A stretch of 64,000 nt of DNA from Sphingomonadales bacterium (GTDB taxonomy: Bacteria; Pseudomonadota; Alphaproteobacteria; Sphingomonadales; Sphingomonadaceae), in assembly GCA_027483465.1 (NCBI GenBank), contig JAIXUQ010000111.1:1-64000 (forward strand). The letters are read 5' to 3'. Both the position numbers and the translations under genes were made by a program. Positions 1-64,000 of the stretch are shown piece by piece; the first letter of the stretch is position 1, and the number at the start of each line of letters is the position of its first letter. A model generated the notes under the pieces. The model was not told the DNA's origin, did no database searches, and was given only the letters and a program-made list of their open reading frames with translations.

Positions 1-4
1 CGGT

Positions 5-1078
5 TCAGATGTTTGACGTGTGGATCGCATCGATCACGGCCCTTGTGACATCGCGGGTGGTGGCCGTGCCGCCAACGTCGGGCGTCAGCACGCCGGCTGC
101 CGATGTGCGTTCGATGGCGGCCATCAGCCGGTCTGCCGATGATTGTTCGCGCAGATGTGACAGCATCTGGGCGGTCGACCAGAAGCTGGCGATCGGGTTG
201 GCGATGCCCTTGCCCGTGATGTCGAATGCCGAGCCGTGAATGGGTTCGAACATCGACGGGAAGTGACGCTGCGGATTGATGTTCGCCGTCGGCGCCACGC
301 CCAGGCTGCCGGCCAGCGCCCCGGCCAGATCGGACAGGATGTCGGCATGCAGGTTGGTGGCCACGATCGTGTCCAGCGACTGTGGCTTCAGCGTCATGCG
401 CACGGTCATGGCATCGACCAGCATCTTGTCCCACGTGACGTCGGGGAATTCCCCGGCCACCTCTGCCGCGATTTCGTCCCACATCACCATCCCGTGCCGC
501 TGCGCGTTGGACTTGGTGACGACGGTGAGCAGCTTGCGTGGCCGCGATCGCGCCATTTCGAAGGCATAGCGCATGATGCGCGTCACACCGGCACGGGTGA
601 AGATGGCGACTTCGGTGCCCACCTCTTCGGGGTGGCCGCGGTGGGCGCGGCCACCATGGCCCGAATATTCACCTTCGCTGTTCTCCCGCACGATCACCCA
701 GTCCAGATCGCCCGGGTTGCAATGGCGAAGCGGTGACGTGATGCCCGGCAATATCCGGGTGGGGCGCACATTGGCATATTGGTCGAAGCCCTGGCAGATG
801 CGCAGGCGCAGGCCCCACAGCGTGATGTCGTCCGCCACGTCGGGCGCGCCCACGGCACCGAACAGGATGGCATCAAACCGGGCCAGGGTGGCCAGCCCGT
901 CGTCTGGCATCATCTTGCCATGCCGACGATAATAATCGGTGCCCCAATCGAAACGTTCGACCCGGAAGCGCACGCCCTCCGCGCGCTGTTCCAGTGCGTC
1001 AAGCACCTCCAGGGACGCGTCAACAACCTCCGGACCGATCCCGTCGGCACCGATGGCGGCAATGGCGTGTTCACGCAT
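5..1078 (-). CDS. Tartrate dehydrogenase-type isocitrate/isopropylmalate dehydrogenase family enzyme
   Basis: A 357-residue NAD-dependent beta-decarboxylating dehydrogenase. Family members of this subtype oxidise D-malate, tartrate or 3-isopropylmalate in the cytoplasm. The start MREHAIAAIG gives the usual N-terminal dinucleotide fold. The family hallmarks are visible: a VRENSEGEYSGHGG segment mid-protein, then NLHADILSDLAGALAGSLG, then FEPIHGSAFDI near the C-terminus. The ENSEGEYSG form fits tartrate/D-malate dehydrogenases better than LeuB. Its ATG overlaps the stop of the upstream transporter by 8 bases (ATGCGTGA), so it is the last gene of a five-gene operon. A pairing of an anion transporter with this enzyme suggests hydroxy-dicarboxylate use. 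The exact substrate is inferred. Confidence 0.88.
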   Translation of the reverse strand: MREHAIAAIGADGIGPEVVDASLEVLDALEQRAEGVRFRVERFDWGTDYYRRHGKMMPDDGLATLARFDAILFGAVGAPDVADDITLWGLRLRICQGFDQYANVRPTRILPGITSPLRHCNPGDLDWVIVRENSEGEYSGHGGRAHRGHPEEVGTEVAIFTRAGVTRIMRYAFEMARSRPRKLLTVVTKSNAQRHGMVMWDEIAAEVAGEFPDVTWDKMLVDAMTVRMTLKPQSLDTIVATNLHADILSDLAGALAGSLGVAPTANINPQRHFPSMFEPIHGSAFDITGKGIANPIASFWSTAQMLSHLREQSSADRLMAAIERTSAAGVLTPDVGGTATTRDVTRAVIDAIHTSNI

Positions 1079-2408
1079 TGTTGATCTCCGATGTGCGGCC
1101 GGCGCTGCGATGGACCGGCCGATTGTGGTTGGGGGCAAATCGTGCAAGCAAGGTGACCGCGATGGCTGATAGGGCGAGCAATGCAGCCACTGCGACCAGG
1201 CCGCCCCGGTAACTGCCGCTGGCACCATGAATCCAGCCAATCAGGGACGGGCCGACAAAGCCGCCCAGGTTGCCCACGGAATTGATCGCGGCAATGCCGG
1301 CAGCGGCCGCGCTGCCGCTGAGGAACAATGTGGGCATTGCCCAGAGCGGCGGCTTTGCCGCGCTCACCCCGACATTGACCAGCACCAGCGATGCCATGAA
1401 CGCCGGCAGCGTTTCCGACAGCGCTGCCAGCACGAGCCCGACAGCGGCCGCCAGGCACGCGGCGGCGACATGCATGGGACGTTCCGCGCGGGCATCGGAG
1501 TGCCGCGCCCACCAGATCATCGCCACAACCGCCAGTGCCGGTGGGCCGGCGTTGATGACACCCAGGGTCATTGTGTCGACCCCGAACCGTGCAATCATCT
1601 GGGGAGACCAGATGCCCAGCGTGTAAAGCCCCGCCGAGGTGCCAAAATAGATCAGCGCCAACGCCAGGACCCGCGGATCGGCCAGCGGCCGCAGCGCCTG
1701 GCGCAGGCCATGGTCGCCTGGTGCCGCCGGTGCCTCGCGGGCCAGCGCCATCATCAGCCAGTCACGCTGTTCCGCCGCCAGCCATTGCGCCTGTTCGGGT
1801 CGATCGGTCAGCAGGCGCCAGACAGCAACGGCCATCAGCATGGCCGGCGCGCCTTCCACGATGAACAGCCATTGCCAACCGTGCAGGCCAAGCAGCCCAT
1901 CCAGCCCCAGCAATGCACCGGAAACCGGCGAGCCGATCGTGGTGGCAATCGGCGCGGCCGCCATGAACAATGCGGTTATGCCCGCGCGATGCCGCGCAGG
2001 AAACCAGTGGCTCAGATACAGGATCACGCCGGGGAAGAAGCCGGCCTCGGCAAAGCCGAGCAGAAAGCGCAGCAAATAGAAGCTGTTTTCGCCACGCACA
2101 AAGGCCATTGCGATCGAGACCGCGCCCCATGACAACATGATGCGGGCGATCCAGCGACGCGCACCAACCCGATAGAGAATGAGATTCGATGGCACCTCGA
2201 ACAGGAAATAGCCGAGGAAGAAGATGCCGGCGCCAAGGCCGAATGCGGCCGATGACAGGCCGAGATCGGCATTCATGGTCAAGGCCGCGAAACCGATGTT
2301 CACGCGGTCGAGATAGGCAACGACATAGGCCAGCATCAGCAGGGGAACGATCCGCCATGTCAGCCGGCGGATCGTCAGTCTTTCCAGCGTGTCAGGTCCG
2401 GCGGACAC
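1071..2408 (-). CDS. MFS transporter, anion:cation symporter (ACS) family
   Basis: An inner-membrane 12-helix transporter of about 445 residues. The N-terminal LTWRIVPLLMLAYVVAYLDR motif is typical of the ACS group (tartrate, hexuronate, phthalate and other organic anions), followed by VNIGFAALTMN. The start is uncertain. A GTG at 2408 has GAGG about nine bases upstream and is preferred here; a TTG at 2453 would add 15 residues but has no visible ribosome site. It overlaps the dehydrogenase downstream and lies 90 bases after the hydrolase gene upstream. Together they suggest import of a carboxylic acid released or bound by the operon's other proteins. The substrate is not readable from sequence. 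Confidence 0.88.
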   Translation of the reverse strand: MSAGPDTLERLTIRRLTWRIVPLLMLAYVVAYLDRVNIGFAALTMNADLGLSSAAFGLGAGIFFLGYFLFEVPSNLILYRVGARRWIARIMLSWGAVSIAMAFVRGENSFYLLRFLLGFAEAGFFPGVILYLSHWFPARHRAGITALFMAAAPIATTIGSPVSGALLGLDGLLGLHGWQWLFIVEGAPAMLMAVAVWRLLTDRPEQAQWLAAEQRDWLMMALAREAPAAPGDHGLRQALRPLADPRVLALALIYFGTSAGLYTLGIWSPQMIARFGVDTMTLGVINAGPPALAVVAMIWWARHSDARAERPMHVAAACLAAAVGLVLAALSETLPAFMASLVLVNVGVSAAKPPLWAMPTLFLSGSAAAAGIAAINSVGNLGGFVGPSLIGWIHGASGSYRGGLVAVAALLALSAIAVTLLARFAPNHNRPVHRSAGRTSEINNA

Positions 2409-2498
2409 GTCTTCAACCCTCACCAGCCCAAGGGCCGGACAGCAAGATGGCAAATGCGGTTCGGATCGGTTGGCCGATCCGGCACGTCAGTCTCTGGC

Positions 2499-3470
2499 TC
2501 ATGGCTTGGTGGCGGTGGATTGCACCAGTTCACGATAGATCGGGTCCATGAAGCGCGGTTCCGTCCAGAAGTGACCGACAAGCCGGAAGCCCAGATCATC
2601 GGTCTTCACCGCCCTGAGCAGTCCCGGCGCGTCGGCTCCGGCACGCACGGCCGCCTGCAGGCGCCTGATGAGCTCCGCCAGACGCGCCCGGTAGAGGATC
2701 ACCTCGGCGCGGGTCAGCACATTGTCGCCGGTGCCCGGTACAGCGATGTCGAACTCGAGCCGCAACAGATCGTCCACGCGGGCCAGCATGCCGAAAAGGC
2801 TGCCGCGGCCCTCCACGATGTCAACGGCGATCTCGCCATTGCCATAGACCAGCCCGCCGGCGGCCACGATGCGCCGTGCCGGAAAAAACACCACCGTATC
2901 GGCAGCCGTGTGCCCCGGTCCCCAATGATGGGCCTCGATCCGCATGCCGCCCGGCGTTTCGACATGCAGCCGGTCGAAGATGACATTGGGTGGCGACGGA
3001 TTGATCGGTGCGATCCGTGACGTGTAGCTGCCGAGCAGTGGCGGCATTTGCTGCTGCCCGATCAGGCGTGCGCCATCGGCGAGCACGAAGCCATTGCCGC
3101 CACTGTGGTCGGCATGATGGTGGGTCACATAGGCAAGGATCGGGGTGTCCGGCGCACCGACGCGGCGCAGGGCAAGCTTCATTTCCGCATAGGCGGCCGG
3201 GTACATCAACTTGCTGTCAACCAGCACCAGGCCGGCCGGGGTGACGACGGCAAGGGCGTTGCCGCCGCGCCCGGTCAGCATGTGGAAACCGGGGCTGATG
3301 GTCTTCAGCCGGATCGGGATTTCGGCCGGGGTGCCCTTGCTGTAGGGCCGGTCCAGATTGATCGGCGCGGCCGGCACCGTCCCCACCGGCTGGGCTGCTG
3401 CCGGGCCTGAAGACAGCATGGCCAGGCCGGCCGCAGCCAGTGCGACGGGCCAGGAAACGGCTGCCATCAT
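2499..3470 (-). CDS. Secreted metallo-beta-lactamase-fold hydrolase
   Basis: A 323-residue protein with an N-terminal signal peptide ending near SSGPAAA, so probably periplasmic. The zinc motif THHHADHSGGN (HxHxDH type) lies around residue 117, with a downstream GPGHTAAD histidine. The family is very broad, covering lactamases, lactonases, thioesterases and others, so no substrate is assigned. Its start ATG overlaps the stop of the upstream second MBL-fold gene by ATGA, indicating coupled translation. Two adjacent, divergent-in-sequence MBL enzymes after a TonB receptor suggest sequential processing of an imported compound rather than resistance, but this is inference. Confidence 0.85.
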   Translation of the reverse strand: MMAAVSWPVALAAAGLAMLSSGPAAAQPVGTVPAAPINLDRPYSKGTPAEIPIRLKTISPGFHMLTGRGGNALAVVTPAGLVLVDSKLMYPAAYAEMKLALRRVGAPDTPILAYVTHHHADHSGGNGFVLADGARLIGQQQMPPLLGSYTSRIAPINPSPPNVIFDRLHVETPGGMRIEAHHWGPGHTAADTVVFFPARRIVAAGGLVYGNGEIAVDIVEGRGSLFGMLARVDDLLRLEFDIAVPGTGDNVLTRAEVILYRARLAELIRRLQAAVRAGADAPGLLRAVKTDDLGFRLVGHFWTEPRFMDPIYRELVQSTATKP

Positions 3471-4615
3471 TGCGGTTCCGCCTCCGGCTGGGCGGCCAGC
3501 CGCTCGGCCTGGGCGAGCGCGCAGTGTTCCAGCACGTCGAACACCTTGAGCGCCGTGGCTCCGGTGACGAAGGGGTGCGGATCAGTTGGCTTGCGAATGG
3601 CCAGCGCCCGCATCTTCTGATCGGAACCGTCGCGCGCGCTGTGGTTGGACAGGAAGATGTCGACCGAGCGGGCGCGCCCGATGTTGCGCAGCCGGGCGGC
3701 GGAAGCGGCATAGTTGCGGAACTGGGCCTCGTTGGCGCCGAAATTGAAGCCGGTGCCGCCCCACAGCACCAGGCGGTGGGGCACGCCGCGATCATGCACG
3801 GTGATGATCGGCGAGATCGTGCCCGGCGTGTGGGCCGATGTCACCACCATCTCGATGCGCGTCTTGCCCAGCTGGATGATCTGGCCATCGTTGACGGTGA
3901 TGCCTTCCAGTGGCGCCGGGCCAAAGCGTGGATGGTCACCCAGGGTTGCCGCAAGCGACCAGTCCGGGGCGCTCATCATCACGGGCAGCCCGGTCTTTGC
4001 CCGCAGGAAGCGATGGCCGCCATAGTGATCGCCATGCGCATGGGAGATCAGGAAATGGCGGATCTTGCCCGGATCCAGCCCAAGCCGCGCCATGCCGCCG
4101 ATGATGTCGGCTTCCGCCGCCGTGTCCGAGGTCAGCGCATCGATCAGGATGAAGCCGTCCTGTTCGGAGCCGGCCAGAAAGGCCGACACGCCGGCGTTGC
4201 CGAGAAAATAGAAATCATCGAACAGCCGCATGGCCTCCAGCGGCTCCCCGCCTTCCATGTCCTCCCCGCGCGGGCCGCCGGGCCGGCCGCCCCCCCGTTG
4301 GCCATCACCGCGCTGGCCGTCACCGCGCTGGCCGTCACCGCGCTGGCCCCGCTCGCCGGCGGGCCGCTGGCCGCGTTCGCCATTGGCCATCCGGGGGCGC
4401 TGCACATTGACATTCACGAAGCGCATCCGCGTGTCGCACAGGCTGGCGAGGCCGGGAAAATGGGCCTGCGCCACGGCCAGTCCGCGCGCCGCATGGTCGG
4501 CACTGCGCGCCGCCGCCTGCGGATCGGCGGCCTGAGCCGAGCCGCCCGGCGCAAGGGCCGCCGCCGCCGCCAGCGCCAGTCGCCAGGTGCGCCAACCCCG
4601 ACTCATTGCCTGCAT
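3467..4615 (-). CDS. Secreted subclass B3-like metallo-beta-lactamase-fold hydrolase
   Basis: A 382-residue protein with a signal peptide ending near GGSAQA. The start at 4615 is chosen because AGGAGG sits seven bases upstream; an ATG at 4657 would extend into the receptor gene. The zinc motif SHAHGDHYGG is at about residues 192-197, and SAHTPGTIS supplies the next histidine, as in subclass B3 enzymes. An unusual Gly/Gln/Arg insert (about residues 77-116) carries a repeated GDGQR unit encoded by 15-bp tandem copies, and is probably a disordered linker before the catalytic fold. It follows the TonB receptor by 41 bases and overlaps the next MBL gene. True beta-lactam hydrolysis is possible but unsupported. 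Confidence 0.85.
   Translation of the reverse strand: MQAMSRGWRTWRLALAAAAALAPGGSAQAADPQAAARSADHAARGLAVAQAHFPGLASLCDTRMRFVNVNVQRPRMANGERGQRPAGERGQRGDGQRGDGQRGDGQRGGGRPGGPRGEDMEGGEPLEAMRLFDDFYFLGNAGVSAFLAGSEQDGFILIDALTSDTAAEADIIGGMARLGLDPGKIRHFLISHAHGDHYGGHRFLRAKTGLPVMMSAPDWSLAATLGDHPRFGPAPLEGITVNDGQIIQLGKTRIEMVVTSAHTPGTISPIITVHDRGVPHRLVLWGGTGFNFGANEAQFRNYAASAARLRNIGRARSVDIFLSNHSARDGSDQKMRALAIRKPTDPHPFVTGATALKVFDVLEHCALAQAERLAAQPEAEPQ
4285..4360. repeat. 15-bp tandem repeat inside a hydrolase gene
   Basis: Several in-frame 15-bp units (core CACCGCGCTGGCCGT on the plus strand) encode a GDGQR repeat in the B3-like hydrolase. The unit length keeps the reading frame, so copy number could vary without breaking the gene. 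Confidence 0.75.
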
Positions 4616-4656
4616 GCCGATGCCTCCTGCTTTGCGACCGTGGTGGTGCGATGCCA

Positions 4657-7455
4657 TCAGAAGTGCGATCGCACGCTGATGCGGTAGGTGCGCCCGATCT
4701 GATCGAACACGTTGGGATTGGTCGGGCTGAAGAACTGGTCCTGCTGCGGCGCGAACACCGGTGGCTTGTCGAGCAGGTTCTGGATGTTGAGCGCGAAATC
4801 GACCTTGCCGACCTTCACCCCGAGCTGGCCATCGAGATAGACCGCCGCCGGCACCCGGAAATAGGCGGAATCAGCCGCCGTCCAGTTCACGTTGAGCAGG
4901 CTGTTGCCGATGTATCGGCCCTGCAGGAACAGATCCAACGCGCCCACCTCATAGCCGATCGAACCCAGGGCCCGCCACTTGGGGGTTTGGGTCTCGCCCA
5001 CCCGGTTGATGCGGTTGTTCTGGAAATCCTGTTCGGTCAGCCGTTCCAGCATGCTGATCTGGGTGCGCAGCGAGAGCTGGCCCTTGCCCAGCCGTGTCAC
5101 GTAACGGCCTTCAAAATCCCAGCCGGTGAGGCGGAGCTGATCCAGGTTGAAATTGGAATTGTTGATCTGAACGATGCGGCCAGCCGGGTTGCGGACGATC
5201 TGGTCACAGGCCTGCACAAAGCCGGCGATATGGCATTGATCGATGATGTCCTGTCCCGACAGCGAGCCGATCGCCTGCCGAAGCCGGATGTCGAACCGAT
5301 CAAGGCTTAGGTTGAGACCCGGCAGGATTTCCGGACGGATCACCATGCCAAACACGAGCGTGCGCGCCACTTCCGGCACCAGCCCGGGATTGCCCTGCAC
5401 GCTGGTGAGCACGCCGGCGACCACCTGCCCGAAATCCGGCGAGGCCGGGTTGCGATCGGTATAGGTGGGCGACGAGGTCTGGCGGCCGCGGGTGAACATT
5501 TCGGCCTGGTTGGGGGCGCGGATGTCCTGCGAATAGGACGCCCGCAGCCGCACGCCCTTCACCGGGCTGTAGTTCGTCGCCAGCTTCCAGGTGTTGACCG
5601 ATCCGCTGAACGTGTAGTTGGTGCGCCGGAAGGCACCGTTGAATTCCAGCAGGGCTGCCCCCGGCACATCGCGCAGCAGCGGCGCATTCACCTCCACAAA
5701 GGCCTCCCGCACCGATCTGTCGGCCGACCAGGCGCGGAAATTGTTGGTGAAGAAGCCCAAAGCCTCGCTGATCGGATCGACCGTGACGCTGGCGTCGTCG
5801 TGACGATATTCGGCGCCCAGCGCAAAGACCCATGGACCGGCGCCAACGCCATCAAACAATTCGCCGCCGATGTTGGCCTGCACGATCTTCTGGTCCACCC
5901 GGGTTTCCAGAACCGAGGTGTCGGTGAACCAGTCAATCATTTCCGGCGTGTAGGAGCCAAAGCCGAAGGGATTGACCGGCACGCAGCCATTGGCCGGGTT
6001 GCGGCAGGCCGGCTGGCCATTGACGAGGATCACGTCCACGGCCTGCGCATAGCGGTCGATCACGAAATTGTTGCTGTTGAGCGCCCGTTCGACATTGGAA
6101 CCGATCGAGCCCGACACTTCGAGGGTGAGCCCGCCGATCTTCTGCGTGAAGCCGGCCTCCAGCCGCAGATTGTGGTTGGTGACATCCACCGCCATCTCAT
6201 ATTCAAGATCATAGCGGTTGAGCGTGAAGCTGCCGTTGGGCCCCAGCAGGGTGCGCACCGCCGCCGGCAAGAACGGGTTGCTGCCGGTGATCACCGCGCC
6301 AAAACGGCCGATGTGCGAACTGTTGACCGCGTTGCTCGAACGCGAATAGCCATAGCCGCCGTTGACAAACAGGGTTAGGCGATCATTGGCCTCGAAATCC
6401 AGCCCGGCATGGATGGTGGCGCGCTCCAGCGGCCGGGTGATCGGGCTGAGCACCGCCGTGTTGATGCCATCGCCGCCATCCTGCAGCGTTGCCGTTGAAT
6501 TCACGCCGCGATCAAAGCTGGCAAGCACCCCGCCGGGCAGGAACTGCTGGCCAACCAGCGAGCGGGCGGCGTTTGGCGTGTTGCGGCCCAGGCTGGCGAT
6601 GAAGCCGCCGGCCGTGGCATTGGACACCCGCGCCTGGTTGGCGACGATCAGATTGGGATTGGCCGCCGTGCCATTGGCGGCGGGATTGGGGATGAGATTG
6701 GCGCCCTGCCGGCGGAATGGCCGGGCGTCGCCGGCGATGCCCTCGGCGTTGAAATATTCGCCACTGACGACAAGGTGCAGCCGGTCGCTGCCCAGGGTGG
6801 TGCCATAGGTGCCGCCGGCCCGATACTCAAACCCGTCGCCGGCTTCGGCCAGGCCGGCGCTGGCCAGCAGCTTGAGGCCCTTGAAGCGGGTGTCGAGGAT
6901 GAAGTTGACCACGCCGGCCACTGCGTCGGAGCCATAGGCCGCCGATGCGCCGCCGGTCACCACCTCAACGCGCGAGACAAGGCCCTGCGGTATGAGGTTG
7001 GTGTCAACGGCCCCGCCCGGCTGCGATCCCGGGAAGCGCCGGCCGTTCACCAGCGTCAAGGTGCGCCCCGTGCCAATGCCGCGCAGATTGAGCGTGTTGC
7101 GCCCGGCGGTGCGCTGGCCGGCCGTGGCGTTGGGGCCGCCATTGGCCACCAGGGCCGGCAGGTTGTTCAACGCGGCTGCGAGTGTGGATGGTGAGCTTTT
7201 GGCCAGAAGATCGGCATTGACGATGGTGACGGGGGAGGGCGATTCAAAGGTCGAATGCGGGATGCGCGTGCCGGTGACGATCATCTCGCTGCTGTCCCGT
7301 TCCTTGCGCACCGGTTCGGGCGCCGGCTCCGCCGCTGCCGCCGGCTGTGCCTGGGCCTGGGCGGCTGCACTGAACATGGCAAGGGCGGCAAGGCCGAAGC
7401 TGCGCCCGGCGGCTGTGCGCCCGCTTTGGCCCGTGCGCCTTTGGGATGTGCCCAT
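4657..7455 (-). CDS. TonB-dependent outer-membrane receptor
   Basis: A 932-residue receptor with signal peptide (cleavage near AQAQA), a plug domain starting around EMIVTGTRIP with VEVVTGGASAAYGSDAVAGVVNF, and a long C-terminal beta-barrel ending in RISVRSHF with a terminal Phe. Such receptors pull scarce ligands across the outer membrane using TonB energy. The start at 7455 has GGGGGAGGAAGACC directly upstream. It heads a minus-strand operon with two MBL hydrolases, an ACS transporter and a tartrate-type dehydrogenase, so the ligand is more likely an organic acid or its ester/lactone than iron. No TonB box was verified. The ligand is unknown. Confidence 0.93.
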   Translation of the reverse strand: MGTSQRRTGQSGRTAAGRSFGLAALAMFSAAAQAQAQPAAAAEPAPEPVRKERDSSEMIVTGTRIPHSTFESPSPVTIVNADLLAKSSPSTLAAALNNLPALVANGGPNATAGQRTAGRNTLNLRGIGTGRTLTLVNGRRFPGSQPGGAVDTNLIPQGLVSRVEVVTGGASAAYGSDAVAGVVNFILDTRFKGLKLLASAGLAEAGDGFEYRAGGTYGTTLGSDRLHLVVSGEYFNAEGIAGDARPFRRQGANLIPNPAANGTAANPNLIVANQARVSNATAGGFIASLGRNTPNAARSLVGQQFLPGGVLASFDRGVNSTATLQDGGDGINTAVLSPITRPLERATIHAGLDFEANDRLTLFVNGGYGYSRSSNAVNSSHIGRFGAVITGSNPFLPAAVRTLLGPNGSFTLNRYDLEYEMAVDVTNHNLRLEAGFTQKIGGLTLEVSGSIGSNVERALNSNNFVIDRYAQAVDVILVNGQPACRNPANGCVPVNPFGFGSYTPEMIDWFTDTSVLETRVDQKIVQANIGGELFDGVGAGPWVFALGAEYRHDDASVTVDPISEALGFFTNNFRAWSADRSVREAFVEVNAPLLRDVPGAALLEFNGAFRRTNYTFSGSVNTWKLATNYSPVKGVRLRASYSQDIRAPNQAEMFTRGRQTSSPTYTDRNPASPDFGQVVAGVLTSVQGNPGLVPEVARTLVFGMVIRPEILPGLNLSLDRFDIRLRQAIGSLSGQDIIDQCHIAGFVQACDQIVRNPAGRIVQINNSNFNLDQLRLTGWDFEGRYVTRLGKGQLSLRTQISMLERLTEQDFQNNRINRVGETQTPKWRALGSIGYEVGALDLFLQGRYIGNSLLNVNWTAADSAYFRVPAAVYLDGQLGVKVGKVDFALNIQNLLDKPPVFAPQQDQFFSPTNPNVFDQIGRTYRISVRSHF

Positions 7456-7596
7456 GGTCTTCCTCCCCCGTTCGGGCAATTTTTTGCCCTTGTTGCGGCC
7501 GTTTGCCGGCGGTGCTCATCACGCTGCGCCCCGCCGGCCGCTGCATCAATGCCGGAGACTATTATCCAAAAATCCGCAACAATCCCGGAGCGGGCT

Positions 7597-8124
7597 TCAC
7601 CGCCAGAACAGGCCGGTCCTGCCAAGCTGGCGCCGCCGCCGGTACATCTGGAGATAGACGGTGAGCCCGGTGACGGTGAGGATCATCAGGATCAACCCGG
7701 CGGCCAGGATGGCGACAAGGCCGGGCGCACCGAAATATTTCCCGCTGTGCCACAGCATGAAGAGCGTGCGCAGGCTGCGCTGGGGCCGGGCTTCGTGGCG
7801 GGTTGCCCCGGTTTGCAGATCAACCTCGATGCTCGGCCCGATCCGCGCCGAGGTCGCCAGCCGCGCCACCGCCTTGCCGCCAGCATAGCTCAGCTCGATC
7901 TTCTGCGCCGGAAATCCCGGCTTGGCCGCCGCGGCCCTGGCCAGCGCAATGCGGAGATCGGCGGCCAGCCGGTCGGGATCGGGCAGGCTGGATCGGGTCG
8001 GCCTGGGCCGTTCAGGCCCGCTCGCCTCGATCAGTTCAGCCACTTGCAGATACAGGCCCGTCGCCGTCACCAGGAACAGCAGGATGACCAGCGGAAAACT
8101 CAACCAGCGATGATAGTGGCGCAT
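7597..8124 (-). CDS. PepSY-associated membrane protein
   Basis: A 175-residue protein with one N-terminal membrane helix right after MRHYHRWLSFPL, a periplasmic domain, and a second helix near the end (LILMILTVTGLTVYL). The HRW...P...TGLYL pattern and the late LWHSGKYFG segment match PepSY-associated TM proteins, often linked to iron uptake in sphingomonads. The open frame extends upstream across tRNA-Pro, so the ATG at 8124 is taken as the start; no strong ribosome site was found. It is transcribed toward the TonB receptor gene, 141 bases away. It is a short relative of the larger PepSY protein at 38.6 kb. Function is unproven. Confidence 0.72.
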   Translation of the reverse strand: MRHYHRWLSFPLVILLFLVTATGLYLQVAELIEASGPERPRPTRSSLPDPDRLAADLRIALARAAAAKPGFPAQKIELSYAGGKAVARLATSARIGPSIEVDLQTGATRHEARPQRSLRTLFMLWHSGKYFGAPGLVAILAAGLILMILTVTGLTVYLQMYRRRRQLGRTGLFWR

Positions 8125-8335
8125 CTGTGCCCGCCCCGGGGTGACGCGCCCGGCCGGAACGGCGGGCGCATGGAAGCCGCCATGCAATCCCAGTCCGGCG
8201 GCCGATGCAAAGCGCGGCGCATTGCACAAAAATCGGGGATAATCCGCCACGCGGCTGCCAACGGGCCGCACACAGCCACGAAGCCCGATCGCGGGCTTGC
8301 TGAATGCAATGGGTTCCCCTAGGGCAAAGGCACGT

Positions 8336-8412
8336 CGGGGAGTGGCGCAGTCTGGTAGCGCATCTGCTTTGGGAGCAGAGGGCCGCAGGTTCGAATCCTG
8401 TCTCCCCGACCA
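8336..8412 (+). tRNA. tRNA-Pro (TGG)
   Basis: Full cloverleaf: acceptor CGGGGAG pairs with CTCCCCG, D-stem GCGC/GCGC, anticodon stem TCTGC/GCAGA with loop TTTGGGA (anticodon TGG), T-loop TTCGAAT, and an encoded CCA end. Confidence 0.97.
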
Positions 8413-8549
8413 CCGCCGTCGCGGCCCACCCATCTGTATCGGCGCCGGTTTATTGGCGCCGGAGGCGCCTGGCCGGCATGACAAGAAACTGACAGTTTAT
8501 CGCGGGGATCGCCCTATTCTGGCCGGATGATGTTGCCGTTGGCGCAGTT

Positions 8550-9998
8550 ATGCTGCCGGCTGGAGCATGGGGCCGGGGCAGGGATGGGGTGGTGAAGACA
8601 GGGGCGCGATCGCGGGCCGGGCTCAGCCTGGTGCTGGCCTTGCCTTCGGGTGGGCTGGCGGTGGCGCTCACCACGCAGATCACTGCGCTGTCGTGGTTGC
8701 TGCAAAGCCGGTACCATCTGGCCATCGATGATATCGCCCTGGTGTGGGCAGCGGGGCCGCTGGCCGGGATCGTGGGCCAGTTGGCTGTGGGCTATGCCAG
8801 CGATCAGACTTGGCTGCTGGGCGGGCGTCGGCGGCCGTGGTTGCTTTTCAGCGGCGTGCTCACCGCGCTGGCGCTGGTGGCTTTGCTGCATCTCGCCGAT
8901 GCGGCCGCCCTGCTGGGTGGCATGCCGCTGGTGCTGCTGGCCGGCCTGGTGGCGCTGCTGCTGGATGTGGCGATCAACATGGGGCTGAATCCGGCGCGGG
9001 CGCTGATTGCCGATCTGGTGCCGGCCGGTGCCGCCCGCTCGCTGGCCTTTGCCCATATGCAGACGGTTTCGGGCATCATGGGGGTGGCGATCACGCTGGT
9101 GGGTGCGGTGTTGGGCAATGTGGCGATGGTGGTGGCGGCGGCGCTGCTCACCCTGCCGTTGACGGCGTTGCCGGCGTTGCTGGTGGCTGAACCGCGGGTG
9201 CTGGCCGAACCGGAGACGCCGCCGCCGCCCCTCAGCGTGCGGGCATCGCTGTCGATGCTGCTGCCGATTGCGCCGGCGGCCGGTCTGGCCGCGTGGGCGG
9301 CCGTGTGGCGGCTTGGCGGCGCGGCGCCCGCCATGGCCCTGCCCCTGCTGGCCACGGCCGGGCTCACCGGGATCATCGCCATTCCCATCCTGCGCGGTGG
9401 CCGGCGCGACCAGACCGGCCTGGCCCGCCATGTCTTCCTGGCGCAGGGGCTGAGCTGGATCGGCATTTTCTGCATGTTCGTGTTTCTGGCCCCGGTGGCG
9501 GCGGAACGGCTTCCGGCGGTGCCGGCCGGGCACCTGGGGCGTGACATCGCGGTGGCGCTGGGGCTGTTCAATCTGGTGGCGGCGCTGGCGCCGCTGCTGC
9601 TGCTGATGCCGCTCACCCGGCGTTGGCGGCGGGCGCATGTGCATGCGGCGGCCATGGCGCTGATGGGGCTGTGCCTGGCGGCGGTGGGGGGCTGGATCAC
9701 CAGCGTGATCGGCCTGTGGGCCTGCATGGCGGTGGCCGGCATCGGCTGGGGTTCGCTGGTCAGCCTGCCCTATGTGATGTTCTGTGATCGCGTGTCGGCC
9801 GGGCAGCTTGGCCTGCTGCTGGGCCTGTTCAACCTGTCCGTCGTCATTCCGCAACTGGTGGTCAGCCTGGGGCTGGGGGCGCTGGCGCCGCGCTTGCCGG
9901 CCACCGGCGATCTGTTCCTGATCGCCGGGGTGGCGCTGGCGGCATCGGCTTGGGTCTGGTCCCGCCTGCCGCCGGTGGCCGTTTCCGCGCCGGCTTGA
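8550..9998 (+). CDS. MFS sugar transporter, SLC45/GPH-like
   Basis: A hydrophobic 482-residue inner-membrane transporter. The motif GYASDQTWLLGGRRRPW between helices 2 and 3 is typical of the SLC45/GPH-like disaccharide porters, and a matching second-half repeat is present. The start is uncertain: ATG at 8550 is kept, but GTG codons at 8589/8592 just before KTGARSRAG are plausible. It is convergent with the PhyH/amylase operon, 20 bases apart at the stops. The neighbouring secreted amylase suggests it imports maltose or other alpha-glucosides; that substrate is inferred from context only. Confidence 0.85.
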   Translation: MLPAGAWGRGRDGVVKTGARSRAGLSLVLALPSGGLAVALTTQITALSWLLQSRYHLAIDDIALVWAAGPLAGIVGQLAVGYASDQTWLLGGRRRPWLLFSGVLTALALVALLHLADAAALLGGMPLVLLAGLVALLLDVAINMGLNPARALIADLVPAGAARSLAFAHMQTVSGIMGVAITLVGAVLGNVAMVVAAALLTLPLTALPALLVAEPRVLAEPETPPPPLSVRASLSMLLPIAPAAGLAAWAAVWRLGGAAPAMALPLLATAGLTGIIAIPILRGGRRDQTGLARHVFLAQGLSWIGIFCMFVFLAPVAAERLPAVPAGHLGRDIAVALGLFNLVAALAPLLLLMPLTRRWRRAHVHAAAMALMGLCLAAVGGWITSVIGLWACMAVAGIGWGSLVSLPYVMFCDRVSAGQLGLLLGLFNLSVVIPQLVVSLGLGALAPRLPATGDLFLIAGVALAASAWVWSRLPPVAVSAPA

Positions 9999-10018
9999 GC
10001 AGCCGCGCCGCAGCCGCC

Positions 10019-10834
10019 TCAGGCCTGGGCAAACAGCACCGGGTTGATGGCCGAGGCGGCCAGATCATGCGGGCGCAGGCCGGGCAGCCATTGCGCCAGA
10101 TCGGCGCGCTGCATGGCGTTCACCGGTTCGGCCACCCGCATGTCGGCATCCATGTAGATCATGGTCATCACCGATCGCGGCTGGCTGGTGTGATTGGCGC
10201 CGGCGCGGTGGAAGGTCCAGCCGGCATGGAAGCTCACATCGCCCAGCGCATAGGGCGCGCGGTCGATGGGGAAGCCATGCGCCGCCATGGCCGCGCTGAT
10301 CCGGGCCTCGCTCTCATCGGAAATCGGCAGGTCGCGGCCGATCGCCAGCCGGTGGCTGCCGCGGAAGAATTCCAGCGGCCCCATCTCCAGCGGCGTGGAT
10401 TGCAGCGGAATCCACACGGTGATGGTGCGGTCGGAGGCCAGCGGCCAGTAATATTGATCGGCATGGGCCGGCGTGATGCCGCCCGAAGGCTCCTTGTAGA
10501 GCGACTGGTCGTGATAGAGCCGCACGCGTTTCACCCCCAGCAGCCGGGCCGCCATGCCGGCCAGCCGCTGCCCGAACACGAATTGCTGCACATGGGCCGA
10601 TTGGCGCCACAGGTTCATCACCTGCAGAAAGGCGCGGTCATAGGTGCTGCGTTCGGCCAGCGGCTTGTCCTGCCGGTTCAGCGCCAGGGTGAGCCGGGTG
10701 ATCTCGGCGCCATGACGCCTCACGGTGGCGGGCGCCAGCGCGCCGGGCACCCGCACAAAGCCATCAGCCTGGTAGCGGGCAATGACATCGCCCGACAGCG
10801 GCATCGGTGTGTCGAGATCGGGCAGCAGGGTCAT
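10019..10834 (-). CDS. Phytanoyl-CoA dioxygenase (PhyH) family protein
   Basis: A 271-residue member of the Fe(II)/2-oxoglutarate oxygenases. The metal-binding HxD is visible in TPAHADQYYW (H124, D126), with a distal His in GWTFHRAGAN (H209) and an Arg in SQPRSV (R220) for 2-oxoglutarate. The full catalytic set suggests an active hydroxylase. No signal peptide, so cytoplasmic. Its ATG overlaps the stop of the upstream amylase gene by ATGA, so the two are translated together. A PhyH enzyme coupled to an amylase is unusual; a sugar-derived or secondary-metabolite substrate is possible. The substrate is unknown. Confidence 0.85.
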   Translation of the reverse strand: MTLLPDLDTPMPLSGDVIARYQADGFVRVPGALAPATVRRHGAEITRLTLALNRQDKPLAERSTYDRAFLQVMNLWRQSAHVQQFVFGQRLAGMAARLLGVKRVRLYHDQSLYKEPSGGITPAHADQYYWPLASDRTITVWIPLQSTPLEMGPLEFFRGSHRLAIGRDLPISDESEARISAAMAAHGFPIDRAPYALGDVSFHAGWTFHRAGANHTSQPRSVMTMIYMDADMRVAEPVNAMQRADLAQWLPGLRPHDLAASAINPVLFAQA

Positions 10835-12408
10835 CGCCTGGTTTCCCGGCGCGGCGGCGACGATGGCGGCAGCTTGAACAGCGCGGCCTGCCAGGGGCGC
10901 AACCGGGGCCCGCCGCCCAGCAGATCGCGCGTGCCGGCCCCCGGCCCATCATAGCGCGCCGGCGCGGCTGACAGATTGGCCACCAGCACCAGGCGTTCAC
11001 GGCCCAGCGCACGCTCGATGATCAGCAGCGATGGCCCATCGGCCCGCACGCTCTGGGTGCCGCGGCGCAGGGCGGGATGGGCCCGGCGCAGTTGCGCCAG
11101 CCGGCGATAATGGTTCAGCAGCGATCCCGGCGCGCCGGTCTGTTCGGCCACCGAAATCCCGTCATGGTCGCGCGCCTGGCGCTGGTCCCAATAGGCGGCG
11201 CCGGGCCGGCGATACCACAGCGCCTGGGTGGGGGCGGCATCGGTGGCGGCCCATTTGAACGCCTCGCGCAGCGGGATGGCATCCTGATCATCGGCAAAGC
11301 CGGGCAGGGCGGCCCCGCGCATGCCCAGTTCCTGGCCATAATAGATGGACGGCGTGCCCTGCAGGCCGAAGATCAGCGCGGCGGCGGTGCGCAGTTGTTC
11401 CGGCGTGATCCCCGGATCAGAGGCGATGCGGTTGACATCATGGTTTTCGGCAAACAGCAATTGGTGCTTGCCGGCCGGGGTGGCCGCTGCCGTGCGGGCG
11501 ATCGCCGCCATGATCGCCTCCCGGTCAAAGCGGCGCAGCGCCTTGTGCAGCGGGAAGGCAAAAACCGCGCTGGTGTCGGCCCGGGTGAGATAATCGGTGC
11601 CGATGTCGCTCCAGTCCGCCTGTTCGGCCACGAACATCAGCCGCGGGTTGGCGGCACGCAGGCGGGTGAACAGCGGTTTCCAGAAATCGGCGAACAAATT
11701 GGTCTGCAAGCCGCGCGAATCCAGATCGTCCATCATGTGATCAAGGCGGAAGCCATCCACCCCATCATCAAGGCGGCCATCATGATCGGGGTCCACCCAA
11801 TCCAGCATATATCGGGTGAAATAGGCCTGGCTGCGCGGGTGGGTGAGGGCGACCGTGGTGACGCCATGGGTGTCCCCGCCGAAATGGCGGATTTCGCGCA
11901 GGCCGAAGGGGCCGTCCTCCATCACGCCGGCGGCACGGTCACGCCACAGCAGATGATCGGCCAACGGCGCATTGCGGTCAGCCCGTGCCGCCGTCCACCA
12001 CGGATGGCCTTCGGCGACATACTGGAACTCCATGTCGAGATAGATCTTGATCCCGTTGCGGTGGAGTTCGCGCACCATTTGCCGATAATCCGCCATGGTG
12101 CCGAATTCGGGATCGATGCCGGCAAAATCGGTGGCGAAATAATTGTGGTAGACCCGGCTGGGATAGAGCGGGGTCAGGAGCACCGCTGTCACGCCCAAGG
12201 ACTTCAGATAGGGGATGCTGGCGGTGATGCCGTTCAGATCGCCTTGCCGGTCGCCATTGCTGTCACGGAAACTGCGGGTGAAGATGTGATAGACAATTTC
12301 GTCCCGCAGGTCCGGGGCGACCGGCCTTGTTGCCGGCGTCGCCGCCGCCGCGCCCGCCGCCAATGCCACCAGGGCCATGCGCGCCAGTTGCCTCGACCAT
12401 TTCGCCAT
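10831..12408 (-). CDS. Secreted GH13 alpha-amylase family glycoside hydrolase
   Basis: A 525-residue alpha-glucan hydrolase with a signal peptide (LVALAAGAAAATPA). The TIM-barrel begins at DEIVYHIFTRSFRDSNGD. Catalytic residues are visible: nucleophile D223 in DGFRLDHM, acid/base E262 in MFVAEQADW, and transition-state D324 in FAENHDVNR. Region I is atypical, reading IYLDMEFQYVAEGHPWW rather than the usual D(x)4NH pattern. ATG at 12408 is preferred over 12414 because GGAG lies eight bases before it. It is divergent from an AraC regulator (124-bp gap) and coupled to a PhyH gene. It probably cuts starch or maltodextrins outside the cytoplasm. Confidence 0.92.
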   Translation of the reverse strand: MAKWSRQLARMALVALAAGAAAATPATRPVAPDLRDEIVYHIFTRSFRDSNGDRQGDLNGITASIPYLKSLGVTAVLLTPLYPSRVYHNYFATDFAGIDPEFGTMADYRQMVRELHRNGIKIYLDMEFQYVAEGHPWWTAARADRNAPLADHLLWRDRAAGVMEDGPFGLREIRHFGGDTHGVTTVALTHPRSQAYFTRYMLDWVDPDHDGRLDDGVDGFRLDHMMDDLDSRGLQTNLFADFWKPLFTRLRAANPRLMFVAEQADWSDIGTDYLTRADTSAVFAFPLHKALRRFDREAIMAAIARTAAATPAGKHQLLFAENHDVNRIASDPGITPEQLRTAAALIFGLQGTPSIYYGQELGMRGAALPGFADDQDAIPLREAFKWAATDAAPTQALWYRRPGAAYWDQRQARDHDGISVAEQTGAPGSLLNHYRRLAQLRRAHPALRRGTQSVRADGPSLLIIERALGRERLVLVANLSAAPARYDGPGAGTRDLLGGGPRLRPWQAALFKLPPSSPPRRETRR

Positions 12409-12532
12409 GCCCATCGCTCCTGCGGCCGGCTAAGCCCCGGCCATTTCCAGGGCGAAGCTTAGCTTTCAGATTTCCGTCGGGTAACTGCCGCCGATTGCCC
12501 TGTTCACTGCGATCAATTATCAATTTCTTGTC

Positions 12533-13396
12533 ATGCTTCCCGCCCTGTCCGAAGCCATTGCCCTGCCGCCGGGCACGGTTGCCCGCGTTGAACGGGTGAA
12601 CCAGCCGGATGGCAGCCCGGTGCCGGAGCGATTTCCGCATTTCCATGGCCTGGCCGAACTGGTGTTTGTCCACCACGGCTCAGGCAGCTTCATCAGCGAG
12701 ATAGGCGAGCATCGCTTCGGGCCGCGGATGCTGCTCTATGCCCCGGCCATGGCCATCCATGATTTCGCCTTCGACGATGGGGCCAGGGCATGGACATTGG
12801 TGCAGTTTGATGCGCTGGCCGCCGATCCGCACCGCACGCTGCTGCCCCGGCACGCGGCGGCGGCCGGGCTCGAGCCAGCCAGCCTTGCCCGCGCCGGCAT
12901 GATTCTGGATTGGCTGGCCGACGGGCTTGCCGCCGACGGTTCGGGCCACCGGCTGGCCCCCCGCGATATCGAGACCGTGCTGGCTGCCCTGCTGCTGGCG
13001 ATCCGGCCCGGCCTGGCGGCCCCCCCGGCGGGCAGCGGGCAGGCCAGCCACCCGCTCTCGCGCTTCCGGCCGCTGTTGCAGCAGTTGTTGGCGCAACCGG
13101 GGAAGGCCATCAGCCTGGCGGATGCGGCCACGATGTGTGCATTGTCCGCGCCCTATTTCTCCCGGATGTTCAAGCAGGTGTTCGGGGCGGGCTTTGCCGC
13201 CTACCAGAACCAATTCCGCTTGCAGCAGGCCGCACGGCTGCTGGCCACCAGCGACGCACCGGTTTCGCAGATCGCCTATCAGCTGGGGTTCCGTTCACAC
13301 GCCTATTTCTCGCAGCGATTTCGCGCCATGTTCGGCACCAGCCCGTCGGACTATCAGAATCAGGTGCTGCGCCGGCACCATGGGCCGCACGGCTGA
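12533..13396 (+). CDS. AraC-family transcriptional regulator
   Basis: A 287-residue regulator. The N-terminal half is a cupin-like sensing domain (PHFHGLAELVFVHHGSG, with several His), and the C-terminal 100 residues hold the two helix-turn-helix motifs (ISLADAATMCALSAPYFSRM and PVSQIAYQLGFRSHAYFSQR). It is divergent from the amylase/PhyH operon across a 124-bp AT-richer gap, so it most likely controls that operon in response to a sugar. The effector is not known. The start at 12533 is an ATG preceded by TTCTTGTC, a weak ribosome site. Confidence 0.9.
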   Translation: MLPALSEAIALPPGTVARVERVNQPDGSPVPERFPHFHGLAELVFVHHGSGSFISEIGEHRFGPRMLLYAPAMAIHDFAFDDGARAWTLVQFDALAADPHRTLLPRHAAAAGLEPASLARAGMILDWLADGLAADGSGHRLAPRDIETVLAALLLAIRPGLAAPPAGSGQASHPLSRFRPLLQQLLAQPGKAISLADAATMCALSAPYFSRMFKQVFGAGFAAYQNQFRLQQAARLLATSDAPVSQIAYQLGFRSHAYFSQRFRAMFGTSPSDYQNQVLRRHHGPHG

Positions 13397-13484
13397 TCAG
13401 GCTGTGGCGCAATGACAGGGTTTCGGCCCCCACGGGTGGCACAGGCCAGCCCCTGATCGAGGGTTCGGCAATCTGTACAAATGA

Positions 13485-13576
13485 TGGCGGAGTCGGAGGG
13501 ATTCGAACCCTCGGATCCAGTTACCCAGATCGGCAGTTTAGCAAACTACTGGTTTCAGCCACTCACCCACGACTCC
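13485..13576 (-). tRNA. tRNA-Ser (GCT)
   Basis: Read on the minus strand: acceptor GGAGTCG/CGACTCC, anticodon stem GTAGT/ACTGC with loop TTGCTAA (anticodon GCT), a long class II variable arm, T-loop TTCGAAT, discriminator G and an encoded CCA. Length is 92 nt. Confidence 0.96.
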
Positions 13577-13732
13577 GAGCGAGGAGGCGGCTATAGCCAT
13601 GGCGCATGGGGCTTGGCAACTGGCTTCGATGGCTTTTTTGGGTGGCGGCTCAGCCAGGGTTCAGGCAATCGGCTGTAACGGCAGGGCCACAGCCGGGGCA
13701 GCGGCAGCGATTTCCAGCACAAAGGGACAGGC

Positions 13733-14359
13733 ATGACCATGCGGGCACGGATGATGATGGTGGCAAGTTTGCTGGCGATGCCGGCGATGGCGCAGCAGGC
13801 GCCGGCGGCCCAGCCTGCCCCTGCTCCTGCTCCTGCTCCTGCCCCTGCCCCGGCTCCTGCTGACTCCGGGAAACCCGCAGCCTATCAGGAAGGGGATGTG
13901 CTGAAGGCGGCCGAGGATGTGTTCGGCAAGGGCGCCGAAGGCCTGGCCGATATCGTCCGCAAGACCTTCAAGGACCGGGGCCAGCCCAATGCCTATATCG
14001 TGGGCAAGGAGGCCGGCGGCGCCTTCATCATCGGCCTGCGCTATGGTTCGGGGATGCTCTATCATAAGGTGGAGGGCGAACGGAAAGTCCATTGGACCGG
14101 GCCAAGCGTGGGCTTTGATATCGGCGGCGATGGCTCCAAGGTGTTCGCGCTGGTCTATAATCTCAATGACAGCGAGGAGCTGTATCGCCGTTATCCGGCG
14201 GCCGAGGGCAAGGCCTATGTCATCGGCGGTTTCACCGCCAATTATCTGCAGCGCGACAATGTGGTGATCGTGCCGATTAAGCTGGGTGTGGGCTGGCGGC
14301 TGGGTCTGAACGCCGGCTACATGAAGTTCACCAAGAAGGGCCGCATCCTGCCGTTCTGA
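13733..14359 (+). CDS. eipA: EipA/DUF1134 envelope protein
   Basis: A 208-residue protein with signal peptide, then an Ala-Pro repeat linker (about residues 27-43), then the DUF1134 core running from EGDVLKAAEDVFG to the end. Landmarks are GAEGLADIVRKTF, GEAYIVG-like PNAYIVGKEAGGAF and GPSVGFDIGGDGSK. EipA proteins of Brucella and Caulobacter act in the periplasm in cell-envelope integrity. The start is ATG at 13733 with AAAGGGA upstream; a second ATG lies two codons in. It appears monocistronic, followed convergently by a small membrane gene. Confidence 0.9.
   Translation: MTMRARMMMVASLLAMPAMAQQAPAAQPAPAPAPAPAPAPAPADSGKPAAYQEGDVLKAAEDVFGKGAEGLADIVRKTFKDRGQPNAYIVGKEAGGAFIIGLRYGSGMLYHKVEGERKVHWTGPSVGFDIGGDGSKVFALVYNLNDSEELYRRYPAAEGKAYVIGGFTANYLQRDNVVIVPIKLGVGWRLGLNAGYMKFTKKGRILPF
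13818..13860. repeat. CTCCTG / CCCCTG hexamer run
   Basis: Short near-perfect hexamers (CTCCTG, CCCCTG) encode the Ala-Pro linker of the EipA gene. In frame, so slippage would alter linker length without a frameshift when whole units change. Confidence 0.7.
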
Positions 14360-14363
14360 ACGT

Positions 14364-14648
14364 TCAGCGGAAAATCCCCACCGCCAGCTCGGCCCAGACC
14401 AGCAGCGCCGCTGCCATCACCAGCCACGCGCCGCGGCGGCGCCAGGCGCGGCGCGGCAGCCGGGCAGCGATTTCGAGGCCAAGGCCGGCCAGTCCGATCA
14501 GCGCGGCGGCAGCGACAAAATCGCCCGGCCCCCAATTCACCGCCGGGGTGACCAGCATGGCCAGCGCCGGCAGCATCAGGATGGCGGCGGCCAGGCGCCA
14601 GCCGGTGCGGCGGATGCGGGCGGCGGGCCATTTTTCCGGGCTGGTCAT
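14364..14648 (-). CDS. Small membrane protein, unknown
   Basis: A 94-residue protein with a basic N-terminus and about three hydrophobic segments (LAAAILMLPALAMLV, FVAAAALIGLAGLGLEI, WLVMAAALLVWAELAVG). No known family recognised. Its ATG overlaps the stop of the upstream dehydrogenase by ATGA, which supports the start and suggests a two-gene operon. It is convergent with eipA. Confidence 0.6.
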   Translation of the reverse strand: MTSPEKWPAARIRRTGWRLAAAILMLPALAMLVTPAVNWGPGDFVAAAALIGLAGLGLEIAARLPRRAWRRRGAWLVMAAALLVWAELAVGIFR

Positions 14649-15604
14649 GCGGCGCCCGCCACCGCGCCAAGCAGGGGCTGGCCCGCCGCCAGCCGGCCGA
14701 TATTCTCGGCCAGCCGTTGCAGGATCGCCCGGTTGATATCGGGGTTTGACCAGCTGATGTGCGGCGTCACCTTCACGCGCGGGTGACCGATCAGCGGATG
14801 GCCGGCCGGCAGGGGTTCGGGATCGGTCACATCGAGGCTGGCCCACAGCCGGCCCTTGTCAAGCTCGGCCAGCAGGGCGGCCTGATCGATCAGGCCGCCG
14901 CGCCCGACATTGACGATATGGGCATCGGCCTTCATCGCCGCCAGCCGATCGGCGTTGATCATGTGCTGGGTGGCGGGCGTGATCGGCGCGGCCAGCACCA
15001 GATGATCGGCGCGCGCCACCACCTCGCCTAGCGGCGCGGTGCTGATCCACGGATCGGGCGAGGGCGCGGCGCTGGCGCGGGCGGCGATGATCGTCATGCC
15101 AAAGGCGTTGGCCAGATGCCCCACCCGCCGGGCGATGTTGCCCAGACCGACCAGGCCCAGGGTGCGGCCATGGAGCAGGCCCAGCGGCTGTTCGATGAAG
15201 CGCTGGCGATCGGGCCAGGCATCGCCGGCCCGCAGCGTCACGCTGGCCAGCCGCTTGGCATGGGCCAGCATCACGCTGAGCGCATATTCGGCGATGGGAA
15301 TCGCGGTGGTGCCCGATGCGCTGGCCACGGCCGGCGCTTCCCACAGCCAGGGCGGATAATCATCGGCCCCGGCGCTGGCCAGTTGCACCAGCTTCACGCG
15401 GCCTGGCCAGCCCGGCGGGCGCGGCGCATCGGCGGCGGCATGGCGGCCATCATGATCACCCTCGCCATGCAACACGAACAGCACATCGACATCACAGGGC
15501 AGCGCCCAGCGATCCCCGGCTGGAATGTGGCGGGCGGCGGTGATGCCGGGCAGGCCCAGCAACAGGGCCGACATCGGCGGCGCGAACTGGTGGGCGATGT
15601 GCAT
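14645..15604 (-). CDS. D-isomer specific 2-hydroxyacid dehydrogenase
   Basis: A 319-residue NAD(P)-dependent oxidoreductase of the D-2-hydroxyacid dehydrogenase family, cytoplasmic. The nucleotide-binding motif is [14 protein letters not shown], followed by [14 protein letters not shown] (substrate Arg) and VTPHISWSN (catalytic His). The start at 15604 (MHIAHQF) has GGGGGAGA upstream and is preferred over an in-frame start 66 bases earlier. Substrates in this family range from glyoxylate and hydroxypyruvate to phosphonates; the specific one is not evident. It is coupled to the small membrane gene downstream. Confidence 0.88.
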
Positions 15605-15687
15605 CGGATTCTCCCCCTTTTGTCGCTCCTCTAGCGGTTGCTGGCCGAGGCCGCTACAGGGCGGGGGCACAGAATGAGAGGACGCAT

Positions 15688-16005
15688 ATGGCCAGCATCA
15701 CCGTGATTACCCGCGACGGGCAAAGCCACAGCCTGCCCGCCACCCCCGGCATGAGCGTGATGGAGATCATCAAGGACGCCGGCATTGCCGAACTGCTGGC
15801 GCTGTGTGGCGGCTGCTGTTCGTGCGCCACCTGCCATGTTCACGTGGCCGAGGCTGACGTGGCGCGCACCGGCCCGGCCAATGCCGATGAAGCCGATCTG
15901 CTCGATTCGTCGGACCATAACCAACCGAACAGCCGGCTTTCCTGCCAGATCGCCTTCACCGCCGCGCTGGACGGCCTGACGGTGACGATCGCGCCGGAGG
16001 ATTGA
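15688..16005 (+). CDS. 2Fe-2S ferredoxin, adrenodoxin/putidaredoxin type
   Basis: A 105-residue electron carrier. The cluster ligands follow the adrenodoxin-type spacing C-x5-C-x2-C-x36-C (C40, C46, C49, C86). Two extra cysteines (C43, C44) lie inside the first loop, which is unusual. Such ferredoxins feed P450s or help iron-sulfur assembly; no partner reductase or P450 lies nearby. GAGAGGA is five bases before the ATG. The next gene starts six bases after its stop, so co-transcription is likely. Confidence 0.92.
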
Positions 16006-16010
16006 CCGCA

Positions 16011-17075
16011 ATGCAGGCGGCGCCAAACATGGCCGTAAACGCCGCCCTGCAGCAACAGGCGCGCTTTTGCGCGGCGCTGGGTGCGCCCTTCACCGGGGCG
16101 CTGTGCCGGGTGCTGGCCGATGCGGTGCCGCCGGCCAGCCAGACCGGGCAGCGCCTGGCCGCCTGGCTGGGCGAGCCGATGACCGATGCGTTGCCGATGC
16201 GGTTGACCGGTGCGTTGCACTGGCTGGTGCGGGGCGGCCGCGCGCCGGGGCTGGCGGCGCTCTATCCGCCGGCACCGATGCCTGATGATGCCGGACTGGC
16301 CACCGCTCTGGCCGGCCTGTTTGGCGATGCCGCGGCCGATGGCATTGTCGCCGCCTTCCTCGACAGCCCGCCGCAAACCAACGAGGTCGGCCGGGCCGGT
16401 GCCCTGATGCCCGGCCTGTTGGGCGTGGCGGCGGCCACCGGCCTGCCGCTGGCCTTGTACGAACTGGGCGCAAGCGCCGGCCTCAATCTCAACATGGACC
16501 GTTTTGCCTGCGATCTGGGCGGCGTGCTGGCCGGCGATGCCACAAGTGATGTGGCGGTGCGCCCGCACTGGCAGGGCCCGCCGCCGCCGGCTGCGCCAAT
16601 CCGCGTGGTGGCGCGCGCCGGGGTTGACATCGCGCCGCTGGATGCCGCCGATCCGGCGGTGGCCGAACGGTTGCTGGCCTTCATCTGGGCCGACCAGCCG
16701 GAACGGCTGGCGCGCACCGGTGCGGCGATCGCGCTGGCCCGCCGTTTCCCGCCGCCGCTGGCCAAGGGCGATGCCGCCGACTGGCTGGAGCAGCGGCTGA
16801 CGCTGGCCGACGGGGTGGCGCCTGTTGTCTATCACAGCATCGCCTTCCAATATTTCCCGCCCGCCACCCAGGCGCGCATCCGGGCGCGGCTGGCGCAGTT
16901 GGGCGCGGCAACCAGCGCGGCGCGGCCGCTGGCCTGGCTGCGGCTGGAAATGGACGATCCCGCCAACCCGGCCATGGCGGCGATCCGCCTGACGCTCTGG
17001 CGCGGGCAGGGCGCGGAGGAGCGTCTGCTCGGCCATGCCCATGCCCATGGCACATTCGTGCAATGGGACGGTTGA
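16011..17075 (+). CDS. DUF2332 family protein
   Basis: A 354-residue protein recognised as DUF2332 by the NEVGRAGALMPGLL and LYELGASAGLNLNMDRF segments and the C-terminal YHSIAFQYFPP / WLRLEMD region. The family has a methyltransferase-like look (ELGASAGLN resembles a SAM-binding loop), but no activity is established. The ATG at 16011 is chosen because GGAGG ends ten bases upstream; a TTG at 16002 would be too close to it. It overlaps maf by one base (TGATG). Confidence 0.82.
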   Translation: MQAAPNMAVNAALQQQARFCAALGAPFTGALCRVLADAVPPASQTGQRLAAWLGEPMTDALPMRLTGALHWLVRGGRAPGLAALYPPAPMPDDAGLATALAGLFGDAAADGIVAAFLDSPPQTNEVGRAGALMPGLLGVAAATGLPLALYELGASAGLNLNMDRFACDLGGVLAGDATSDVAVRPHWQGPPPPAAPIRVVARAGVDIAPLDAADPAVAERLLAFIWADQPERLARTGAAIALARRFPPPLAKGDAADWLEQRLTLADGVAPVVYHSIAFQYFPPATQARIRARLAQLGAATSAARPLAWLRLEMDDPANPAMAAIRLTLWRGQGAEERLLGHAHAHGTFVQWDG

Positions 17076-17638
17076 TGCGGCTGATTCTTGCTTCGGCTTC
17101 CCCGCGCCGGCTCGATCTGCTGGCCCGGCTGGGCCGCGTGCCTGCTGCCGTGGACCCGGCCGACATCGACGAGGCGGTGCAGCCCGGCGAGGTGCCGCGT
17201 GACCATGCCCGGCGGCTGGCGCGCGAAAAGGCGCTGGCGGTGGCGGCCCGGCATCAAGGCAGCGTGGTGCTGGCGGCTGACACGGTGGTGGCGGTGGGCC
17301 GGCGCATCCTGCCCAAAGCCGAGGATGAGGCAACCGCGCGTGCCTGCCTGGCCCTGATGTCGGGCCGGCGGCACCGGGTGTTCACCGCGCTGGCCGCCGT
17401 GGATGCCCAGGGGCAATTGCGCGAACGGCTGAGCGAGAGTATCGTCACCTTCCAGCGGCTGACGGCGGCCGACATTGATTGGCTGATCGCCCGTGGCGAC
17501 TGGCAGGGCAAGGCCGGCGGCTATGCCATCCAGGGCGCGGCCGAGGTCTTTGTGCGCGCCCTGGCCGGCAGCCACAGCGGCGTGGTGGGCCTGCCGCTGA
17601 ATGAAACGCGGCTGCTGCTGGCGGCGAGCCGGGCGTGA
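17075..17638 (+). CDS. maf: Maf-like nucleotide pyrophosphatase
   Basis: A 187-residue cytoplasmic enzyme of the Maf/HAM1 superfamily, which hydrolyses non-canonical or methylated nucleoside triphosphates. The N-terminal ILASASPRRLDLL motif, VVLAADTVV with its catalytic Asp, and GGYAIQGAAEVFV are all present. The ATG at 17075 overlaps the DUF2332 stop (TGATG), and the stop overlaps the RNase gene (GTGA). This maf - RNase E/G - yacG order is a conserved alphaproteobacterial cluster. Confidence 0.93.
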   Translation: MRLILASASPRRLDLLARLGRVPAAVDPADIDEAVQPGEVPRDHARRLAREKALAVAARHQGSVVLAADTVVAVGRRILPKAEDEATARACLALMSGRRHRVFTALAAVDAQGQLRERLSESIVTFQRLTAADIDWLIARGDWQGKAGGYAIQGAAEVFVRALAGSHSGVVGLPLNETRLLLAASRA

Positions 17639-18582
17639 GCGGCCTGATCGAAGCCGCCCCCGGTGCGGTGCGGGCGCTGGAGCTGGCCGGCGAAACCGTG
17701 CTGGCGGCGCATTTTTGCCGGCTGGATGATCCGCTGCCGCTGGGCCTGGTGGCACCGGCGCGGCTGCTGGCCCGCGCCGCCCGCCGTGCCAGCGTGGCCA
17801 TCGCCGGGGCCGAGGCGCTGGTGGAACCGGCGCCGGCCGATTGGCATGTGGGCCAGACGCGTCTGGCCGAAGTGGTGCGTGAGGCGTGGAGCGACGGCGT
17901 GCGCGACAAGCAGGCGCGCGTGGCCGTGCACGGCGGCCCGGCGCAGGCGGCCCCAACGCTGGCCGATCGCCTGCCCGCCGCCGCGCCAGTGCCGCCACAC
18001 GGGCCCGATCGGCTGGCAGAGGCCGGCTGGGACGCCGTGGTGGAGGAAGCCTTGACCGGCCGCATTGATTTTCCCGGCGGCCGGCTGCTGCTGGCGCCCA
18101 CGCCGGCGATGCTGGTGATCGATGTGGATGGCCCCGGCGCGGTGCAGCCGCTGGCCGAAGCGGCGGCCGTGGCGGTGGCGGCGGCCGTGCGCCGGCTGGG
18201 TCTGGGCGGGCCGATCGTGGTGGATTTCCCCACGCTGGGCGGGCGCGCCGCACGGGCCGCGCTGGATGCCCGGCTGGCCGAATCACTGCCGGTGCCGTTT
18301 GAAAAGACCGCCGTGAACGGTTTTGGCCTGGTGCAGATCATCCGCCCGCGCACCCGCCGCAGCCTGATCGACGAGGCGCGGCGGCCGGGCTTTGCCGCAC
18401 TGGAACTGCTGCGCCGCGCCATGCGGCTGGTCGGCCCGGTCAACCTCACCGCCGCACCCGGCGTCATCGCCTGGCTGGAAGCCCGGCCGGCGCTGCTGGC
18501 CGAACTGGCGCGCCTGACCGGCGGCGCCATCACACTGGAGCCGCATGACGGCGCAGGGAGAGGCCATGTCCAACCCGCCTGA
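17635..18582 (+). CDS. Ribonuclease E/G family protein
   Basis: A 315-residue protein matching the short RNase E/G-like proteins that follow maf in alphaproteobacteria. Recognisable parts are the MLVIDVDGPGAVQP metal-site-like segment and GGPIVVDFPTLGGRAARA, FEKTAVNGFGLVQIIRPRTRRSL. It lacks the long N- and C-terminal parts of full RNase E, so it is shorter than Rng. GTG start overlapping the maf stop (GTGA). Role in RNA processing is inferred from the family; the 3' end overlaps the start region of yacG. Confidence 0.85.
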   Translation: MSGLIEAAPGAVRALELAGETVLAAHFCRLDDPLPLGLVAPARLLARAARRASVAIAGAEALVEPAPADWHVGQTRLAEVVREAWSDGVRDKQARVAVHGGPAQAAPTLADRLPAAAPVPPHGPDRLAEAGWDAVVEEALTGRIDFPGGRLLLAPTPAMLVIDVDGPGAVQPLAEAAAVAVAAAVRRLGLGGPIVVDFPTLGGRAARAALDARLAESLPVPFEKTAVNGFGLVQIIRPRTRRSLIDEARRPGFAALELLRRAMRLVGPVNLTAAPGVIAWLEARPALLAELARLTGGAITLEPHDGAGRGHVQPA

Positions 18583-18775
18583 TGCCAGGCCGCGCCTTTG
18601 CGCCTATTGCCGCGAATCCCCGATGGTGGCCGAATATCGCCCGTTCTGCAGCCCCGGCTGCCGGGCGCGCGATCTCAACGCCTGGCTGTCGGACCGCTAC
18701 GCCATCCCGGCCGGCAGCGACGAGGACGAACTTTCTGTCACGTCCCCGCTGGACAAGCCCGACGAGGCTGGCTAA
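18566..18775 (+). CDS. yacG: YacG zinc-binding DNA gyrase inhibitor
   Basis: A 69-residue zinc protein with C12-x2-C15 and C28-x3-C32, the YacG signature, followed by ARDLNAWLSDRYAIP. In E. coli YacG binds gyrase and inhibits it. The ATG at 18566 has GGGAGAGG four bases upstream and lies 17 bases inside the RNase gene's end. It ends an operon that begins at the ferredoxin or DUF2332 gene. Confidence 0.92.
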   Translation: MSNPPDARPRLCAYCRESPMVAEYRPFCSPGCRARDLNAWLSDRYAIPAGSDEDELSVTSPLDKPDEAG

Positions 18776-18820
18776 ACGGCCGCCTCCCACGCGGTTCACC
18801 CAACCGCTTTCGGCAAGTGG

Positions 18821-18895
18821 GCCCGGGTAGCTCAGGGGTAGAGCAGGGGACTGAAAATCCCCGTGTCGGTGGTTCAAATCCGCCCCCGGGCACCA
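18821..18895 (+). tRNA. tRNA-Phe (GAA)
   Basis: Acceptor GCCCGGG/CCCGGGC, D-arm GCTC/GAGC, anticodon stem GGGGA/TCCCC with loop CTGAAAA (anticodon GAA), T-loop TTCAAAT, encoded CCA. Length 75 nt. Confidence 0.97.
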
Positions 18896-18907
18896 TTTCA
18901 TTCAGCA

Positions 18908-19096
18908 ATGGACATGATGAGCAGCGGCCTGCGGGCGATCGCTGCCATTCTGGTTGTGCCTGGCCGGGCGTGGCCGGGGGTGGCGTGGCAGATTCTTGCC
19001 ATGTCGGTTGCTTCGCTTTTGTCGCGTCTCGTCATCGGGCTGGTTGGTTCGCTGGCCAGCCTGGTGCTGCTGTGGAGCAACGCGCCGCCGGTTTGA
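18908..19096 (+). CDS. Possible small membrane protein
   Basis: A 62-codon frame just after tRNA-Phe encoding two hydrophobic stretches (LRAIAAILVV and LVIGLVGSLASLVLLW). No clear ribosome site, no recognised family. It may be chance; the only support is the hydrophobic pattern and the otherwise empty gap. Confidence 0.25.
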   Translation: MDMMSSGLRAIAAILVVPGRAWPGVAWQILAMSVASLLSRLVIGLVGSLASLVLLWSNAPPV

Positions 19097-19159
19097 GCCG
19101 GTTATGCGCAAAGGCCGGCAGGCTTGCCGGGCGGGCGCGGTGCCGGCACAAGCTTGGCC

Positions 19160-19849
19160 ATGTGCAATCTCTATGCGCTCAGTGCGGGGCCGCAGGCGCT
19201 GGCTGAACTGGCCGCCGCGCTGGCGCTGGGGCCGGTGCGCAACCAGTTGGGCAATCTGCCGCTGGCCGGACCGGTCTATCCGGATCAGGATGCGCCGGTG
19301 ATCGGGCTGGCGCGGCCGGCGAAGCCCGAAGCTGAAGCGGGGCCGCTGTTGCGCATGGCGCGCTGGGGCATGCCCAGCCCGGCCTTTGCCCTGGCCGGCA
19401 AGGAGGGTGACGCCACAAGGCCGGACCGGGGCATCACCAACATCCGCAACACCGCCTCCCCGCACTGGCGGCGCTGGCTGGCACCGGCCTATCGCTGCCT
19501 GGTGCCGTTCACCGCCTTTGCCGAGCATGTGGCGACGCCGGCCGGCGCCCGGCCGTTGTGGTTTGCGCCGGCCGCCGGGGCGCCGCTGGCCTGTTTCGCC
19601 GGCATCGCCACCCGCTGGACCGGGGTGCGAAAGCGGGCGGAGGGGGAGGTGACGCTGACGCTGTTCGGCTTTCTCACTTGCGCGCCCAATGCCGATGTGG
19701 CGCCGCATCATCCCAAGGCGATGCCGGTGATCCTCACCCGCCCGGCCGACATGCAGGCCTGGCTCACCGCCCCCTGGCCCGAGGCGGCGGCCCTGCAGCG
19801 GCCGCTGCCCGATGGCGCCTTGATTGTGCAGGGTTTTGCACAGGATTGA
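19160..19849 (+). CDS. SRAP / HMCES-YedK family abasic-site protein
   Basis: A 229-residue SOS response-associated peptidase. In this family the N-terminal Met is removed and Cys2 forms a covalent bond with abasic sites in single-stranded DNA. The MCNLYALS start places Cys2 correctly, which fixes the start at 19160. Also visible: NIRNTASPHWRRWL, RCLVPFTAFAEH (Glu) and HPKAMPVIL (His). A LexA box was not found. It stands alone between tRNA-Phe and the epimerase gene. Confidence 0.92.
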   Translation: MCNLYALSAGPQALAELAAALALGPVRNQLGNLPLAGPVYPDQDAPVIGLARPAKPEAEAGPLLRMARWGMPSPAFALAGKEGDATRPDRGITNIRNTASPHWRRWLAPAYRCLVPFTAFAEHVATPAGARPLWFAPAAGAPLACFAGIATRWTGVRKRAEGEVTLTLFGFLTCAPNADVAPHHPKAMPVILTRPADMQAWLTAPWPEAAALQRPLPDGALIVQGFAQD

Positions 19850-19924
19850 TCCGGCGGGATGGTTGCCAGCCCGGCCTTGATGTTGCACCATAATGGCAGG
19901 GTCTGCATCCATTCTGGGTGAGCC

Positions 19925-21121
19925 ATGACCTGTCTGCCATCATCGCCCCGCCTGCTGTTCATCGCCGGCACCCGGCCCGAAGCGGTGAAGCTGGCGCCGG
20001 TGCTGATGGCGGCGCGGGCGCGCGGCGCGGCGGCGCGGCTGCTCGCCACCGGCCAGCATCCCGATCTGCTGGGCGGGGCGCTGGCCTGTTTTGGCCTGGC
20101 GGTGGACGCTGATCTGGGCGTTGCCGCGGCCTCCCCCGACGTGCTGGTGGGCCGGCTGCTGCCGATGCTGGCCGCCGAAATCCGGGCCTGGCAGCCCGAT
20201 TGGGTGGTGGTGCAGGGCGATACCAGCTCGACACTGGCCGGGGCGCTGGCCGCCAGCTATGCCGGCGTGCCGCTGGCCCATGTTGAAGCCGGGCTGCGCA
20301 CCGGTCGCCACGATCCCCATCCCGAAGAGCTGCACCGCAAGCTGGTGGCGCAGATGGCGGCGCTGCATTTCGCGCCTACGCCTGCCGCCGCCGCGGCGCT
20401 GGCGGCCGAGGGGATCAGCGAGGGCGTCAGCATCACCGGCAACAGCGGGATCGATGCGCTGATGATCATGCAAAGCCGGCTGGCGGCCGATCCGGCGTTG
20501 GGGCGGGCGGCGCGGGCACCACTGGCCGGCGTGCCGCGCGGCCGGCCATGGATATTGGCCACGCTGCACCGTCGCGAAAGCCAGGGGCCGGTGCTGGATG
20601 GCATGTTGCAGGCGCTGGCCGAGCTGGCCGCCGAGGCGGAAATCCTGTTGCCGGTGCATCCGAGCCCCGCGGTGGCCGGCCCGGTGCGGGCCAGGCTGGG
20701 CGGGGTTCCCGGCGTGCATCTGCTGCCGCCCTTGCCCTATGCCGCCTTCGTGGCGCTGATGCTGGAGGCGACGCTGGCGCTCACCGATTCGGGCGGGGTG
20801 CAGGAAGAGGCACCGGCCATCGGCCTGCCCTGCCTGGTGCTGCGCGAGGTGACGGAACGCCGCGAGGGCCTGGCCAGCGGCAATGCAAGGCTGGTGGGGC
20901 GCGATCCGGCCGCCATCGTGGCCGCGGCGCGGCAGGTGCTGGCCGATGGCCGGCTGCGTGCGGCCATGGCCGAACCGGCGCTGCCCTATGGCAGCGGCGG
21001 CGCGGCGCGGGCGATCATTGATCGACTGTTGCGCCCAGCCCCGTCATCATCGGCACAAAGCTGGGAAAGCTCGTCCGGATCGGCCGGGCATCGTCGATGG
21101 TCACGGGTGCGCGCGCGGTGA
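19925..21121 (+). CDS. wecB: UDP-N-acetylglucosamine 2-epimerase (non-hydrolysing)
   Basis: A 398-residue cytoplasmic enzyme that interconverts UDP-GlcNAc and UDP-ManNAc for surface polysaccharides. The motifs [47 protein letters not shown] and [15 protein letters not shown] are all typical. The last about 30 residues (after RLLRPAP) are Ser/Arg-rich and run about 107 bases through the 3' end of aroA on the other strand, so that tail is likely not part of the fold. No other polysaccharide genes are adjacent. Confidence 0.9.
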
Positions 21122-22370
21122 GGCCGAGCACGGCAAAGCTCATGGCGATGCGGTGATCCAGCCGGGCGGCGATGGTGGCGCCGCCGGGCGCTGGATCGCC
21201 GCCGCGGCCTTCGATGATCAGGCCATCCTCCAGTTCGGTGCAGGCGATGCCACAGGCGGCCAGGCCTTGCGCCATCACCGCGATGCGATCCGATTCCTTC
21301 ACCCGCAATTCCTCGATGCCGCGCATGCTGGTGCGCCCGCTGGCGCAGGCGGCGGCCACGAACAGGATGGGATATTCATCGATCATGCTGGCGGCGCCTT
21401 CGGGCGGCACCTCGATCCCGCTCAGGCTTGAGTGACGGACATGAAGATCGGCCACCGGCTCGCCGCCCACCTCGCGCCGGTTGATCAGATCAATCTGGCC
21501 GCCCATCGCCTGCAGCACGGCGATCAGGCCGGCGCGGGTGGGGTTGATGCCCACGTTGCGGATGATGATGTCGCTGCCCGGCACGATCAGCGCCGCCACC
21601 ATCGGAAAGGCCGCCGACGAAGGATCGCCCGGCACCACGATCGCTTGCGGCCGCAACTCGGCCTCCCCGCTGATGGTGATGATGCGGCCTTCGGGCGCGG
21701 TCTCCACACGCAGCCGGGCGCCAAAGCCGGCCAGCATCCGCTCGCTGTGATCGCGGGTGGGGATGGGTTCGATCACCGTCGTGTCACCCGGCGTGTTCAG
21801 TCCGGCCAGCAGCACCGCCGATTTCACCTGCGCCGATGCCACCGGCAGCGTGTAGCGCAGCGCAATGGCCGGGCACAGGCCGGTGAGGGTGAGCGGCAGG
21901 CTGAGCCGGCCACCGGGGCCGGGGGTGGCAGTGATGGTGGCACCCATCAGGCCCAGCGGCGTGATCACCCGCCCCATCGGCCGGCCCGACAGGCTGGCAT
22001 CGCCCACAAAGGTGGCGGTGATCGGGTGGGAGGCAACAAGGCCCATCAGCAGGCGGGTGGAGGTGCCGCTGTTGCCCATGTCCAGCGCGGTCATCGGTTG
22101 CAGCAGACCGCCCACACCCACGCCATGGATGGCCCATTCGCCCGGTGCGCGCCGTTCGATATCGGCACCCATCGCCCGCATCGCCGCCGCTGTCGCAAGC
22201 ACATCCTCGCCTTCCAGCAACCCGCTGACCCGGGTTTCCCCCACTGCCAGCGCGCCCAGCATCAGCGCGCGGTGGCTGATCGATTTGTCACCGGGCACCG
22301 TGATGTCACCCTTGAGCGGGCCAGTGATGGTGAGGCAAAGCGGCTGGGGAAGGGCGGTCGCATCGGTCAT
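21015..22370 (-). CDS. aroA: 3-phosphoshikimate 1-carboxyvinyltransferase (EPSP synthase)
   Basis: A 451-residue shikimate-pathway enzyme joining shikimate-3-phosphate and PEP on the way to aromatic amino acids. [45 protein letters not shown] and [11 protein letters not shown] are present. The RPMGRV and [10 protein letters not shown] context resembles the class II (CP4-like) enzymes of alphaproteobacteria. The start [10 protein letters not shown] at 22370 is preferred; an upstream in-frame start would add 41 residues without homology. The 3' end overlaps the convergent epimerase gene. Confidence 0.95.
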
Positions 22371-22502
22371 GATGCGCCGCTTTGACAGGGCTTGCCGCCT
22401 GTGGCAATGCGCTCGCCTTTCCCGGACAGGCCTTGCCTGCCCGGCCCCTTGCAGTTGGCACCGCCGGCGTTCACATTGCCGTCCGGCGATCACGGAGTTG
22501 AT

Positions 22503-22823
22503 ATGGTCAAGGCTGAATGGGGCACCAAGCGTGCCTGCCCGAAGTGCAACACCCGCTTTTACGATCTGGGCAAGGAAGACCCGGTGACCTGCATTTCCTG
22601 CGGCTTTGCCTGGGTGCCGGAACCGATCCTGAAGTCCAAGCAGACGACCCCGTTTGAAGCGATCAAGCCCCAGGCCGCCGAAGGCACCGACACCGATGTG
22701 GCGGTGGACGAGGATCTAGATCTGGACACCGATGTTGAGGCCGGCGAGGCCGATGGCGATGTCGATCTGGGCGGTGATGATGATCTGGGCGTCGTTTCCG
22801 AAGGTGGCGACGACGAGAATTGA
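22503..22823 (+). CDS. FYDLN-acid (TIGR02300) protein
   Basis: A 106-residue alphaproteobacterial protein. A zinc-ribbon-like N-terminus has C-x2-C pairs (CPKC and CISC), with the [10 protein letters not shown] signature, and a long Asp/Glu-rich C-terminal tail. Function of the family is unknown; the acidic tail may bind a basic or metal partner. ATG at 22503 follows GGAGTTGAT. It is divergent from aroA. Confidence 0.92.
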
Positions 22824-22945
22824 CGATTGCGGCATGGCGGTGAAATTTTCGGCTTGCACGGCCGGCAAGTTTCGCCTAACCGGCCGCTCCCGGCGCTGCT
22901 GAACACGGCAGCGACCGCCCGAGGGGAGACCCTCAGAAATGGTGC

Positions 22946-23021
<76 letters not shown>

Positions 23022-23032
23022 CCCTTCAAAAG

Positions 23033-23060
23033 ACCCCGGTTCACCCGAACCGGGGTTTTT
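23033..23060 (+). terminator. Rho-independent terminator after tRNA-Ala
   Basis: Ten-base stem ACCCCGGTTC / GAACCGGGGT with a four-base loop, followed by TTTT. Placed 12 bases after the tRNA. Confidence 0.9.
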
Positions 23061-23094
23061 GCTTTTCAGGCGAATCGCTGGCACATCGCCGGCC

Positions 23095-23523
23095 ATGACC
23101 ACCCGTGCCGATTACCGCGCCCACCGCATCATCCCCACGCGCTGGATGGACAATGATGCCTACGGCCATGTGAACAACGTGGTCTATTACAGCTGGTTCG
23201 ACACGGCGGTGAACGCCTGGCTGATCGAGGCCGGCCTGCTGGATATCCATGCCGGCAATCCCATCGGCCTGGTGGTGGAAACCGGCTGCCGCTATCACCG
23301 CAGCATCGCCTTTCCGCAAAGCGTGGAGGCGCATCTGCGCATCGCCCGGCTGGGCAACAGCAGCGTGCGCTGGGAGGTGGGGCTGTTCACCGCTGGCGAT
23401 AAGGCGCCGGCCGCCGAAGGCCATTTCGTCCATGTCTATGTTGACCGGGTGAGCCGCCGGCCGAGCCCGCTGCCGGCGGCCTGGCGGGAGGCGCTGATGC
23501 CGCTGCTCATCGGGGCGCCATAG
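23095..23523 (+). CDS. Acyl-CoA thioesterase, 4HBT hotdog family
   Basis: A 142-residue hotdog-fold enzyme. The signature DNDAYGHVNNVVYYSWFD is the 4-hydroxybenzoyl-CoA thioesterase motif, followed by VETGCRYHRSIAFP. These enzymes cleave acyl-CoA thioesters in the cytoplasm; the acyl group is not predictable. The ATG at 23095 lies just after the tRNA-Ala terminator, so it likely has its own promoter. Confidence 0.9.
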   Translation: MTTRADYRAHRIIPTRWMDNDAYGHVNNVVYYSWFDTAVNAWLIEAGLLDIHAGNPIGLVVETGCRYHRSIAFPQSVEAHLRIARLGNSSVRWEVGLFTAGDKAPAAEGHFVHVYVDRVSRRPSPLPAAWREALMPLLIGAP

Positions 23524-23550
23524 CGGCGAATCCACGCCAGGGCCTTGATG

Positions 23551-23916
23551 TCAAACGCCCCTGATCTGGCCGATCAGCGCGGCGGCATGCAGGCCCGCGA
23601 TGATCAGTTCCAGCGCGGTGCCGCCGATGTTCGGGCGCAGGGCAGCCCGATCAACAAGCATGGAGATCAGCCGCCCGGCCGCAGCACCGCCCCATGCGGC
23701 CGCGCCGGCCAGAAACACCATGGGTTCGCCCGTCAACAGCGCGGCCAGTTCCAGCCCGATGAACAGCCCGCCATAGGTGGCACGCACTTCGGAAATGCCC
23801 TCGGGCCGGCGTGGATCGAGGGCGAGGCCGACCAGCTTGAGTGCCGCTGCCGGGCGCACCAGGCCCATCACGCCCAGCCCCAGGCCGGCAAGCGCACCCA
23901 TATTGGCCAGCACCAT
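23551..23916 (-). CDS. DUF4345-like membrane protein
   Basis: A 121-residue protein with about four hydrophobic helices. The ISEVRATYGGLFIGLELAAL and GRLISMLVDR segments match DUF4345-type proteins, whose function is unknown. ATG at 23916 has GGGGAG seven bases upstream. Convergent with the thioesterase and divergent from guaA. Confidence 0.75.
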   Translation of the reverse strand: MVLANMGALAGLGLGVMGLVRPAAALKLVGLALDPRRPEGISEVRATYGGLFIGLELAALLTGEPMVFLAGAAAWGGAAAGRLISMLVDRAALRPNIGGTALELIIAGLHAAALIGQIRGV

Positions 23917-23997
23917 GCATCATCTCCCCAAGGCTGCGGCAGTGGCCGACAGCATGGCGCAGTTGAAACACGGGGCAAGGGGCTTTAAGCGCCGCCG

Positions 23998-25554
23998 ATG
24001 CACACCCCAGCCGACTCGATCCTCATCCTCGACTTTGGCAGTCAGGTGACCCAGCTCATCGCCCGGCGCATCCGGGAAGCCGGCGTCTATTGTGAGATCG
24101 TGCCCTTCGCCAAGGGGGCCGAGGCCTTTGCCCGGATGGCGCCCAGGGGCGTGATCCTGTCGGGCAGCCCGGCCAATATCAGCGATGCCAACGGCCCGCG
24201 CATCCCTGATGCCGTGCTGGCGGCCGACGTGCCGCTGCTGGGCATCTGCTATGGCGAGCAGTCGCTCTGTTACCAGTTGGGCGGGGCGGTGGTGGCATCG
24301 GATCATCGCGAGTTCGGCCGCGCCGAGATCGAGATTGTGGATGATTGCGCCTTCTTTGCCGGGGTGTGGACCAAGGGCGACCGGCCGACCGTGTGGATGA
24401 GCCACGGCGATCGCATCGACGCCATCCCGCCCGGTTTCCGCGCCGTCGCTGTCAGCCCCGGCGCGCCCTTTGCCGCCATCGCCAACGACGAGTCGCGGCG
24501 TTACGGTGTGCAGTTCCACCCGGAGGTGGTGCACACGCCCGATGGCGCAGCGCTGTTGCGCAACTTCGTGGTCAATGTCTGCGGCGTCACGCCCAATTGG
24601 TCGATGGCAGGTTTCCGTGCCGCCAAGATCGCGGAAATCCGCGCACAGGTGGGCGATGCCCGAGTGATCTGCGGCCTGTCGGGCGGGGTGGATTCGGCGG
24701 TGGCGGCCGTGCTGATCCACGAGGCGATCGGTGACCAGCTCACCTGCGTGTTCGTCGATCACGGCCTGATGCGGCTGGGCGAGGCGGAACAGGTGGTGAG
24801 CCTGTTCCGCGAACATTATCATATCCCCTTGGTGCATGTTGAGGCCGAAGGGCTGTTCCTGTCAGGCATGGCCGGGGTGACCGATCCCGAAGCCAAGCGC
24901 AAGTTCATCGGCAAGACCTTCATCGAGGTGTTCGAGGCCGAGGCCAGGAAGATCGGCGGGGCGGACTTTCTGGCGCAGGGCACGCTCTATCCCGATGTGA
25001 TCGAAAGCGTGTCGTTCACCGGCGGCCCCAGCGTGACGATCAAGAGCCACCACAATGTGGGCGGCCTGCCCGAACGCATGAACATGAAGCTGGTCGAGCC
25101 CTTGCGCGAACTGTTCAAGGACGAGGTGCGCCGGCTGGGCGTGGAACTGGGCCTGCCGCCGGCCTTTGTCGGCCGCCATCCCTTCCCAGGCCCCGGCCTT
25201 GCCATCCGCATTCCCGGCGAGGTGACCAAGGAGGCCTGCGACACGCTGCGCAAGGCCGATGCCATCTATCTCGACGAAATCCGCAAGGCCGGCCTGTATG
25301 ACGCGATCTGGCAGGCCTTTGCCGTGCTGCTGCCGGTGCGCACCGTGGGCGTGATGGGCGATGGCCGCACCTATGACCGGGTGTGCGGGCTGCGTGCTGT
25401 CACCAGCGTGGATGGCATGACGGCGGATGTCTACCCGTTCGATGCCGCGTTCCTCACCCGCACCGCCACCCGCATTGTCAACGAGGTGAAGGGCATCAAC
25501 CGCGTGGTGTATGACTATACCTCGAAACCGCCGGGCACCATTGAATGGGAATGA
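23998..25554 (+). CDS. guaA: GMP synthase (glutamine-hydrolysing)
   Basis: A 518-residue enzyme converting XMP to GMP using glutamine and ATP. The N-terminal class I glutamine amidotransferase has C84 in LLGICYGEQ, with H174 and E176 in VQFHPEV. The ATP pyrophosphatase loop is LSGGVDSAV (about 227-235), and the C-terminal dimer domain ends in [12 protein letters not shown]. Full length. No guanine-type riboswitch was recognised before it. Confidence 0.97.
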
Positions 25555-25597
25555 CGGGCATTGCCTGTGCCGGCCGGCCGGCCGGGAGGATGACGGC

Positions 25598-26383
25598 ATG
25601 AGCAGCGAGCATCTGCGCGTGGAGCGTGACGGCGCCATCGCCATCATCAGCATCGCCCGCAGCGAGCAGCGCAACGCGCTGACCCAGGACATGCTGCAGG
25701 GCCTGCGCCAGATTGCCGAGGGCTTGCGTGCGGAGGCCGAGATCCGTGCGGTGATCATCCGCGGCGACGGCCGGGATTTCAGCGTGGGTGCCGATATCGG
25801 CGCCATGGGTGGGCCGGCGCCGCCCACAGTGGCGCTGCGCCGCACGGCCGAGGCCGGCGCCCTGCTGATGCGGGCGCTGCGCGAAATCGCCCAGCCCACC
25901 ATCTGTGCCGTGCGGGGCATTGCCACCGGCGGCGGCGCCTGCATCGCCACCGCCTGCGATTTCCGGCTGGGCACGCCCGACACCCGCATCGGCTATGGCG
26001 AGGTGAAGCTGGGCATCAATCTGATGTGGCACGCGCTGCCGCTGGCGATCCAGACGGTGGGGCTGGCCCGGGCCAAGCGCATGGTGATGACTGGGGCGCT
26101 GTTTGATGCCGCCACCTTGCTGGACTGGGGCTTTTTCGACCTATTGGTGCCGGCCGACGATCTGGAGGCCGCCGCCTTGGCCATGGCGGCCAGCTATGCC
26201 GCGCTGCCGCCGGTGGCGGTGCAGATGATCAAGCGCAGCGCCAACGCCTGGGCCGGCGCGTTGGATCAGGCGATCATGCACGCCGATGCCGATCAATGGC
26301 TGCTGGCCACCCGCACCGCCGATTTCCGCGAAGGCGTGGCGGCCTTTTTCGACAAGCGCCCCGGCCAGTTCAGCGGCAACTGA
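25598..26383 (+). CDS. Enoyl-CoA hydratase/isomerase (crotonase) family
   Basis: A 261-residue crotonase-fold protein. The oxyanion-hole segments are VIIRGDGRDFSVGADIG and AVRGIATGGGACIATACDF. The usual catalytic Glu pair of hydratases is not obvious, since the second position reads GEVKLGINLMW, so isomerase or other crotonase activity is possible. GGAGG lies seven bases before the ATG at 25598. It follows guaA by 43 bases; a functional link is not evident. Confidence 0.87.
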   Translation: MSSEHLRVERDGAIAIISIARSEQRNALTQDMLQGLRQIAEGLRAEAEIRAVIIRGDGRDFSVGADIGAMGGPAPPTVALRRTAEAGALLMRALREIAQPTICAVRGIATGGGACIATACDFRLGTPDTRIGYGEVKLGINLMWHALPLAIQTVGLARAKRMVMTGALFDAATLLDWGFFDLLVPADDLEAAALAMAASYAALPPVAVQMIKRSANAWAGALDQAIMHADADQWLLATRTADFREGVAAFFDKRPGQFSGN

Positions 26384-26441
26384 TGTCCTGATCTGCGGCC
26401 GATGTGGTGGGCCCGTGCATGGGCAAAGCGTGCGGGGCGGG

Positions 26442-26468
26442 TTGACGAAGGGAACGTTCTCATATAGC
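26442..26468 (+). promoter_or_regulatory. Putative promoter of the TonB receptor operon
   Basis: TTGACG (26442-26447) and TATAGC (26463-26468) are separated by 15 bases, slightly short for a sigma-70 promoter. The first GAACGTTC palindrome fills the spacer, so a bound repressor would block polymerase. Confidence 0.45.
26449..26462. promoter_or_regulatory. LacI-type operator O1
   Basis: AGGGAACGTTCTCA, a CG-centred palindrome around GAACGTTC as favoured by LacI-family repressors. It matches two other copies in this locus (26479 and 35145). Its centre is 30 bp from the next copy, about three helical turns. Confidence 0.7.
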
Positions 26469-26478
26469 CGTCAAGTCA

Positions 26479-26492
26479 GGAGAACGTTCACA
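26479..26492. promoter_or_regulatory. LacI-type operator O2
   Basis: GGAGAACGTTCACA, differing little from the copy before the GH3 gene (TGAGAACGTTCACA). It sits downstream of the putative -10 and about 40 bases before the receptor start. Confidence 0.7.
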
Positions 26493-26532
26493 GGCGCCGG
26501 GGAAGGCGCGGATGGGCGACCGGGGGAGTGAT

Positions 26533-29493
26533 ATGCTGATGATCAAGTCGTGCCGTCCGGCATTTGGCCGTTTCATGATGGGTGTCTCGGTGCTGGCGGT
26601 GAGCGCTGCGGCCACGCCAGTGCTGGCGCAGGAGCAACAGCAGGCAGCGGCGGCCGGCGATGCCGAGGAGCTGGTGGTCACCGGCATCCGCATCAGCTTG
26701 CAGAAATCGCTGGGCCTCAAGCGTGACGCGGTGGGCGTTGTCGATGCCATTTCCGCCGAGGATATCGGCAAGTTCCCCGACACCAACCTCGCCGAATCGC
26801 TGCAGCGCATCACCGGCGTTTCGATTGACCGGCAGGTGGGCGAAGGCTCGCGCGTGACGGTGCGTGGCTTTGGCCCGGATTTCAACCTGGTGCTGCTCAA
26901 TGGCCGCCAGATGCCGGCATCCGGGCTGGGTGATTGCTGCTCGGCGCCGGCCTCGCGCAGCTTTGATTTCGCCAACCTGGCCGCCGAAGGCGTTGCCGGG
27001 GTGGAGGTCTACAAGTCGGGCCGCGCCACGCTGCAAACCGGCGGCATCGGCTCGGTGATCAACATCAAGACGCCGCGCCCGCTCGATCGCCCCGGCTTCA
27101 ACGGCAGCATTTCGGCCAAGGGCATGATCGACCACACGTTCGAGGGCACCAATGTGACCCCGGAAGTGTCTGGCATCCTGAGCAAGACCTTCGCCGACGA
27201 GCGCATCGGCATCCTCGTCACCGGTGTCTACCAGCGCCGCAAGGCCAGCCTGGCCCAGTTCAGCGCCGGCTGGCGCGAGGGCTACCTGGGCAACGAGAAC
27301 AACTGGGGCTCGCTGGCCCCGGCGCCCAACCCGCAGATTACCAACCGGCCGGGGCCGACCGACATCTATCAGGTCACCCAGAATGCCGCCTATGATTTCA
27401 CCGATATCGACCGTGAACGCATCAACGGCCAGGTGGTGCTGCAGGTGAAGCCGAGCGACACGCTCAACCTGCTGATCGATTATACCTATTCCCAGTTCAC
27501 CCTGGACGCGCGCACCAGCAGCGTGGGCGTGTGGTTCAACCATGCCAACACCACCAGCAGCTGGACCAACGGCCCGGCGGCCGGGCCGCTTTTCTATGCC
27601 GAAGCCTTTGGCGCCGGTGAAGGCAAGGACCTGTCGTTCACCGGGGCGCTGGCGGCCAACCGCAACATCAACCGCAGCATCGGCGGCAATCTGAAGTGGG
27701 ATGGCCCCGGCGAGCTCCGGCTGGAGCTGGACGTCCATCACTCCACCGCCGAAAGCAAGCCGACCTCCCCGTTCGGCAGCAACAGCGCGGTGGGCAGCGC
27801 CATTTTTGGCGTGGCCAGCCAGCGTGCCGATTTCCAGACCGACATGCCGGCCATCAGCGTGACGATGAACCCCGGCGTGGCCATTGCTGCCAGCAATATC
27901 CGGCCGTCGGGTAACAGCTTCCGCAACGGCTACATGAAGGACACGATCAACGAGGCGTCGCTGCGCGGCGGCTATGATTTCCAGTCCGATCTGATCGAGA
28001 GCCTGGATTTCGGCGTCACCTTCACCGAAAACAAGGTGCGATCGGCCTTTGGCGTGATCCAGAACGACAGCTGGGGCGGCACGCTGACAGCGGCTGACAC
28101 GCCCGACAATTTCTACACGATCACGCCGGTGGCGTCGCGGCTGGCCGGCATGAACGGGTCGCAGAACCCGGCGATCATCGGCAATTATTTCCAGATCGAT
28201 ACCGCCGGCCTGGCTGATCTGTTGCAGCGCCGCATCGGCATCTGCAACGCGTCGACCGTGCCGGGCGCCTGCCTGGCCCGCTATGACACGGATCGCCGTA
28301 TCACCGAGCGGACCTGGGCGCCCTATCTGCAAACCCTGCACAAGTTCGATCTGGGCGGCGTGCGGGCCAATCTCCGGCTGGGCGTGCGCTATGAGAAGAC
28401 GCGCATCAGTTCCGCCGCGCTGGTGCCGGTGCCGACCGGCGTGGTGTGGGTGGCCGACAATGAAATGGGCCTGGTGCAGGGCGGTGCCGCCTCGTTCAAC
28501 ACGCTGCGCGGCGACTATGAAAACTGGCTGCCGGCGGTGGATTTCGACGTGTCGCCGATTTCCGACATCCGGCTGCGCGCGTCCTACAGCCACACCATCA
28601 CCCGCCCGGATTACACCAGCATGCAGGGCGGCATCACGGTGAACCAGCCGCTGCGGCCCAACGGCGGCAGCACCGCCAGCAGCGGCAACCCCGGTCTGTT
28701 GCCCTACAAGTCGAAGAATATCGATCTGTCGGCCGAATGGTATTACGGGCGCGACAGCTATGTGGCGGTGGGCTTCTTCCGCAAGGATGTCAGCAACTTC
28801 ATCGCCAACACCACGGTGCAGGGCCCGCTTTATGATCTGCCCAACCCGGCGCAGGGCGCAGCCGTGCAGGCGGCGCGCACGGCACTGGGCGGCAGCCCCG
28901 GCTTTGCCGCCATCCTGGCGCGGCTGGCCGCCACCAATCCATCGGTGGTGCAGTTCACCAATGGCGTCGCCAGCGGCGTGATCGGCCAGCCATCCGATCC
29001 GCGCGTGCAGTTCATCATCACCCAGCCGGGCAACAGCGCCCAGACCGCGAAGCTGCATGGCTTTGAATTTGCCGTGCAGCACAGCTTCTGGAACACCGGA
29101 TTCGGCACCATCCTCAACTACACGATCGTCAACAGCGACACCCGTTTTGACAACACGCTGCGCTATACCGCCACCCAGTTCGCGGTGAACGGCGTGTCCG
29201 ACAGTGCCAACGCCGTGCTTTATTACGACAAGAACGGCATCCAGGCGCGTGTGGCCTACAATTGGCGCGATGGCTTCCTGTCCAACTATGGCTTTGATCC
29301 CTTCTATGTCGAAGCCTATGGCCAGTTCGACGTGAGCGCCTCGTGGGAGTTCAAGAAGGGCCTGACCGCCTTTGTTGAAGGCATCAACATCACCAATGCC
29401 GATCGGCGCGGCCATATGCGCAACGCCAATGCGGCCTTCTTTGCCGCGCCCGGCTATGCCCGCTACACGGCCGGGGTGCGCTACAGCTTCTGA
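26533..29493 (+). CDS. TonB-dependent receptor of a carbohydrate locus
   Basis: A 986-residue outer-membrane receptor with signal peptide (ending near TPVLAQ), plug domain (EELVVTGIRISLQKSLGLKR, then DIGKFPDTNLAESLQRITGV) and beta-barrel ending in YTAGVRYSF. The KFPDTNLAESLQRI form is typical of receptors linked to plant-sugar loci in sphingomonads, Caulobacter and Xanthomonas. The ATG at 26533 is chosen because GGGGGAGTGAT precedes it. Two LacI-type palindromes lie upstream. It leads SapC, cupin, halogenase, LacI, MFS and GH3 genes on the same strand. The likely ligand is a beta-linked oligosaccharide, inferred from the GH3 enzyme. Confidence 0.94.
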   Translation: MLMIKSCRPAFGRFMMGVSVLAVSAAATPVLAQEQQQAAAAGDAEELVVTGIRISLQKSLGLKRDAVGVVDAISAEDIGKFPDTNLAESLQRITGVSIDRQVGEGSRVTVRGFGPDFNLVLLNGRQMPASGLGDCCSAPASRSFDFANLAAEGVAGVEVYKSGRATLQTGGIGSVINIKTPRPLDRPGFNGSISAKGMIDHTFEGTNVTPEVSGILSKTFADERIGILVTGVYQRRKASLAQFSAGWREGYLGNENNWGSLAPAPNPQITNRPGPTDIYQVTQNAAYDFTDIDRERINGQVVLQVKPSDTLNLLIDYTYSQFTLDARTSSVGVWFNHANTTSSWTNGPAAGPLFYAEAFGAGEGKDLSFTGALAANRNINRSIGGNLKWDGPGELRLELDVHHSTAESKPTSPFGSNSAVGSAIFGVASQRADFQTDMPAISVTMNPGVAIAASNIRPSGNSFRNGYMKDTINEASLRGGYDFQSDLIESLDFGVTFTENKVRSAFGVIQNDSWGGTLTAADTPDNFYTITPVASRLAGMNGSQNPAIIGNYFQIDTAGLADLLQRRIGICNASTVPGACLARYDTDRRITERTWAPYLQTLHKFDLGGVRANLRLGVRYEKTRISSAALVPVPTGVVWVADNEMGLVQGGAASFNTLRGDYENWLPAVDFDVSPISDIRLRASYSHTITRPDYTSMQGGITVNQPLRPNGGSTASSGNPGLLPYKSKNIDLSAEWYYGRDSYVAVGFFRKDVSNFIANTTVQGPLYDLPNPAQGAAVQAARTALGGSPGFAAILARLAATNPSVVQFTNGVASGVIGQPSDPRVQFIITQPGNSAQTAKLHGFEFAVQHSFWNTGFGTILNYTIVNSDTRFDNTLRYTATQFAVNGVSDSANAVLYYDKNGIQARVAYNWRDGFLSNYGFDPFYVEAYGQFDVSASWEFKKGLTAFVEGINITNADRRGHMRNANAAFFAAPGYARYTAGVRYSF

Positions 29494-29511
29494 CCGGGGA
29501 GGGCCGGCGGT

Positions 29512-29570
29512 GTGACAGGGGAGCCGGGCGCGCAGGCGTTGCGGCTCCCTTCCCGCTCTGCCACTGTCAC
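29512..29570 (+). promoter_or_regulatory. Nested intercistronic hairpin
   Basis: Between the receptor and SapC, GTGACAG (29512) pairs with CTGTCAC (29564) and, inside it, GGGAGCC (29519) with GGCTCCC (29543). There is no T-run. It could stabilise the receptor mRNA or lower read-through into the downstream genes. Confidence 0.4.
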
Positions 29571-29610
29571 GCAATCATGGCCCTTTGCCGCCTGAGGACC
29601 TGCCGAGACG

Positions 29611-30333
29611 ATGGCCAACCACCAGATCCTGAATTTCGATCAGCACGCCGGCGTGACAGTGAACACCGCAGCCGGCGCGGCGCTGGGCGATGCGGTGATG
29701 GCCTGCCTGGTGGTGCCGGCCGAGTTTCGCCGCCTGGCCAATGAGTATCCGATCCTGTTCCGGCGGGATGATGCCAGCGGCGCCTGGTCAGCCCTAGCGC
29801 TGTTCGGCTTTGAGCCGGGCGAAAATCTCTATCTGGCCGGGGATCGCTGGGATGCCCTGAGCCGGCCGCTGGCGATGGCCGTGCAGCCGTTTCTGGTTGG
29901 GCGCAGCGCCGATGACGCCGGGCCGGGCCAGGTGCATATCGACATGGACCACCCGCGCGTGGCGCACGGCGGTGACGGCGTCGCCCTGTTCGAGGCAGAC
30001 GGCCAGCCCACGGCGTTGGTGCGGCAGGTGGCCGACATGCTGGGCGCGCTGGACGATGCCTATCGCGCCAGCCCGGGCTTTTTCGCGGCGCTCACCCGCT
30101 ATGATCTCATCGAGCCCTTCTCGCTTGATGTCACGCTCGACAATGGCGCCATGCACCGGCTGGTTGGCTATCATCTGATCAACGAGGAGCGGCTGGCCGC
30201 GCTGGAACCGGGGGCATTGGCCGAACTGCACGGCGAGGGGCATCTGGAGCCCATCTACATGGCGCTGGCCTCGCTGGGCAATCTGGCCCGCCTGGTGCGT
30301 GCCAAGAACCGGTTGCAGCGCGGTGATGGCTGA
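29611..30333 (+). CDS. SapC family protein
   Basis: A 240-residue SapC-like protein, recognised by the N-terminal VPAEFRRLANEYPILFRRDDASG segment and the FGFEPGENLYL and later YDLIEPFSLDV segments. SapC was first named in Campylobacter S-layer work, but the role of these proteobacterial relatives is unknown. They recur beside TonB receptors, cupins and flavin halogenases. No signal peptide. Its 3' end overlaps the cupin gene start by eight bases. Confidence 0.88.
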   Translation: MANHQILNFDQHAGVTVNTAAGAALGDAVMACLVVPAEFRRLANEYPILFRRDDASGAWSALALFGFEPGENLYLAGDRWDALSRPLAMAVQPFLVGRSADDAGPGQVHIDMDHPRVAHGGDGVALFEADGQPTALVRQVADMLGALDDAYRASPGFFAALTRYDLIEPFSLDVTLDNGAMHRLVGYHLINEERLAALEPGALAELHGEGHLEPIYMALASLGNLARLVRAKNRLQRGDG

Positions 30334-31348
30334 GGCGCTGGCGTTTGCCCGGCTGCCGCGCGTGGCCGAGGTGGCAGTGCCGCCGGCCGCGCTCGCCGAT
30401 CATCTGGCTGGCGCCACCACCCCGTTCGTGATGCGCGGCATCGCCCGCGACTGGCCGCTGGTGCAGGCGGCCGGCCGCGGCGGCGCCGCCGTGCGCGCCC
30501 ATCTGGCCGCCTGTGCCCGCCCGCGCGCCTTTCCGGCCAGCATCGCGGCCGCGGCCGGTGAGGACCGGCTGTTCTATGATGCGGCGATGGCGATGAATTT
30601 CCGCATGGCCCAGGCCCCGCTGGCCGATTGGCTGGCAGCGATGGCGGCGGCCGAAGCCGATCCCGGCCAGCCCATGGTCTATCTTTCGGCCATCGACATG
30701 GGTGATTATTTCACCGGCCTGGCCGAAGCCCATGCCCTGCCGCTGGGCGAGCGCCAGCCGCTGGCCAGCATCTGGATCGGCACCCGCAGCTGCATCGCCG
30801 CCCACAATGACGTGCCAGAGAATATCGCCGTCTGCGCCGCCGGCCGCCGCCGCTTCACGCTGTTTCCGCCCGATCAATTCGCCAATCTCTATCTGGGCCC
30901 GCTGGACAACACGCCGGCGGGGCGCCAGGTTTCAATGGTGGATGTGCGCGCGCCCGATCTGGCCCGCCATCCGCGCTTTGCCGAGGCGCTGGCCAGCGCT
31001 CAGGTGGCCGAACTGGCGCCGGGTGATGCCATCTTCGTGCCGTCGCTGTGGTGGCATCATGTGGAAGGGCTCGATCCGTTCAACGTGCTGGTGAATTTCT
31101 GGTGGCGCGAGGTGCCGCGCTGGCTGGGCAATCCCGAAGATGCGCTGCTGCACGCCATATTGGCGGTGCGCGATCTGCCCGAAAGGCAGCGCCGGGCCTG
31201 GCAGGCGCTGTTTGATCACCATGTCTTTGCGCCCGCTGCGGCCGCGACGGCGCATCTGCCCGAAACGGCGCGTGGCATATTGGCCCCGCTCACCCCCGAT
31301 ACCGCCGGCCGCATCAAGGCCCGCTTGCTCAGAGGATTGTCACGATGA
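30326..31348 (+). CDS. Cupin-like (JmjC-fold) oxygenase
   Basis: A 340-residue cupin-like protein resembling JmjC/FIH-type hydroxylases. The iron site is visible as H-N-D in IAAHNDVPENIAVCAAGRRR, with a distal His in LWWHHVEGLDPFNVLVNFWW. It probably uses Fe(II) and 2-oxoglutarate, perhaps on a protein or peptide side chain. The start at 30326 overlaps SapC, and the stop overlaps the halogenase (ATGA), so the three are translationally coupled. The substrate is unknown. Confidence 0.87.
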   Translation: MAEALAFARLPRVAEVAVPPAALADHLAGATTPFVMRGIARDWPLVQAAGRGGAAVRAHLAACARPRAFPASIAAAAGEDRLFYDAAMAMNFRMAQAPLADWLAAMAAAEADPGQPMVYLSAIDMGDYFTGLAEAHALPLGERQPLASIWIGTRSCIAAHNDVPENIAVCAAGRRRFTLFPPDQFANLYLGPLDNTPAGRQVSMVDVRAPDLARHPRFAEALASAQVAELAPGDAIFVPSLWWHHVEGLDPFNVLVNFWWREVPRWLGNPEDALLHAILAVRDLPERQRRAWQALFDHHVFAPAAAATAHLPETARGILAPLTPDTAGRIKARLLRGLSR

Positions 31349-32856
31349 ACCAGGCACAGGCCCCGTTGCGGGTGGTGGTGTCCGGGGGCGGCACCGCCGG
31401 CTGGATGGCAGCGGCGGCGCTGGCCCACACGCTGGGCCCGGTCATCGATCTCACGCTGGTGGAATCCGATGCGATCGGCACCATAGGGGTGGGCGAAAGC
31501 ACCATTCCGCCGATGCAGTTGTTCAACCGCCTGCTCGGCATTGCCGAAGCCGATTTCATGCGCGCCACCCAGGCCACGTTCAAACTGGGCATCATGTTCG
31601 AGAATTGGCGTGACATTGGCCATCGCTATTTCCACAGCTTTGGCACCACCGGGCGCGATCACTGGTCAGCCGGTTTCCAGCATTTCTGGGCGCATGGGCA
31701 AACCCAGGGGCACCATCATCCCTATGATGATTATGCGTTGGAACTGCAGGCGGCACTGCAATCGAAATTCGCCCATCTGCCCGATGAGCGCATGAACTAT
31801 GCCTATCAGCTCGACAGCGCGCTCTATGCCCGTTTCCTGCGCCAGCGGGCCGAGACCGGCGGCGCCCGGCGCATCGAGGGCCGCATCGCCCGCGTGGAGC
31901 TGGACGGCGAGACCGGCGACATCGCCGCGCTGCGGCTGGATGGGGACCGCCGCATCGCCGGCGATCTGTTCATCGATTGCACCGGCTTTCGCGCCCTGTT
32001 GATCGAAGGTGCGCTGCACGCCGGCTTTGACGACTGGTCGCACTGGCTGCCTTGCGACAGCGCCATCGCGATCCAGACCAGCAGCGTGCGCCCCGCCGTG
32101 CCCTATACCCGCGCCATCGCCCATGATGCCGGCTGGCAGTGGCGCATCCCGCTGCAGCACCGCCAGGGCAATGGCATCGTCTATTGCAGCCGCTACCTGA
32201 GCCAGGAGGCCGCGCAGGACCGGCTGTTCGCCACCATCGAGGGCGACCGCCTGGTGAAGCCCAACATCATCAAATTTCAGACCGGCGTGCGCCGCCGGCA
32301 ATGGCACCGCAATTGCGTGGCGGTGGGCCTTTCGGGCGGGTTCATGGAACCGCTGGAATCCACCTCCATCCACCTCATCCAGCGCGCGGTGCTGCGCATC
32401 TGCCGCATGCTGCCGGCCGGCCGGATCAGCCCGCGCGACCGGGACGAGTTCAATGATCAGCAGTTCACCGACATGGAGCAGATCCGCGATTTCCTGGTGC
32501 TGCACTACAAGGTGACGGAACGGCGCGACAGCCCGTTCTGGCGCCATGTCGCCAGCATGGCCATCCCGGAAAGCCTGGCGCACAAGATCGAATTGTTCCG
32601 GGAAACCGGCCGGGTGTTCCGCAAGAACGAGGAATTGTTTGTCGAGAACAGCTGGGTGCAGGTGATGATGGGGCAGGGGATCACCCCGCTCAGCTGGCAC
32701 CCGGTGGCCGCCAAGCTGCGCCCCGAGGAACTCACCGCCTTCCTGACCGGCCTCAGGGACAATGTCGCCCGCACGGTTGCCGGCCTGCCCGATCATCATG
32801 CCTATGTCGCGCGCTATTGCGGGGCGGGGCTGCCGCATGACAACAAGGCGGCATGA
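31345..32856 (+). CDS. Flavin-dependent tryptophan halogenase family protein
   Basis: A 503-residue flavoprotein. The FAD motif GGGTAGW is near residue 14, GVGESTIPP at 48, the lysine matching the PrnA catalytic Lys at K80 (TFKLGIMFENW), the halogenase-specific WQWRIP at 264-269, and EPLEST (E338/S339) matching the active-site Glu/Ser. All key residues are therefore present, so it could be active. No flavin reductase gene is adjacent. In this TonB/SapC/cupin context the physiological substrate has not been established; modification of a peptide or receptor is speculative. Start overlaps the cupin stop (ATGA). Confidence 0.9.
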   Translation: MNQAQAPLRVVVSGGGTAGWMAAAALAHTLGPVIDLTLVESDAIGTIGVGESTIPPMQLFNRLLGIAEADFMRATQATFKLGIMFENWRDIGHRYFHSFGTTGRDHWSAGFQHFWAHGQTQGHHHPYDDYALELQAALQSKFAHLPDERMNYAYQLDSALYARFLRQRAETGGARRIEGRIARVELDGETGDIAALRLDGDRRIAGDLFIDCTGFRALLIEGALHAGFDDWSHWLPCDSAIAIQTSSVRPAVPYTRAIAHDAGWQWRIPLQHRQGNGIVYCSRYLSQEAAQDRLFATIEGDRLVKPNIIKFQTGVRRRQWHRNCVAVGLSGGFMEPLESTSIHLIQRAVLRICRMLPAGRISPRDRDEFNDQQFTDMEQIRDFLVLHYKVTERRDSPFWRHVASMAIPESLAHKIELFRETGRVFRKNEELFVENSWVQVMMGQGITPLSWHPVAAKLRPEELTAFLTGLRDNVARTVAGLPDHHAYVARYCGAGLPHDNKAA

Positions 32857-32888
32857 TGCGGGGCGACAGGCAGGGACGATAGGGCGGC

Positions 32889-33938
32889 ATGGCCAGGCGC
32901 AGGCAGGCGGTGACGATCCGGCACGTGGCGGCCGCGGCCGGCGTGTCGCTGCAAACCGTGAGCCGGGTGATCAACAACGAAGCCAGCGTGCGCCCGGAAA
33001 CCAAGCAGCGCGTGCAGGCGGCCATCGACCGGCTCGGCTATGTGCCCTCCATCGCCGCCCAGCGGATGAGCGGCTCGCGATCCTACCTGATCCTGGCGGT
33101 GAACGACCGGGATCGCACCATCGCCGATTGGCAGGCGCGTCAGGGCACCGATTGGGTGGACCAGATGCTGCTGGGCGGCATGCTGAAATGCGCCGAACAT
33201 GGCTATCGCATGATCTTCGAGCTGGTGGACACGCACAGCGACCATGTCGAACGCGAACTGGGCGCCGCCATTGCCGCGCTGCAGCCCGATGGCATCATCC
33301 TCACCCCGCCGCACAGCGACAACCGGCAGATCGTTGATTTCCTGTGCGAACAGGCCGTGCCCTTCGTGCGCATCGGCTCGCGCCGGCAGGATTCCGGCAT
33401 CGCGGTGTCGATGGACGATGAAGGCTCGGCCCACGCCGCCACCCGCCATCTGATCGCCCATGGCCATGCCCGGATCGGCTTCATCGCCGGCCCGCCCGAT
33501 TATGAACTGAGCGGCTGGCGCGTGGACGGCTGGCGTGCCGCGATGGCCGCGGCCGGGCTTGACACCACTGGCCTGCTGGCGGCCGGGGATTTCTCCCACG
33601 CCTCCGGCCGGGCGGCGGCGCTGCGCCTGCTCGATCCGCCCGACCGGCCCACCGCGATCATCGCCAGCAACGACCAGATGGCGATCGCCACGCTGGAGGT
33701 GGCGCGCGAATTGGGGCTGGCGGTGCCCGATGACCTGTCGCTGATCAGTTTCGACAACACGCCCATCGTGCAATTCGCCCGGCCGCCACTCACCGCCATC
33801 GATCAATCCATCGCGGCCACGGTGGCGCTGGCGGTGGACCTGATCATCGCCAGCCTGAAGGGCGATGCCGCGCCCGCAGCGCTGCCCGTGGTGCCATCCA
33901 CGCTGATCGAGCGCGCCTCCGTTGCCCGGCGTGGCTGA
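32889..33938 (+). CDS. LacI-family transcriptional regulator
   Basis: A 349-residue repressor. The N-terminal helix-turn-helix is TIRHVAAAAGVSLQTVSRVI with the hinge helix SIAAQRMSG, then a periplasmic-binding-protein-like sugar domain (for example IIASNDQMAIATLEVARELG). It probably binds the GAACGTTC palindromes before the TonB receptor and the GH3 gene and releases them when the sugar is present. It overlaps the MFS gene downstream by eight bases if GTG 33931 is used. Confidence 0.93.
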   Translation: MARRRQAVTIRHVAAAAGVSLQTVSRVINNEASVRPETKQRVQAAIDRLGYVPSIAAQRMSGSRSYLILAVNDRDRTIADWQARQGTDWVDQMLLGGMLKCAEHGYRMIFELVDTHSDHVERELGAAIAALQPDGIILTPPHSDNRQIVDFLCEQAVPFVRIGSRRQDSGIAVSMDDEGSAHAATRHLIAHGHARIGFIAGPPDYELSGWRVDGWRAAMAAAGLDTTGLLAAGDFSHASGRAAALRLLDPPDRPTAIIASNDQMAIATLEVARELGLAVPDDLSLISFDNTPIVQFARPPLTAIDQSIAATVALAVDLIIASLKGDAAPAALPVVPSTLIERASVARRG

Positions 33939-35103
33939 GGCGGCACAAACCGCTGCCGCCGGTCGCCTGCCGGGCTTCCTGGCCGTCTATGCGCTGGCCT
34001 GGACGGGGGTTGCCATCGCCTACATGCCGTTTCTCACCCTGCTGCTGCCGGTGCGGGTGGCGGTGCTGGCCGGCCCTGACCAGGCGGTGGGCTGGGTGGC
34101 ACAGCTCAGCTTTGCCGGAGCGCTGGCGGCCAGCGCCGGCCATCTGCTGTTCGGCTGGCTCAGCGATGTCAGCGGTGTGCGGCGGCCGTGGATCTGGGCC
34201 GGCCTGGCGCTCAGTTCCGCACTGCTGCTGCGGGTGCCGGCGGCCACCACGCTGGCGATGCTGGTGGCGATGATCATTGCCTGGCAGTTGGCGCTCAATC
34301 TGATGCTGGCCCCGCTGGCGGCGCTGGCCGGCGATGTCGTGCCTGATGCCCGCAAGGGCCTCTTGGGCGGCCTCATGGCGCTGGCACCGGGCTGTGGCGC
34401 GCTGGCCGGCACGCTGGTCACCTGGCCGGGGCTGGCCGGCCCGGATGGGCGGCTGGCGCTGGTGGTGGCGCTGGTGCTGCTGTGCCTGCTGCCGCTGTTG
34501 CTGGTGCCGTTGCCGCCCCGGCTGGTGCCGGCCCCGGCCGATGCCGCGCCGCCGCCGCCGGGGCGCACCCGCCGCATGTGGCTGGCCCGGCTGGCGGTGC
34601 AGATTGCCGAAGCCACCTTGTTCGCCTATCTCTATTTCTGGTTCCGCTCGGTCGATCCGGCGATGACCGACAATCGCGTCGCCGGGCTGTTTGCCGTGCT
34701 GCTGCTGCTTTCGGCCCCGCTGGCGCTGCTGGCTGGCCGCTGGTCGGATCGGCGCGGCGCGCCCTTCCTGCCGTTGCAACTGGCGGCGCTGGCCTCGGCG
34801 GCCGGGCTGGGCCTGATGGCGCTGGCCGGCGGCCTTGGCTTCGCCATGGCCGGCTTTGCGCTGTTCGTGCTCGCTTCGGCCAGTTTCCTTGCCCTGCACG
34901 CGGCGCAAACCCTGCGCGTGCTCAGCCGGCCGGATCGGCGCGGGCGCGATCTGGGGCTGTTCAACCTCACCAACACCATCCCCTCGCTGATCATGCCCTG
35001 GCTCACGCTCGGGATGGTGCCGCGCTTTGGCTATGCCGGCCTGTTCCTGCTGCTCGCCCTGCTCAGCCTGGCCGGCGCCGCGCTGCTCACCTCCCGCCGC
35101 TGA
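33931..35103 (+). CDS. MFS sugar transporter
   Basis: A 390-residue, 12-helix inner-membrane porter. GWLSDVSGVRRPWIWAGL is the helix 2-3 loop motif, and a second half motif AGRWSDRRGAPFLP is present. The chosen GTG start overlaps the LacI stop (GTGGCTGA); a TTG at 33922 is the alternative. Its place between the LacI regulator and the GH3 enzyme suggests it moves the sugar or short oligosaccharide released in the periplasm. It is shorter than the SLC45-like porter at 8.5 kb. Confidence 0.85.
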   Translation: MAEAAQTAAAGRLPGFLAVYALAWTGVAIAYMPFLTLLLPVRVAVLAGPDQAVGWVAQLSFAGALAASAGHLLFGWLSDVSGVRRPWIWAGLALSSALLLRVPAATTLAMLVAMIIAWQLALNLMLAPLAALAGDVVPDARKGLLGGLMALAPGCGALAGTLVTWPGLAGPDGRLALVVALVLLCLLPLLLVPLPPRLVPAPADAAPPPPGRTRRMWLARLAVQIAEATLFAYLYFWFRSVDPAMTDNRVAGLFAVLLLLSAPLALLAGRWSDRRGAPFLPLQLAALASAAGLGLMALAGGLGFAMAGFALFVLASASFLALHAAQTLRVLSRPDRRGRDLGLFNLTNTIPSLIMPWLTLGMVPRFGYAGLFLLLALLSLAGAALLTSRR

Positions 35104-35144
35104 GAACAGACGCTTGATTTCGCCGACGCGCCATGCAAAGAATT

Positions 35145-35158
35145 TGAGAACGTTCACA
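35145..35158. promoter_or_regulatory. LacI-type operator O3 before the GH3 gene
   Basis: TGAGAACGTTCACA, nearly identical to O2 at 26479. It lies 45 bases before the GH3 start and just after the MFS stop, suggesting the GH3 gene has its own LacI-controlled promoter. Confidence 0.7.
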
Positions 35159-35202
35159 ATAGCGTGCGGCTGCGGGGATGCAGCCAGGGGCGGGAGACGA
35201 GC

Positions 35203-37608
35203 ATGCGCAAGGCAGCCTGGGCGGCCACAATGATGCTGCTGGCCACAGCGGCCGGGGCGCAGCCGGCCGAACCGGCGCAGGATCCGCAGCGCTGGCCAGC
35301 CACCGCCAGCCCGCCCGCCTTCATCGATGCGGCCAGCGAGGCCCGCATCAGCGCACTGATCGCCCGCATGAGCCTGCGCGAGAAGATCGGCCAGATGATC
35401 CAGGCCGATATCACCGCCATCAGCCCGGCCCAGCTCAAGCGCTACCCGCTCGGCTCCATTCTCGCCGGCGGCAATGGCGGGCCCTATGGCAATGAACGCG
35501 CCGATGCCGCCAGCTGGGCCCGGCTGGTGGGGGAATTCCGCACCGCCTCGCAGAAAACCGGCGCCGGCATCCCGATCCTCTTCGGCGTGGATGCCGTGCA
35601 CGGCCACAGCAATCTGCCGGGGGCCACCATCTTCCCGCACAATATCGGGCTGGGCGCGGCCAATGATCCCGATCTGATCCAGCGCATCGGCGTGGTGACG
35701 GCGGCCGAGCTTTCCGGCAGCGGCATTGATTGGACCTTCGCGCCCACCCTGGCGGTGCCGCAGGATCTGCGCTGGGGCCGCAGTTACGAAGGCTTTTCCG
35801 CCGATCCGGCGCTGGTGGCGCGCTATGCCCGGGCGCTCACCCTGGGCCTGCAGGGCCCGCTCAGCGGCGGCACCATCCTGCCGGCCGACAAGGTCGCCGC
35901 CACCGCCAAGCATTTCGTCGCCGATGGCGGCACGCTGGATGGCAAGGACCAGGGCGATGCCGCCCTTGGCGAGGCCGAGCTGGTCGCCCGCCACGGTCTG
36001 GGCTATCCGGCGGCGATCGAAACCGGCGTGCTGGCGGTGATGGCCAGCTTCTCCAGCTGGAATGGCGTCAAGGCGCATGGCAACCGCTATCTTCTCACCG
36101 ATGTGCTCAAGGGCCGGATGGGCTTTGCCGGGTTGGTGGTGGGCGATTGGAACGGCCATGGCCAGTTGCCGGGCTGCACCCCCACCGATTGCCCGCTCAC
36201 CTTCAACGCCGGCCTTGATCTCGCCATGGCGCCCGACAGTTGGAAGGGCCTGTTTGACAGCACGTTGCGCCATGCCCGCAACGGCACCATCCCGATGGCG
36301 CGGGTGGACGATGCGGTGCGCCGCATCCTCAGGGTGAAGGCGCGGCTGGGCCTGCTGGATGCGCCGCCGCTGCTGCGCGCCGATCCAGCCCGCATCGGCA
36401 CGCCCGCGCATCTTGCCGTGGCCCGCGAGGCTGTGGCCAAATCCCTGGTATTGCTGAAAAACAATGGCGCCGTGCTGCCGATCCGGCCGGGTGCGCGGGT
36501 GCTGATCACCGGCCCTGGGGCCGACGATATGGCGATGCAGAGCGGCGGCTGGACGGTGACCTGGCAGGGCACCGACACCAAGGCCGCCGATTTCCCCAAG
36601 GGCCAGACCATCGGCCGCGCCCTGGCCGATGCCGTGCGCGCCGCCGGCGGGGAAGCGGTGATCGCCAGCGATGGCCGCACCGCCGCGCCGGCCGATGTGG
36701 CGGTGGTGGTGTTTGGCGAACAGCCCTATGCCGAGTTCCAGGGCGATGTGCCCGATCTGGCGTTCCGCACCCTCTCGGGCGAGATGGACCTGATCGCTGG
36801 CTTGAAGGCGCGCGGGCTCAAGGTGGTCTCGGTGTTCCTGTCGGGCCGGCCGATGTTCGTGTCGCCGCTGATCAATGCCTCCGATGCCTTTGTGGCGGCG
36901 TGGCTGCCGGGTTCCCAGGGCGAAGGCGTGGCCGATGTGCTGGTGGCCGGCCGCGATGGCCGGTCGCCGCGCGATTTCACCGGGCGGCTGCCCTTCGCCT
37001 GGCCGGCCGATGCCCGCTCGCCGATCACCGCGCCGCTGTGGCCGGTGGGCCATGGCCTCAGCTATGCCAGCGCGACCACGCTGGGCCCGCTGCCCGAAGC
37101 GCCGGGCGTGGACCTGGCGGCCACCGCCAGCGAGGATGCCTATCTGGTGCGCGGCAAGGTCATGGCCCCCTGGCGGCTGGGGCTGGACAGTGCCATCACC
37201 ATGAAATCAGTGGATATTTCGGCCCAGGAAGATGCCCGTCAGTTCCGCTGGGCCGATGCCGGCGCCATGGCCATCGATGGCCCCCCGGTGGGCCTGGCCC
37301 GCCATGCCACCGGCGGTTTTGCCCTCACCCTCGAATGGCGGGTGGATGCCCCGCCCGCCGGGCCGGTCACCTTGGCGATGGCCGGCGGCACGCTCGATAT
37401 CACGGCCGCGGCCAGGGCGGCGGTGCCCGGCCAGCTTGGCCTGCTGGAGGTGAATCTGGCCTGTTTTGCCCAGGCCGGGGCCGATCTGGCCAAGGTGGGC
37501 ACGCCGTTCCGGCTGGCCGGGCCCAAGGGCCTTGGTCTCACCCTGCGCACGATCCGGTTGGCCCAGCCGGCGCGAATGCCGCCGTGCCCGGCCGCCGTCG
37601 CCCGCTAG
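35203..37608 (+). CDS. Secreted GH3 beta-glucosidase / exo-beta-glucanase
   Basis: An 801-residue glycoside hydrolase family 3 enzyme with signal peptide (cleavage near AAGAQ). The first domain opens with RMSLREKIGQMIQADI; the nucleophile is D315 in LVVGDWNGHGQ. The second domain carries LVLLKNNGAVLPI, and the C-terminal part has an added beta-rich domain as in exo-1,3/1,4-beta-glucanases. It probably removes glucose from beta-glucans or cellodextrins in the periplasm. ATG at 35203 is preceded by GGGAGACGAGC. LacI-type operator O3 lies upstream. Confidence 0.93.
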   Translation: MRKAAWAATMMLLATAAGAQPAEPAQDPQRWPATASPPAFIDAASEARISALIARMSLREKIGQMIQADITAISPAQLKRYPLGSILAGGNGGPYGNERADAASWARLVGEFRTASQKTGAGIPILFGVDAVHGHSNLPGATIFPHNIGLGAANDPDLIQRIGVVTAAELSGSGIDWTFAPTLAVPQDLRWGRSYEGFSADPALVARYARALTLGLQGPLSGGTILPADKVAATAKHFVADGGTLDGKDQGDAALGEAELVARHGLGYPAAIETGVLAVMASFSSWNGVKAHGNRYLLTDVLKGRMGFAGLVVGDWNGHGQLPGCTPTDCPLTFNAGLDLAMAPDSWKGLFDSTLRHARNGTIPMARVDDAVRRILRVKARLGLLDAPPLLRADPARIGTPAHLAVAREAVAKSLVLLKNNGAVLPIRPGARVLITGPGADDMAMQSGGWTVTWQGTDTKAADFPKGQTIGRALADAVRAAGGEAVIASDGRTAAPADVAVVVFGEQPYAEFQGDVPDLAFRTLSGEMDLIAGLKARGLKVVSVFLSGRPMFVSPLINASDAFVAAWLPGSQGEGVADVLVAGRDGRSPRDFTGRLPFAWPADARSPITAPLWPVGHGLSYASATTLGPLPEAPGVDLAATASEDAYLVRGKVMAPWRLGLDSAITMKSVDISAQEDARQFRWADAGAMAIDGPPVGLARHATGGFALTLEWRVDAPPAGPVTLAMAGGTLDITAAARAAVPGQLGLLEVNLACFAQAGADLAKVGTPFRLAGPKGLGLTLRTIRLAQPARMPPCPAAVAR

Positions 37609-37640
37609 GGCACTGGGATCATTCACAGATTTCGCCGGCG

Positions 37641-38333
37641 TCACGACAGGCGTTGCACCAGATTGTGCAACCGGGCCAATGACATGATCTCCAGCCGCCG
37701 GCCGTGCTGGGCGATCAGGCCATCATCGGCCAGCCGGCGCAGTTCGCGGGTGATGGCCTCCCGGTGGCTGCCGATGCGGGCGGCCAGTTCGGCGTGGGTG
37801 GGAAAGCCGGTGATGCGGCAGGCATCGCCGGTCCGGGGTGCGGCGTCGGCCAGCCGCAACAGCTCGCTCACCAGCCGGCCAACCACCGGCATCGCGGCCA
37901 ATTCCGTTGATTTTTCCGTAAGATGGCGCACGCGGGCAGCCAATTGCAGGGCCAGCCAATAGCCCAGGTCCGGCGCATCACGCACCAACTGGCGGAAGGC
38001 CGGCGCCGGCATCGCCGCCAGCAGGCAGGGCTGCAACGCCACCACATTGGCCAGGCGCGGCTCACCGCGCAGCGCCGCAATTTCCCCGATCAGCCGGCCG
38101 GGGCCCAATTCCCGCAGGAAAATATCACGCCCATTCAACGAGTTGGCGGAAACCCGCACCAGGCCCGAACGGATCAGGTAAACCTCATCGGCCACTGATC
38201 CCTGCGCCATCAGGGTCTGGCCCTTGCGCGCCCGCAGTTCGCGCGCCCCGGCCATGAACAGATCGGCCAGCGCCGCTGGCAAGACGGTTTCGGAATCAAG
38301 CCCAGGCACACTGCCTGCAGCCCATGCGGCCAT
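37641..38333 (-). CDS. Crp/Fnr-family transcriptional regulator
   Basis: A 230-residue regulator with an N-terminal cyclic-nucleotide-binding fold (VYLIRSGLVRVSANSLNGRDIFL, LIGEIAALRGEPR) and a C-terminal winged helix (THAELAARIGSHREAITRELRRLADDGLI). No Fnr-type cysteine cluster is visible at the N-terminus, so it is not a classical oxygen sensor. It is convergent with the GH3 gene (32-bp gap) and divergent from a PepSY gene across a repeat-bearing region it may control. Confidence 0.9.
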   Translation of the reverse strand: MAAWAAGSVPGLDSETVLPAALADLFMAGARELRARKGQTLMAQGSVADEVYLIRSGLVRVSANSLNGRDIFLRELGPGRLIGEIAALRGEPRLANVVALQPCLLAAMPAPAFRQLVRDAPDLGYWLALQLAARVRHLTEKSTELAAMPVVGRLVSELLRLADAAPRTGDACRITGFPTHAELAARIGSHREAITRELRRLADDGLIAQHGRRLEIMSLARLHNLVQRLS

Positions 38334-38421
38334 GCGATCAAGCCCCCATCACGCCCCCCAGCCCCCGCTATGCCCAAATGGGCGATGCCGCACAAGTCAT
38401 GGCAAATGTGACCCCATGGCT

Positions 38422-38505
38422 GCCCCGTGTGGCCGCTCGCCGGCCCCCGGTGACGGCACGCGCGCCCCTGGTGACGGCCCATTGGCCCCCGGTGGCCGTA
38501 CGATG
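38422..38505. repeat. Four imperfect 21-bp tandem repeats
   Basis: Units begin at 38422, 38443, 38464 and 38485 with the shared core GCCCC(n)GGTGACGG, the first copy being the most diverged. The 21-bp period is two helical turns, placing the cores on one DNA face. They lie between the divergent Crp-like and PepSY genes. Confidence 0.75.
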
Positions 38506-38526
38506 GCACCGCCTGCATATTGCAAT

Positions 38527-38541
38527 TGCGAGTGATTTGCA
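38527..38541. promoter_or_regulatory. Fur-like palindrome before the PepSY gene
   Basis: TGCGAGTGATTTGCA is a 15-bp near-palindrome (11 of 14 non-central positions symmetric) similar to Fur-type boxes of alphaproteobacteria. It lies about 80 bases before the PepSY start. No promoter elements could be assigned with confidence. Confidence 0.4.
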
Positions 38542-38622
38542 GTACGCCCAGCGCAGCATGATACCGGGGGCAGGCATGATCCATTGCAGCGGCCAGCGCG
38601 CCGCCAGCCGCCAGCCGCGGCC

Positions 38623-39876
38623 ATGAGGCTGCGCGCCGGCCTGCTCCTCTGGCACCGCTGGGCCGGGCTGGTGATGGCCCTGTTCCTCACCATCGCCGGC
38701 CTCACTGGCGCCGCGCTCGCCTTCCGCGATCCGCTCGATCGCGCCCTCAATCCCGCCCTCCATGCCGTCGCGCCGCACCCGCCCGGCGCCCGCCCGCTCG
38801 ATTGGCTGGCCTTGCGCGAACGCGTGCTCGCCCAGGTCCCCGGCGCCGCCATCAGCGCGCTCTATATGGATCCGCCCGGCGATGGCGCCGCCGTGCTCTG
38901 GCTGGATGCGCCGGTCACGCCGCCGGGGGCCGATCGCCCCTATTCGGTGGTCCACGCCGATCCCTACACCGGGCGCGTTATCGGCTTTCGCGAGCCCGCC
39001 CGCCTGGCCGACGGCATCGGCAATCTCATGCCCTTCCTGTTCGAACTCCATTATGCGCTGGCCCTGGGCGAAGCCGGCGCGCTCTTCATGGGCCTCATCG
39101 CGCTGGTCTGGAGCCTCGATTGCCTCGCCGGCCTCTGGCTCACCCTGCCGCCCGCCTTCACCAGTGGACCCAGCCGGCGCGGCTGGCTGCGGCAATGGCG
39201 CCAGGCCTTTCGGGTGCGCTGGCAGGGCGGGCGCCACCGCCTCACCTTCGATCTGCACCGCGCCGGCGGCCTGTGGCTGTGGGCGCTGCTGTTCGTCATC
39301 GCCTGGTCATCGGTCAACTTCAATCTCAACCAGGTCTATCGCCCGGTGATGGGCAGCCTGTTCGCCTTCCAACCCGAAGCCGCCCCCAACGCCGCCCACC
39401 CCGCCGGCCACCCCGCACCCACCCCGCCGCTGCCCTGGCGCCAATTGCGCCAACAGGCCCGCGCCCACATGGCCGCCTTCGCCGCGCGCGAAGCCTTTGC
39501 CATCCACGCCGAAACCCTGCTGGCCTGGGAAGCCGAAACCGGCCTCGTCCACTACCGCGTCAACAGCAGCCGCGACGTGCGCGCCACCGGCGGCAGCACC
39601 GCCATCCGCTTCGATCCCAGCACCGGCCGCGTGGTGGAACAACGCCTGCCCACCGGCGCCGCTACCGGAGACAGCATCACCGGCTGGCTGATCCACACCC
39701 ACATGGCCAACCTGCGCCTGCCCGGCCTCAGCCCCTGGCCCCTGCGCACCGCCATCGCCGCCACCGGCCTCACGCTGGCGCTGCTCACCACCACCGGCCT
39801 CCTCCTCTACACCCGCAAACGCACCGCCCGCCGCTGGCACCACCACCACCGCCGCCGCCCCCAACCAGCGGAATAG
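38623..39876 (+). CDS. PepSY-associated TM protein (iron-uptake associated)
   Basis: A 417-residue inner-membrane protein with about four membrane helices. The N-terminal LLLWHRWAGLVMALFLTIAGLTG is the classic PepSY_TM start, with further helices at FELHYALALGEAGALFMGLIALVWSLDC, LDLHRAGGLWLWALLFVIAWSSVNF-like, and near the C-terminus. Several intramembrane His (HRW, ELHYAL, DLHRAG, HTHMAN) suggest haem or metal handling, and some relatives are thought to act as ferric reductases. ATG at 38623 is chosen. The Fur-like box upstream supports iron control. Confidence 0.85.
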   Translation: MRLRAGLLLWHRWAGLVMALFLTIAGLTGAALAFRDPLDRALNPALHAVAPHPPGARPLDWLALRERVLAQVPGAAISALYMDPPGDGAAVLWLDAPVTPPGADRPYSVVHADPYTGRVIGFREPARLADGIGNLMPFLFELHYALALGEAGALFMGLIALVWSLDCLAGLWLTLPPAFTSGPSRRGWLRQWRQAFRVRWQGGRHRLTFDLHRAGGLWLWALLFVIAWSSVNFNLNQVYRPVMGSLFAFQPEAAPNAAHPAGHPAPTPPLPWRQLRQQARAHMAAFAAREAFAIHAETLLAWEAETGLVHYRVNSSRDVRATGGSTAIRFDPSTGRVVEQRLPTGAATGDSITGWLIHTHMANLRLPGLSPWPLRTAIAATGLTLALLTTTGLLLYTRKRTARRWHHHHRRRPQPAE

Positions 39877-40146
39877 GTGATCCTCCCCAGGCAGGCACGG
39901 GGAGGTGGCGCACAGTGCCGGAGGGGCCACTGTGCCCCCCCAACAACCGGAAAACACAAGAAAAACGGCCTCCGGCGGGCAGGGGCTCGTCCCTGCACCC
40001 AACTCGTTTTCGGTCAGCGCTTTGTGGCCGGGTTGGGGCGATTGGCCGCCTACCGCCCGCGCTCACTTGCTTCTTATTCGCGCCCCTTAGCTGACCTACC
40101 TCGCCAAGGCAGCTTAACCGAAAGCTGCCGTTACCGAAGCGCGCAT
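39877..40146. repeat. Left intergenic repeat cluster
   Basis: No gene seen. It holds a CCTCCCC...GGGGAGG hairpin (39882-39905), a GCAGGG/CCCTGC hairpin (39979-39996) that on the minus strand is followed by GCCGGAGGC and a T-run at 39965-39961, and a hairpin GGCAGCTT/AAGCTGCC (40108-40129). The middle element resembles 49136-49171 in the opposite orientation. It could terminate the histidine kinase transcript. Confidence 0.6.
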
Positions 40147-41154
40147 TCAGGCGCTCTCGTCGGGTTTAGGCGCTCTTGGCAACTGCAGTTCGAGCCTGGC
40201 GTTCTCGCCCCAGATCAGCGTGCCGCCCGCCCGTTCGACGATTGCGCTCGCAATGGCGAGGCCAAGCCCGGAGCCGTTTGAGCGCTGACCCTTGGCAAAA
40301 CGTTCCCGCAAGCGCTTGCGATCAGCTTCGGCAACCCCCGGTCCTTCGTCCATGACGCTGATCGTGACGCCCCGTTGGCTATTAGTCGCAGAGATTGTCA
40401 CGATGCCATGGCCGTGATGCAGCGCATTGCTCACAAGATTACGAACCGCTTCATCGAGATCGGCCGCGACCACGGGCGCCGGCGCTTCGGCTTCGACGAA
40501 GAGGCTGCGGCCCATCCGGTCAGCCATCGGCAGCAGCTCGGCTGCGATCTCGCGGCAAAGGCGGGCTGCATCGATTGCCGGAGCCTCTATAGCGTCCGGC
40601 CGGGCCGCATCGAGCCTGGCTATGGCCAGCACCTGGCTGATCGCCCGGCTCATCCGGTCGAGATCTGCGGTCAGGCCTGCAACGTCTATCAATTGTCCGG
40701 TCATGGCCGCATCAATGCGCAGCCGAGCTGTCGCCATTGGCGTGCGCAGCGCATGGGCGGCATCGGCAGCGAGGCGGCGCTCGTTCAGATAGGCATCGGC
40801 TAACCGGTCCAGCGCTTGGTTGGTTGCGGCCACGAACGGCCTGACTTCTTCGGGCAGGCCGGCTGGATCAAGCCGCATGTCCGGCTGGTCGGGCCCGATG
40901 CGTTTCAAATGTTCAACGCTGTCCGACAGTGGGCGCAGGCTCCACCCCGCCACCGCCATGCCCGCCACCGGCGCGATGACGGCGAACGGCAGCAGCACTA
41001 GCAGCAGTTCGGCATATTCGACATGGGCGGGATCAAGCGTGTCCCCCGCTTCGATCTCCTTGAGTTCAATGGCCACAAAGCCCAGCGTGACGATGGCCGC
41101 CACAAGGATGATGGCCCCGATCGACAGGCCGATGCGGCGACGCAGCGAGCTCAT
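40147..41154 (-). CDS. Sensor histidine kinase
   Basis: A 335-residue membrane kinase with two N-terminal membrane helices, a HAMP-like linker (LRPLSDSVEHLKRIG), phosphoacceptor H134 in AADAAHALRTPMA, N-box NLVSNALHHGHG, and DEGPGVAEADR / GSGLGLAIASAI ATP-lid motifs. The periplasmic loop is short (about 20 residues), so it may sense membrane or metal stress. Its ATG overlaps the response regulator stop (ATGA). It probably controls the divergent RND efflux operon. Confidence 0.93.
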   Translation of the reverse strand: MSSLRRRIGLSIGAIILVAAIVTLGFVAIELKEIEAGDTLDPAHVEYAELLLVLLPFAVIAPVAGMAVAGWSLRPLSDSVEHLKRIGPDQPDMRLDPAGLPEEVRPFVAATNQALDRLADAYLNERRLAADAAHALRTPMATARLRIDAAMTGQLIDVAGLTADLDRMSRAISQVLAIARLDAARPDAIEAPAIDAARLCREIAAELLPMADRMGRSLFVEAEAPAPVVAADLDEAVRNLVSNALHHGHGIVTISATNSQRGVTISVMDEGPGVAEADRKRLRERFAKGQRSNGSGLGLAIASAIVERAGGTLIWGENARLELQLPRAPKPDESA

Positions 41155-41819
41155 GGCTCAGACCCGACAACCATTCGCCAACCGATGCCGCGCCGGTTCT
41201 CGATCAGGAAGCCGCCGGGCGCCAATCGCTTGCGCAGCCGCGAGACGATGGCCTCCAGCGCATTGGGGCTGACCGCTTCATCAAGTGTGTAGAGCCTGTC
41301 CTGCACGACATCGCGGATGACGACGCCGGGCATGGCCTCCAGCAGCAGCCGCAGGAGAGCAAATTCACGGCGGCCCAGATCAAGCGGCTCGTCTGACAGC
41401 CAGGCCTGCCCTGAGCCGGTTTCGAGCCGCAGGACGCCGTGGGTCAGAACGGGCGAATGCCGCTGGCCGGGACGGCGCAGCAGTGCGCGCAGACGGGCTG
41501 CCACTTCATCCAGGTCATAGGGCTTCACGACATAGTCATCAGCACCGGCATCAAGACCGGCAATCCGATCCTCCACATCGCCATACGCCGTTGCGACCAG
41601 CGCTGGCACGCCGCGACGTGCCAATGCCGGCAGTAGAGTAAGCCCTTCACCATCGGGCAAACGTCGATCAACAATGGCGGCGTCGAAGCGTGCCACTTCC
41701 AGGCAATCGTGGGCTGCGGCCAGCGTGGCGACAGCATCGACCACGAAACCGCGCCGCTGCAGGCCGCTTGCGGCCAGCACGCGCAGGTCTGTTTCGTCCT
41801 CGACCAGCAGGATATGCAT
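41151..41819 (-). CDS. OmpR-family response regulator
   Basis: A 222-residue regulator. The receiver has acidic DE near residue 8, phospho-acceptor D51 in AAIVDRRLPDGEG and K99 in DDYVVKPYD. The winged-helix output domain ends in RRGIGWRMV. The start MHILLVEDE at 41819 fits the receiver fold exactly. It shares an operon with the kinase and is divergent from the efflux genes over 78 bases, which carry a GTCAG direct repeat. Confidence 0.94.
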   Translation of the reverse strand: MHILLVEDETDLRVLAASGLQRRGFVVDAVATLAAAHDCLEVARFDAAIVDRRLPDGEGLTLLPALARRGVPALVATAYGDVEDRIAGLDAGADDYVVKPYDLDEVAARLRALLRRPGQRHSPVLTHGVLRLETGSGQAWLSDEPLDLGRREFALLRLLLEAMPGVVIRDVVQDRLYTLDEAVSPNALEAIVSRLRKRLAPGGFLIENRRGIGWRMVVGSEP

Positions 41820-41859
41820 CTCTATCCCGATAACAGGCGGCTGGCGCACCGCCCAGAGT

Positions 41860-41875
41860 GTCAGCGTTTCGTCAG
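41860..41875. promoter_or_regulatory. Direct repeat, possible response-regulator site
   Basis: GTCAG occurs at 41860 and 41871, an 11-bp spacing typical of tandem OmpR-type binding. It sits in the gap between the divergent regulator and efflux operons. Confidence 0.3.
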
Positions 41876-41897
41876 TCTTGGCTGCTAGGGGGTAGGC

Positions 41898-42890
41898 ATG
41901 CCGGTTCAATCTCTTTCTTCGCGCCTTGTCTTGATCTGCCTGCTCGGCCTGTCGGCGTGCGGTCAGGCGCCAGCCGAAAAACCGTCGCCGCCGGCCAAGG
42001 TGGAGGCAATCGGTCATGAGACCGAGCTGATGCGGCTGACGCTGAAGCCGGAAGCGGTGCAGCGGCTGGGCCTGGCGACCGAGGCCGTGCGCGGCGAGCA
42101 GAGGGCCAGCCTGTCACGCACCGTGCCCGGCGAGATCGTGGCCGCGCCGCGCGCCGGTGGTTTGCCGGTGGCGGCGGGGACTGATCTGGTAACGCTGGCC
42201 GGGTTGCAGGCACGTGCAGATGCCGATGTGGCACGCAGCATGGCTGATCTGAAGCTGGCCGAGGCCAATCTGGGGCGCGCCAGCCGCCTTGTCGATGCCG
42301 AAGCCGGCAGCATCCGCGCCCGGGATGAGGCAACTCAGCAGGTCGCCGCTGCCAGGGCGGCGCTGGCCGCCGCAACCGGGCAACGGCAGGCGTTGGGACA
42401 GTCTGTTGCCGGCCTCGCCGATGCCGGGGCGTTGTGGGTGCGCGCGCAAGTGCCTTCGACCGATCTGGCGCGGATCAATCGTGCCGCGGACGTTCTGATC
42501 AGGCCCGTTGGAAGCCGCGTGAGCATCATGGCGCGGCCAGTGCGCGGTCCGGCGACGGCCACGCCGGGCGCCGCTAGCGTCGATCTCTATTATGCGCCTG
42601 TTGGCCGGGCCGGCGTTCGGCTGGGGGAACGCGTGCTGGTCGATCTGGCCGAATCTGGCGTTGCCGGAGCCGCCGCGCTCGACGTACCGGCGTCTGCAAT
42701 TTTGACCGACATCAACGGCGGCGAGTGGGTCTATGTCGAAACCGCAGCCCACACCTATGAACGGCGCCGCGTGGAGGTGGCACGCATCACAGGTGGACGG
42801 GCCGTGCTGGTGCGCGGGTTGGAGGTCGGCGCCATGGTGGTGACTGCCGGCGCCGCCGAACTGTTCGGCACCGAATTTGGCACCAAGTGA
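41898..42890 (+). CDS. Efflux RND periplasmic adaptor (lipoprotein)
   Basis: A 330-residue membrane fusion protein with lipobox LLGLSAC, anchoring it to the inner membrane, then hairpin and beta-barrel domains typical of HlyD/CusB-like adaptors. It links the RND pump to the outer-membrane channel. The part between the lipoyl-like segment and the helical hairpin is short. Its stop overlaps the RND start (TGATG). Probable substrates are metals or small cations by analogy with the pump. Confidence 0.87.
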   Translation: MPVQSLSSRLVLICLLGLSACGQAPAEKPSPPAKVEAIGHETELMRLTLKPEAVQRLGLATEAVRGEQRASLSRTVPGEIVAAPRAGGLPVAAGTDLVTLAGLQARADADVARSMADLKLAEANLGRASRLVDAEAGSIRARDEATQQVAAARAALAAATGQRQALGQSVAGLADAGALWVRAQVPSTDLARINRAADVLIRPVGSRVSIMARPVRGPATATPGAASVDLYYAPVGRAGVRLGERVLVDLAESGVAGAAALDVPASAILTDINGGEWVYVETAAHTYERRRVEVARITGGRAVLVRGLEVGAMVVTAGAAELFGTEFGTK

Positions 42891-45800
42891 TGCTGTCGGC
42901 GCTGATCGGCTCATCGCTGCGCCAACGGGCGCTGGTGCTGGCGCTGGCGCTGGTGCTGACCGTTTTCGGCGTGCGCTCTGCACTGAATGCGAAGTTCGAC
43001 GTCTTCCCTGAATTCGCACCGCCCATCGTGGAGGTGCAGACCGAAGCGCCTGGGCTGGCCACCGAAGATGTGGAAGCACTGGTGACGGTGCCGATCGAGA
43101 CGGCGGTGAACGGCGTGCCGGGCCTTGCCACGCTGCGCTCCAAATCCGTGCTGGGGCTTTCATCCGTGGTGTTGGTGATGGACCGCGCCGCTGATCCCAT
43201 GCGTACTCGCCAGATGGTGCAGGAACGGTTGGCCACCGTCACCACCAGGCTTCCTGCGGCGGTGCGGCCGCCGGTGATGCTCGCGCCGCTGTCGGCTACC
43301 AGCCGGGCGATGAAGATCGGCCTGTGGTCGGACAGTCTCGACCAGATGACCATGACCGAGATGGCGCGCTGGACGATCCGCCCGCGCCTGATGGCGGTGC
43401 CGGGGGTGGCCAACGTCGCCATGTGGGGGGCGCGTGACCGCCAGTTGCAGGTGCTGGTCGATCCGGTGCGGCTGGCGGCGGCCGGCGTGACCGTTGCCGA
43501 TGTGCAGCGCGCGGCGGGCGATGCCGTGGTGATCGCCGGCGGTGGTTTTGTTGATAGTCCCAATCAGCGGCTGGCGGTGAGGCAGGTGGTGGGTGTCAAG
43601 TCCAGCGTCGATCTGGCCAGCGCCGTTATCCGCACTGTGGGCGGCGCGCCAGTGCGCATTGGCGACGTGGCGGAGGTGACCGAAGGATTTGCCCAGCCCA
43701 TCGGCAACGCAATCATCAATGGCCGGCCCGGTCTGTTGCTGATCGTGGAGAAACAGCTGGGCGCCAACACATTGGAGGTGACGCGCGGTGTGGACAAAGC
43801 GCTGGCCGAACTGAAGCCAGGCCTTAAGGGCCTGAACGTCGATGGCAGCATCTTCCGGCCCGCCACCTTCATCGAACGCGCGCTGGCCAATCTGGGCGAA
43901 GCGATGTGGATCGGCATCGCGCTGGTGGCAGCCGTGCTGATCCTGTTCACGCGCAACTGGCGCACGGCGGTGATCAGCATGACTGCGATTCCGCTGTCGC
44001 TGGTGGGCGCTGTGCTGGTGCTGACGGGCTTTGGCGTTGGCATGAACACGATGGTGATCGCCGGCCTAGTGATCGCGCTGGGCGAGATCGTCGATGATGC
44101 GATCATCGACGTAGAGAATATCGGCCGGCGGCTGCGGCTGGAGGCCGAGCGCCCGGCCCCGCGGCCACCGATGGCCGTCGTGTTGGCCGCTAGCCTGGAG
44201 GTGCGCAGTGCCATCGTATTCGCCAGCGCCATCGTGATGCTCGTGTTCCTGCCGGTGTTCTTCCTGGGCGGCGTGTCGGGCAGCTTCTTCCGGCCGCTGG
44301 CCACGGCCTATATCGCGGCCATTGGCGCATCGCTGCTGGTGGCACTCACCGTCACCCCGGCGATGTGCCTGTTGCTCCTGCCGGGCGCGGCGGAACAGTC
44401 AGAGCCGCGCTGGGTGTTGGGCCTGCGGCAGCACTACACCCGCCTGTTGGCGCGACTGGCGCCTCGCAGCGGCATTGCCATCGCCACAGTAGCCGGCGGC
44501 ATCCTGTTGTCGGTGGCCGGCATCGGCCTCTTGCGCCAGCAATTCCTGCCGGACTTCCGTGAAACCGACTTCCTGATGCACTTCGTCGAGAAGCCCGGCA
44601 TCGGCATCGAGGCGATGGACCGCATCACTATCCGCGCTTCGAAGGAACTCACCGCCATTCCCGGCGTACGAAATTTCGGTTCGCACATCGGCCGGGCCGA
44701 GCAGGGCGACGAAGTTTATGGCCCCAATTTCACCGAATTGTGGATCAGCCTCGATGAAAGCGCCGATTATGATGCGACGGTCAAACGCATCGAAACCGCC
44801 ATCGCCGGCTATCCCGGCCTACAGCGCGACGTGCTGACTTACTTGCGTGAACGCATCAAGGAAGTGCTCACCGGCGCCGGGGCGACCGTCGTGGTGCGGC
44901 TTTATGGGCCTGATCTGGCGCAGTTGCGCTCTCTGGCCGAACAAGTGCGCGCTGGCCTGGACGGCACCGAAGGCATCAAGGATCTCAAGGTCGAACAGCA
45001 GAGCCTTATCCCGCAGATCCAGATCACCCCGCGCCCCGAGGCGCTGGCACTTGCCGGGGTGACGGCCGGCGATGTGCGGCGCACCGCGGCAACGCTGATC
45101 GGTGGCACGCGGGTGGGCGAAATCTACCGCGACCAGAAGAGCTTCGAAGTCGCAGTGTGGGCCGTGCCAGAGGCGCGCAGCGATCTCGGTGCGGTGAGGC
45201 GCCTGATCGTGCCGGGGGCCGCGCCGGTGCCCGGCCAGGCCGGATCGGCGTTGCGGCTGGGCGATCTGGCGCGCGTGGCCGTGGTGCCGGCGGCGAATGA
45301 GATCAAGCGCGAGGCTGGTTCGCGCCGCATTGATGTCACCATGAACATCGCCGATGGCGCCGATCTGGCCAGCGTGGCGCAGGCGGTGGAAGCCAAGGTG
45401 AACGCGATGGCCATGCCGGCAGGGTACTACCCCCAGTTCCTGGGCGAATGGCAGGCGCTGCAGGAATCGCGGCGGCAGCTTGGCCTGCTGTCGCTGGCCT
45501 GTCTGGTTGGCATCCTGTTCCTGGTCTGGCTGGAGTTCCGGTCAGGGCGCATCGTTGGCCTGGTCGCCCTCAGCCTGCCGTTCGCGCTGGTTGGCGGGGT
45601 CATCGCCGCGGCGCTGGGCGGCGGGGTGCTGTCGATGGGGGCGCTGGTCGGCTTCGTCACCGTGCTTGGCATCTCGGCGCGCAACGGCATCATGCTGCTC
45701 AGCCATTTCCGCCATCTGGAACGGGAAGAGGGCGAGGCGTTTGGGCTGGAGCTGGTGCAGCGCGGCGCGGCCGAACGGCTAGTGCCGATCCTGATGACGG

Positions 45801-45976
45801 CGGGCACGGCGGCATTGGCGCTGCTGCCGCTGGTGGTGCGCGGCAATGTGCCGGGCCACGAGATCGAATATCCGATGGCGCTGGTGATTCTGGGCGGGCT
45901 GTTCAGCTCCACCATGCTCAACCTGCTCTGGATGCCCGCGCTCTACCTGCGGTTCGGCAAAGAGGCGCAGGCATGA
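42890..45976 (+). CDS. RND efflux permease, heavy-metal (CusA/CzcA-like) type
   Basis: A 1028-residue inner-membrane pump with 12 predicted helices and two large periplasmic loops. The helix IV motif GEIVDDAIIDVEN (about residues 398-410) supplies acidic residues for proton relay and matches heavy-metal efflux RND proteins more than multidrug AcrB types. N-terminal FDVFPEFAPPIVEVQTEAPG is also typical of this group. The metal is not predictable. It is coupled to the adaptor (TGATG) and to the outer-membrane factor (ATGA). Confidence 0.92.
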   Translation: MLSALIGSSLRQRALVLALALVLTVFGVRSALNAKFDVFPEFAPPIVEVQTEAPGLATEDVEALVTVPIETAVNGVPGLATLRSKSVLGLSSVVLVMDRAADPMRTRQMVQERLATVTTRLPAAVRPPVMLAPLSATSRAMKIGLWSDSLDQMTMTEMARWTIRPRLMAVPGVANVAMWGARDRQLQVLVDPVRLAAAGVTVADVQRAAGDAVVIAGGGFVDSPNQRLAVRQVVGVKSSVDLASAVIRTVGGAPVRIGDVAEVTEGFAQPIGNAIINGRPGLLLIVEKQLGANTLEVTRGVDKALAELKPGLKGLNVDGSIFRPATFIERALANLGEAMWIGIALVAAVLILFTRNWRTAVISMTAIPLSLVGAVLVLTGFGVGMNTMVIAGLVIALGEIVDDAIIDVENIGRRLRLEAERPAPRPPMAVVLAASLEVRSAIVFASAIVMLVFLPVFFLGGVSGSFFRPLATAYIAAIGASLLVALTVTPAMCLLLLPGAAEQSEPRWVLGLRQHYTRLLARLAPRSGIAIATVAGGILLSVAGIGLLRQQFLPDFRETDFLMHFVEKPGIGIEAMDRITIRASKELTAIPGVRNFGSHIGRAEQGDEVYGPNFTELWISLDESADYDATVKRIETAIAGYPGLQRDVLTYLRERIKEVLTGAGATVVVRLYGPDLAQLRSLAEQVRAGLDGTEGIKDLKVEQQSLIPQIQITPRPEALALAGVTAGDVRRTAATLIGGTRVGEIYRDQKSFEVAVWAVPEARSDLGAVRRLIVPGAAPVPGQAGSALRLGDLARVAVVPAANEIKREAGSRRIDVTMNIADGADLASVAQAVEAKVNAMAMPAGYYPQFLGEWQALQESRRQLGLLSLACLVGILFLVWLEFRSGRIVGLVALSLPFALVGGVIAAALGGGVLSMGALVGFVTVLGISARNGIMLLSHFRHLEREEGEAFGLELVQRGAAERLVPILMTAGTAALALLPLVVRGNVPGHEIEYPMALVILGGLFSSTMLNLLWMPALYLRFGKEAQA

Positions 45977-47355
45977 AGCGCGCTCTGTTGATAGCGGTGT
46001 TGCTGGCGGGTTGTGTGGCCAAGCCGCCGCCAAATTCGGCGGCGCCGCCGCCAGCCGCAGTTTCCGGCCCATTTTTGGGCTCGCCTGGCGCTGCGTCTGT
46101 GCAGGCCGAATGGTGGCGGCTCTATGGGGATGAGGCCTTAAACGAGCATGTGGCGCGCGCACTCGCCGCCAATCGCGATCTGCGCGTGGCGGTCGCGACG
46201 CTGGATGCGGCCCGCGCCAACGCCCGGCTTGCTGGCGCCAACCGCACGCCCGACGTGGTGCTGGAAAGCGGTGCCAGCCCAACCACGCGCGGCGTGAACC
46301 AGCCCAGCACCACCACCGTGCTCAAATCGAGCTATGAACTTGGGGTTGAAGTGGCCTGGGAGGCCGACCTGTTTGGGCGTTTGCGCAACCAGTCGTCTGC
46401 CGCCAGCGCTGATGCCGAAGCTGCCGCTGCCGCGCGCGACGGCGTGCGGCTGGCGGTGGTGGCCGATACAGTGGGCGCCTATCTCGATCTGTGCTGGGCG
46501 GACGAACTTGCCAGCATTGCCGCCCACCAGATCGGCCTGCAGCGCAAGCAGGTCGAGACAGTTCAGCACCAGTTGCAGGCCGGTGAGGTGTCGCCGCTGG
46601 AAGTGGCGCAGGCCCGCCAACTGCTGGGTCGGCTGGAAGCGGGCTTGCCAATGTTCGAGGCCGACGCCCAGCGCGCCCGTTACATGCTGGCCAATCTGGA
46701 AGGACTGCCGCCCGCTGAGGCCGCGCAATTCCAGTGCGGGCGCCCGCCGTCCATCGCCGGGTCACTGCCGGTAGGCGATGGTGCCGGGCTGCTGGCGAGG
46801 CGGCCCGACATTCGCGAGGCCGAACGAAGGCTGGCCGCTGCCGGTGCCCGCGTGAAGGTCGCTACGGCCGAAATGTATCCGCGGGTCAGCCTGGGCGCGT
46901 CGGGTGGCCTGATTGCGGGCACGCTGGATGCCTTCATCACCCCGCTGATCAGCTGGTCGTTCATCAATCCGGCCCGCATCAAGGCCCGCATCGCGTTGGC
47001 CAAGGCCAATCAGGACGGCGCATTGGCGCAATATGATGCCACTTGGCTGCGAGCCTTGCGGGAAGTGGAAAGCGCCCTGGCCGATCTCGATGCCGAACGC
47101 CGCGCCAACCAGTCATTGGCAGCTGCTGTGAGCGACGCCCGTACCGCGGCCCGGCGGGCCGAAGCGCGAGTGACAATCGGGGATGCCAACCCGCTGCTGG
47201 CACTGGATGCACGACGCACAGCCTTTGATGCCGAACTGCAGGCTGGGCTCTCCGCCCGCCGTCTGGCCCAGCGTCAGATCTTCCTGTTCAGAAGCCTTGG
47301 TGGTGGATTGGAAGCCACGGCAGAGCCCAGCAGCGCGAAGGGGCAAAGGGAATAG
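45973..47355 (+). CDS. Outer-membrane efflux factor (NodT/TolC-like lipoprotein)
   Basis: A 460-residue channel protein with lipobox LLAGC and two repeated outer-membrane efflux domains of long helices (for example NRDLRVAVATLDAARANARLAG and RRPDIREAERRLAAAGARVKVA). It completes the tripartite pump. ATG at 45973 overlaps the permease stop (ATGA), which fixes the start. Confidence 0.92.
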   Translation: MKRALLIAVLLAGCVAKPPPNSAAPPPAAVSGPFLGSPGAASVQAEWWRLYGDEALNEHVARALAANRDLRVAVATLDAARANARLAGANRTPDVVLESGASPTTRGVNQPSTTTVLKSSYELGVEVAWEADLFGRLRNQSSAASADAEAAAAARDGVRLAVVADTVGAYLDLCWADELASIAAHQIGLQRKQVETVQHQLQAGEVSPLEVAQARQLLGRLEAGLPMFEADAQRARYMLANLEGLPPAEAAQFQCGRPPSIAGSLPVGDGAGLLARRPDIREAERRLAAAGARVKVATAEMYPRVSLGASGGLIAGTLDAFITPLISWSFINPARIKARIALAKANQDGALAQYDATWLRALREVESALADLDAERRANQSLAAAVSDARTAARRAEARVTIGDANPLLALDARRTAFDAELQAGLSARRLAQRQIFLFRSLGGGLEATAEPSSAKGQRE

Positions 47356-47399
47356 CGTGCCATCATGTGCCTGGCCAATTCCGGCCGAGGAGCATGATC

Positions 47400-48032
47400 A
47401 TGGGACATTCCATTCTTGAACCAGGAGCAAGGCAATCACGCCCCTGGAACGCGGGCCGCATGGTTGGCGCAAAACGCCCGCTCAAACCGCGCGACGTCTG
47501 GGCAATCCGATTTTTCCTGGATGAACATCAGCGACTTCGGGACCGCGCCCTCTTCGACATCGCAATTGATAGCAAGCTACGAGGCTGTGACCTGGTCAAA
47601 CTGAGGATCGGCGATGTGGTTGCAGGCGGTACCATCCGCAACCGCGCCACGGTGATACAGCAGAAGACAGGCAAGCCAGTACAGTTTGAACTGGGCAAGG
47701 ATGTTCGCGACAGCCTTCTGGTCTGGCTCAATTGCCGACGCGGCGGCGTAGGGGACTTCATCTTCCCGAGCCGCGTTGACCATATGGGCCACATGAGCAC
47801 CCGCCAGTATGCGCGCCTGGTGGATGAGTGGGTTGGTGCCATTGGGCTGGATACCCACGATTATGGGACCCATTCGCTGCGGCGGACAAAGGCCGCATTG
47901 ATCTACAAGGCCACCGGCAATCTGCGCGCTGTTCAGATATTGCTTGGCCATACCAAGATCGAAACGACCGTGCGCTATCTCGGCGTCGATATCGATGATG
48001 CTCTGACGCTGTCAGAGCGCACAGAGATCTGA
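47400..48032 (+). CDS. Minimal tyrosine recombinase/integrase
   Basis: A 210-residue site-specific recombinase containing only the catalytic domain, with a very short N-terminus instead of the usual arm- or core-binding domain. The catalytic set appears complete: R61, K89, H158-x2-R161 in THSLRRTK, H184 in LLGHTKIETT and Y193 in VRYLG. GAGGAGC lies eight bases before the ATG at 47400. It follows the efflux operon by 44 bases in DNA of lower GC content. It may have mobilised this island, or be a domesticated recombinase. Confidence 0.9.
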   Translation: MGHSILEPGARQSRPWNAGRMVGAKRPLKPRDVWAIRFFLDEHQRLRDRALFDIAIDSKLRGCDLVKLRIGDVVAGGTIRNRATVIQQKTGKPVQFELGKDVRDSLLVWLNCRRGGVGDFIFPSRVDHMGHMSTRQYARLVDEWVGAIGLDTHDYGTHSLRRTKAALIYKATGNLRAVQILLGHTKIETTVRYLGVDIDDALTLSERTEI

Positions 48033-48239
48033 GCAGGAAGCGGCAGGCGGCGAATGGCAGCTAATGCATGCCAGCAACGCCGTTACCCGCCTGTCCGCGA
48101 CCGGCCCAATCCCAAGCATAGCCGAGGGTCCGTTCAACCACCGGCTTCCGACCGCTGCAGGATCGGCGATCGTTCACCCAAGTGGACGGCAAAGACTAAA
48201 TTTGCTGTTGGGTTTCGAACTGTGCGTTATGCTCGCGGA

Positions 48240-48830
48240 ATGCTGCCCTTAAATCTCGATCAAGTACTGCCAACAGCTTGGCCGGAATCGCTGCGACCCA
48301 TCGGAGAGTCTACCTTCGAGAAGGAGCCCTTCAGTGACTGGTGGCACCGCAATCGGCAGATGCTGGCGCATCTGCCGGGAGACCTTGTTGAGCAATGGAT
48401 ATACCGGCATTGGACGCACTCCCCTTTCAGTTTCTTGCCGCTGGATGACCTGACCTGGAAGCGGCGGTATTGGAACGGGGCCGACCTTTTAAGGTCGATC
48501 CATCGCGCCTGGGGCGAACAACTCGACCCGCAGTTCGACTATGATACCTTCCAGAGGCGGGGTGGTGCTGATCGTCATGCGACGGCACTTGCATTAGATC
48601 GTGGCACTTGGGACTATCCGATGGTGCTGTTATCCACCCCGTTCGGCATCATTGATGGCGGTCGCTCGCTGCCCAGTGTGCGGCTAGTTATCGTCGAAGG
48701 GCATCAAAGACACCGGTACCTAAACGCATTGCACTCACTTGGGAAAGCGCCAGCGGGACCGCATGAGACGATCATTCTGTCGACTCCACTCACTGGTGCC
48801 GAACAGACGGTATTACCTGCCTGCGGATAG
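48240..48830 (+). CDS. Unknown protein with ParB/sulfiredoxin-like EGHQRHR motif
   Basis: A 196-residue protein with no recognised full-length family. It is rich in Trp and aromatic residues early (FSDWWHRNRQMLAHLPGD, WIYRHWTHSPF). A segment near residues 148-164 (VIVEGHQRHRYLNAL) recalls the E-G-H-x-R-x2-A loop of ParB/Srx nuclease-like folds; this is a weak resemblance. It follows the recombinase by 207 bases in visibly lower-GC DNA, so it is probably cargo of the island. Start at 48240 is the ATG nearest the conserved-looking part; a longer frame upstream is Arg-rich and unlikely. Confidence 0.6.
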   Translation: MLPLNLDQVLPTAWPESLRPIGESTFEKEPFSDWWHRNRQMLAHLPGDLVEQWIYRHWTHSPFSFLPLDDLTWKRRYWNGADLLRSIHRAWGEQLDPQFDYDTFQRRGGADRHATALALDRGTWDYPMVLLSTPFGIIDGGRSLPSVRLVIVEGHQRHRYLNALHSLGKAPAGPHETIILSTPLTGAEQTVLPACG

Positions 48831-49135
48831 GGTCGATGGCTACCGGATCGCCGCATAGAGTGCGCTCGTATCTTCAGATTGGAACGTGCCCAGCGGGCGG
48901 ACGACTGCATCCGCGAAAGCTAGACGTTCACGCTAAGGCCGGCGAATGGCGATATCTGGGTGTAGAGCTGCCGTTGCCGAGACGGATCGGACGGCAGCTT
49001 TCCGCCTCTCACCGCCGGGAATCTGCCATTCAGCAACCGGCCCAATTGCTGCCGATTGAATAACGCACCACATTTCCTCTGCGTGAAGCTGCAAGCGGCG
49101 CCCTCGCAACCCGCGCGCTTGGAATCGAATCGGGT

Positions 49136-49171
49136 CCAGGGTCTGCGACCCTGGCCGCCGGAGGCTTTTTT
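49136..49171 (+). terminator. Rho-independent terminator-like hairpin
   Basis: CCAGGGTC / GACCCTGG with a three-base loop, then GCCGCCGGAGGC and TTTTTT. Related in inverted orientation to 39961-39996. Confidence 0.6.
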
Positions 49172-49252
49172 CTTGCTGGTTTGGGTTTGCGCAGCGGCCC
49201 CTCCGTCAGCCTGCGGCTGCCACCTCCCCATCCTTCAGCTGGGGAGGATCTC

Positions 49253-49399
49253 GGTGGTGGACCCTTCGGCGTTGGCCCCTCCACCGCCTTCGGCGGTCCC
49301 CCTCCCCAAACAAGTTTGGGGAGGAACTGGGTGGTGGACCCTTCGGCGTTGGCCCCTACACCGCCTTCGGCAATCCTCCCCAAACAAGTTTGGGGAGGA
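49253..49399. repeat. Two tandem REP-like units
   Basis: Copies at 49253-49325 and 49330-49399, 77 bp apart, share GGTGGTGGACCCTTCGGCG and end in a perfect 11-bp-armed palindrome. This resembles repetitive extragenic elements common in sphingomonads. Confidence 0.75.
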
Positions 49400-49440
49400 T
49401 TGCCGCTCCGCTTCCCCATCCTGCGGCTGGGGAGGATCAG

Positions 49441-50115
49441 TTACAGCCCTTCGGCGGCCAGCAGGCCGCGCAGGATTTGGCGGCATTCGGCGTCGATGGT
49501 GCCATCGATGGTGCGGGGGCGGTGGTGGCGTTGGAAGGCGATGGTGGCTTCGGTGGGGGCGGTGATGTCGTAGCCGTAGCGGGCGAGGGCGGCGAGGAAG
49601 CCGGGGTCGGTCCAGTTCGGGTCGGTGGTGGTGCGGGGGGCGGCGGCGAGGCCGGCGGCGGCGAGGCGGGGCCAGTCGAAGAGTTCGCCGGGGTCTTGTT
49701 TGCGGGTGGGGGCGATGTCGCTGTGGCCGACGACGTTGGCGGGCAGGATGCGGTGGCGGGCGGTGATGCTGGCCACCAGGGCCTGGACGGCCTCCATCTG
49801 GGCGGCGGGGAAGGGGACATAGCCGAATTCGTGGCCGGGGTTGACGATTTCGATGCCGATGCTGGCGCTGTTGACATCGGTGATGCCGCGCCACCAGCTG
49901 CGCCCGGCGTGCCAGGCGCGGCGGCTTTCATCGACCATGCGCAGGATGGTGCCGTCTTCCGCGACGACATAGTGGGCCGAGACGCTGGAGGCCGGGTTGG
50001 CCAGCCAGTCGATGGCTTCGGCGGCGCTGCGCATCCCGGTATAGTGCAGCACCAGCATGGCGATGGGCAGTTGCCGTTCGTTGTGGTTGGGGCTTGGGTG
50101 ATCAATGATCGTCAT
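49441..50115 (-). CDS. N-acetylmuramoyl-L-alanine amidase (AmpD-like)
   Basis: A 224-residue amidase_2 enzyme that cuts peptide from muramic acid in peptidoglycan recycling. Zinc and catalytic residues fit VLHYTGM, HAGRSWWRG, IGIEIVN and GHSDIAPTRKQDP. The C-terminal about 60 residues look like a small peptidoglycan-binding helix bundle (FLAALARYGYDI). No signal peptide, so cytoplasmic like AmpD. It overlaps the EamA transporter stop (ATGA). Confidence 0.9.
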   Translation of the reverse strand: MTIIDHPSPNHNERQLPIAMLVLHYTGMRSAAEAIDWLANPASSVSAHYVVAEDGTILRMVDESRRAWHAGRSWWRGITDVNSASIGIEIVNPGHEFGYVPFPAAQMEAVQALVASITARHRILPANVVGHSDIAPTRKQDPGELFDWPRLAAAGLAAAPRTTTDPNWTDPGFLAALARYGYDITAPTEATIAFQRHHRPRTIDGTIDAECRQILRGLLAAEGL

Positions 50116-50996
50116 GTCGGCTCCACCGGCATGTCGCTGTCGCGCCGGCGGGCGGTGCGGATGGTGATGATGGCCACGCCCACCAGGGTGAGGGCGCCGC
50201 CGACCAGCATCTGCCCGGTGATCGGCGTTTCATAGACGGCGATGGCAACGAGCACCGAGATGAGCGGGGTGGGCAGGGTGAGCGGCGAGACGACAGCCAC
50301 CGGGTAGCGCTGGAACAGCCAGGTCATCCCGCCGTGGCCGATGATGGAGGACATGATGCCGGAATAGGCCACCCAGCCCCAGGTGCTGAGCGGTAGGCTG
50401 GGGATGGCGGCGAGGCCCTGGGGTTCGAACTGCCACGCCAGCGCCAGCAGCACCGGGATGGAGACGAGGCCGAGCCAGCCGTGGATGACCAGCACCGGCA
50501 CGCCGGCCAGGCGGCGGAACAGGAGATTGCCCACCGCCCAGCACAAGGAGGCGGCAGCGGTGAGCGCGATGCCCAGCCGTTCGTGGGCGATGGCCGGATC
50601 AAAGCCCATCACCACCACGCCGGCAAAGCACAGGGCAACCGCAGTGATGCGCGGCCAGCGGATCTCCTCTTTCATGAAGATGACGGCGAGGATCAGGCTG
50701 AAGGGCACGCCAAGCTGGCCGACGATGGAGAGGGCCGACAGATTGTTGGCGAGCGCGAAGGAGAGCCCGCCCAGGGACATGAACAGCGCGCCGGCGATCA
50801 GCCCGGTGAGGATGATGAGGCCCATGCGCCCCGGCAGCCAGCGCAGGAAGGGCAGGCAGACGAGGGTGGCCACGACATAGCGCAGCAGCACGGCGACCAG
50901 CGGCCCGGCCGAGGTGACGCCTTCCTTCACCGCCACCACGTTGAAGCCCCAGACGATATCGATGGCCAGGATCATGGCCAGGTGCAGCGGCTTCAC
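50112..50996 (-). CDS. EamA/DMT-family transporter
   Basis: A 294-residue inner-membrane protein with ten helices and two EamA repeats (IVWGFNVVAVKEG in the first, ASLCWAVGNLLFRR in the second). These export or import small metabolites; the substrate is unknown. GTG start overlaps the stop of the DjlA-like gene (GTGA), placing it mid-operon between that gene and the amidase. Confidence 0.9.
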   Translation of the reverse strand: MKPLHLAMILAIDIVWGFNVVAVKEGVTSAGPLVAVLLRYVVATLVCLPFLRWLPGRMGLIILTGLIAGALFMSLGGLSFALANNLSALSIVGQLGVPFSLILAVIFMKEEIRWPRITAVALCFAGVVVMGFDPAIAHERLGIALTAAASLCWAVGNLLFRRLAGVPVLVIHGWLGLVSIPVLLALAWQFEPQGLAAIPSLPLSTWGWVAYSGIMSSIIGHGGMTWLFQRYPVAVVSPLTLPTPLISVLVAIAVYETPITGQMLVGGALTLVGVAIITIRTARRRDSDMPVEPT

Positions 50997-51712
50997 CGGC
51001 CCCTCCCGCCCAGTTGGGCATAGGCGGCGTTGATTTCCGCCATGCGGGTTTCAGCGACGCGGATGAATTCGGCCGGCACGCCTTCGGCCAGGGCGCGATC
51101 GGGGTGATAGCGTTTGACGAGGGCGTGATAGGCGGCACGGATGGCGGGCAGATCGGCGCCGGGTTCGATGCCCAGCACCGCCCAGGGATCATCGGCGGCG
51201 GGCATCAGGTGGCGGCGGCGGATGCGGGCGCGGGCGGCGGCATCAAAGCCGAGGCGGGCGCCGACCTCGTCAAGAAAGGCCAGTTCGGCGTCGTGAAAGC
51301 CATCGACCGCCGCGATCAGCCACAGCGCATCGAGCAGATCCTCAAGCGTGGCCGAACCGGGGCCGAGCAGGTCGGCGGCCTGGGCGGCATAGGCTTCGAA
51401 GCCGGCGATGGAGGCTTTCGCCATGTCGTAGAAGCGGCGGGCGTTGGCGGCTTCGCGCGGTTCGACATGGAAGAGGCGCTGGAAGGTGGCGAATTCGGCG
51501 GCGGTGGCCTCCCCATCGGCACGGGCCATCTTGGCGGCGAGCGCGATGGCGGCGATGGTGAAGGCAACCCGGCGGCGTTCCTGCACGCGTTCGGGGCGGC
51601 GGGCGCGGGCGGCATCGATGGCGCCGCCCGCCGCCGCGCCGGCCAGCGCGCCCAGCGGCCCGCCGACCACCAGCCCGATGGCGGTGCCGGCCAATGTGGC
51701 CCAGATGCTCAT
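50993..51712 (-). CDS. DjlA-like TerB/J-domain co-chaperone
   Basis: A 239-residue protein. A Gly-rich N-terminal hydrophobic segment may anchor it to the membrane, followed by a TerB-like helical domain (AAKMARADGEATAAEF, LIAAVDGFHDAELAFLDEV), then a C-terminal J domain with the HPD motif in VKRYHPDRA. It should stimulate DnaK. First gene of an operon with the EamA transporter and amidase. Confidence 0.9.
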   Translation of the reverse strand: MSIWATLAGTAIGLVVGGPLGALAGAAAGGAIDAARARRPERVQERRRVAFTIAAIALAAKMARADGEATAAEFATFQRLFHVEPREAANARRFYDMAKASIAGFEAYAAQAADLLGPGSATLEDLLDALWLIAAVDGFHDAELAFLDEVGARLGFDAAARARIRRRHLMPAADDPWAVLGIEPGADLPAIRAAYHALVKRYHPDRALAEGVPAEFIRVAETRMAEINAAYAQLGGRGR

Positions 51713-51767
51713 GCTTCAAGGATTTAGGCGGTGGCGGCCGGCGGGGAAAGGGGAGATTGAGCCGGGG

Positions 51768-53156
51768 TCAGTCCTGCCATTCCGCCTTGAGGCCACTCAG
51801 CGCCAGTTCGGCGGCCAGTTCCGCCCCCAGCCGGGCCATGGCGAGGAGATCGCGGCTTTCGAGCCGGGCGGTGAGCGCCGCCTGGGTGTTGGAGGCGCGC
51901 AGCAGCCACCAGCCATCGGGGCGCTGCACCCTGACGCCGTCGATATCATTCACCGCCGCGCCGCTGGCGGCCAGCCGGGCGGCAACTTCGGCCACCACGG
52001 CGAATTTGCGCGTCTCCGGGCAGGCCATGCGCAGTTCGGGCGAATTGACCAGCCGCGGCCAGCCATCCCGGAAATCGGCCAGGGACTGGCCGGTTTCGCC
52101 CAGCGCCTCCATCACCCGCAGGCCGGCCAATATGCCGTCGTCCACGCCGTGCCAGCGGTGGCCGAACATGATGTGGCCGGTCATCTCCCCGCCGATGGGG
52201 GCGCCCAGTTCGTGCATCTTCGCCTTGATCAGGCTGTGGCCGGATTTCCACATCACCGGCCGGCCGCCCAGCGCGGCGATGCGATCAAACAGCGCCTGGC
52301 TGGATTTGACATCGGCCACCACCGCCGCGCCGGGCAGCGCCGCCAGCACCGGGGCGGCAAGCAGGCCAATCAGCTCATCGCCCCAGATGATGCGGCCCCG
52401 TTCGTCCACCGCGCCGATGCGATCGGCATCGCCATCAAAGGCAAAGCCCAGATCGGCTGCATCATCCTGCACGGCGGCGCGCAGATCAGCGAGGTTGGCG
52501 GCCACGCTGGGATCGGGGTGGTGATGGGGGAAGGCCCCGTCCACCGTGCCGAAGATCAGCCGGTGGCGGCCGGGCAGGCGCGGCAGCAGCCGTTCCAGCA
52601 CCGGGCCGGCGGCGCCGTTGCCGGCATCCCACACCGCGTGGAACGGCCCGCCGCGATAATTGCCGGCCAGCCGATCGACATAGGCGTCCAGCACCGGTGC
52701 AGGCGTCAGCGCGCCGGCGCCCGTCTCCCAGTCGCCGGCGGCGGCCATGGCGCCCAGCGCGGCAATCGCCGGGCCGTGGATGGGCCCGGCGCGGGTGAGC
52801 AGCTTGAAGCCGTTCCAATCGGCGGGATTGTGGCTGCCGGTGACCATCAGGCCGGCATCGGCGGCCAGCGCCAGCCCGGCATCATGCAGGGCGAAATAGA
52901 GCATCGGCGTGGGCCCCAGCCCGATATCGAGCACGTCGCAGCCGCTGGCGATCAGGCCGGCCGCCGCCGCCTCGGCCAGCAGCGGCGAGGAGTGGCGGCC
53001 ATCGCGGCCCAGCAGCACCCGGCGGCCACCGGCGCGGCGCACCAGCGTGCCCAGGCTTTGCCCGGTGGCATGGGCATCGGCCGGGCCGATTTCGGTGCCC
53101 ACGCGGCCGCGGATGTCATATTCGCGCAGGGCCACGGAGTGGAACTGGTGGGCCAC
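51768..53156 (-). CDS. Phosphomannomutase/phosphoglucomutase
   Basis: A 462-residue alpha-D-phosphohexomutase interconverting hexose 1- and 6-phosphates for surface polysaccharides. Visible motifs are the serine loop MVTGSHNPADWNGFK, metal loop FAFDGDADRIGAVD, sugar loop GGEMTGHI and phosphate loop RASNTQAALTARLES. The start is probably the GTG at 53156, just before the LREYDIRGRVG beginning of the fold; no ATG lies nearby. It follows the J-domain gene by four bases. Confidence 0.9.
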   Translation of the reverse strand: MAHQFHSVALREYDIRGRVGTEIGPADAHATGQSLGTLVRRAGGRRVLLGRDGRHSSPLLAEAAAAGLIASGCDVLDIGLGPTPMLYFALHDAGLALAADAGLMVTGSHNPADWNGFKLLTRAGPIHGPAIAALGAMAAAGDWETGAGALTPAPVLDAYVDRLAGNYRGGPFHAVWDAGNGAAGPVLERLLPRLPGRHRLIFGTVDGAFPHHHPDPSVAANLADLRAAVQDDAADLGFAFDGDADRIGAVDERGRIIWGDELIGLLAAPVLAALPGAAVVADVKSSQALFDRIAALGGRPVMWKSGHSLIKAKMHELGAPIGGEMTGHIMFGHRWHGVDDGILAGLRVMEALGETGQSLADFRDGWPRLVNSPELRMACPETRKFAVVAEVAARLAASGAAVNDIDGVRVQRPDGWWLLRASNTQAALTARLESRDLLAMARLGAELAAELALSGLKAEWQD

Positions 53157-53160
53157 CGGT

Positions 53161-53571
53161 TCAACCGTCCGTGGTGCGGCGCTTTTCGGCGGCGGCCACC
53201 AGCAGATCACGCGCGGCGGTGAGGGCCTGGGCGCGCTCGTCGCTGCCGCCGGCATCAGGATGGGCGCTGGCCATCTGCTGCCGCCAGGCCTGCCACACCT
53301 GATCGGACGGCGCATCGGGGGGCACGCCCAGCAGGCGGGCAGCCTGGGCCAGGCGCGGATTGCCGGCCGGTTTGCGGCCGTGCCAGTGCCACCAGCCCAG
53401 CGCGATGGCGCCGGCGGCCAGCCCCAGCAGCGGCCGCCCGCTGGTGAGGAAGCGCGCCGCCAGCAGGCCGGCCACGGCGGTGCCGCCCAGCCGGACGAGA
53501 TTGGGCAGCAACAGGCCGTCGCGGTGCAGCCACCAGGCCAGCGCGGCCACGGCCAGGATCGCCAGCAGCAT
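53161..53571 (-). CDS. Small membrane J-domain-like protein
   Basis: A 136-residue protein with two N-terminal hydrophobic helices and a degenerate J domain (QQMASAHPDAGGSDERAQALTAARD, with HPD). It overlaps the mipZ stop (TGATG). Such J-like proteins next to MipZ are seen in sphingomonads; its DnaK partnering is inferred. Confidence 0.82.
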   Translation of the reverse strand: MLLAILAVAALAWWLHRDGLLLPNLVRLGGTAVAGLLAARFLTSGRPLLGLAAGAIALGWWHWHGRKPAGNPRLAQAARLLGVPPDAPSDQVWQAWRQQMASAHPDAGGSDERAQALTAARDLLVAAAEKRRTTDG

Positions 53572-54350
53572 CAGGCCGCCAGGTCCACGCCGCCGGGCAG
53601 GTTGAGCCCGGTGATCAGCGTGCGCAGTTCGGCCCGCGCCGCCACGTGGGAGAGCGAGAAATCATTCAGCGCGGCGCGATCAAGCAGGGTGAGGCCGCGC
53701 GGGAAGAATTCGCGGAAGATGACGCGTTCCGACAGGCCGGGCAGCACGCGGAAGCCCACCCGGCGCGCCAGGCCATCCAGCGCCGCCCCCACCCGCTGCT
53801 TGTTGCGCGCATCCAGCGCCGAAAGCCGGTTCCGCAGCACCACCCAGTCCATCTGCTTGCCCTGCTGGCGGGCGCGCGCCGTGCGGGCTTCCCACACAAG
53901 TTCGGCATAGAAACTGGGCTTTTTCACCGCAAACGTCTCGCCGTCCACCTCGCCGATCAGATCGAAATCAACGAAACTGTCGTTGATCGGGGTCACCAGC
54001 GTGTCGGCCCGGGCCATGGCGGCGCGCGCCAGTTCGGAATCGCGGCCGGGCGAATCGATCACCACGAAATCGATCACGCTGGCCTGGTTGAGGCGCAGGG
54101 TGAATTCATCCAGCGCGCCCTCACCATCGGCCACCACCGCCACATCGGGGGCGGGCAGCGACAGGCCGTGGCGCTGGGCGTGGTGCCAGCGGTTTTCCAG
54201 ATAGCGCGTGGCGGTGCGCTGCCGGCTGTCAAGATCGATCAGCGCGGTGCGCCGGCCGGCCAGCGCCAGCGCCACGCCGATGTGCACGGCGGTGGTGGAT
54301 TTGCCGGTGCCGCCCTTTTCGTTGGCGAGCACGATCACATGCGCGGTCAC
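53571..54350 (-). CDS. mipZ: MipZ division-plane positioning ATPase
   Basis: A 259-residue ParA/MinD-like ATPase. The deviant Walker A ANEKGGTGKSTTAVH, LIDLDSRQRTATRYLENR, Walker B FVVIDSPGRDSELAR and later NDSFVDFDLIG fit Caulobacter MipZ, which forms a bipolar gradient and restrains FtsZ. GTG start at 54350 has AAGGGA upstream. Divergent from panC across 85 bases. No ParB gene is present in the window. Confidence 0.93.
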   Translation of the reverse strand: MTAHVIVLANEKGGTGKSTTAVHIGVALALAGRRTALIDLDSRQRTATRYLENRWHHAQRHGLSLPAPDVAVVADGEGALDEFTLRLNQASVIDFVVIDSPGRDSELARAAMARADTLVTPINDSFVDFDLIGEVDGETFAVKKPSFYAELVWEARTARARQQGKQMDWVVLRNRLSALDARNKQRVGAALDGLARRVGFRVLPGLSERVIFREFFPRGLTLLDRAALNDFSLSHVAARAELRTLITGLNLPGGVDLAA

Positions 54351-54435
54351 GTCTGTCCCTTGTTGTGCTTGCAACTCGCCTGCGTATCGCCCACAGGCCG
54401 GCTCCCAAGTCAATTGCCAAGCGTGTGACGATCCG

Positions 54436-55284
54436 ATGACCAGCAAGCTGCCCATCGTCAGAACCCCGGCCGAATTGCGCGCGGTGGTGCGCGGCTGGCA
54501 GCAGGCGGGGCGGCGCGTGGCCTTCGTGCCCACCATGGGCGCGCTGCACGCCGGCCACCTGGCGCTGGTGACCAAGGGGCTGGCGCATGCCGATGTCGCG
54601 GCGGCGTCGATCTTCGTCAATCCCAAGCAGTTCGGCCCCGGCGAGGATTTGGAGCGTTACCCGCGTGACGAGGCCGGCGATGTGGCGAAGCTGGCCGGGG
54701 CGGGGTGCAGCCTGGTCTATGCGCCCGATGTCGCCACCATGTATCCGCCCGGCTTTGCCAGCTTCGTGCGCGTGTCGGGCCTGCCCGATCTCCTGTGCGG
54801 GCGGGTGCGGCCGGGGCATTTCGATGGCGTGGCCACGGTGGTGGCGAAATTGCTGGGCGCGGCCGGCGCCGATGTGGCGGTGTTTGGCGAGAAGGACTGG
54901 CAGCAACTGGCGATCATCCGGCGCATGGCCGCCGATCTGGACATCCCCACCGCGATCCTGGGCTGTGCCATCGTGCGTGATGATGATGGCCTGGCGCTCT
55001 CCAGCCGCAACGCCTATCTCTCGGCCGACGAGCGCGCCCGCGCCCTGGCGCTGCCGCGCGCGCTGATGGCCACCCGCGATGCCATCGTGGGCGGCATGCC
55101 GGTGGCCGCCGCACTGGCGGCGGCTGAGCGCAGCATCAAGGCCGCCGGCTTTGCCCGGCTGGATTATCTGGAACTGGTTGATGGCGAGACGCTGCACAGC
55201 CTGGGCAGCCCGGCGCCCGGCGCGCGCCTGATGGCCGCCGGGGTGATCGGCACCACCCGGCTGATCGACAATGTGGCGCTTTAG
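54436..55284 (+). CDS. panC: Pantothenate synthetase
   Basis: A 282-residue enzyme joining pantoate and beta-alanine with ATP. The nucleotide motif VPTMGALHAGHLALV (HIGH-like), FVNPKQFGPGEDLERYPR, GEKDWQQLAIIRRM and SSRNAYLS are typical. The stop codon TAG lies inside a 16-bp inverted repeat. No panB lies alongside. Confidence 0.95.
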   Translation: MTSKLPIVRTPAELRAVVRGWQQAGRRVAFVPTMGALHAGHLALVTKGLAHADVAAASIFVNPKQFGPGEDLERYPRDEAGDVAKLAGAGCSLVYAPDVATMYPPGFASFVRVSGLPDLLCGRVRPGHFDGVATVVAKLLGAAGADVAVFGEKDWQQLAIIRRMAADLDIPTAILGCAIVRDDDGLALSSRNAYLSADERARALALPRALMATRDAIVGGMPVAAALAAAERSIKAAGFARLDYLELVDGETLHSLGSPAPGARLMAAGVIGTTRLIDNVAL

Positions 55285-55320
55285 AGCATTTCCCGATCGA
55301 GATTGATCGGGAAATGCTCT
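55283..55320. terminator. Perfect 16-bp inverted repeat covering both stop codons
   Basis: AGAGCATTTCCCGATC and its complement around a six-base loop (GAGATT). The TAG stop of panC and the TAG stop of the facing gene both lie in it or at its edge. It is probably a bidirectional terminator, though long T-runs are missing. Confidence 0.75.
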
Positions 55321-55825
55321 AGCGTCGGCGCGGCGGGCCGAACGGACCCATCGCCCACGGCACGCCCCAGGGGCTGAAGCCGTTGCCGTTGCTGATGTCG
55401 GCACCCAGGTTGCGGCGGGCGTCACCGGTGGCGAAGCCGAAGCCGAAGCCGCCGAAATTGCCGAAGCGGCTGGTGCCCTGCGCGATCGAGATGGCGGCCA
55501 TGCCGCTGTCTCCCACCGGCATCACCGCCGTGCCCGAGACACCGAAGGTGCCGCCGCTGCCGGCAAACATGGTCATTTCGCCGTGCACCTTGCGGTCCTG
55601 CACACCGCCGCCAACGCTGCCGCCTTCGCCCTGGAAGAACTCCGGATACAGCGGCCGGTCGAGCACGGAGGGGCGCGGGGTTTGCACCGGGGTGAGCACC
55701 GGGGCCTTTTCCGGGCCGTTGGCGGCAGCCGCGATCACCGCATCGCGCTGGGCATCGCTGAGGCGGATCACCTCGGTGGCCGAAGCGGGGGCGGCCAGCA
55801 CCGCGGCAAGGATCAGGATGCGCAT
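55319..55825 (-). CDS. Secreted protein of unknown function
   Basis: A 168-residue protein with signal peptide (AAVLAAPASA), a short helical part, then a Gly/Phe-rich C-terminus (GNFGGFGFGFATGDARRN) ending in basic GPPRRR. The repetitive Gly-Phe suggests low structure. No family recognised. ATG at 55825 has GAGG upstream, five bases after the stop of the FemAB-like gene, so it is likely co-transcribed. Confidence 0.7.
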   Translation of the reverse strand: MRILILAAVLAAPASATEVIRLSDAQRDAVIAAAANGPEKAPVLTPVQTPRPSVLDRPLYPEFFQGEGGSVGGGVQDRKVHGEMTMFAGSGGTFGVSGTAVMPVGDSGMAAISIAQGTSRFGNFGGFGFGFATGDARRNLGADISNGNGFSPWGVPWAMGPFGPPRRR

Positions 55826-55829
55826 GGCC

Positions 55830-56981
55830 TCAGCCTTGCGCCCCGCCACCTTGCGCCTGCCTGAACGGGCCGTGCGCATCCAGATATTCAATCTCCTCGA
55901 TCACGGCGCGGGTTTCGCGGGCGAGGAAATCCGCCACGGCGCTGCGGAAACCGGGGTTGACGATGTGATGGGCCGAAATCACCGGGGTGGGGCGATAGCC
56001 GCGCGCCAGCTTGTGCGCGCCTTGGGCGCCGGCCTCCACGCGGGCGCGGCCGTTGGCGATGGCCCATTCGATGGCCTGGTAATAGCACAGCTCGAAATGC
56101 AGGAAGGGCACATCCTGGGTGCAGCCCCAATAGCGGCCATAGAGACATTCATCGCCGATGAAATTCAATGCGCCGGCAATCGGCTGGCCGGCGCGGGCGG
56201 CGAACATCAGCAGGATGCGGTCCCCCATCGTCTCGCCGATCTGGCTGAAGAAACGCCGGGTGAGATAGGGCTGGCCCCATTTGCGCGCGCCGGTATCCTG
56301 ATAGAAGGTCCAGAACGCGTCCCAATGGCTTTCGGTGATCTCGGCGCCGGTGAGGTGGATGATGTCGAGCCCGGCCACGGCGCGTTCGCGTTCCTTGCGG
56401 ATCATCTTGCGGCGGGAGGAGGAGAGGGCGGCGAGGAAATCGCTGAAATCGCGGTAGCCCTCGTTCTGCCAGTGGAATTGTTCCCCCATGCGGATCAGCC
56501 AGCCGGCATCGCGAAAACTGGCCTGCTGTTCGGGCGTGATGAAGGTGGCATGGGCGCTGGAGAAATTGTTGGCCGCCGCAATCTGTTCGGCCGCCGCGAT
56601 CAGCGCCGGCGCGCAGGCGGCATCGCGCAGCAGCAGGCGCGGGCCGGTGGCGGGGGTGAAGGGAAAGGCCGCCTGCAATTTGGGGTAATAGCGCCCGCCG
56701 GCACGCTGCAGCGCATCGGCCCAGGCATGATCGAACACATATTCGCCCTGGCTGTGGGTTTTCAGGTAACAGGGCATGATGCCGGCCGGGCGGCCATCGG
56801 CGGCATCGGCGACCAGATGCACCGGTTGCCAGCCGGTGCGGGTGGTGGCGCTGCCCGATTCCTCCAGCGCGCGGAAAAATTCGCCCAGCGCAAAGGGGTG
56901 GCTGATGCCGGCGCAGGCGTTCCAATCGGCCAGCGCGATCTCGCTGGCCTTGCCCACCACACGCACATGCCATTCGGGCAT
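55830..56981 (-). CDS. FemAB-like / GNAT-superfamily protein (DUF482)
   Basis: A 383-residue protein of the PF04339 peptidogalycan biosynthesis-like family, two tandem GNAT-type folds. Landmarks are NACAGISHPFALGEFFRALEESG, FLAALSSSRRKMIRKERERA and the C-terminal GAQGAHKLARGYRPT. Relatives are predicted acyl- or aminoacyl-transferases but untested. It overlaps the RidA gene stop (TGATG). Confidence 0.88.
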   Translation of the reverse strand: MPEWHVRVVGKASEIALADWNACAGISHPFALGEFFRALEESGSATTRTGWQPVHLVADAADGRPAGIMPCYLKTHSQGEYVFDHAWADALQRAGGRYYPKLQAAFPFTPATGPRLLLRDAACAPALIAAAEQIAAANNFSSAHATFITPEQQASFRDAGWLIRMGEQFHWQNEGYRDFSDFLAALSSSRRKMIRKERERAVAGLDIIHLTGAEITESHWDAFWTFYQDTGARKWGQPYLTRRFFSQIGETMGDRILLMFAARAGQPIAGALNFIGDECLYGRYWGCTQDVPFLHFELCYYQAIEWAIANGRARVEAGAQGAHKLARGYRPTPVISAHHIVNPGFRSAVADFLARETRAVIEEIEYLDAHGPFRQAQGGGAQG

Positions 56982-57439
56982 CAGGCGATCTCGATCACCG
57001 CGTCAATCTCCACCGCCACGCCGCGCGGCAGCACGGCGACGCCCACCGCCGATCGGGCATGGCGGCCGGCATCGCCAAACACCGCCACCATCAGATCGGA
57101 AGCGCCATTGCCCACCTCCGGCTGATCGGTGAAATCGGGATGGCTGGCGACGAACACGCCCAGCTTGATGATGCGCTTCACGCGGGAAAGATCGCCCAGC
57201 GCCGCCTGCATCTGGGCGATCAGGCCCACGGCGCAGCGGCGCGCGGCGGCCTGGCCAAAGGCGACGTCAACCGTATCGCCCAGCCGGCCCTTCATCAGGC
57301 TGCCATCCTCGGCAAAGGGGATCTGGCCGCTGATGTGCATCAGGCTGCCGGAGGTGACGGTGGGCACATAATTGGCGGCTGGTGCGGCGGCATGGGGCAG
57401 GCTGATGCCCAGTTCGGCGAGTTTTTCTTCAGGGGTCAT
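56981..57439 (-). CDS. RidA / YjgF family protein
   Basis: A 152-residue RidA-like enamine/imine deaminase, or an endoribonuclease L-PSP relative. SGSLMHISGQIPFAEDG, AARRCAVGLIAQMQAALGDL and the late AVGVAVLPRGVAVEID match. The start MTPEEKLAELGI overlaps the HAD gene stop (ATGA). Confidence 0.92.
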   Translation of the reverse strand: MTPEEKLAELGISLPHAAAPAANYVPTVTSGSLMHISGQIPFAEDGSLMKGRLGDTVDVAFGQAAARRCAVGLIAQMQAALGDLSRVKRIIKLGVFVASHPDFTDQPEVGNGASDLMVAVFGDAGRHARSAVGVAVLPRGVAVEIDAVIEIA

Positions 57440-58053
57440 GCGGCGCCTTTCAGGATGGTTTCGATGTGGGAGAGCATGGCCGGCCATTCATCATGGCGGG
57501 CATGGGCATCGGGCGCGGCCGGGATCAGGTGGCGCACCTCGGCTTCGGCCACCATGTGCAGCCGGTGGACATGCGGCACATGCGCCTTCACCGACGTGTG
57601 GTTGGGCGGCAGATCGTCGATGAAGATGGCCTCGGACGGCTGGAATTCGTCGAGCAGCTTGCGCAAGGGCGCGCCCTTGCCGCCCTGGTTGCCGATCACG
57701 CGATAGGGCATGCCCAGCCGGGCCAGCTCGGCGGTGCGGCGCGCGGCGTGGCTGTCGGCGATGTTGGTGAGCACCACCACGTCGCACTCCCTGGCAAGCA
57801 GCGCCAGCGCATCGGCGGCGCCCGGAATCGGATGCTGGTTGTGCATCCAGTCGCTGAAAAAGCCATCGAGCAGCGGCGGGAACTCCCTTGGCTCCACCGC
57901 GCTGCCATCGGCGCGCTTCACATTGCCGGTGAGGGCGAAACTGTCCATCTTCAACGACAGGCCATGCACGGCGCCCAGATAATCGATGAACGGCGCGATG
58001 AAGTGCAGCAGCACGCCATCGCAATCGGAAACGATCAGCGGCCGGGCCTTCAC
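57436..58053 (-). CDS. HAD-superfamily hydrolase
   Basis: A 205-residue HAD phosphatase-like protein with nucleophile motif IVSDCDGVLLHF, Ser/Thr motif VVLTNIADSHAA, Lys near GNQGGKGAP and acidic IFIDDLPPN. Substrate unknown. GTG start at 58053 with GGGAGGGA upstream, overlapping the DUF3572 stop (GTGA). Confidence 0.88.
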   Translation of the reverse strand: MKARPLIVSDCDGVLLHFIAPFIDYLGAVHGLSLKMDSFALTGNVKRADGSAVEPREFPPLLDGFFSDWMHNQHPIPGAADALALLARECDVVVLTNIADSHAARRTAELARLGMPYRVIGNQGGKGAPLRKLLDEFQPSEAIFIDDLPPNHTSVKAHVPHVHRLHMVAEAEVRHLIPAAPDAHARHDEWPAMLSHIETILKGAA

Positions 58054-58331
58054 CAGTCTGTCCCTCCCAATGCGCGGGCGGCGCCGGCCAGGGCTTCCGG
58101 CTTCACGCCCAGCGCCTGCGCCGTGGCCAGCAGATCGGCCTCGTTGGCCATCAGAAAGTCCATCAGCGCGGTGAGCGTGGCCGGCTGCCCGGCCTGGGCG
58201 CGCAGTTCCGCCACGTCCATGCCGGTCAACGCCAGGAAACGCGGGCCCATCGCCTCGTCGCCCGCAACGGCGGCAAGCGCCTGCAAGGCCAGCACGGCAG
58301 GATCATTGTTGGGGGCACGGTCGCGCTGCAC
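58050..58331 (-). CDS. DUF3572 family protein
   Basis: A 93-residue alphaproteobacterial protein of unknown function, recognised by ALQALAAVAGDEAMGPRFL and ALMDFLMANEADLLATAQAL. GTG at 58331 is the likely start, though a TTG at 58367 is in frame. First gene of the run through HAD, RidA and FemAB-like genes, which overlap one another. Confidence 0.8.
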   Translation of the reverse strand: MQRDRAPNNDPAVLALQALAAVAGDEAMGPRFLALTGMDVAELRAQAGQPATLTALMDFLMANEADLLATAQALGVKPEALAGAARALGGTDW

Positions 58332-58391
58332 GGCCCTTGACCTAAACCCCGCGCCCGGCGCTGCCAAGCCGCCGCCGGTGCCGCAGCCGGC

Positions 58392-58422
58392 AAAAAAAGG
58401 GGCCGGCGCAGCGGCCGGCCCC
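58392..58422 (-). terminator. Rho-independent terminator after the PEP-CTERM gene
   Basis: On the minus strand GGGGCCGGC pairs with GCCGGCCCC over a six-base loop and is followed by seven T. Confidence 0.93.
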
Positions 58423-58444
58423 CCTCATGTGCCTGTGCGGGCGG

Positions 58445-59011
58445 TCAGGCTGCCAGCGCGCGGCGGCGGCGGGCGACGGCGCCGGTGAGGCCGAAGCCGG
58501 CGATCAGCATCGCCCAGCTTGCCGGTTCCGGCACGGCCGCCACCGACGGGCCGCCCAATGTGCCAGCGGCCTGCCCGGCGGTGGCAGCGGTGCCCCCGCC
58601 CAACTGGTTCAGCAGGAAAAATGTGGGCGGTTCCCCCGACCACGGATTGATCGCGTTCAAGCCCGTACTCACCAGGCTGTTGCTGCTGTTGAGGCCGGTG
58701 AAGAACACTTCCAGCGTGCCGGCCATTGGCAAGGCGAAGGGCGAGCCTAGTCCGACGTCGACAAAATCGGCCAGGGTCCAGCTCTGGCTGCCCACGCTGA
58801 GGCTAAACGCCGTGAGGGCAAAGCCCGGGCCATTGGGGGTGGCGATGCTGCCCCCCGTGGTGAACGACCAGGTGACCGGATCGGCCACGTTGTAGCCGCT
58901 GGGCGCTTCCACCGTGTCGAGCGAGCCGGTGCCGGAATAGGTGGTGGCAATGGCCGGTGCGGCCAGAAACAGGGCGGCGCTGGCCGCGGCGGCAACAAGT
59001 GAATTCATCAT
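58445..59011 (-). CDS. PEPxxWA-CTERM sorting domain protein
   Basis: A 188-residue exported protein with signal peptide (LFLAAPAIA), a beta-rich Ser/Gly/Thr body, and a C-terminal PEPASWAMLIAGFGLTG membrane tail followed by ARRRR. PEP-CTERM proteins are processed by an exosortase and often go to the surface or matrix. No exosortase is seen in the window. GGGGGAG lies just before the ATG pair at 59008-59011; the second ATG may be used. A strong terminator follows. Confidence 0.9.
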   Translation of the reverse strand: MMNSLVAAAASAALFLAAPAIATTYSGTGSLDTVEAPSGYNVADPVTWSFTTGGSIATPNGPGFALTAFSLSVGSQSWTLADFVDVGLGSPFALPMAGTLEVFFTGLNSSNSLVSTGLNAINPWSGEPPTFFLLNQLGGGTAATAGQAAGTLGGPSVAAVPEPASWAMLIAGFGLTGAVARRRRALAA

Positions 59012-59142
59012 GCTCCCCCGATTGAACTGCCGGCCGGAGTCCAGCCGGAGCCGGACTTTGCACGCCGGCCACATGGTGAAAAGAGGGTAAATTAACCGCG
59101 GTTCACATTGCCGCTGGCCGCCGGATCGCCGCCCCGGCCCGG

Positions 59143-59928
59143 TCAGGCAAAAATGCCCGCCAGCGCCTCGCTGCTGGTGCCGTCCCTGATGGCGCGCAGT
59201 TCGATATAGGCCGAAGCGATCAGCGCGATGAACAGCGCGTTGACCACCGATCCGGCCAGCATCTGCACGATGCTGGCCGGGGTGATGCCGGGCGTGATGC
59301 CGGCGGCGGCATCGGCGAACAGGCCGGTGGCAAAGGCCAGCACGAAGGTGGGCACGCTGAGCAGCAGCACCCCCACCGCCAGCAGCGCGAACAGCCGCCA
59401 GCGCGATCCCCTCGTTAGGTCGCGGCTGCGTGACAGGCTGGCCATGATGCCCAGATTTTCCGCCACCATCGCCGGCACCGCCACCGACCACATGATGCCC
59501 AGGATGATGCCGGGGATGAGCAGCAGCAGGAAGCCGACCATCAGGCCGATGCCGGCCAGCACGCCCATGCCCAGCAGCGGCAGCAGATGGCGCACGCCGG
59601 TTTTCAGCGCGGCGGCAAAGCCCGGCTTCTGGCCGTTCACCTCCAGCACGCTGGCATGGGTGAGGGCGGCCGAGGCGATATAATAGGTGATGAAGCCGAC
59701 GATGAGCGTGAGCCAGAAACTGCCCATCTGCGCCGGGTTGAGATTGTTGGGATCGGCATTGGCCATCTGGCTGGCAACCAGCGCGCTGAGCAGCAGATTG
59801 GGCAGGCCGGAAATCAGGAGGGTGAGGCCGATGAACAGTGCGGCTTTGCGGCCAAGCACGGCAAAGGCGCGGGAGACCACGCGACCGATGTCGAACCGCT
59901 CATCCAGTGCCGGCAATTCGTAATTCAT
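59143..59928 (-). CDS. Multipass membrane protein (GPD membrane domain-like)
   Basis: A 261-residue protein with about six helices, resembling the membrane domain found with glycerophosphodiester phosphodiesterases. GRVVSRAFAVLGRKAALFIG and the LIPGIILGIMWSVAVPAMVAEN core are repeated, with changes, in the neighbour at 60.06 kb, so the two are tandem paralogs. Function unknown. Confidence 0.85.
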   Translation of the reverse strand: MNYELPALDERFDIGRVVSRAFAVLGRKAALFIGLTLLISGLPNLLLSALVASQMANADPNNLNPAQMGSFWLTLIVGFITYYIASAALTHASVLEVNGQKPGFAAALKTGVRHLLPLLGMGVLAGIGLMVGFLLLLIPGIILGIMWSVAVPAMVAENLGIMASLSRSRDLTRGSRWRLFALLAVGVLLLSVPTFVLAFATGLFADAAAGITPGITPASIVQMLAGSVVNALFIALIASAYIELRAIRDGTSSEALAGIFA

Positions 59929-60055
59929 CTTTGATTCCCATCCCGATCAACCCGAAAAAATATCAGCGACCAGCAGCAGCAAGGCAAGCCCGCTGCAATC
60001 GGGCCGCAATATTGCACGGCAATGGCCAGAACAGCAGCAGAACCGCGGCCCCGGT

Positions 60056-60829
60056 TCAGGCGAAAATCCTGGTCAGCGCCTCGCTGCCGATGCCATCCTT
60101 GATGGCGCGCAATTCGATATAGGCCGAAGCAATGATCGTGATGAACAGCGCGTTGACCAAGGCGCCCAGCAATGTTTTCAGGATAGCGAGCATCCCGATG
60201 ATGGCAAACGCGCCGTTGGCCGCCTCGTCGATCAGGCCGGCAAGAAAGATCAGGGCCACGATGGGCGCGGCAAGGAGCACGACTCCGGCTGCCAGCAGGG
60301 CGAACAGCGGCCAGCGGGCGCCTTCGGTGAGCGCCCGGCTGCGCGACAGGCTGGCGCGGACTCCAAGACCTTCCATCATCATGGCCGGGATCGCCACGGA
60401 CCACATCGTGCCCAGCACAAGGCCGGGGATGACCAGCAGGATGAGGCCGATCAACAATCCCGCCACAGTCACGCCGGCCAGCATCGACACGGTCTGGGCG
60501 CGGAACCAGCCAAATTGGAGCACGGCAGAAAGCCGGGGCCTTTCGCCGTTCATCGCCTGCACGACCGCCAGGCTGATCGAGGCTGACGACAGAAAATAGA
60601 ACAACACGCCCAACCATGTTGTGGACACATTGTTGGTATCGGCTGCGCCCGATCCGTTGAACCAGATGATCAGTTCGCCGAGCAGCACAAGCGCCAGATT
60701 GGGCAGGCCCTCCATCATCAGATCAATCCCGATCAACAGCGCGGCATTGGCGGTGAACACGGCGAAGCCCCGTCCCACCACGCGGCCGATATCAAACGGC
60801 TCGCCCTTCGCCGGCAGTGGATATTCCAT
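60056..60829 (-). CDS. Multipass membrane protein, paralog of the previous gene
   Basis: A 257-residue paralog: same GEPFDIGRVVGRGFAVF opening, LVIPGLVLGTMWSVAIPAMMMEG core and SAYIELRAIKDG end as the protein at 59.1 kb. 127 bases separate them. Divergent from the DUF4129 gene over 131 bases. Confidence 0.85.
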   Translation of the reverse strand: MEYPLPAKGEPFDIGRVVGRGFAVFTANAALLIGIDLMMEGLPNLALVLLGELIIWFNGSGAADTNNVSTTWLGVLFYFLSSASISLAVVQAMNGERPRLSAVLQFGWFRAQTVSMLAGVTVAGLLIGLILLVIPGLVLGTMWSVAIPAMMMEGLGVRASLSRSRALTEGARWPLFALLAAGVVLLAAPIVALIFLAGLIDEAANGAFAIIGMLAILKTLLGALVNALFITIIASAYIELRAIKDGIGSEALTRIFA

Positions 60830-60960
60830 GCGTGCTCCCCCATCACCCGGCTGTATTCATCAGAGCATCGCGGCAAAAAGCCAAGCGGGCCAAAGCCCAC
60901 TTGCGCAAATTATTGGCCATGGCCTAGACATGATGCCCAACACGGGCCGGAGATGATCGG

Positions 60961-61581
60961 GTGGCAACTGGCTCTGCCAGCATCAGGGTGGATGAAGCGG
61001 CGCTGATGACTGAACATCGCGCGCTGGTTGCCGAAGGCCAGACCCAGTTTGATTTCCAGATGCGCACACCCCCCAAGGTGCCGGAATGGCTGCAGGGCCT
61101 GGCCGATTGGGTGCGCGCCCATCCGCAGGCGTTGAAATATGGCCTTTATGCCGTGCTGGCGCTGGGGGCGCTGCTGATCCTGTGGCAGCTGGCCAGGGCG
61201 GTGCGGCCGTGGCTGGCGCGTGCGCCGGCGCCGGTGCTGGCGGCCGATCCGGGCTGGCAGCCCGAAGCTGCCGGCGCCCGCCGCCTGCTGGCCGAAGCCG
61301 ATGCGCTGGCCGCCGCCGGCGATCATGCCGAGGCGGTGCATCTGCTGTTGCTGCGCAGCGTGGAGGCGATCGACGCCCGCCACCCCGGTGCGCTGCGGCC
61401 CGGCTGGACCAGCCGCGACATCGCTGCCCTGCCGTTGCTCTCGGCGCGCAGCGCGGCGGCCTTTGCCGGCATCGCCGCCACCGTGGAAACCGGCCTGTTT
61501 GCCCGCCGGCCGGTGGGTGAGGGTGATTGGCAGCGCTGCCGCCGCGCCTATCAGGATGCCGCCTTCGGGGCCGCGGCCTGA
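60961..61581 (+). CDS. DUF4129 domain protein
   Basis: A 206-residue protein with one membrane helix (ALKYGLYAVLALGALLILWQL) and a cytoplasmic helical C-terminus (HAEAVHLLLLRSVEAIDAR, RPGWTSRDIAALP), as in DUF4129 proteins of MoxR/DUF58 clusters. GTG start. Overlaps the next gene (TGATG). Confidence 0.85.
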   Translation: MATGSASIRVDEAALMTEHRALVAEGQTQFDFQMRTPPKVPEWLQGLADWVRAHPQALKYGLYAVLALGALLILWQLARAVRPWLARAPAPVLAADPGWQPEAAGARRLLAEADALAAAGDHAEAVHLLLLRSVEAIDARHPGALRPGWTSRDIAALPLLSARSAAAFAGIAATVETGLFARRPVGEGDWQRCRRAYQDAAFGAAA

Positions 61582-62765
61582 TGGCCGAACCGGGCTTCAA
61601 CCGGCGCGCGCTGGGCCTGCTCATTGGCCTGTCGCTGGTGGCCGCCGCGCTGTTCGTCGGCCTCTCCCTGTTTGGCGCCGATCTGCGGCCGGGCGGCGGG
61701 CCGGCGGCGGGCCATGCCGCCTCCACCGCGGCCACCGGCTATTCGGCGCTGGTCAGGCTGGCCGATGCCGCCGGCCAGGAGGCGCGGGTGGGCCGGTCAA
61801 GCCGGCGGGTGGCCGATGCGGCGCTGCTGGTCGTCACGCCCGCGGGGCCATCCAGCGCCACGCCGCTGGCCGAACTGATCCGCCGCCGCAACGGCGCGCC
61901 GATCCTGATCGTGTTGCCCAAATGGCAGACGCTGCCGCGCCCCGGCCGGCCGGGCTGGGCCGATGTGGTGGGCGTGGCCGATGCGGCGGCGGTGCGCGCC
62001 GCGGTGCCGCCGCTGGATTTTGATTGGCAATTGGCGGCGGGCGGCATCAAGCCCGGCGCGGCGCTGCCGGGTGGGGAGGCCGGCGCCCTGGGCCTGAAGG
62101 CGCCGCGGGGTGCGCGCTGGCTGCAAGCGGGGCGCGGGCTTGATCCGGTGCTCAGCGATGCGGCCGGGCGGATGCTGCTGGGCTGGCATGCGGCCAGCAA
62201 TGTCTATCTGCTGGCCGATCCCGATCTGATCAACAACGGCGGCCTGCGCGATCCGGCCGCCGCGCAGGCGGCGGTGAAGCTGTTGGCGCTGTTGGCCGAT
62301 GGCCGGCCGGGCGGCATCCTGTTTGATGTGACGGCCAATGGCCTGGGCACGCGCGAATCCCTGTGGCGGGCGGCGTTTGAACCGCCGCTGCTGGGCCTGT
62401 CGCTGGCGTTGCTGCTGGCCGGGCTGCTGGCCGGCTGGTTTGGCCTGATGCGGTTTGGCACCGCGCCGCCGCCGCCGCGCGCCATTGCCTTTGGCAAGCG
62501 GGCGCTGGTGGAGAATATGGCCGCGCTGATCCGCATGGCCGGGCGGGAGGCGGCGATGGCGCCGCGCTATGCCGCGCTGGTGGCCGAAGCGGCGGCGGCG
62601 CGGCTGCGGGCCCCGGCCGGGCTGGCCCCGGCGGCGCGCACCGATTGGCTGGAGGCGCGCGCGCCGGGCTTTGCCGCGCTGGCGGCCGCCGCCGATCAGG
62701 CGGCCACCCCGGCCGAGGCGGTGGCTGCCGCCCAGGCCCTTCACCGTTGGCGGGAGCATGGTTGA
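61581..62765 (+). CDS. DUF4350 domain membrane protein
   Basis: A 394-residue protein with an N-terminal helix (LGLLIGLSLVAAALFVGLSL), a periplasmic or cytoplasmic domain (DAALLVVTPAGPSSATPLAELI; LLADPDLINNGGLRD), and a second helix (LLGLSLALLLAGLLAGWFGLM). Usually encoded beside MoxR and DUF58 proteins; role unknown. The MoxR ATG follows its stop directly. Confidence 0.85.
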   Translation: MAEPGFNRRALGLLIGLSLVAAALFVGLSLFGADLRPGGGPAAGHAASTAATGYSALVRLADAAGQEARVGRSSRRVADAALLVVTPAGPSSATPLAELIRRRNGAPILIVLPKWQTLPRPGRPGWADVVGVADAAAVRAAVPPLDFDWQLAAGGIKPGAALPGGEAGALGLKAPRGARWLQAGRGLDPVLSDAAGRMLLGWHAASNVYLLADPDLINNGGLRDPAAAQAAVKLLALLADGRPGGILFDVTANGLGTRESLWRAAFEPPLLGLSLALLLAGLLAGWFGLMRFGTAPPPPRAIAFGKRALVENMAALIRMAGREAAMAPRYAALVAEAAAARLRAPAGLAPAARTDWLEARAPGFAALAAAADQAATPAEAVAAAQALHRWREHG

Positions 62766-63721
<956 letters not shown>

Positions 63722-63725
<4 letters not shown>

Positions 63726-64000
63726 TCCATCCCACCGCCCGGCTGCTGGTGGCCATCGCCGGCGTGGCCGCGCTGGGCGGCGTGGCCGGCATTTTGGTGG
63801 AGCCGCTTTGGCCGCTGCCGCTGCTGCTGGCGCTGCTGCTGCTGGCCGCCGCCGGGCTGGATGCGCTGCTGGCCAGCCGCGCTGTGCTGGCACCCGGCGT
63901 GCAGGCGCCGCGCGGGGTTGAGGTGGGCAGCGAGGTGGCGATTGACGTGGCCTTTGCCGGCGGGCCGCCGGGGCGCCGGGCCGAGGTGGCGCTGGGTGAT
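63722..64000 (+). CDS. DUF58 domain protein, 5' part
   Basis: The frame opens with TTG and two hydrophobic helices (LLVAIAGVAALGGVAGILV and WPLPLLLALLLLAAAGLDALL), then ASRAVLAPGVQAPRG, the usual DUF58 N-terminus. It is cut by the window end; TTG overlaps the MoxR stop. Partial. Confidence 0.8.

Follow-up and report, generated by a model that had tools for sequence, protein, structure and literature searches.

Receptor tryptophans as candidate targets of a conserved SapC-cupin-halogenase cassette encoded with a TonB-dependent receptor

Gene organization of the locus

In the window (the whole stretch of sphingomonad DNA analyzed, 64,000 nucleotides), the genes between positions 26442 and 37608 are arranged in the order TonB-dependent receptor (TBDT), SapC, Cupin_8/JmjC protein, flavin halogenase, LacI, MFS and GH3. 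Genes were called with a purpose-made codon-usage caller, and the features are as follows.

26449..26462, no strand: LacI operator 1 upstream of the receptor (AGGGAACGTTCTCA), predicted, GAACGTTC at 26452
26479..26492, no strand: LacI operator 2 upstream of the receptor (GGAGAACGTTCACA), predicted, GAACGTTC at 26482
26512..29493, + strand: TonB-dependent receptor, TIGR01782 (P0001; hmmscan, 600.5 bits against a cut-off of 310)
27304..27306, + strand: W265 codon of the receptor (in ENNWGSL), a candidate Hal1-linked site
28072..28074, + strand: W521 codon of the receptor (in NDSWGG), a candidate Hal2-linked site
29569..29610, no strand: gap where Hal1 is absent relative to L100 (flank alignment)
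29611..30333, + strand: SapC, PF07277 (hmmscan, 1.6e-60; 204.9 bits against a cut-off of 28.9)
30326..31348, + strand: Cupin_8/JmjC-type putative 2-oxoglutarate hydroxylase, PF13621 (hmmscan, 2.7e-59)
31345..32856, + strand: Hal2 (P0004), Xcc4156-like flavin halogenase, PF04820 (hmmscan, 1.5e-182)
32889..33938, + strand: LacI-family regulator (hmmscan)
33922..35103, + strand: MFS transporter (hmmscan)
35145..35158, no strand: LacI operator upstream of GH3 (TGAGAACGTTCACA), predicted, GAACGTTC at 35148
35203..37608, + strand: GH3 beta-glucosidase-like enzyme (hmmscan: GH3, GH3_C, Exop_C)

Both the plug and the barrel domain of the receptor were matched by hmmscan (PF07715 and PF00593). The initial annotation had described SapC, cupin and halogenase as coupled genes with intact active sites, and both points are borne out. 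The coding sequences follow in order and overlap: ATG 30326 (aligned M10) is the most likely cupin start and falls within SapC, whose gene runs to 30333, and the cupin stop at 31348 is overlapped by the halogenase ATG at 31345. Halogenase residues K80, WQWRIP and E338 and the iron site of the cupin were all found. For GH3, the most likely start is ATG 35203 rather than GTG 35164.

Palindromes with GAACGTTC at the centre lie 5' of the receptor (two) and 5' of GH3 (one). The hexamer occurs four times in the window (expected 0.31); the remaining copy, at 14358, overlaps a TGA that apparently ends another gene and was taken as chance. Among LacI-linked cassettes, AACGTT is found 5' of the receptor in 47 of 49, compared with 31 of 611 other genes. 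Receptor, LacI regulator, transporter, glycosidase and common operators also characterize, in many sphingomonads, the carbohydrate-utilisation loci with TonB-dependent receptors (CUT loci). All four kinds of gene are present here, with predicted operators 5' of the receptor and GH3, but the SapC-cupin-halogenase cassette is also found without these catabolic genes.

Conservation of the cassette

The TBDT-SapC-cupin-halogenase set is a conserved cassette, far beyond chance. The order TBDT-(Hal1)-SapC-cupin-Hal2 was found in alpha-, beta- and gammaproteobacteria. The initial annotation had named chance-level co-occurrence as evidence against it. Among 149 related genomes the set instead follows one receptor subfamily: a cupin lies at most 3.0 kb from 29 of the 30 receptors of the clade found (no more than 10 or, for the receptors, 5 candidates were scored per genome, so that each genome holds at least the matches counted and the clade at least 30 receptors). 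All 28 genomes with a clade receptor carry at least two SapC genes, against 10/121 other genomes, and the SapC Pfam family itself is present in 148/149.

The best 80 of at least 588 confirmed cupin matches (L100-L179), a sample skewed to near relatives, gave the same picture: the cupin was called in 79, and its same-strand gene run includes a TBDT in 74 of these 79 and SapC in 74. Two other arrangements were recognized. Type I loci have one to three halogenases, with both catalytic motifs kept, and no SapC. In type III loci, which were picked for adjacency of SapC and cupin matches, SapC-cupin pairs form separate divergent units.

Hal1 is absent from the window copy and present in the closest relative among the matches listed, Sandarakinorhabdus cyanobacteriorum (L100); the window flanks align to L100 2416-2589 and from 4146 onward. 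The duplicate loci L188/L236 were kept in this operator/Hal1-gap comparison.

Halogenase, cupin and SapC

The features of PF04820 (GxGxxG, catalytic Lys and Glu, WxWxIP) are all found in P0004, as GGGTAG14, K80, E338 and WQWRIP at 264-269. The initial annotation had named loss of K80/E338 in most relatives as evidence against it; no widespread loss was seen, and 148/153 halogenases near SapC retain the K and E motifs by a simple motif match that includes a few duplicate loci (L069/L100 among them), which implies selection for catalysis. The best PDB match of Hal2 is 6Y1W (Xcc4156; 620.9 bits). Its identity to the counterpart in Xanthomonas, which matches 6Y1W at 1025 bits, is 55%, and the alignment with this short-loop counterpart is gap-free across the substrate-loop regions. 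By sequence, then, Hal2 is an Xcc4156/BrvH-type halogenase, and the alignment points to an open substrate site. A free-tryptophan halogenase of the PrnA/RebH type was rejected, because P0004 lacks the YHG motif of the free-Trp loop and shows no loop-region gap against the short-loop relative. Purified halogenases of this type already exist, as do solved structures for several relatives. Ismail 2019 is cited for the Xanthomonas enzymes.

In PrnA/RebH-type enzymes, passages of PMC8269204 describe a loop that closes over free Trp, with a motif of the YYHG...YS kind. Parts of PMC7336383 describe Xcc4156 as an enzyme whose substrate site is open, which leaves free Trp unhalogenated and which might accept peptides; for BrvH and the Xanthomonas halogenases, the native substrate is given there as unknown. 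Xcc4156 (6Y1W) and BrvH (6FRL) are of the same family as Hal2 and keep the catalytic K and E, whereas the enzyme here sits in a receptor operon; the terms 'TonB' and 'receptor' are absent from the main text of the two structure papers. MibH and other peptide Trp halogenases share an open site and target Trp within a peptide (portions of PMC5945002), although MibH is just 26% identical to Xcc4156 (portions of PMC7336383). No small precursor peptide gene caught the eye at the locus studied here.

For the cupin, a profile search placed FIH first (6.1e-29), together with JMJD5/JMJD7; its nearest solved relatives are FIH and the JMJD hydroxylases. The HxD...H motif of JmjC/Cupin_8 2-oxoglutarate oxygenases is present, and the iron site H169/D171/H253 (numbered from the GTG at 30299) is invariant in 19/19 aligned cupins. 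Unlike these hydroxylases, the putative enzyme here is bacterial and operon-borne and has an invariant Arg184, 15 residues after the first His, instead of Lys; the 2OG-binding Lys of FIH presumably occupies the equivalent position.

No solved relative of SapC was found, the best fold-search hit (E 0.099, TM <0.25) being unusable. SapC paralogues sit among the genes of giant exported surface proteins, and 8/9 extra copies lacking a cupin are grouped with the gene of a TPS, FHA or YDG surface protein. For such exported proteins, SapC may act as adaptor or chaperone. Since no signal peptide was evident by eye, SapC, cupin and halogenase are probably cytoplasmic.

Tryptophan positions in linked receptors

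W265 and W521 of the window receptor both lie in [N/D]-x-W-G. Halogenase-linked receptors carry such Trp motifs in loops predicted to be extracellular, and these motifs are mostly absent from unlinked receptors. W521 is present in 86/86 type II receptors (duplicates L108/L195 and L077/L078 kept) compared with 2/33 unlinked receptors, and in 26/30 type I receptors, where site homology is uncertain because their NWG sits three columns earlier (Gly follows the W521-aligned Trp in only 7/26). It was also found in 8/8 type III and 5/5 further clade II receptors, retrieved after the residue had been spotted. The motif [ND].?WG, found post hoc, occurs in 80/85 type II and 22/28 type I against 4/33 unlinked receptors and in 0/8 type III receptors; the control [ND].?YG, too, is more frequent in linked receptors (56/85 and 24/28, against 11/33).

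W265 occurs in 50/56 receptors whose locus has a halogenase gene placed between those of TBDT and SapC, and in 8/33 whose locus has none there. In Xanthomonas, which lacks Hal1, and in the halogenase-less L108, L145 and L188, the residue is changed or absent. The pairing has exceptions in both directions: Hal1 is present without W265 in L153, L163, L165, L170, L173 and L178, and W265 is retained despite missing Hal1 in the window receptor and in L104, L119, L132, L138, L139, L140 and L142. W521 is retained without an adjacent halogenase in the cassettes L108, L145, L188 and L238 and in L234, a locus without the cassette; a Trp at this position was also seen in the unlinked L185 and L191, whose genomes gave no PF04820 match.

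In tree-aware tests, W265 was exceeded by 4/230 null columns (230 of 1,509 eligible column-residue pairs were used) and also by Y755, and W521 by 4/146 (of 163 eligible other columns). Support for the Trp-halogenase link is thus modest, at about the 97-98th percentile. The truncated receptors L117 and L143 were excluded from the W265 tree test and the W265/neighbour counts; L105_10, L106_10, L142_14 and L099_11 from the W521 tree test and the motif counts; and L069, L195 and L236 from the Trp composition, motif and W521 tree tests and from one W265 comparison. Overall Trp enrichment of linked receptors (1.40% vs 1.14%, P-value = 1e-4) was dropped as unspecific, because Asn and Gly differ more strongly. 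Clade-specific residues were likewise rejected as modification sites, as most just mark the clade.

Possible function of the cassette

There are hints from the gene order, from the structure of the enzymes and from the sequence of the receptor that the receptor itself is tailored by the cassette prior to export, a reading to which we give a little under an even chance. LacI, through the operators found here, would free transcription when the sugar is present, and the receptor precursor would be synthesised in the cytoplasm and kept unfolded by SapC. The cupin may hydroxylate a receptor side chain, and the open-site halogenases may act on loop tryptophans, Hal1 at W265 and Hal2 at W521. The receptor would then be exported, with the altered aromatics placed in ligand-binding surface loops. 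The full version, in which a dedicated system hydroxylates and halogenates Trp loops of the TonB-dependent receptor encoded with it ahead of export and SapC serves surface proteins in general as an adaptor, is put forward slightly more tentatively. As a counterpoint, it would be unusual for a secreted protein to be modified prior to its export.

We consider it unlikely that the enzymes instead act on an imported ligand, to tailor it or to detoxify it. The ligand could be an aglycone of indolic or phenolic type from a glycoside; receptor and MFS would import it, GH3 would release it, and cupin and halogenase would act on it in the cytoplasm. The probable cytoplasmic location of the three proteins fits it, as do the operators common to receptor and GH3 in LacI-linked cassettes and the bromination of free indoles by published relatives (sections of PMC5945002 and PMC7336383), although the activity of BrvH on indole is described as low (PMC5945002, in part). 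The genomic setting speaks on both sides. Within seven genes on either strand, the numbers of loci with LacI, MFS and GH3 are 44, 39 and 35 out of 49 for sphingomonads, but 10, 0 and 8 out of 30 for non-sphingomonads, of which 18 lack all three (some contigs are short, and the transporter count covers this MFS). The LacI-MFS-GH3 setting, read as a beta-glucan locus in the initial annotation, is therefore mainly sphingomonad and not general: catabolic neighbours vary, and the cassette itself stays. The imported-ligand explanation also leaves SapC unexplained, likewise its paralogues among secreted surface proteins.

It is improbable that SapC and cupin form the core, serving a receptor folding or hydroxylation step, with the halogenase an accessory oxygenase or seldom used. 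SapC-cupin pairs do persist without an adjacent halogenase in L108/L195, L145, L188 and L238 and stand as separate units in type III loci; against this, K and E are retained in nearly all halogenases near SapC, and type I loci keep intact halogenases without SapC. A free halo-indole signal or antimicrobial, linked to the receptor by shared regulation only, is very improbable: BrvH brominates free indole in vitro (passages of PMC5945002), but the gene order around a single receptor clade is fixed in three classes and no NRPS/PKS family was found among the Pfam-scanned neighbours.

No paper with both 'tryptophan halogenase' and 'SapC' was found; most subscription papers lay beyond the search, hence we do not claim that the link is unpublished. 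PMC11337851, in which 'halogenase' and 'TonB-dependent receptor' both occur, appeared unrelated in the portions available, as did PMC4911050 and PMC6680617 with respect to the cassette. The fixed operon that the halogenase shares with a receptor clade, a FIH-like hydroxylase and SapC suggests a concrete candidate substrate and two specific residues in it, and gene losses have occurred in nature. Receptor tailoring, if true, would add a new way of modifying outer-membrane proteins, provide orphan halogenases of the Xcc4156 type with a native substrate, and help explain SapC. The PDB entries 9LUQ, close to Hal2, and 9LTB, close to Hal1 (PDB matches, by molecule names only), show that other groups work on these halogenase families.

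Gene content and conservation of the cassette

The seven genes named in the initial annotation (TonB-dependent receptor (TBDT), SapC, cupin, halogenase, LacI, MFS and GH3) are all intact and in the order described, and the overlapping gene ends are real for SapC, cupin and halogenase. The halogenase (P0004) carries K80, WQWRIP and E338, as first read, and the cupin keeps H169, D171 and H253. The best 80 of 588 confirmed matches to the cupin alignment (A1) came from sphingomonads, Hyphomonadaceae and relatives, Caulobacter, Asticcacaulis, Xanthomonas, Stenotrophomonas, Lysobacter, Pseudoxanthomonas, Massilia, Duganella and Porticoccaceae. Among the 79 of these loci with a called cupin, the same-strand gene run included a TBDT in 74, SapC in 74 and a halogenase in 73; the order TBDT-Hal1-SapC-cupin-Hal2, in which Hal1 is an extra halogenase, was found in 50/79 and TBDT-SapC-cupin-Hal2 in 17/79.

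Because this sample had been picked by the cupin, a reverse search was performed with the receptor model (A3) in 149 family genomes. It detected 30 receptors in 28 genomes, each above 1000 bits, and 29 of the 30 had an A1 cupin within 3.0 kb, which upholds the suggested co-occurrence of the cassette genes with one receptor subfamily; the sole exception is in genome G105. At least two SapC genes were present in 28/28 genomes with a receptor of this clade vs 10/121 others. In the receptor tree, one clade (clade II) holds all 86 receptors that SapC follows, here called type II, plus four cassette variants. Type I loci contain a related receptor clade, one to three halogenases and often a cupin, with no SapC adjoining that receptor. 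In type III loci (L220-L227, chosen for adjacent SapC and cupin matches), TBDT-Hal is divergent from SapC-cupin in 8/8, two genes separating the halves in L226.

The closest relative, Sandarakinorhabdus cyanobacteriorum TH057 (L100), carries the same cassette as the window, but with Hal1. The window's receptor end and SapC start align to L100 on either side of 1.56 kb holding Hal1, so either the window lineage lost Hal1 or L100 acquired it. Deletion is the likelier event, since Hal1 is present in 54/79 sampled loci (from the best 80 of 588 cupin matches).

Individual loci also showed the following features.
L234:8101-11286 (G105), where alone among the 30 clade II receptors no cupin, SapC or halogenase adjoins; W521, a candidate site described below, is kept
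L100:104-2515 (also L069), the S. cyanobacteriorum receptor gene, broken by one in-frame TAG, with the downstream operon genes open
L024:7111-8634 (contig C12), a second halogenase of the window's own genome (a draft of 3.58 Mb in 118 contigs), near Na/H exchanger and SSF genes
L025:17427-17810 (contig C57), a third halogenase of that genome, cut at the contig end, beside alpha-amylase
Neither of the last two has a receptor of the window's type beside it.

Cupin and SapC

Profile matches of the cupin were FIH, JMJD5, C2orf60 (TYW5) and JMJD7, hydroxylases acting on protein side chains or tRNA. For SapC (predicted model, pLDDT 96.2), sequence and fold searches gave no convincing solved structural relative. 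It is present in at least one copy in all but one of the 149 genomes; the apparently core gene follows an FAD-linked oxidase in two scanned loci (L026, L215), and L219 looks different. Across the 18 genomes whose extra copies were listed in full, nine copies are neither apparently core nor beside a cupin, and for eight of these the gene group includes a giant surface exoprotein or the partner that secretes it.

Extra SapC copies and their gene groups
L212, L213, L229, L230: DUF3739 filamentous haemagglutinin
L228, L232: TPS/ShlB
L233: ShlB (only this gene scanned)
L079: YDG-repeat protein (classed from one of that genome's SapC copies)
L231: no exoprotein gene group

An OmpH (Skp-like) gene follows SapC in L212 and L213. 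The grouping of SapC paralogues with giant exoprotein genes suggests that SapC serves exported surface proteins, which in the cassette would be the receptor.

Receptor tryptophans

Of the alignment columns with conservation of 90% or more in type II and 75% or more in type I receptors, W521 was the one rarest in receptors without a cassette (unlinked): 86/86 type II, 26/30 type I and 2/33 unlinked. In receptors fetched afterwards it was present in 8/8 type III and 5/5 further clade II sequences (duplicate L236 not counted). W265 follows Hal1, being present in 50/56 receptors from loci where a halogenase separates TBDT from SapC vs 8/33 where none does; Xanthomonas receptors lacking Hal1 have Tyr at this position, and the site is lost in the halogenase-less loci L108, L145 and L188. 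Exceptions to the W265 pattern occur both ways, the window included. W521 is also retained where the cassette has no adjoining halogenase, and two unlinked receptors have it although their genomes gave no PF04820 match. Judged by how strands alternate in the modelled receptor (pLDDT 83.4), W265 and W521 stand at the start of large loops, which are predicted to be extracellular.

WG occurs exactly twice in the window receptor, as ENNWG at W265 and NDSWG at W521. The motif [ND].?WG, defined post hoc, occurs in 80/85 type II, 22/28 type I, 4/33 unlinked and 0/8 type III receptors, and [ND].?YG, used as a control, is likewise more frequent among linked receptors (56/85 type II and 24/28 type I vs 11/33 unlinked). 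WG per Trp is 0.146 in type II, 0.140 in type I, 0.059 in unlinked and 0.020 in type III receptors, and 0.076 in other proteins. In type I, NWG lies three columns ahead of column 521 in 18/28; Gly follows the column-521 Trp in only 7/26, so its identity with the W521 site is uncertain. In a correlated-change test on the receptor tree, W265 scored 18.5 (exceeded by 4/230 null columns and Y755) and W521 13.5 (exceeded by 4/146). These residue patterns are suggestive of tailoring, not proof.

Possible role of the cassette

The operon, the operator sequences, the protein families, the intact catalytic residues and the tie to one receptor clade are observed. We tentatively favor, at slightly less than even weight, that the cassette tailors its own receptor before export. 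SapC would act as adaptor, and the enzymes would act on the receptor precursor in the cytoplasm; on inspection by eye, none of the three proteins has an evident signal peptide. Particular residues, with W265 and W521 as candidates tied to Hal1 and Hal2, may be modified, and the modification might alter ligand binding. The fuller statement, a dedicated system hydroxylating and halogenating Trp-containing loops of its own TonB-dependent receptor before export with SapC as a general surface-protein adaptor, is a little more doubtful still. Every part's family is already known, and related halogenases have solved structures. New to us are the fixed receptor cassette in three classes, the receptor tryptophans named above and the tie of SapC to surface proteins that are exported; no published description of the cassette came up in a literature search confined largely to papers outside subscription journals.

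Neighborhood and regulation

Two copies of a palindrome centred on GAACGTTC lie upstream of the receptor and one upstream of GH3, and GAACGTTC is found four times in the window vs 0.31 expected. AACGTT lies upstream of the receptor, often as TGnGAACGTTCnCA, in 47/49 cassettes with downstream LacI (a count including L188 and L236, which are the same locus) and at 31/611 other genes of L100-L147. The palindromes and this enrichment give good support to LacI control of both the receptor cassette and GH3. The fourth GAACGTTC (14358-14365) overlaps a TGA apparently ending another gene and is probably there by chance. The inducer may be a beta-glucan or beta-glucoside, judging from GH3 with its Exop_C domain and a GH16 in the related Hyphomonad locus L136.

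The LacI-MFS-GH3 setting, initially read as a beta-glucan locus, recurred in sphingomonads, with LacI in 44/49, MFS in 39/49 and GH3 in 35/49 loci (up to seven genes from the cupin, either strand), and failed as a general setting: 30 other loci, several on short contigs, had LacI in 10, GH3 in 8, MFS in 0 and none of the three in 18. Thus LacI or GH3 recurs beyond sphingomonads, and the full set is absent in this sample. What stays constant beside the cassette is the receptor rather than any single sugar pathway. Tailoring of the imported ligand by the enzymes is unlikely, though the foremost alternative to receptor tailoring.

A Pfam scan of selected neighbor genes, whose adjacency is not function, found dipeptidyl peptidase IV in Xanthomonas (L151) and Pseudoxanthomonas (L162), amidohydrolase and alginate-export genes in Caulobacter (L172), a transketolase-like protein in Porticoccaceae (L165), an RHS protein in Duganella (L177) and cyanophycin synthetase in Allosphingosinicella (L108). 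Near type III loci there are GH43, alpha-galactosidase and GH3 genes. Further neighbors were as follows.
L151:12773-13786, a TonB-protein gene after the Xanthomonas cassette, as though the receptor came with an energiser of its own
L156:12928-21026 (Massilia), a ShlB-type secretion gene and then a 2120-aa frame, downstream of Hal2
L063:11695-12825 and L161:11138-12733, a GGDEF diguanylate cyclase directly downstream of the cassette in two distant lineages

Halogenases

Loss of K80/E338 in most relatives had been named as a result that would refute the initial reading; among 153 halogenases above 430 aa and no more than three genes away from a SapC, 148 kept both the K and E motifs, scored by simple pattern. 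That SapC and cupin form the core, with the halogenase accessory, is a distinctly less probable reading.

The best match of P0004 was 6Y1W, Xcc4156 (620.9 bits). Xcc4156 is very probably Hal2 of the Xanthomonas cassette, since the X. arboricola cassette enzyme (L151), on which the X. campestris placement rests, scores 1025 bits against 6Y1W and is 55% identical to P0004. Published work on Xcc4156 describes an open substrate site with closing loops absent and no halogenation of free tryptophan; its authors call the native substrate unknown and propose larger substrates, possibly peptides (PMC7336383). That on BrvH gives a similar picture (PMC5945002). The YHG motif of free-Trp halogenases is absent from P0004. 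Free halo-indole production is a very improbable reading.

One halogenase-like gene per locus lacks PLEST/PLEAS in 18/20 type I loci (L080-L099) and in L077, that is, in L077, L080-L096 and L098 (e.g., L087:4371-5819 and L096:12125-13597); the L092 gene is truncated where the locus ends, and those of L083 and L088, found only with a later profile, may differ. The aligned members also miss the catalytic Lys, and the gene looks like a pseudo-enzyme partner.
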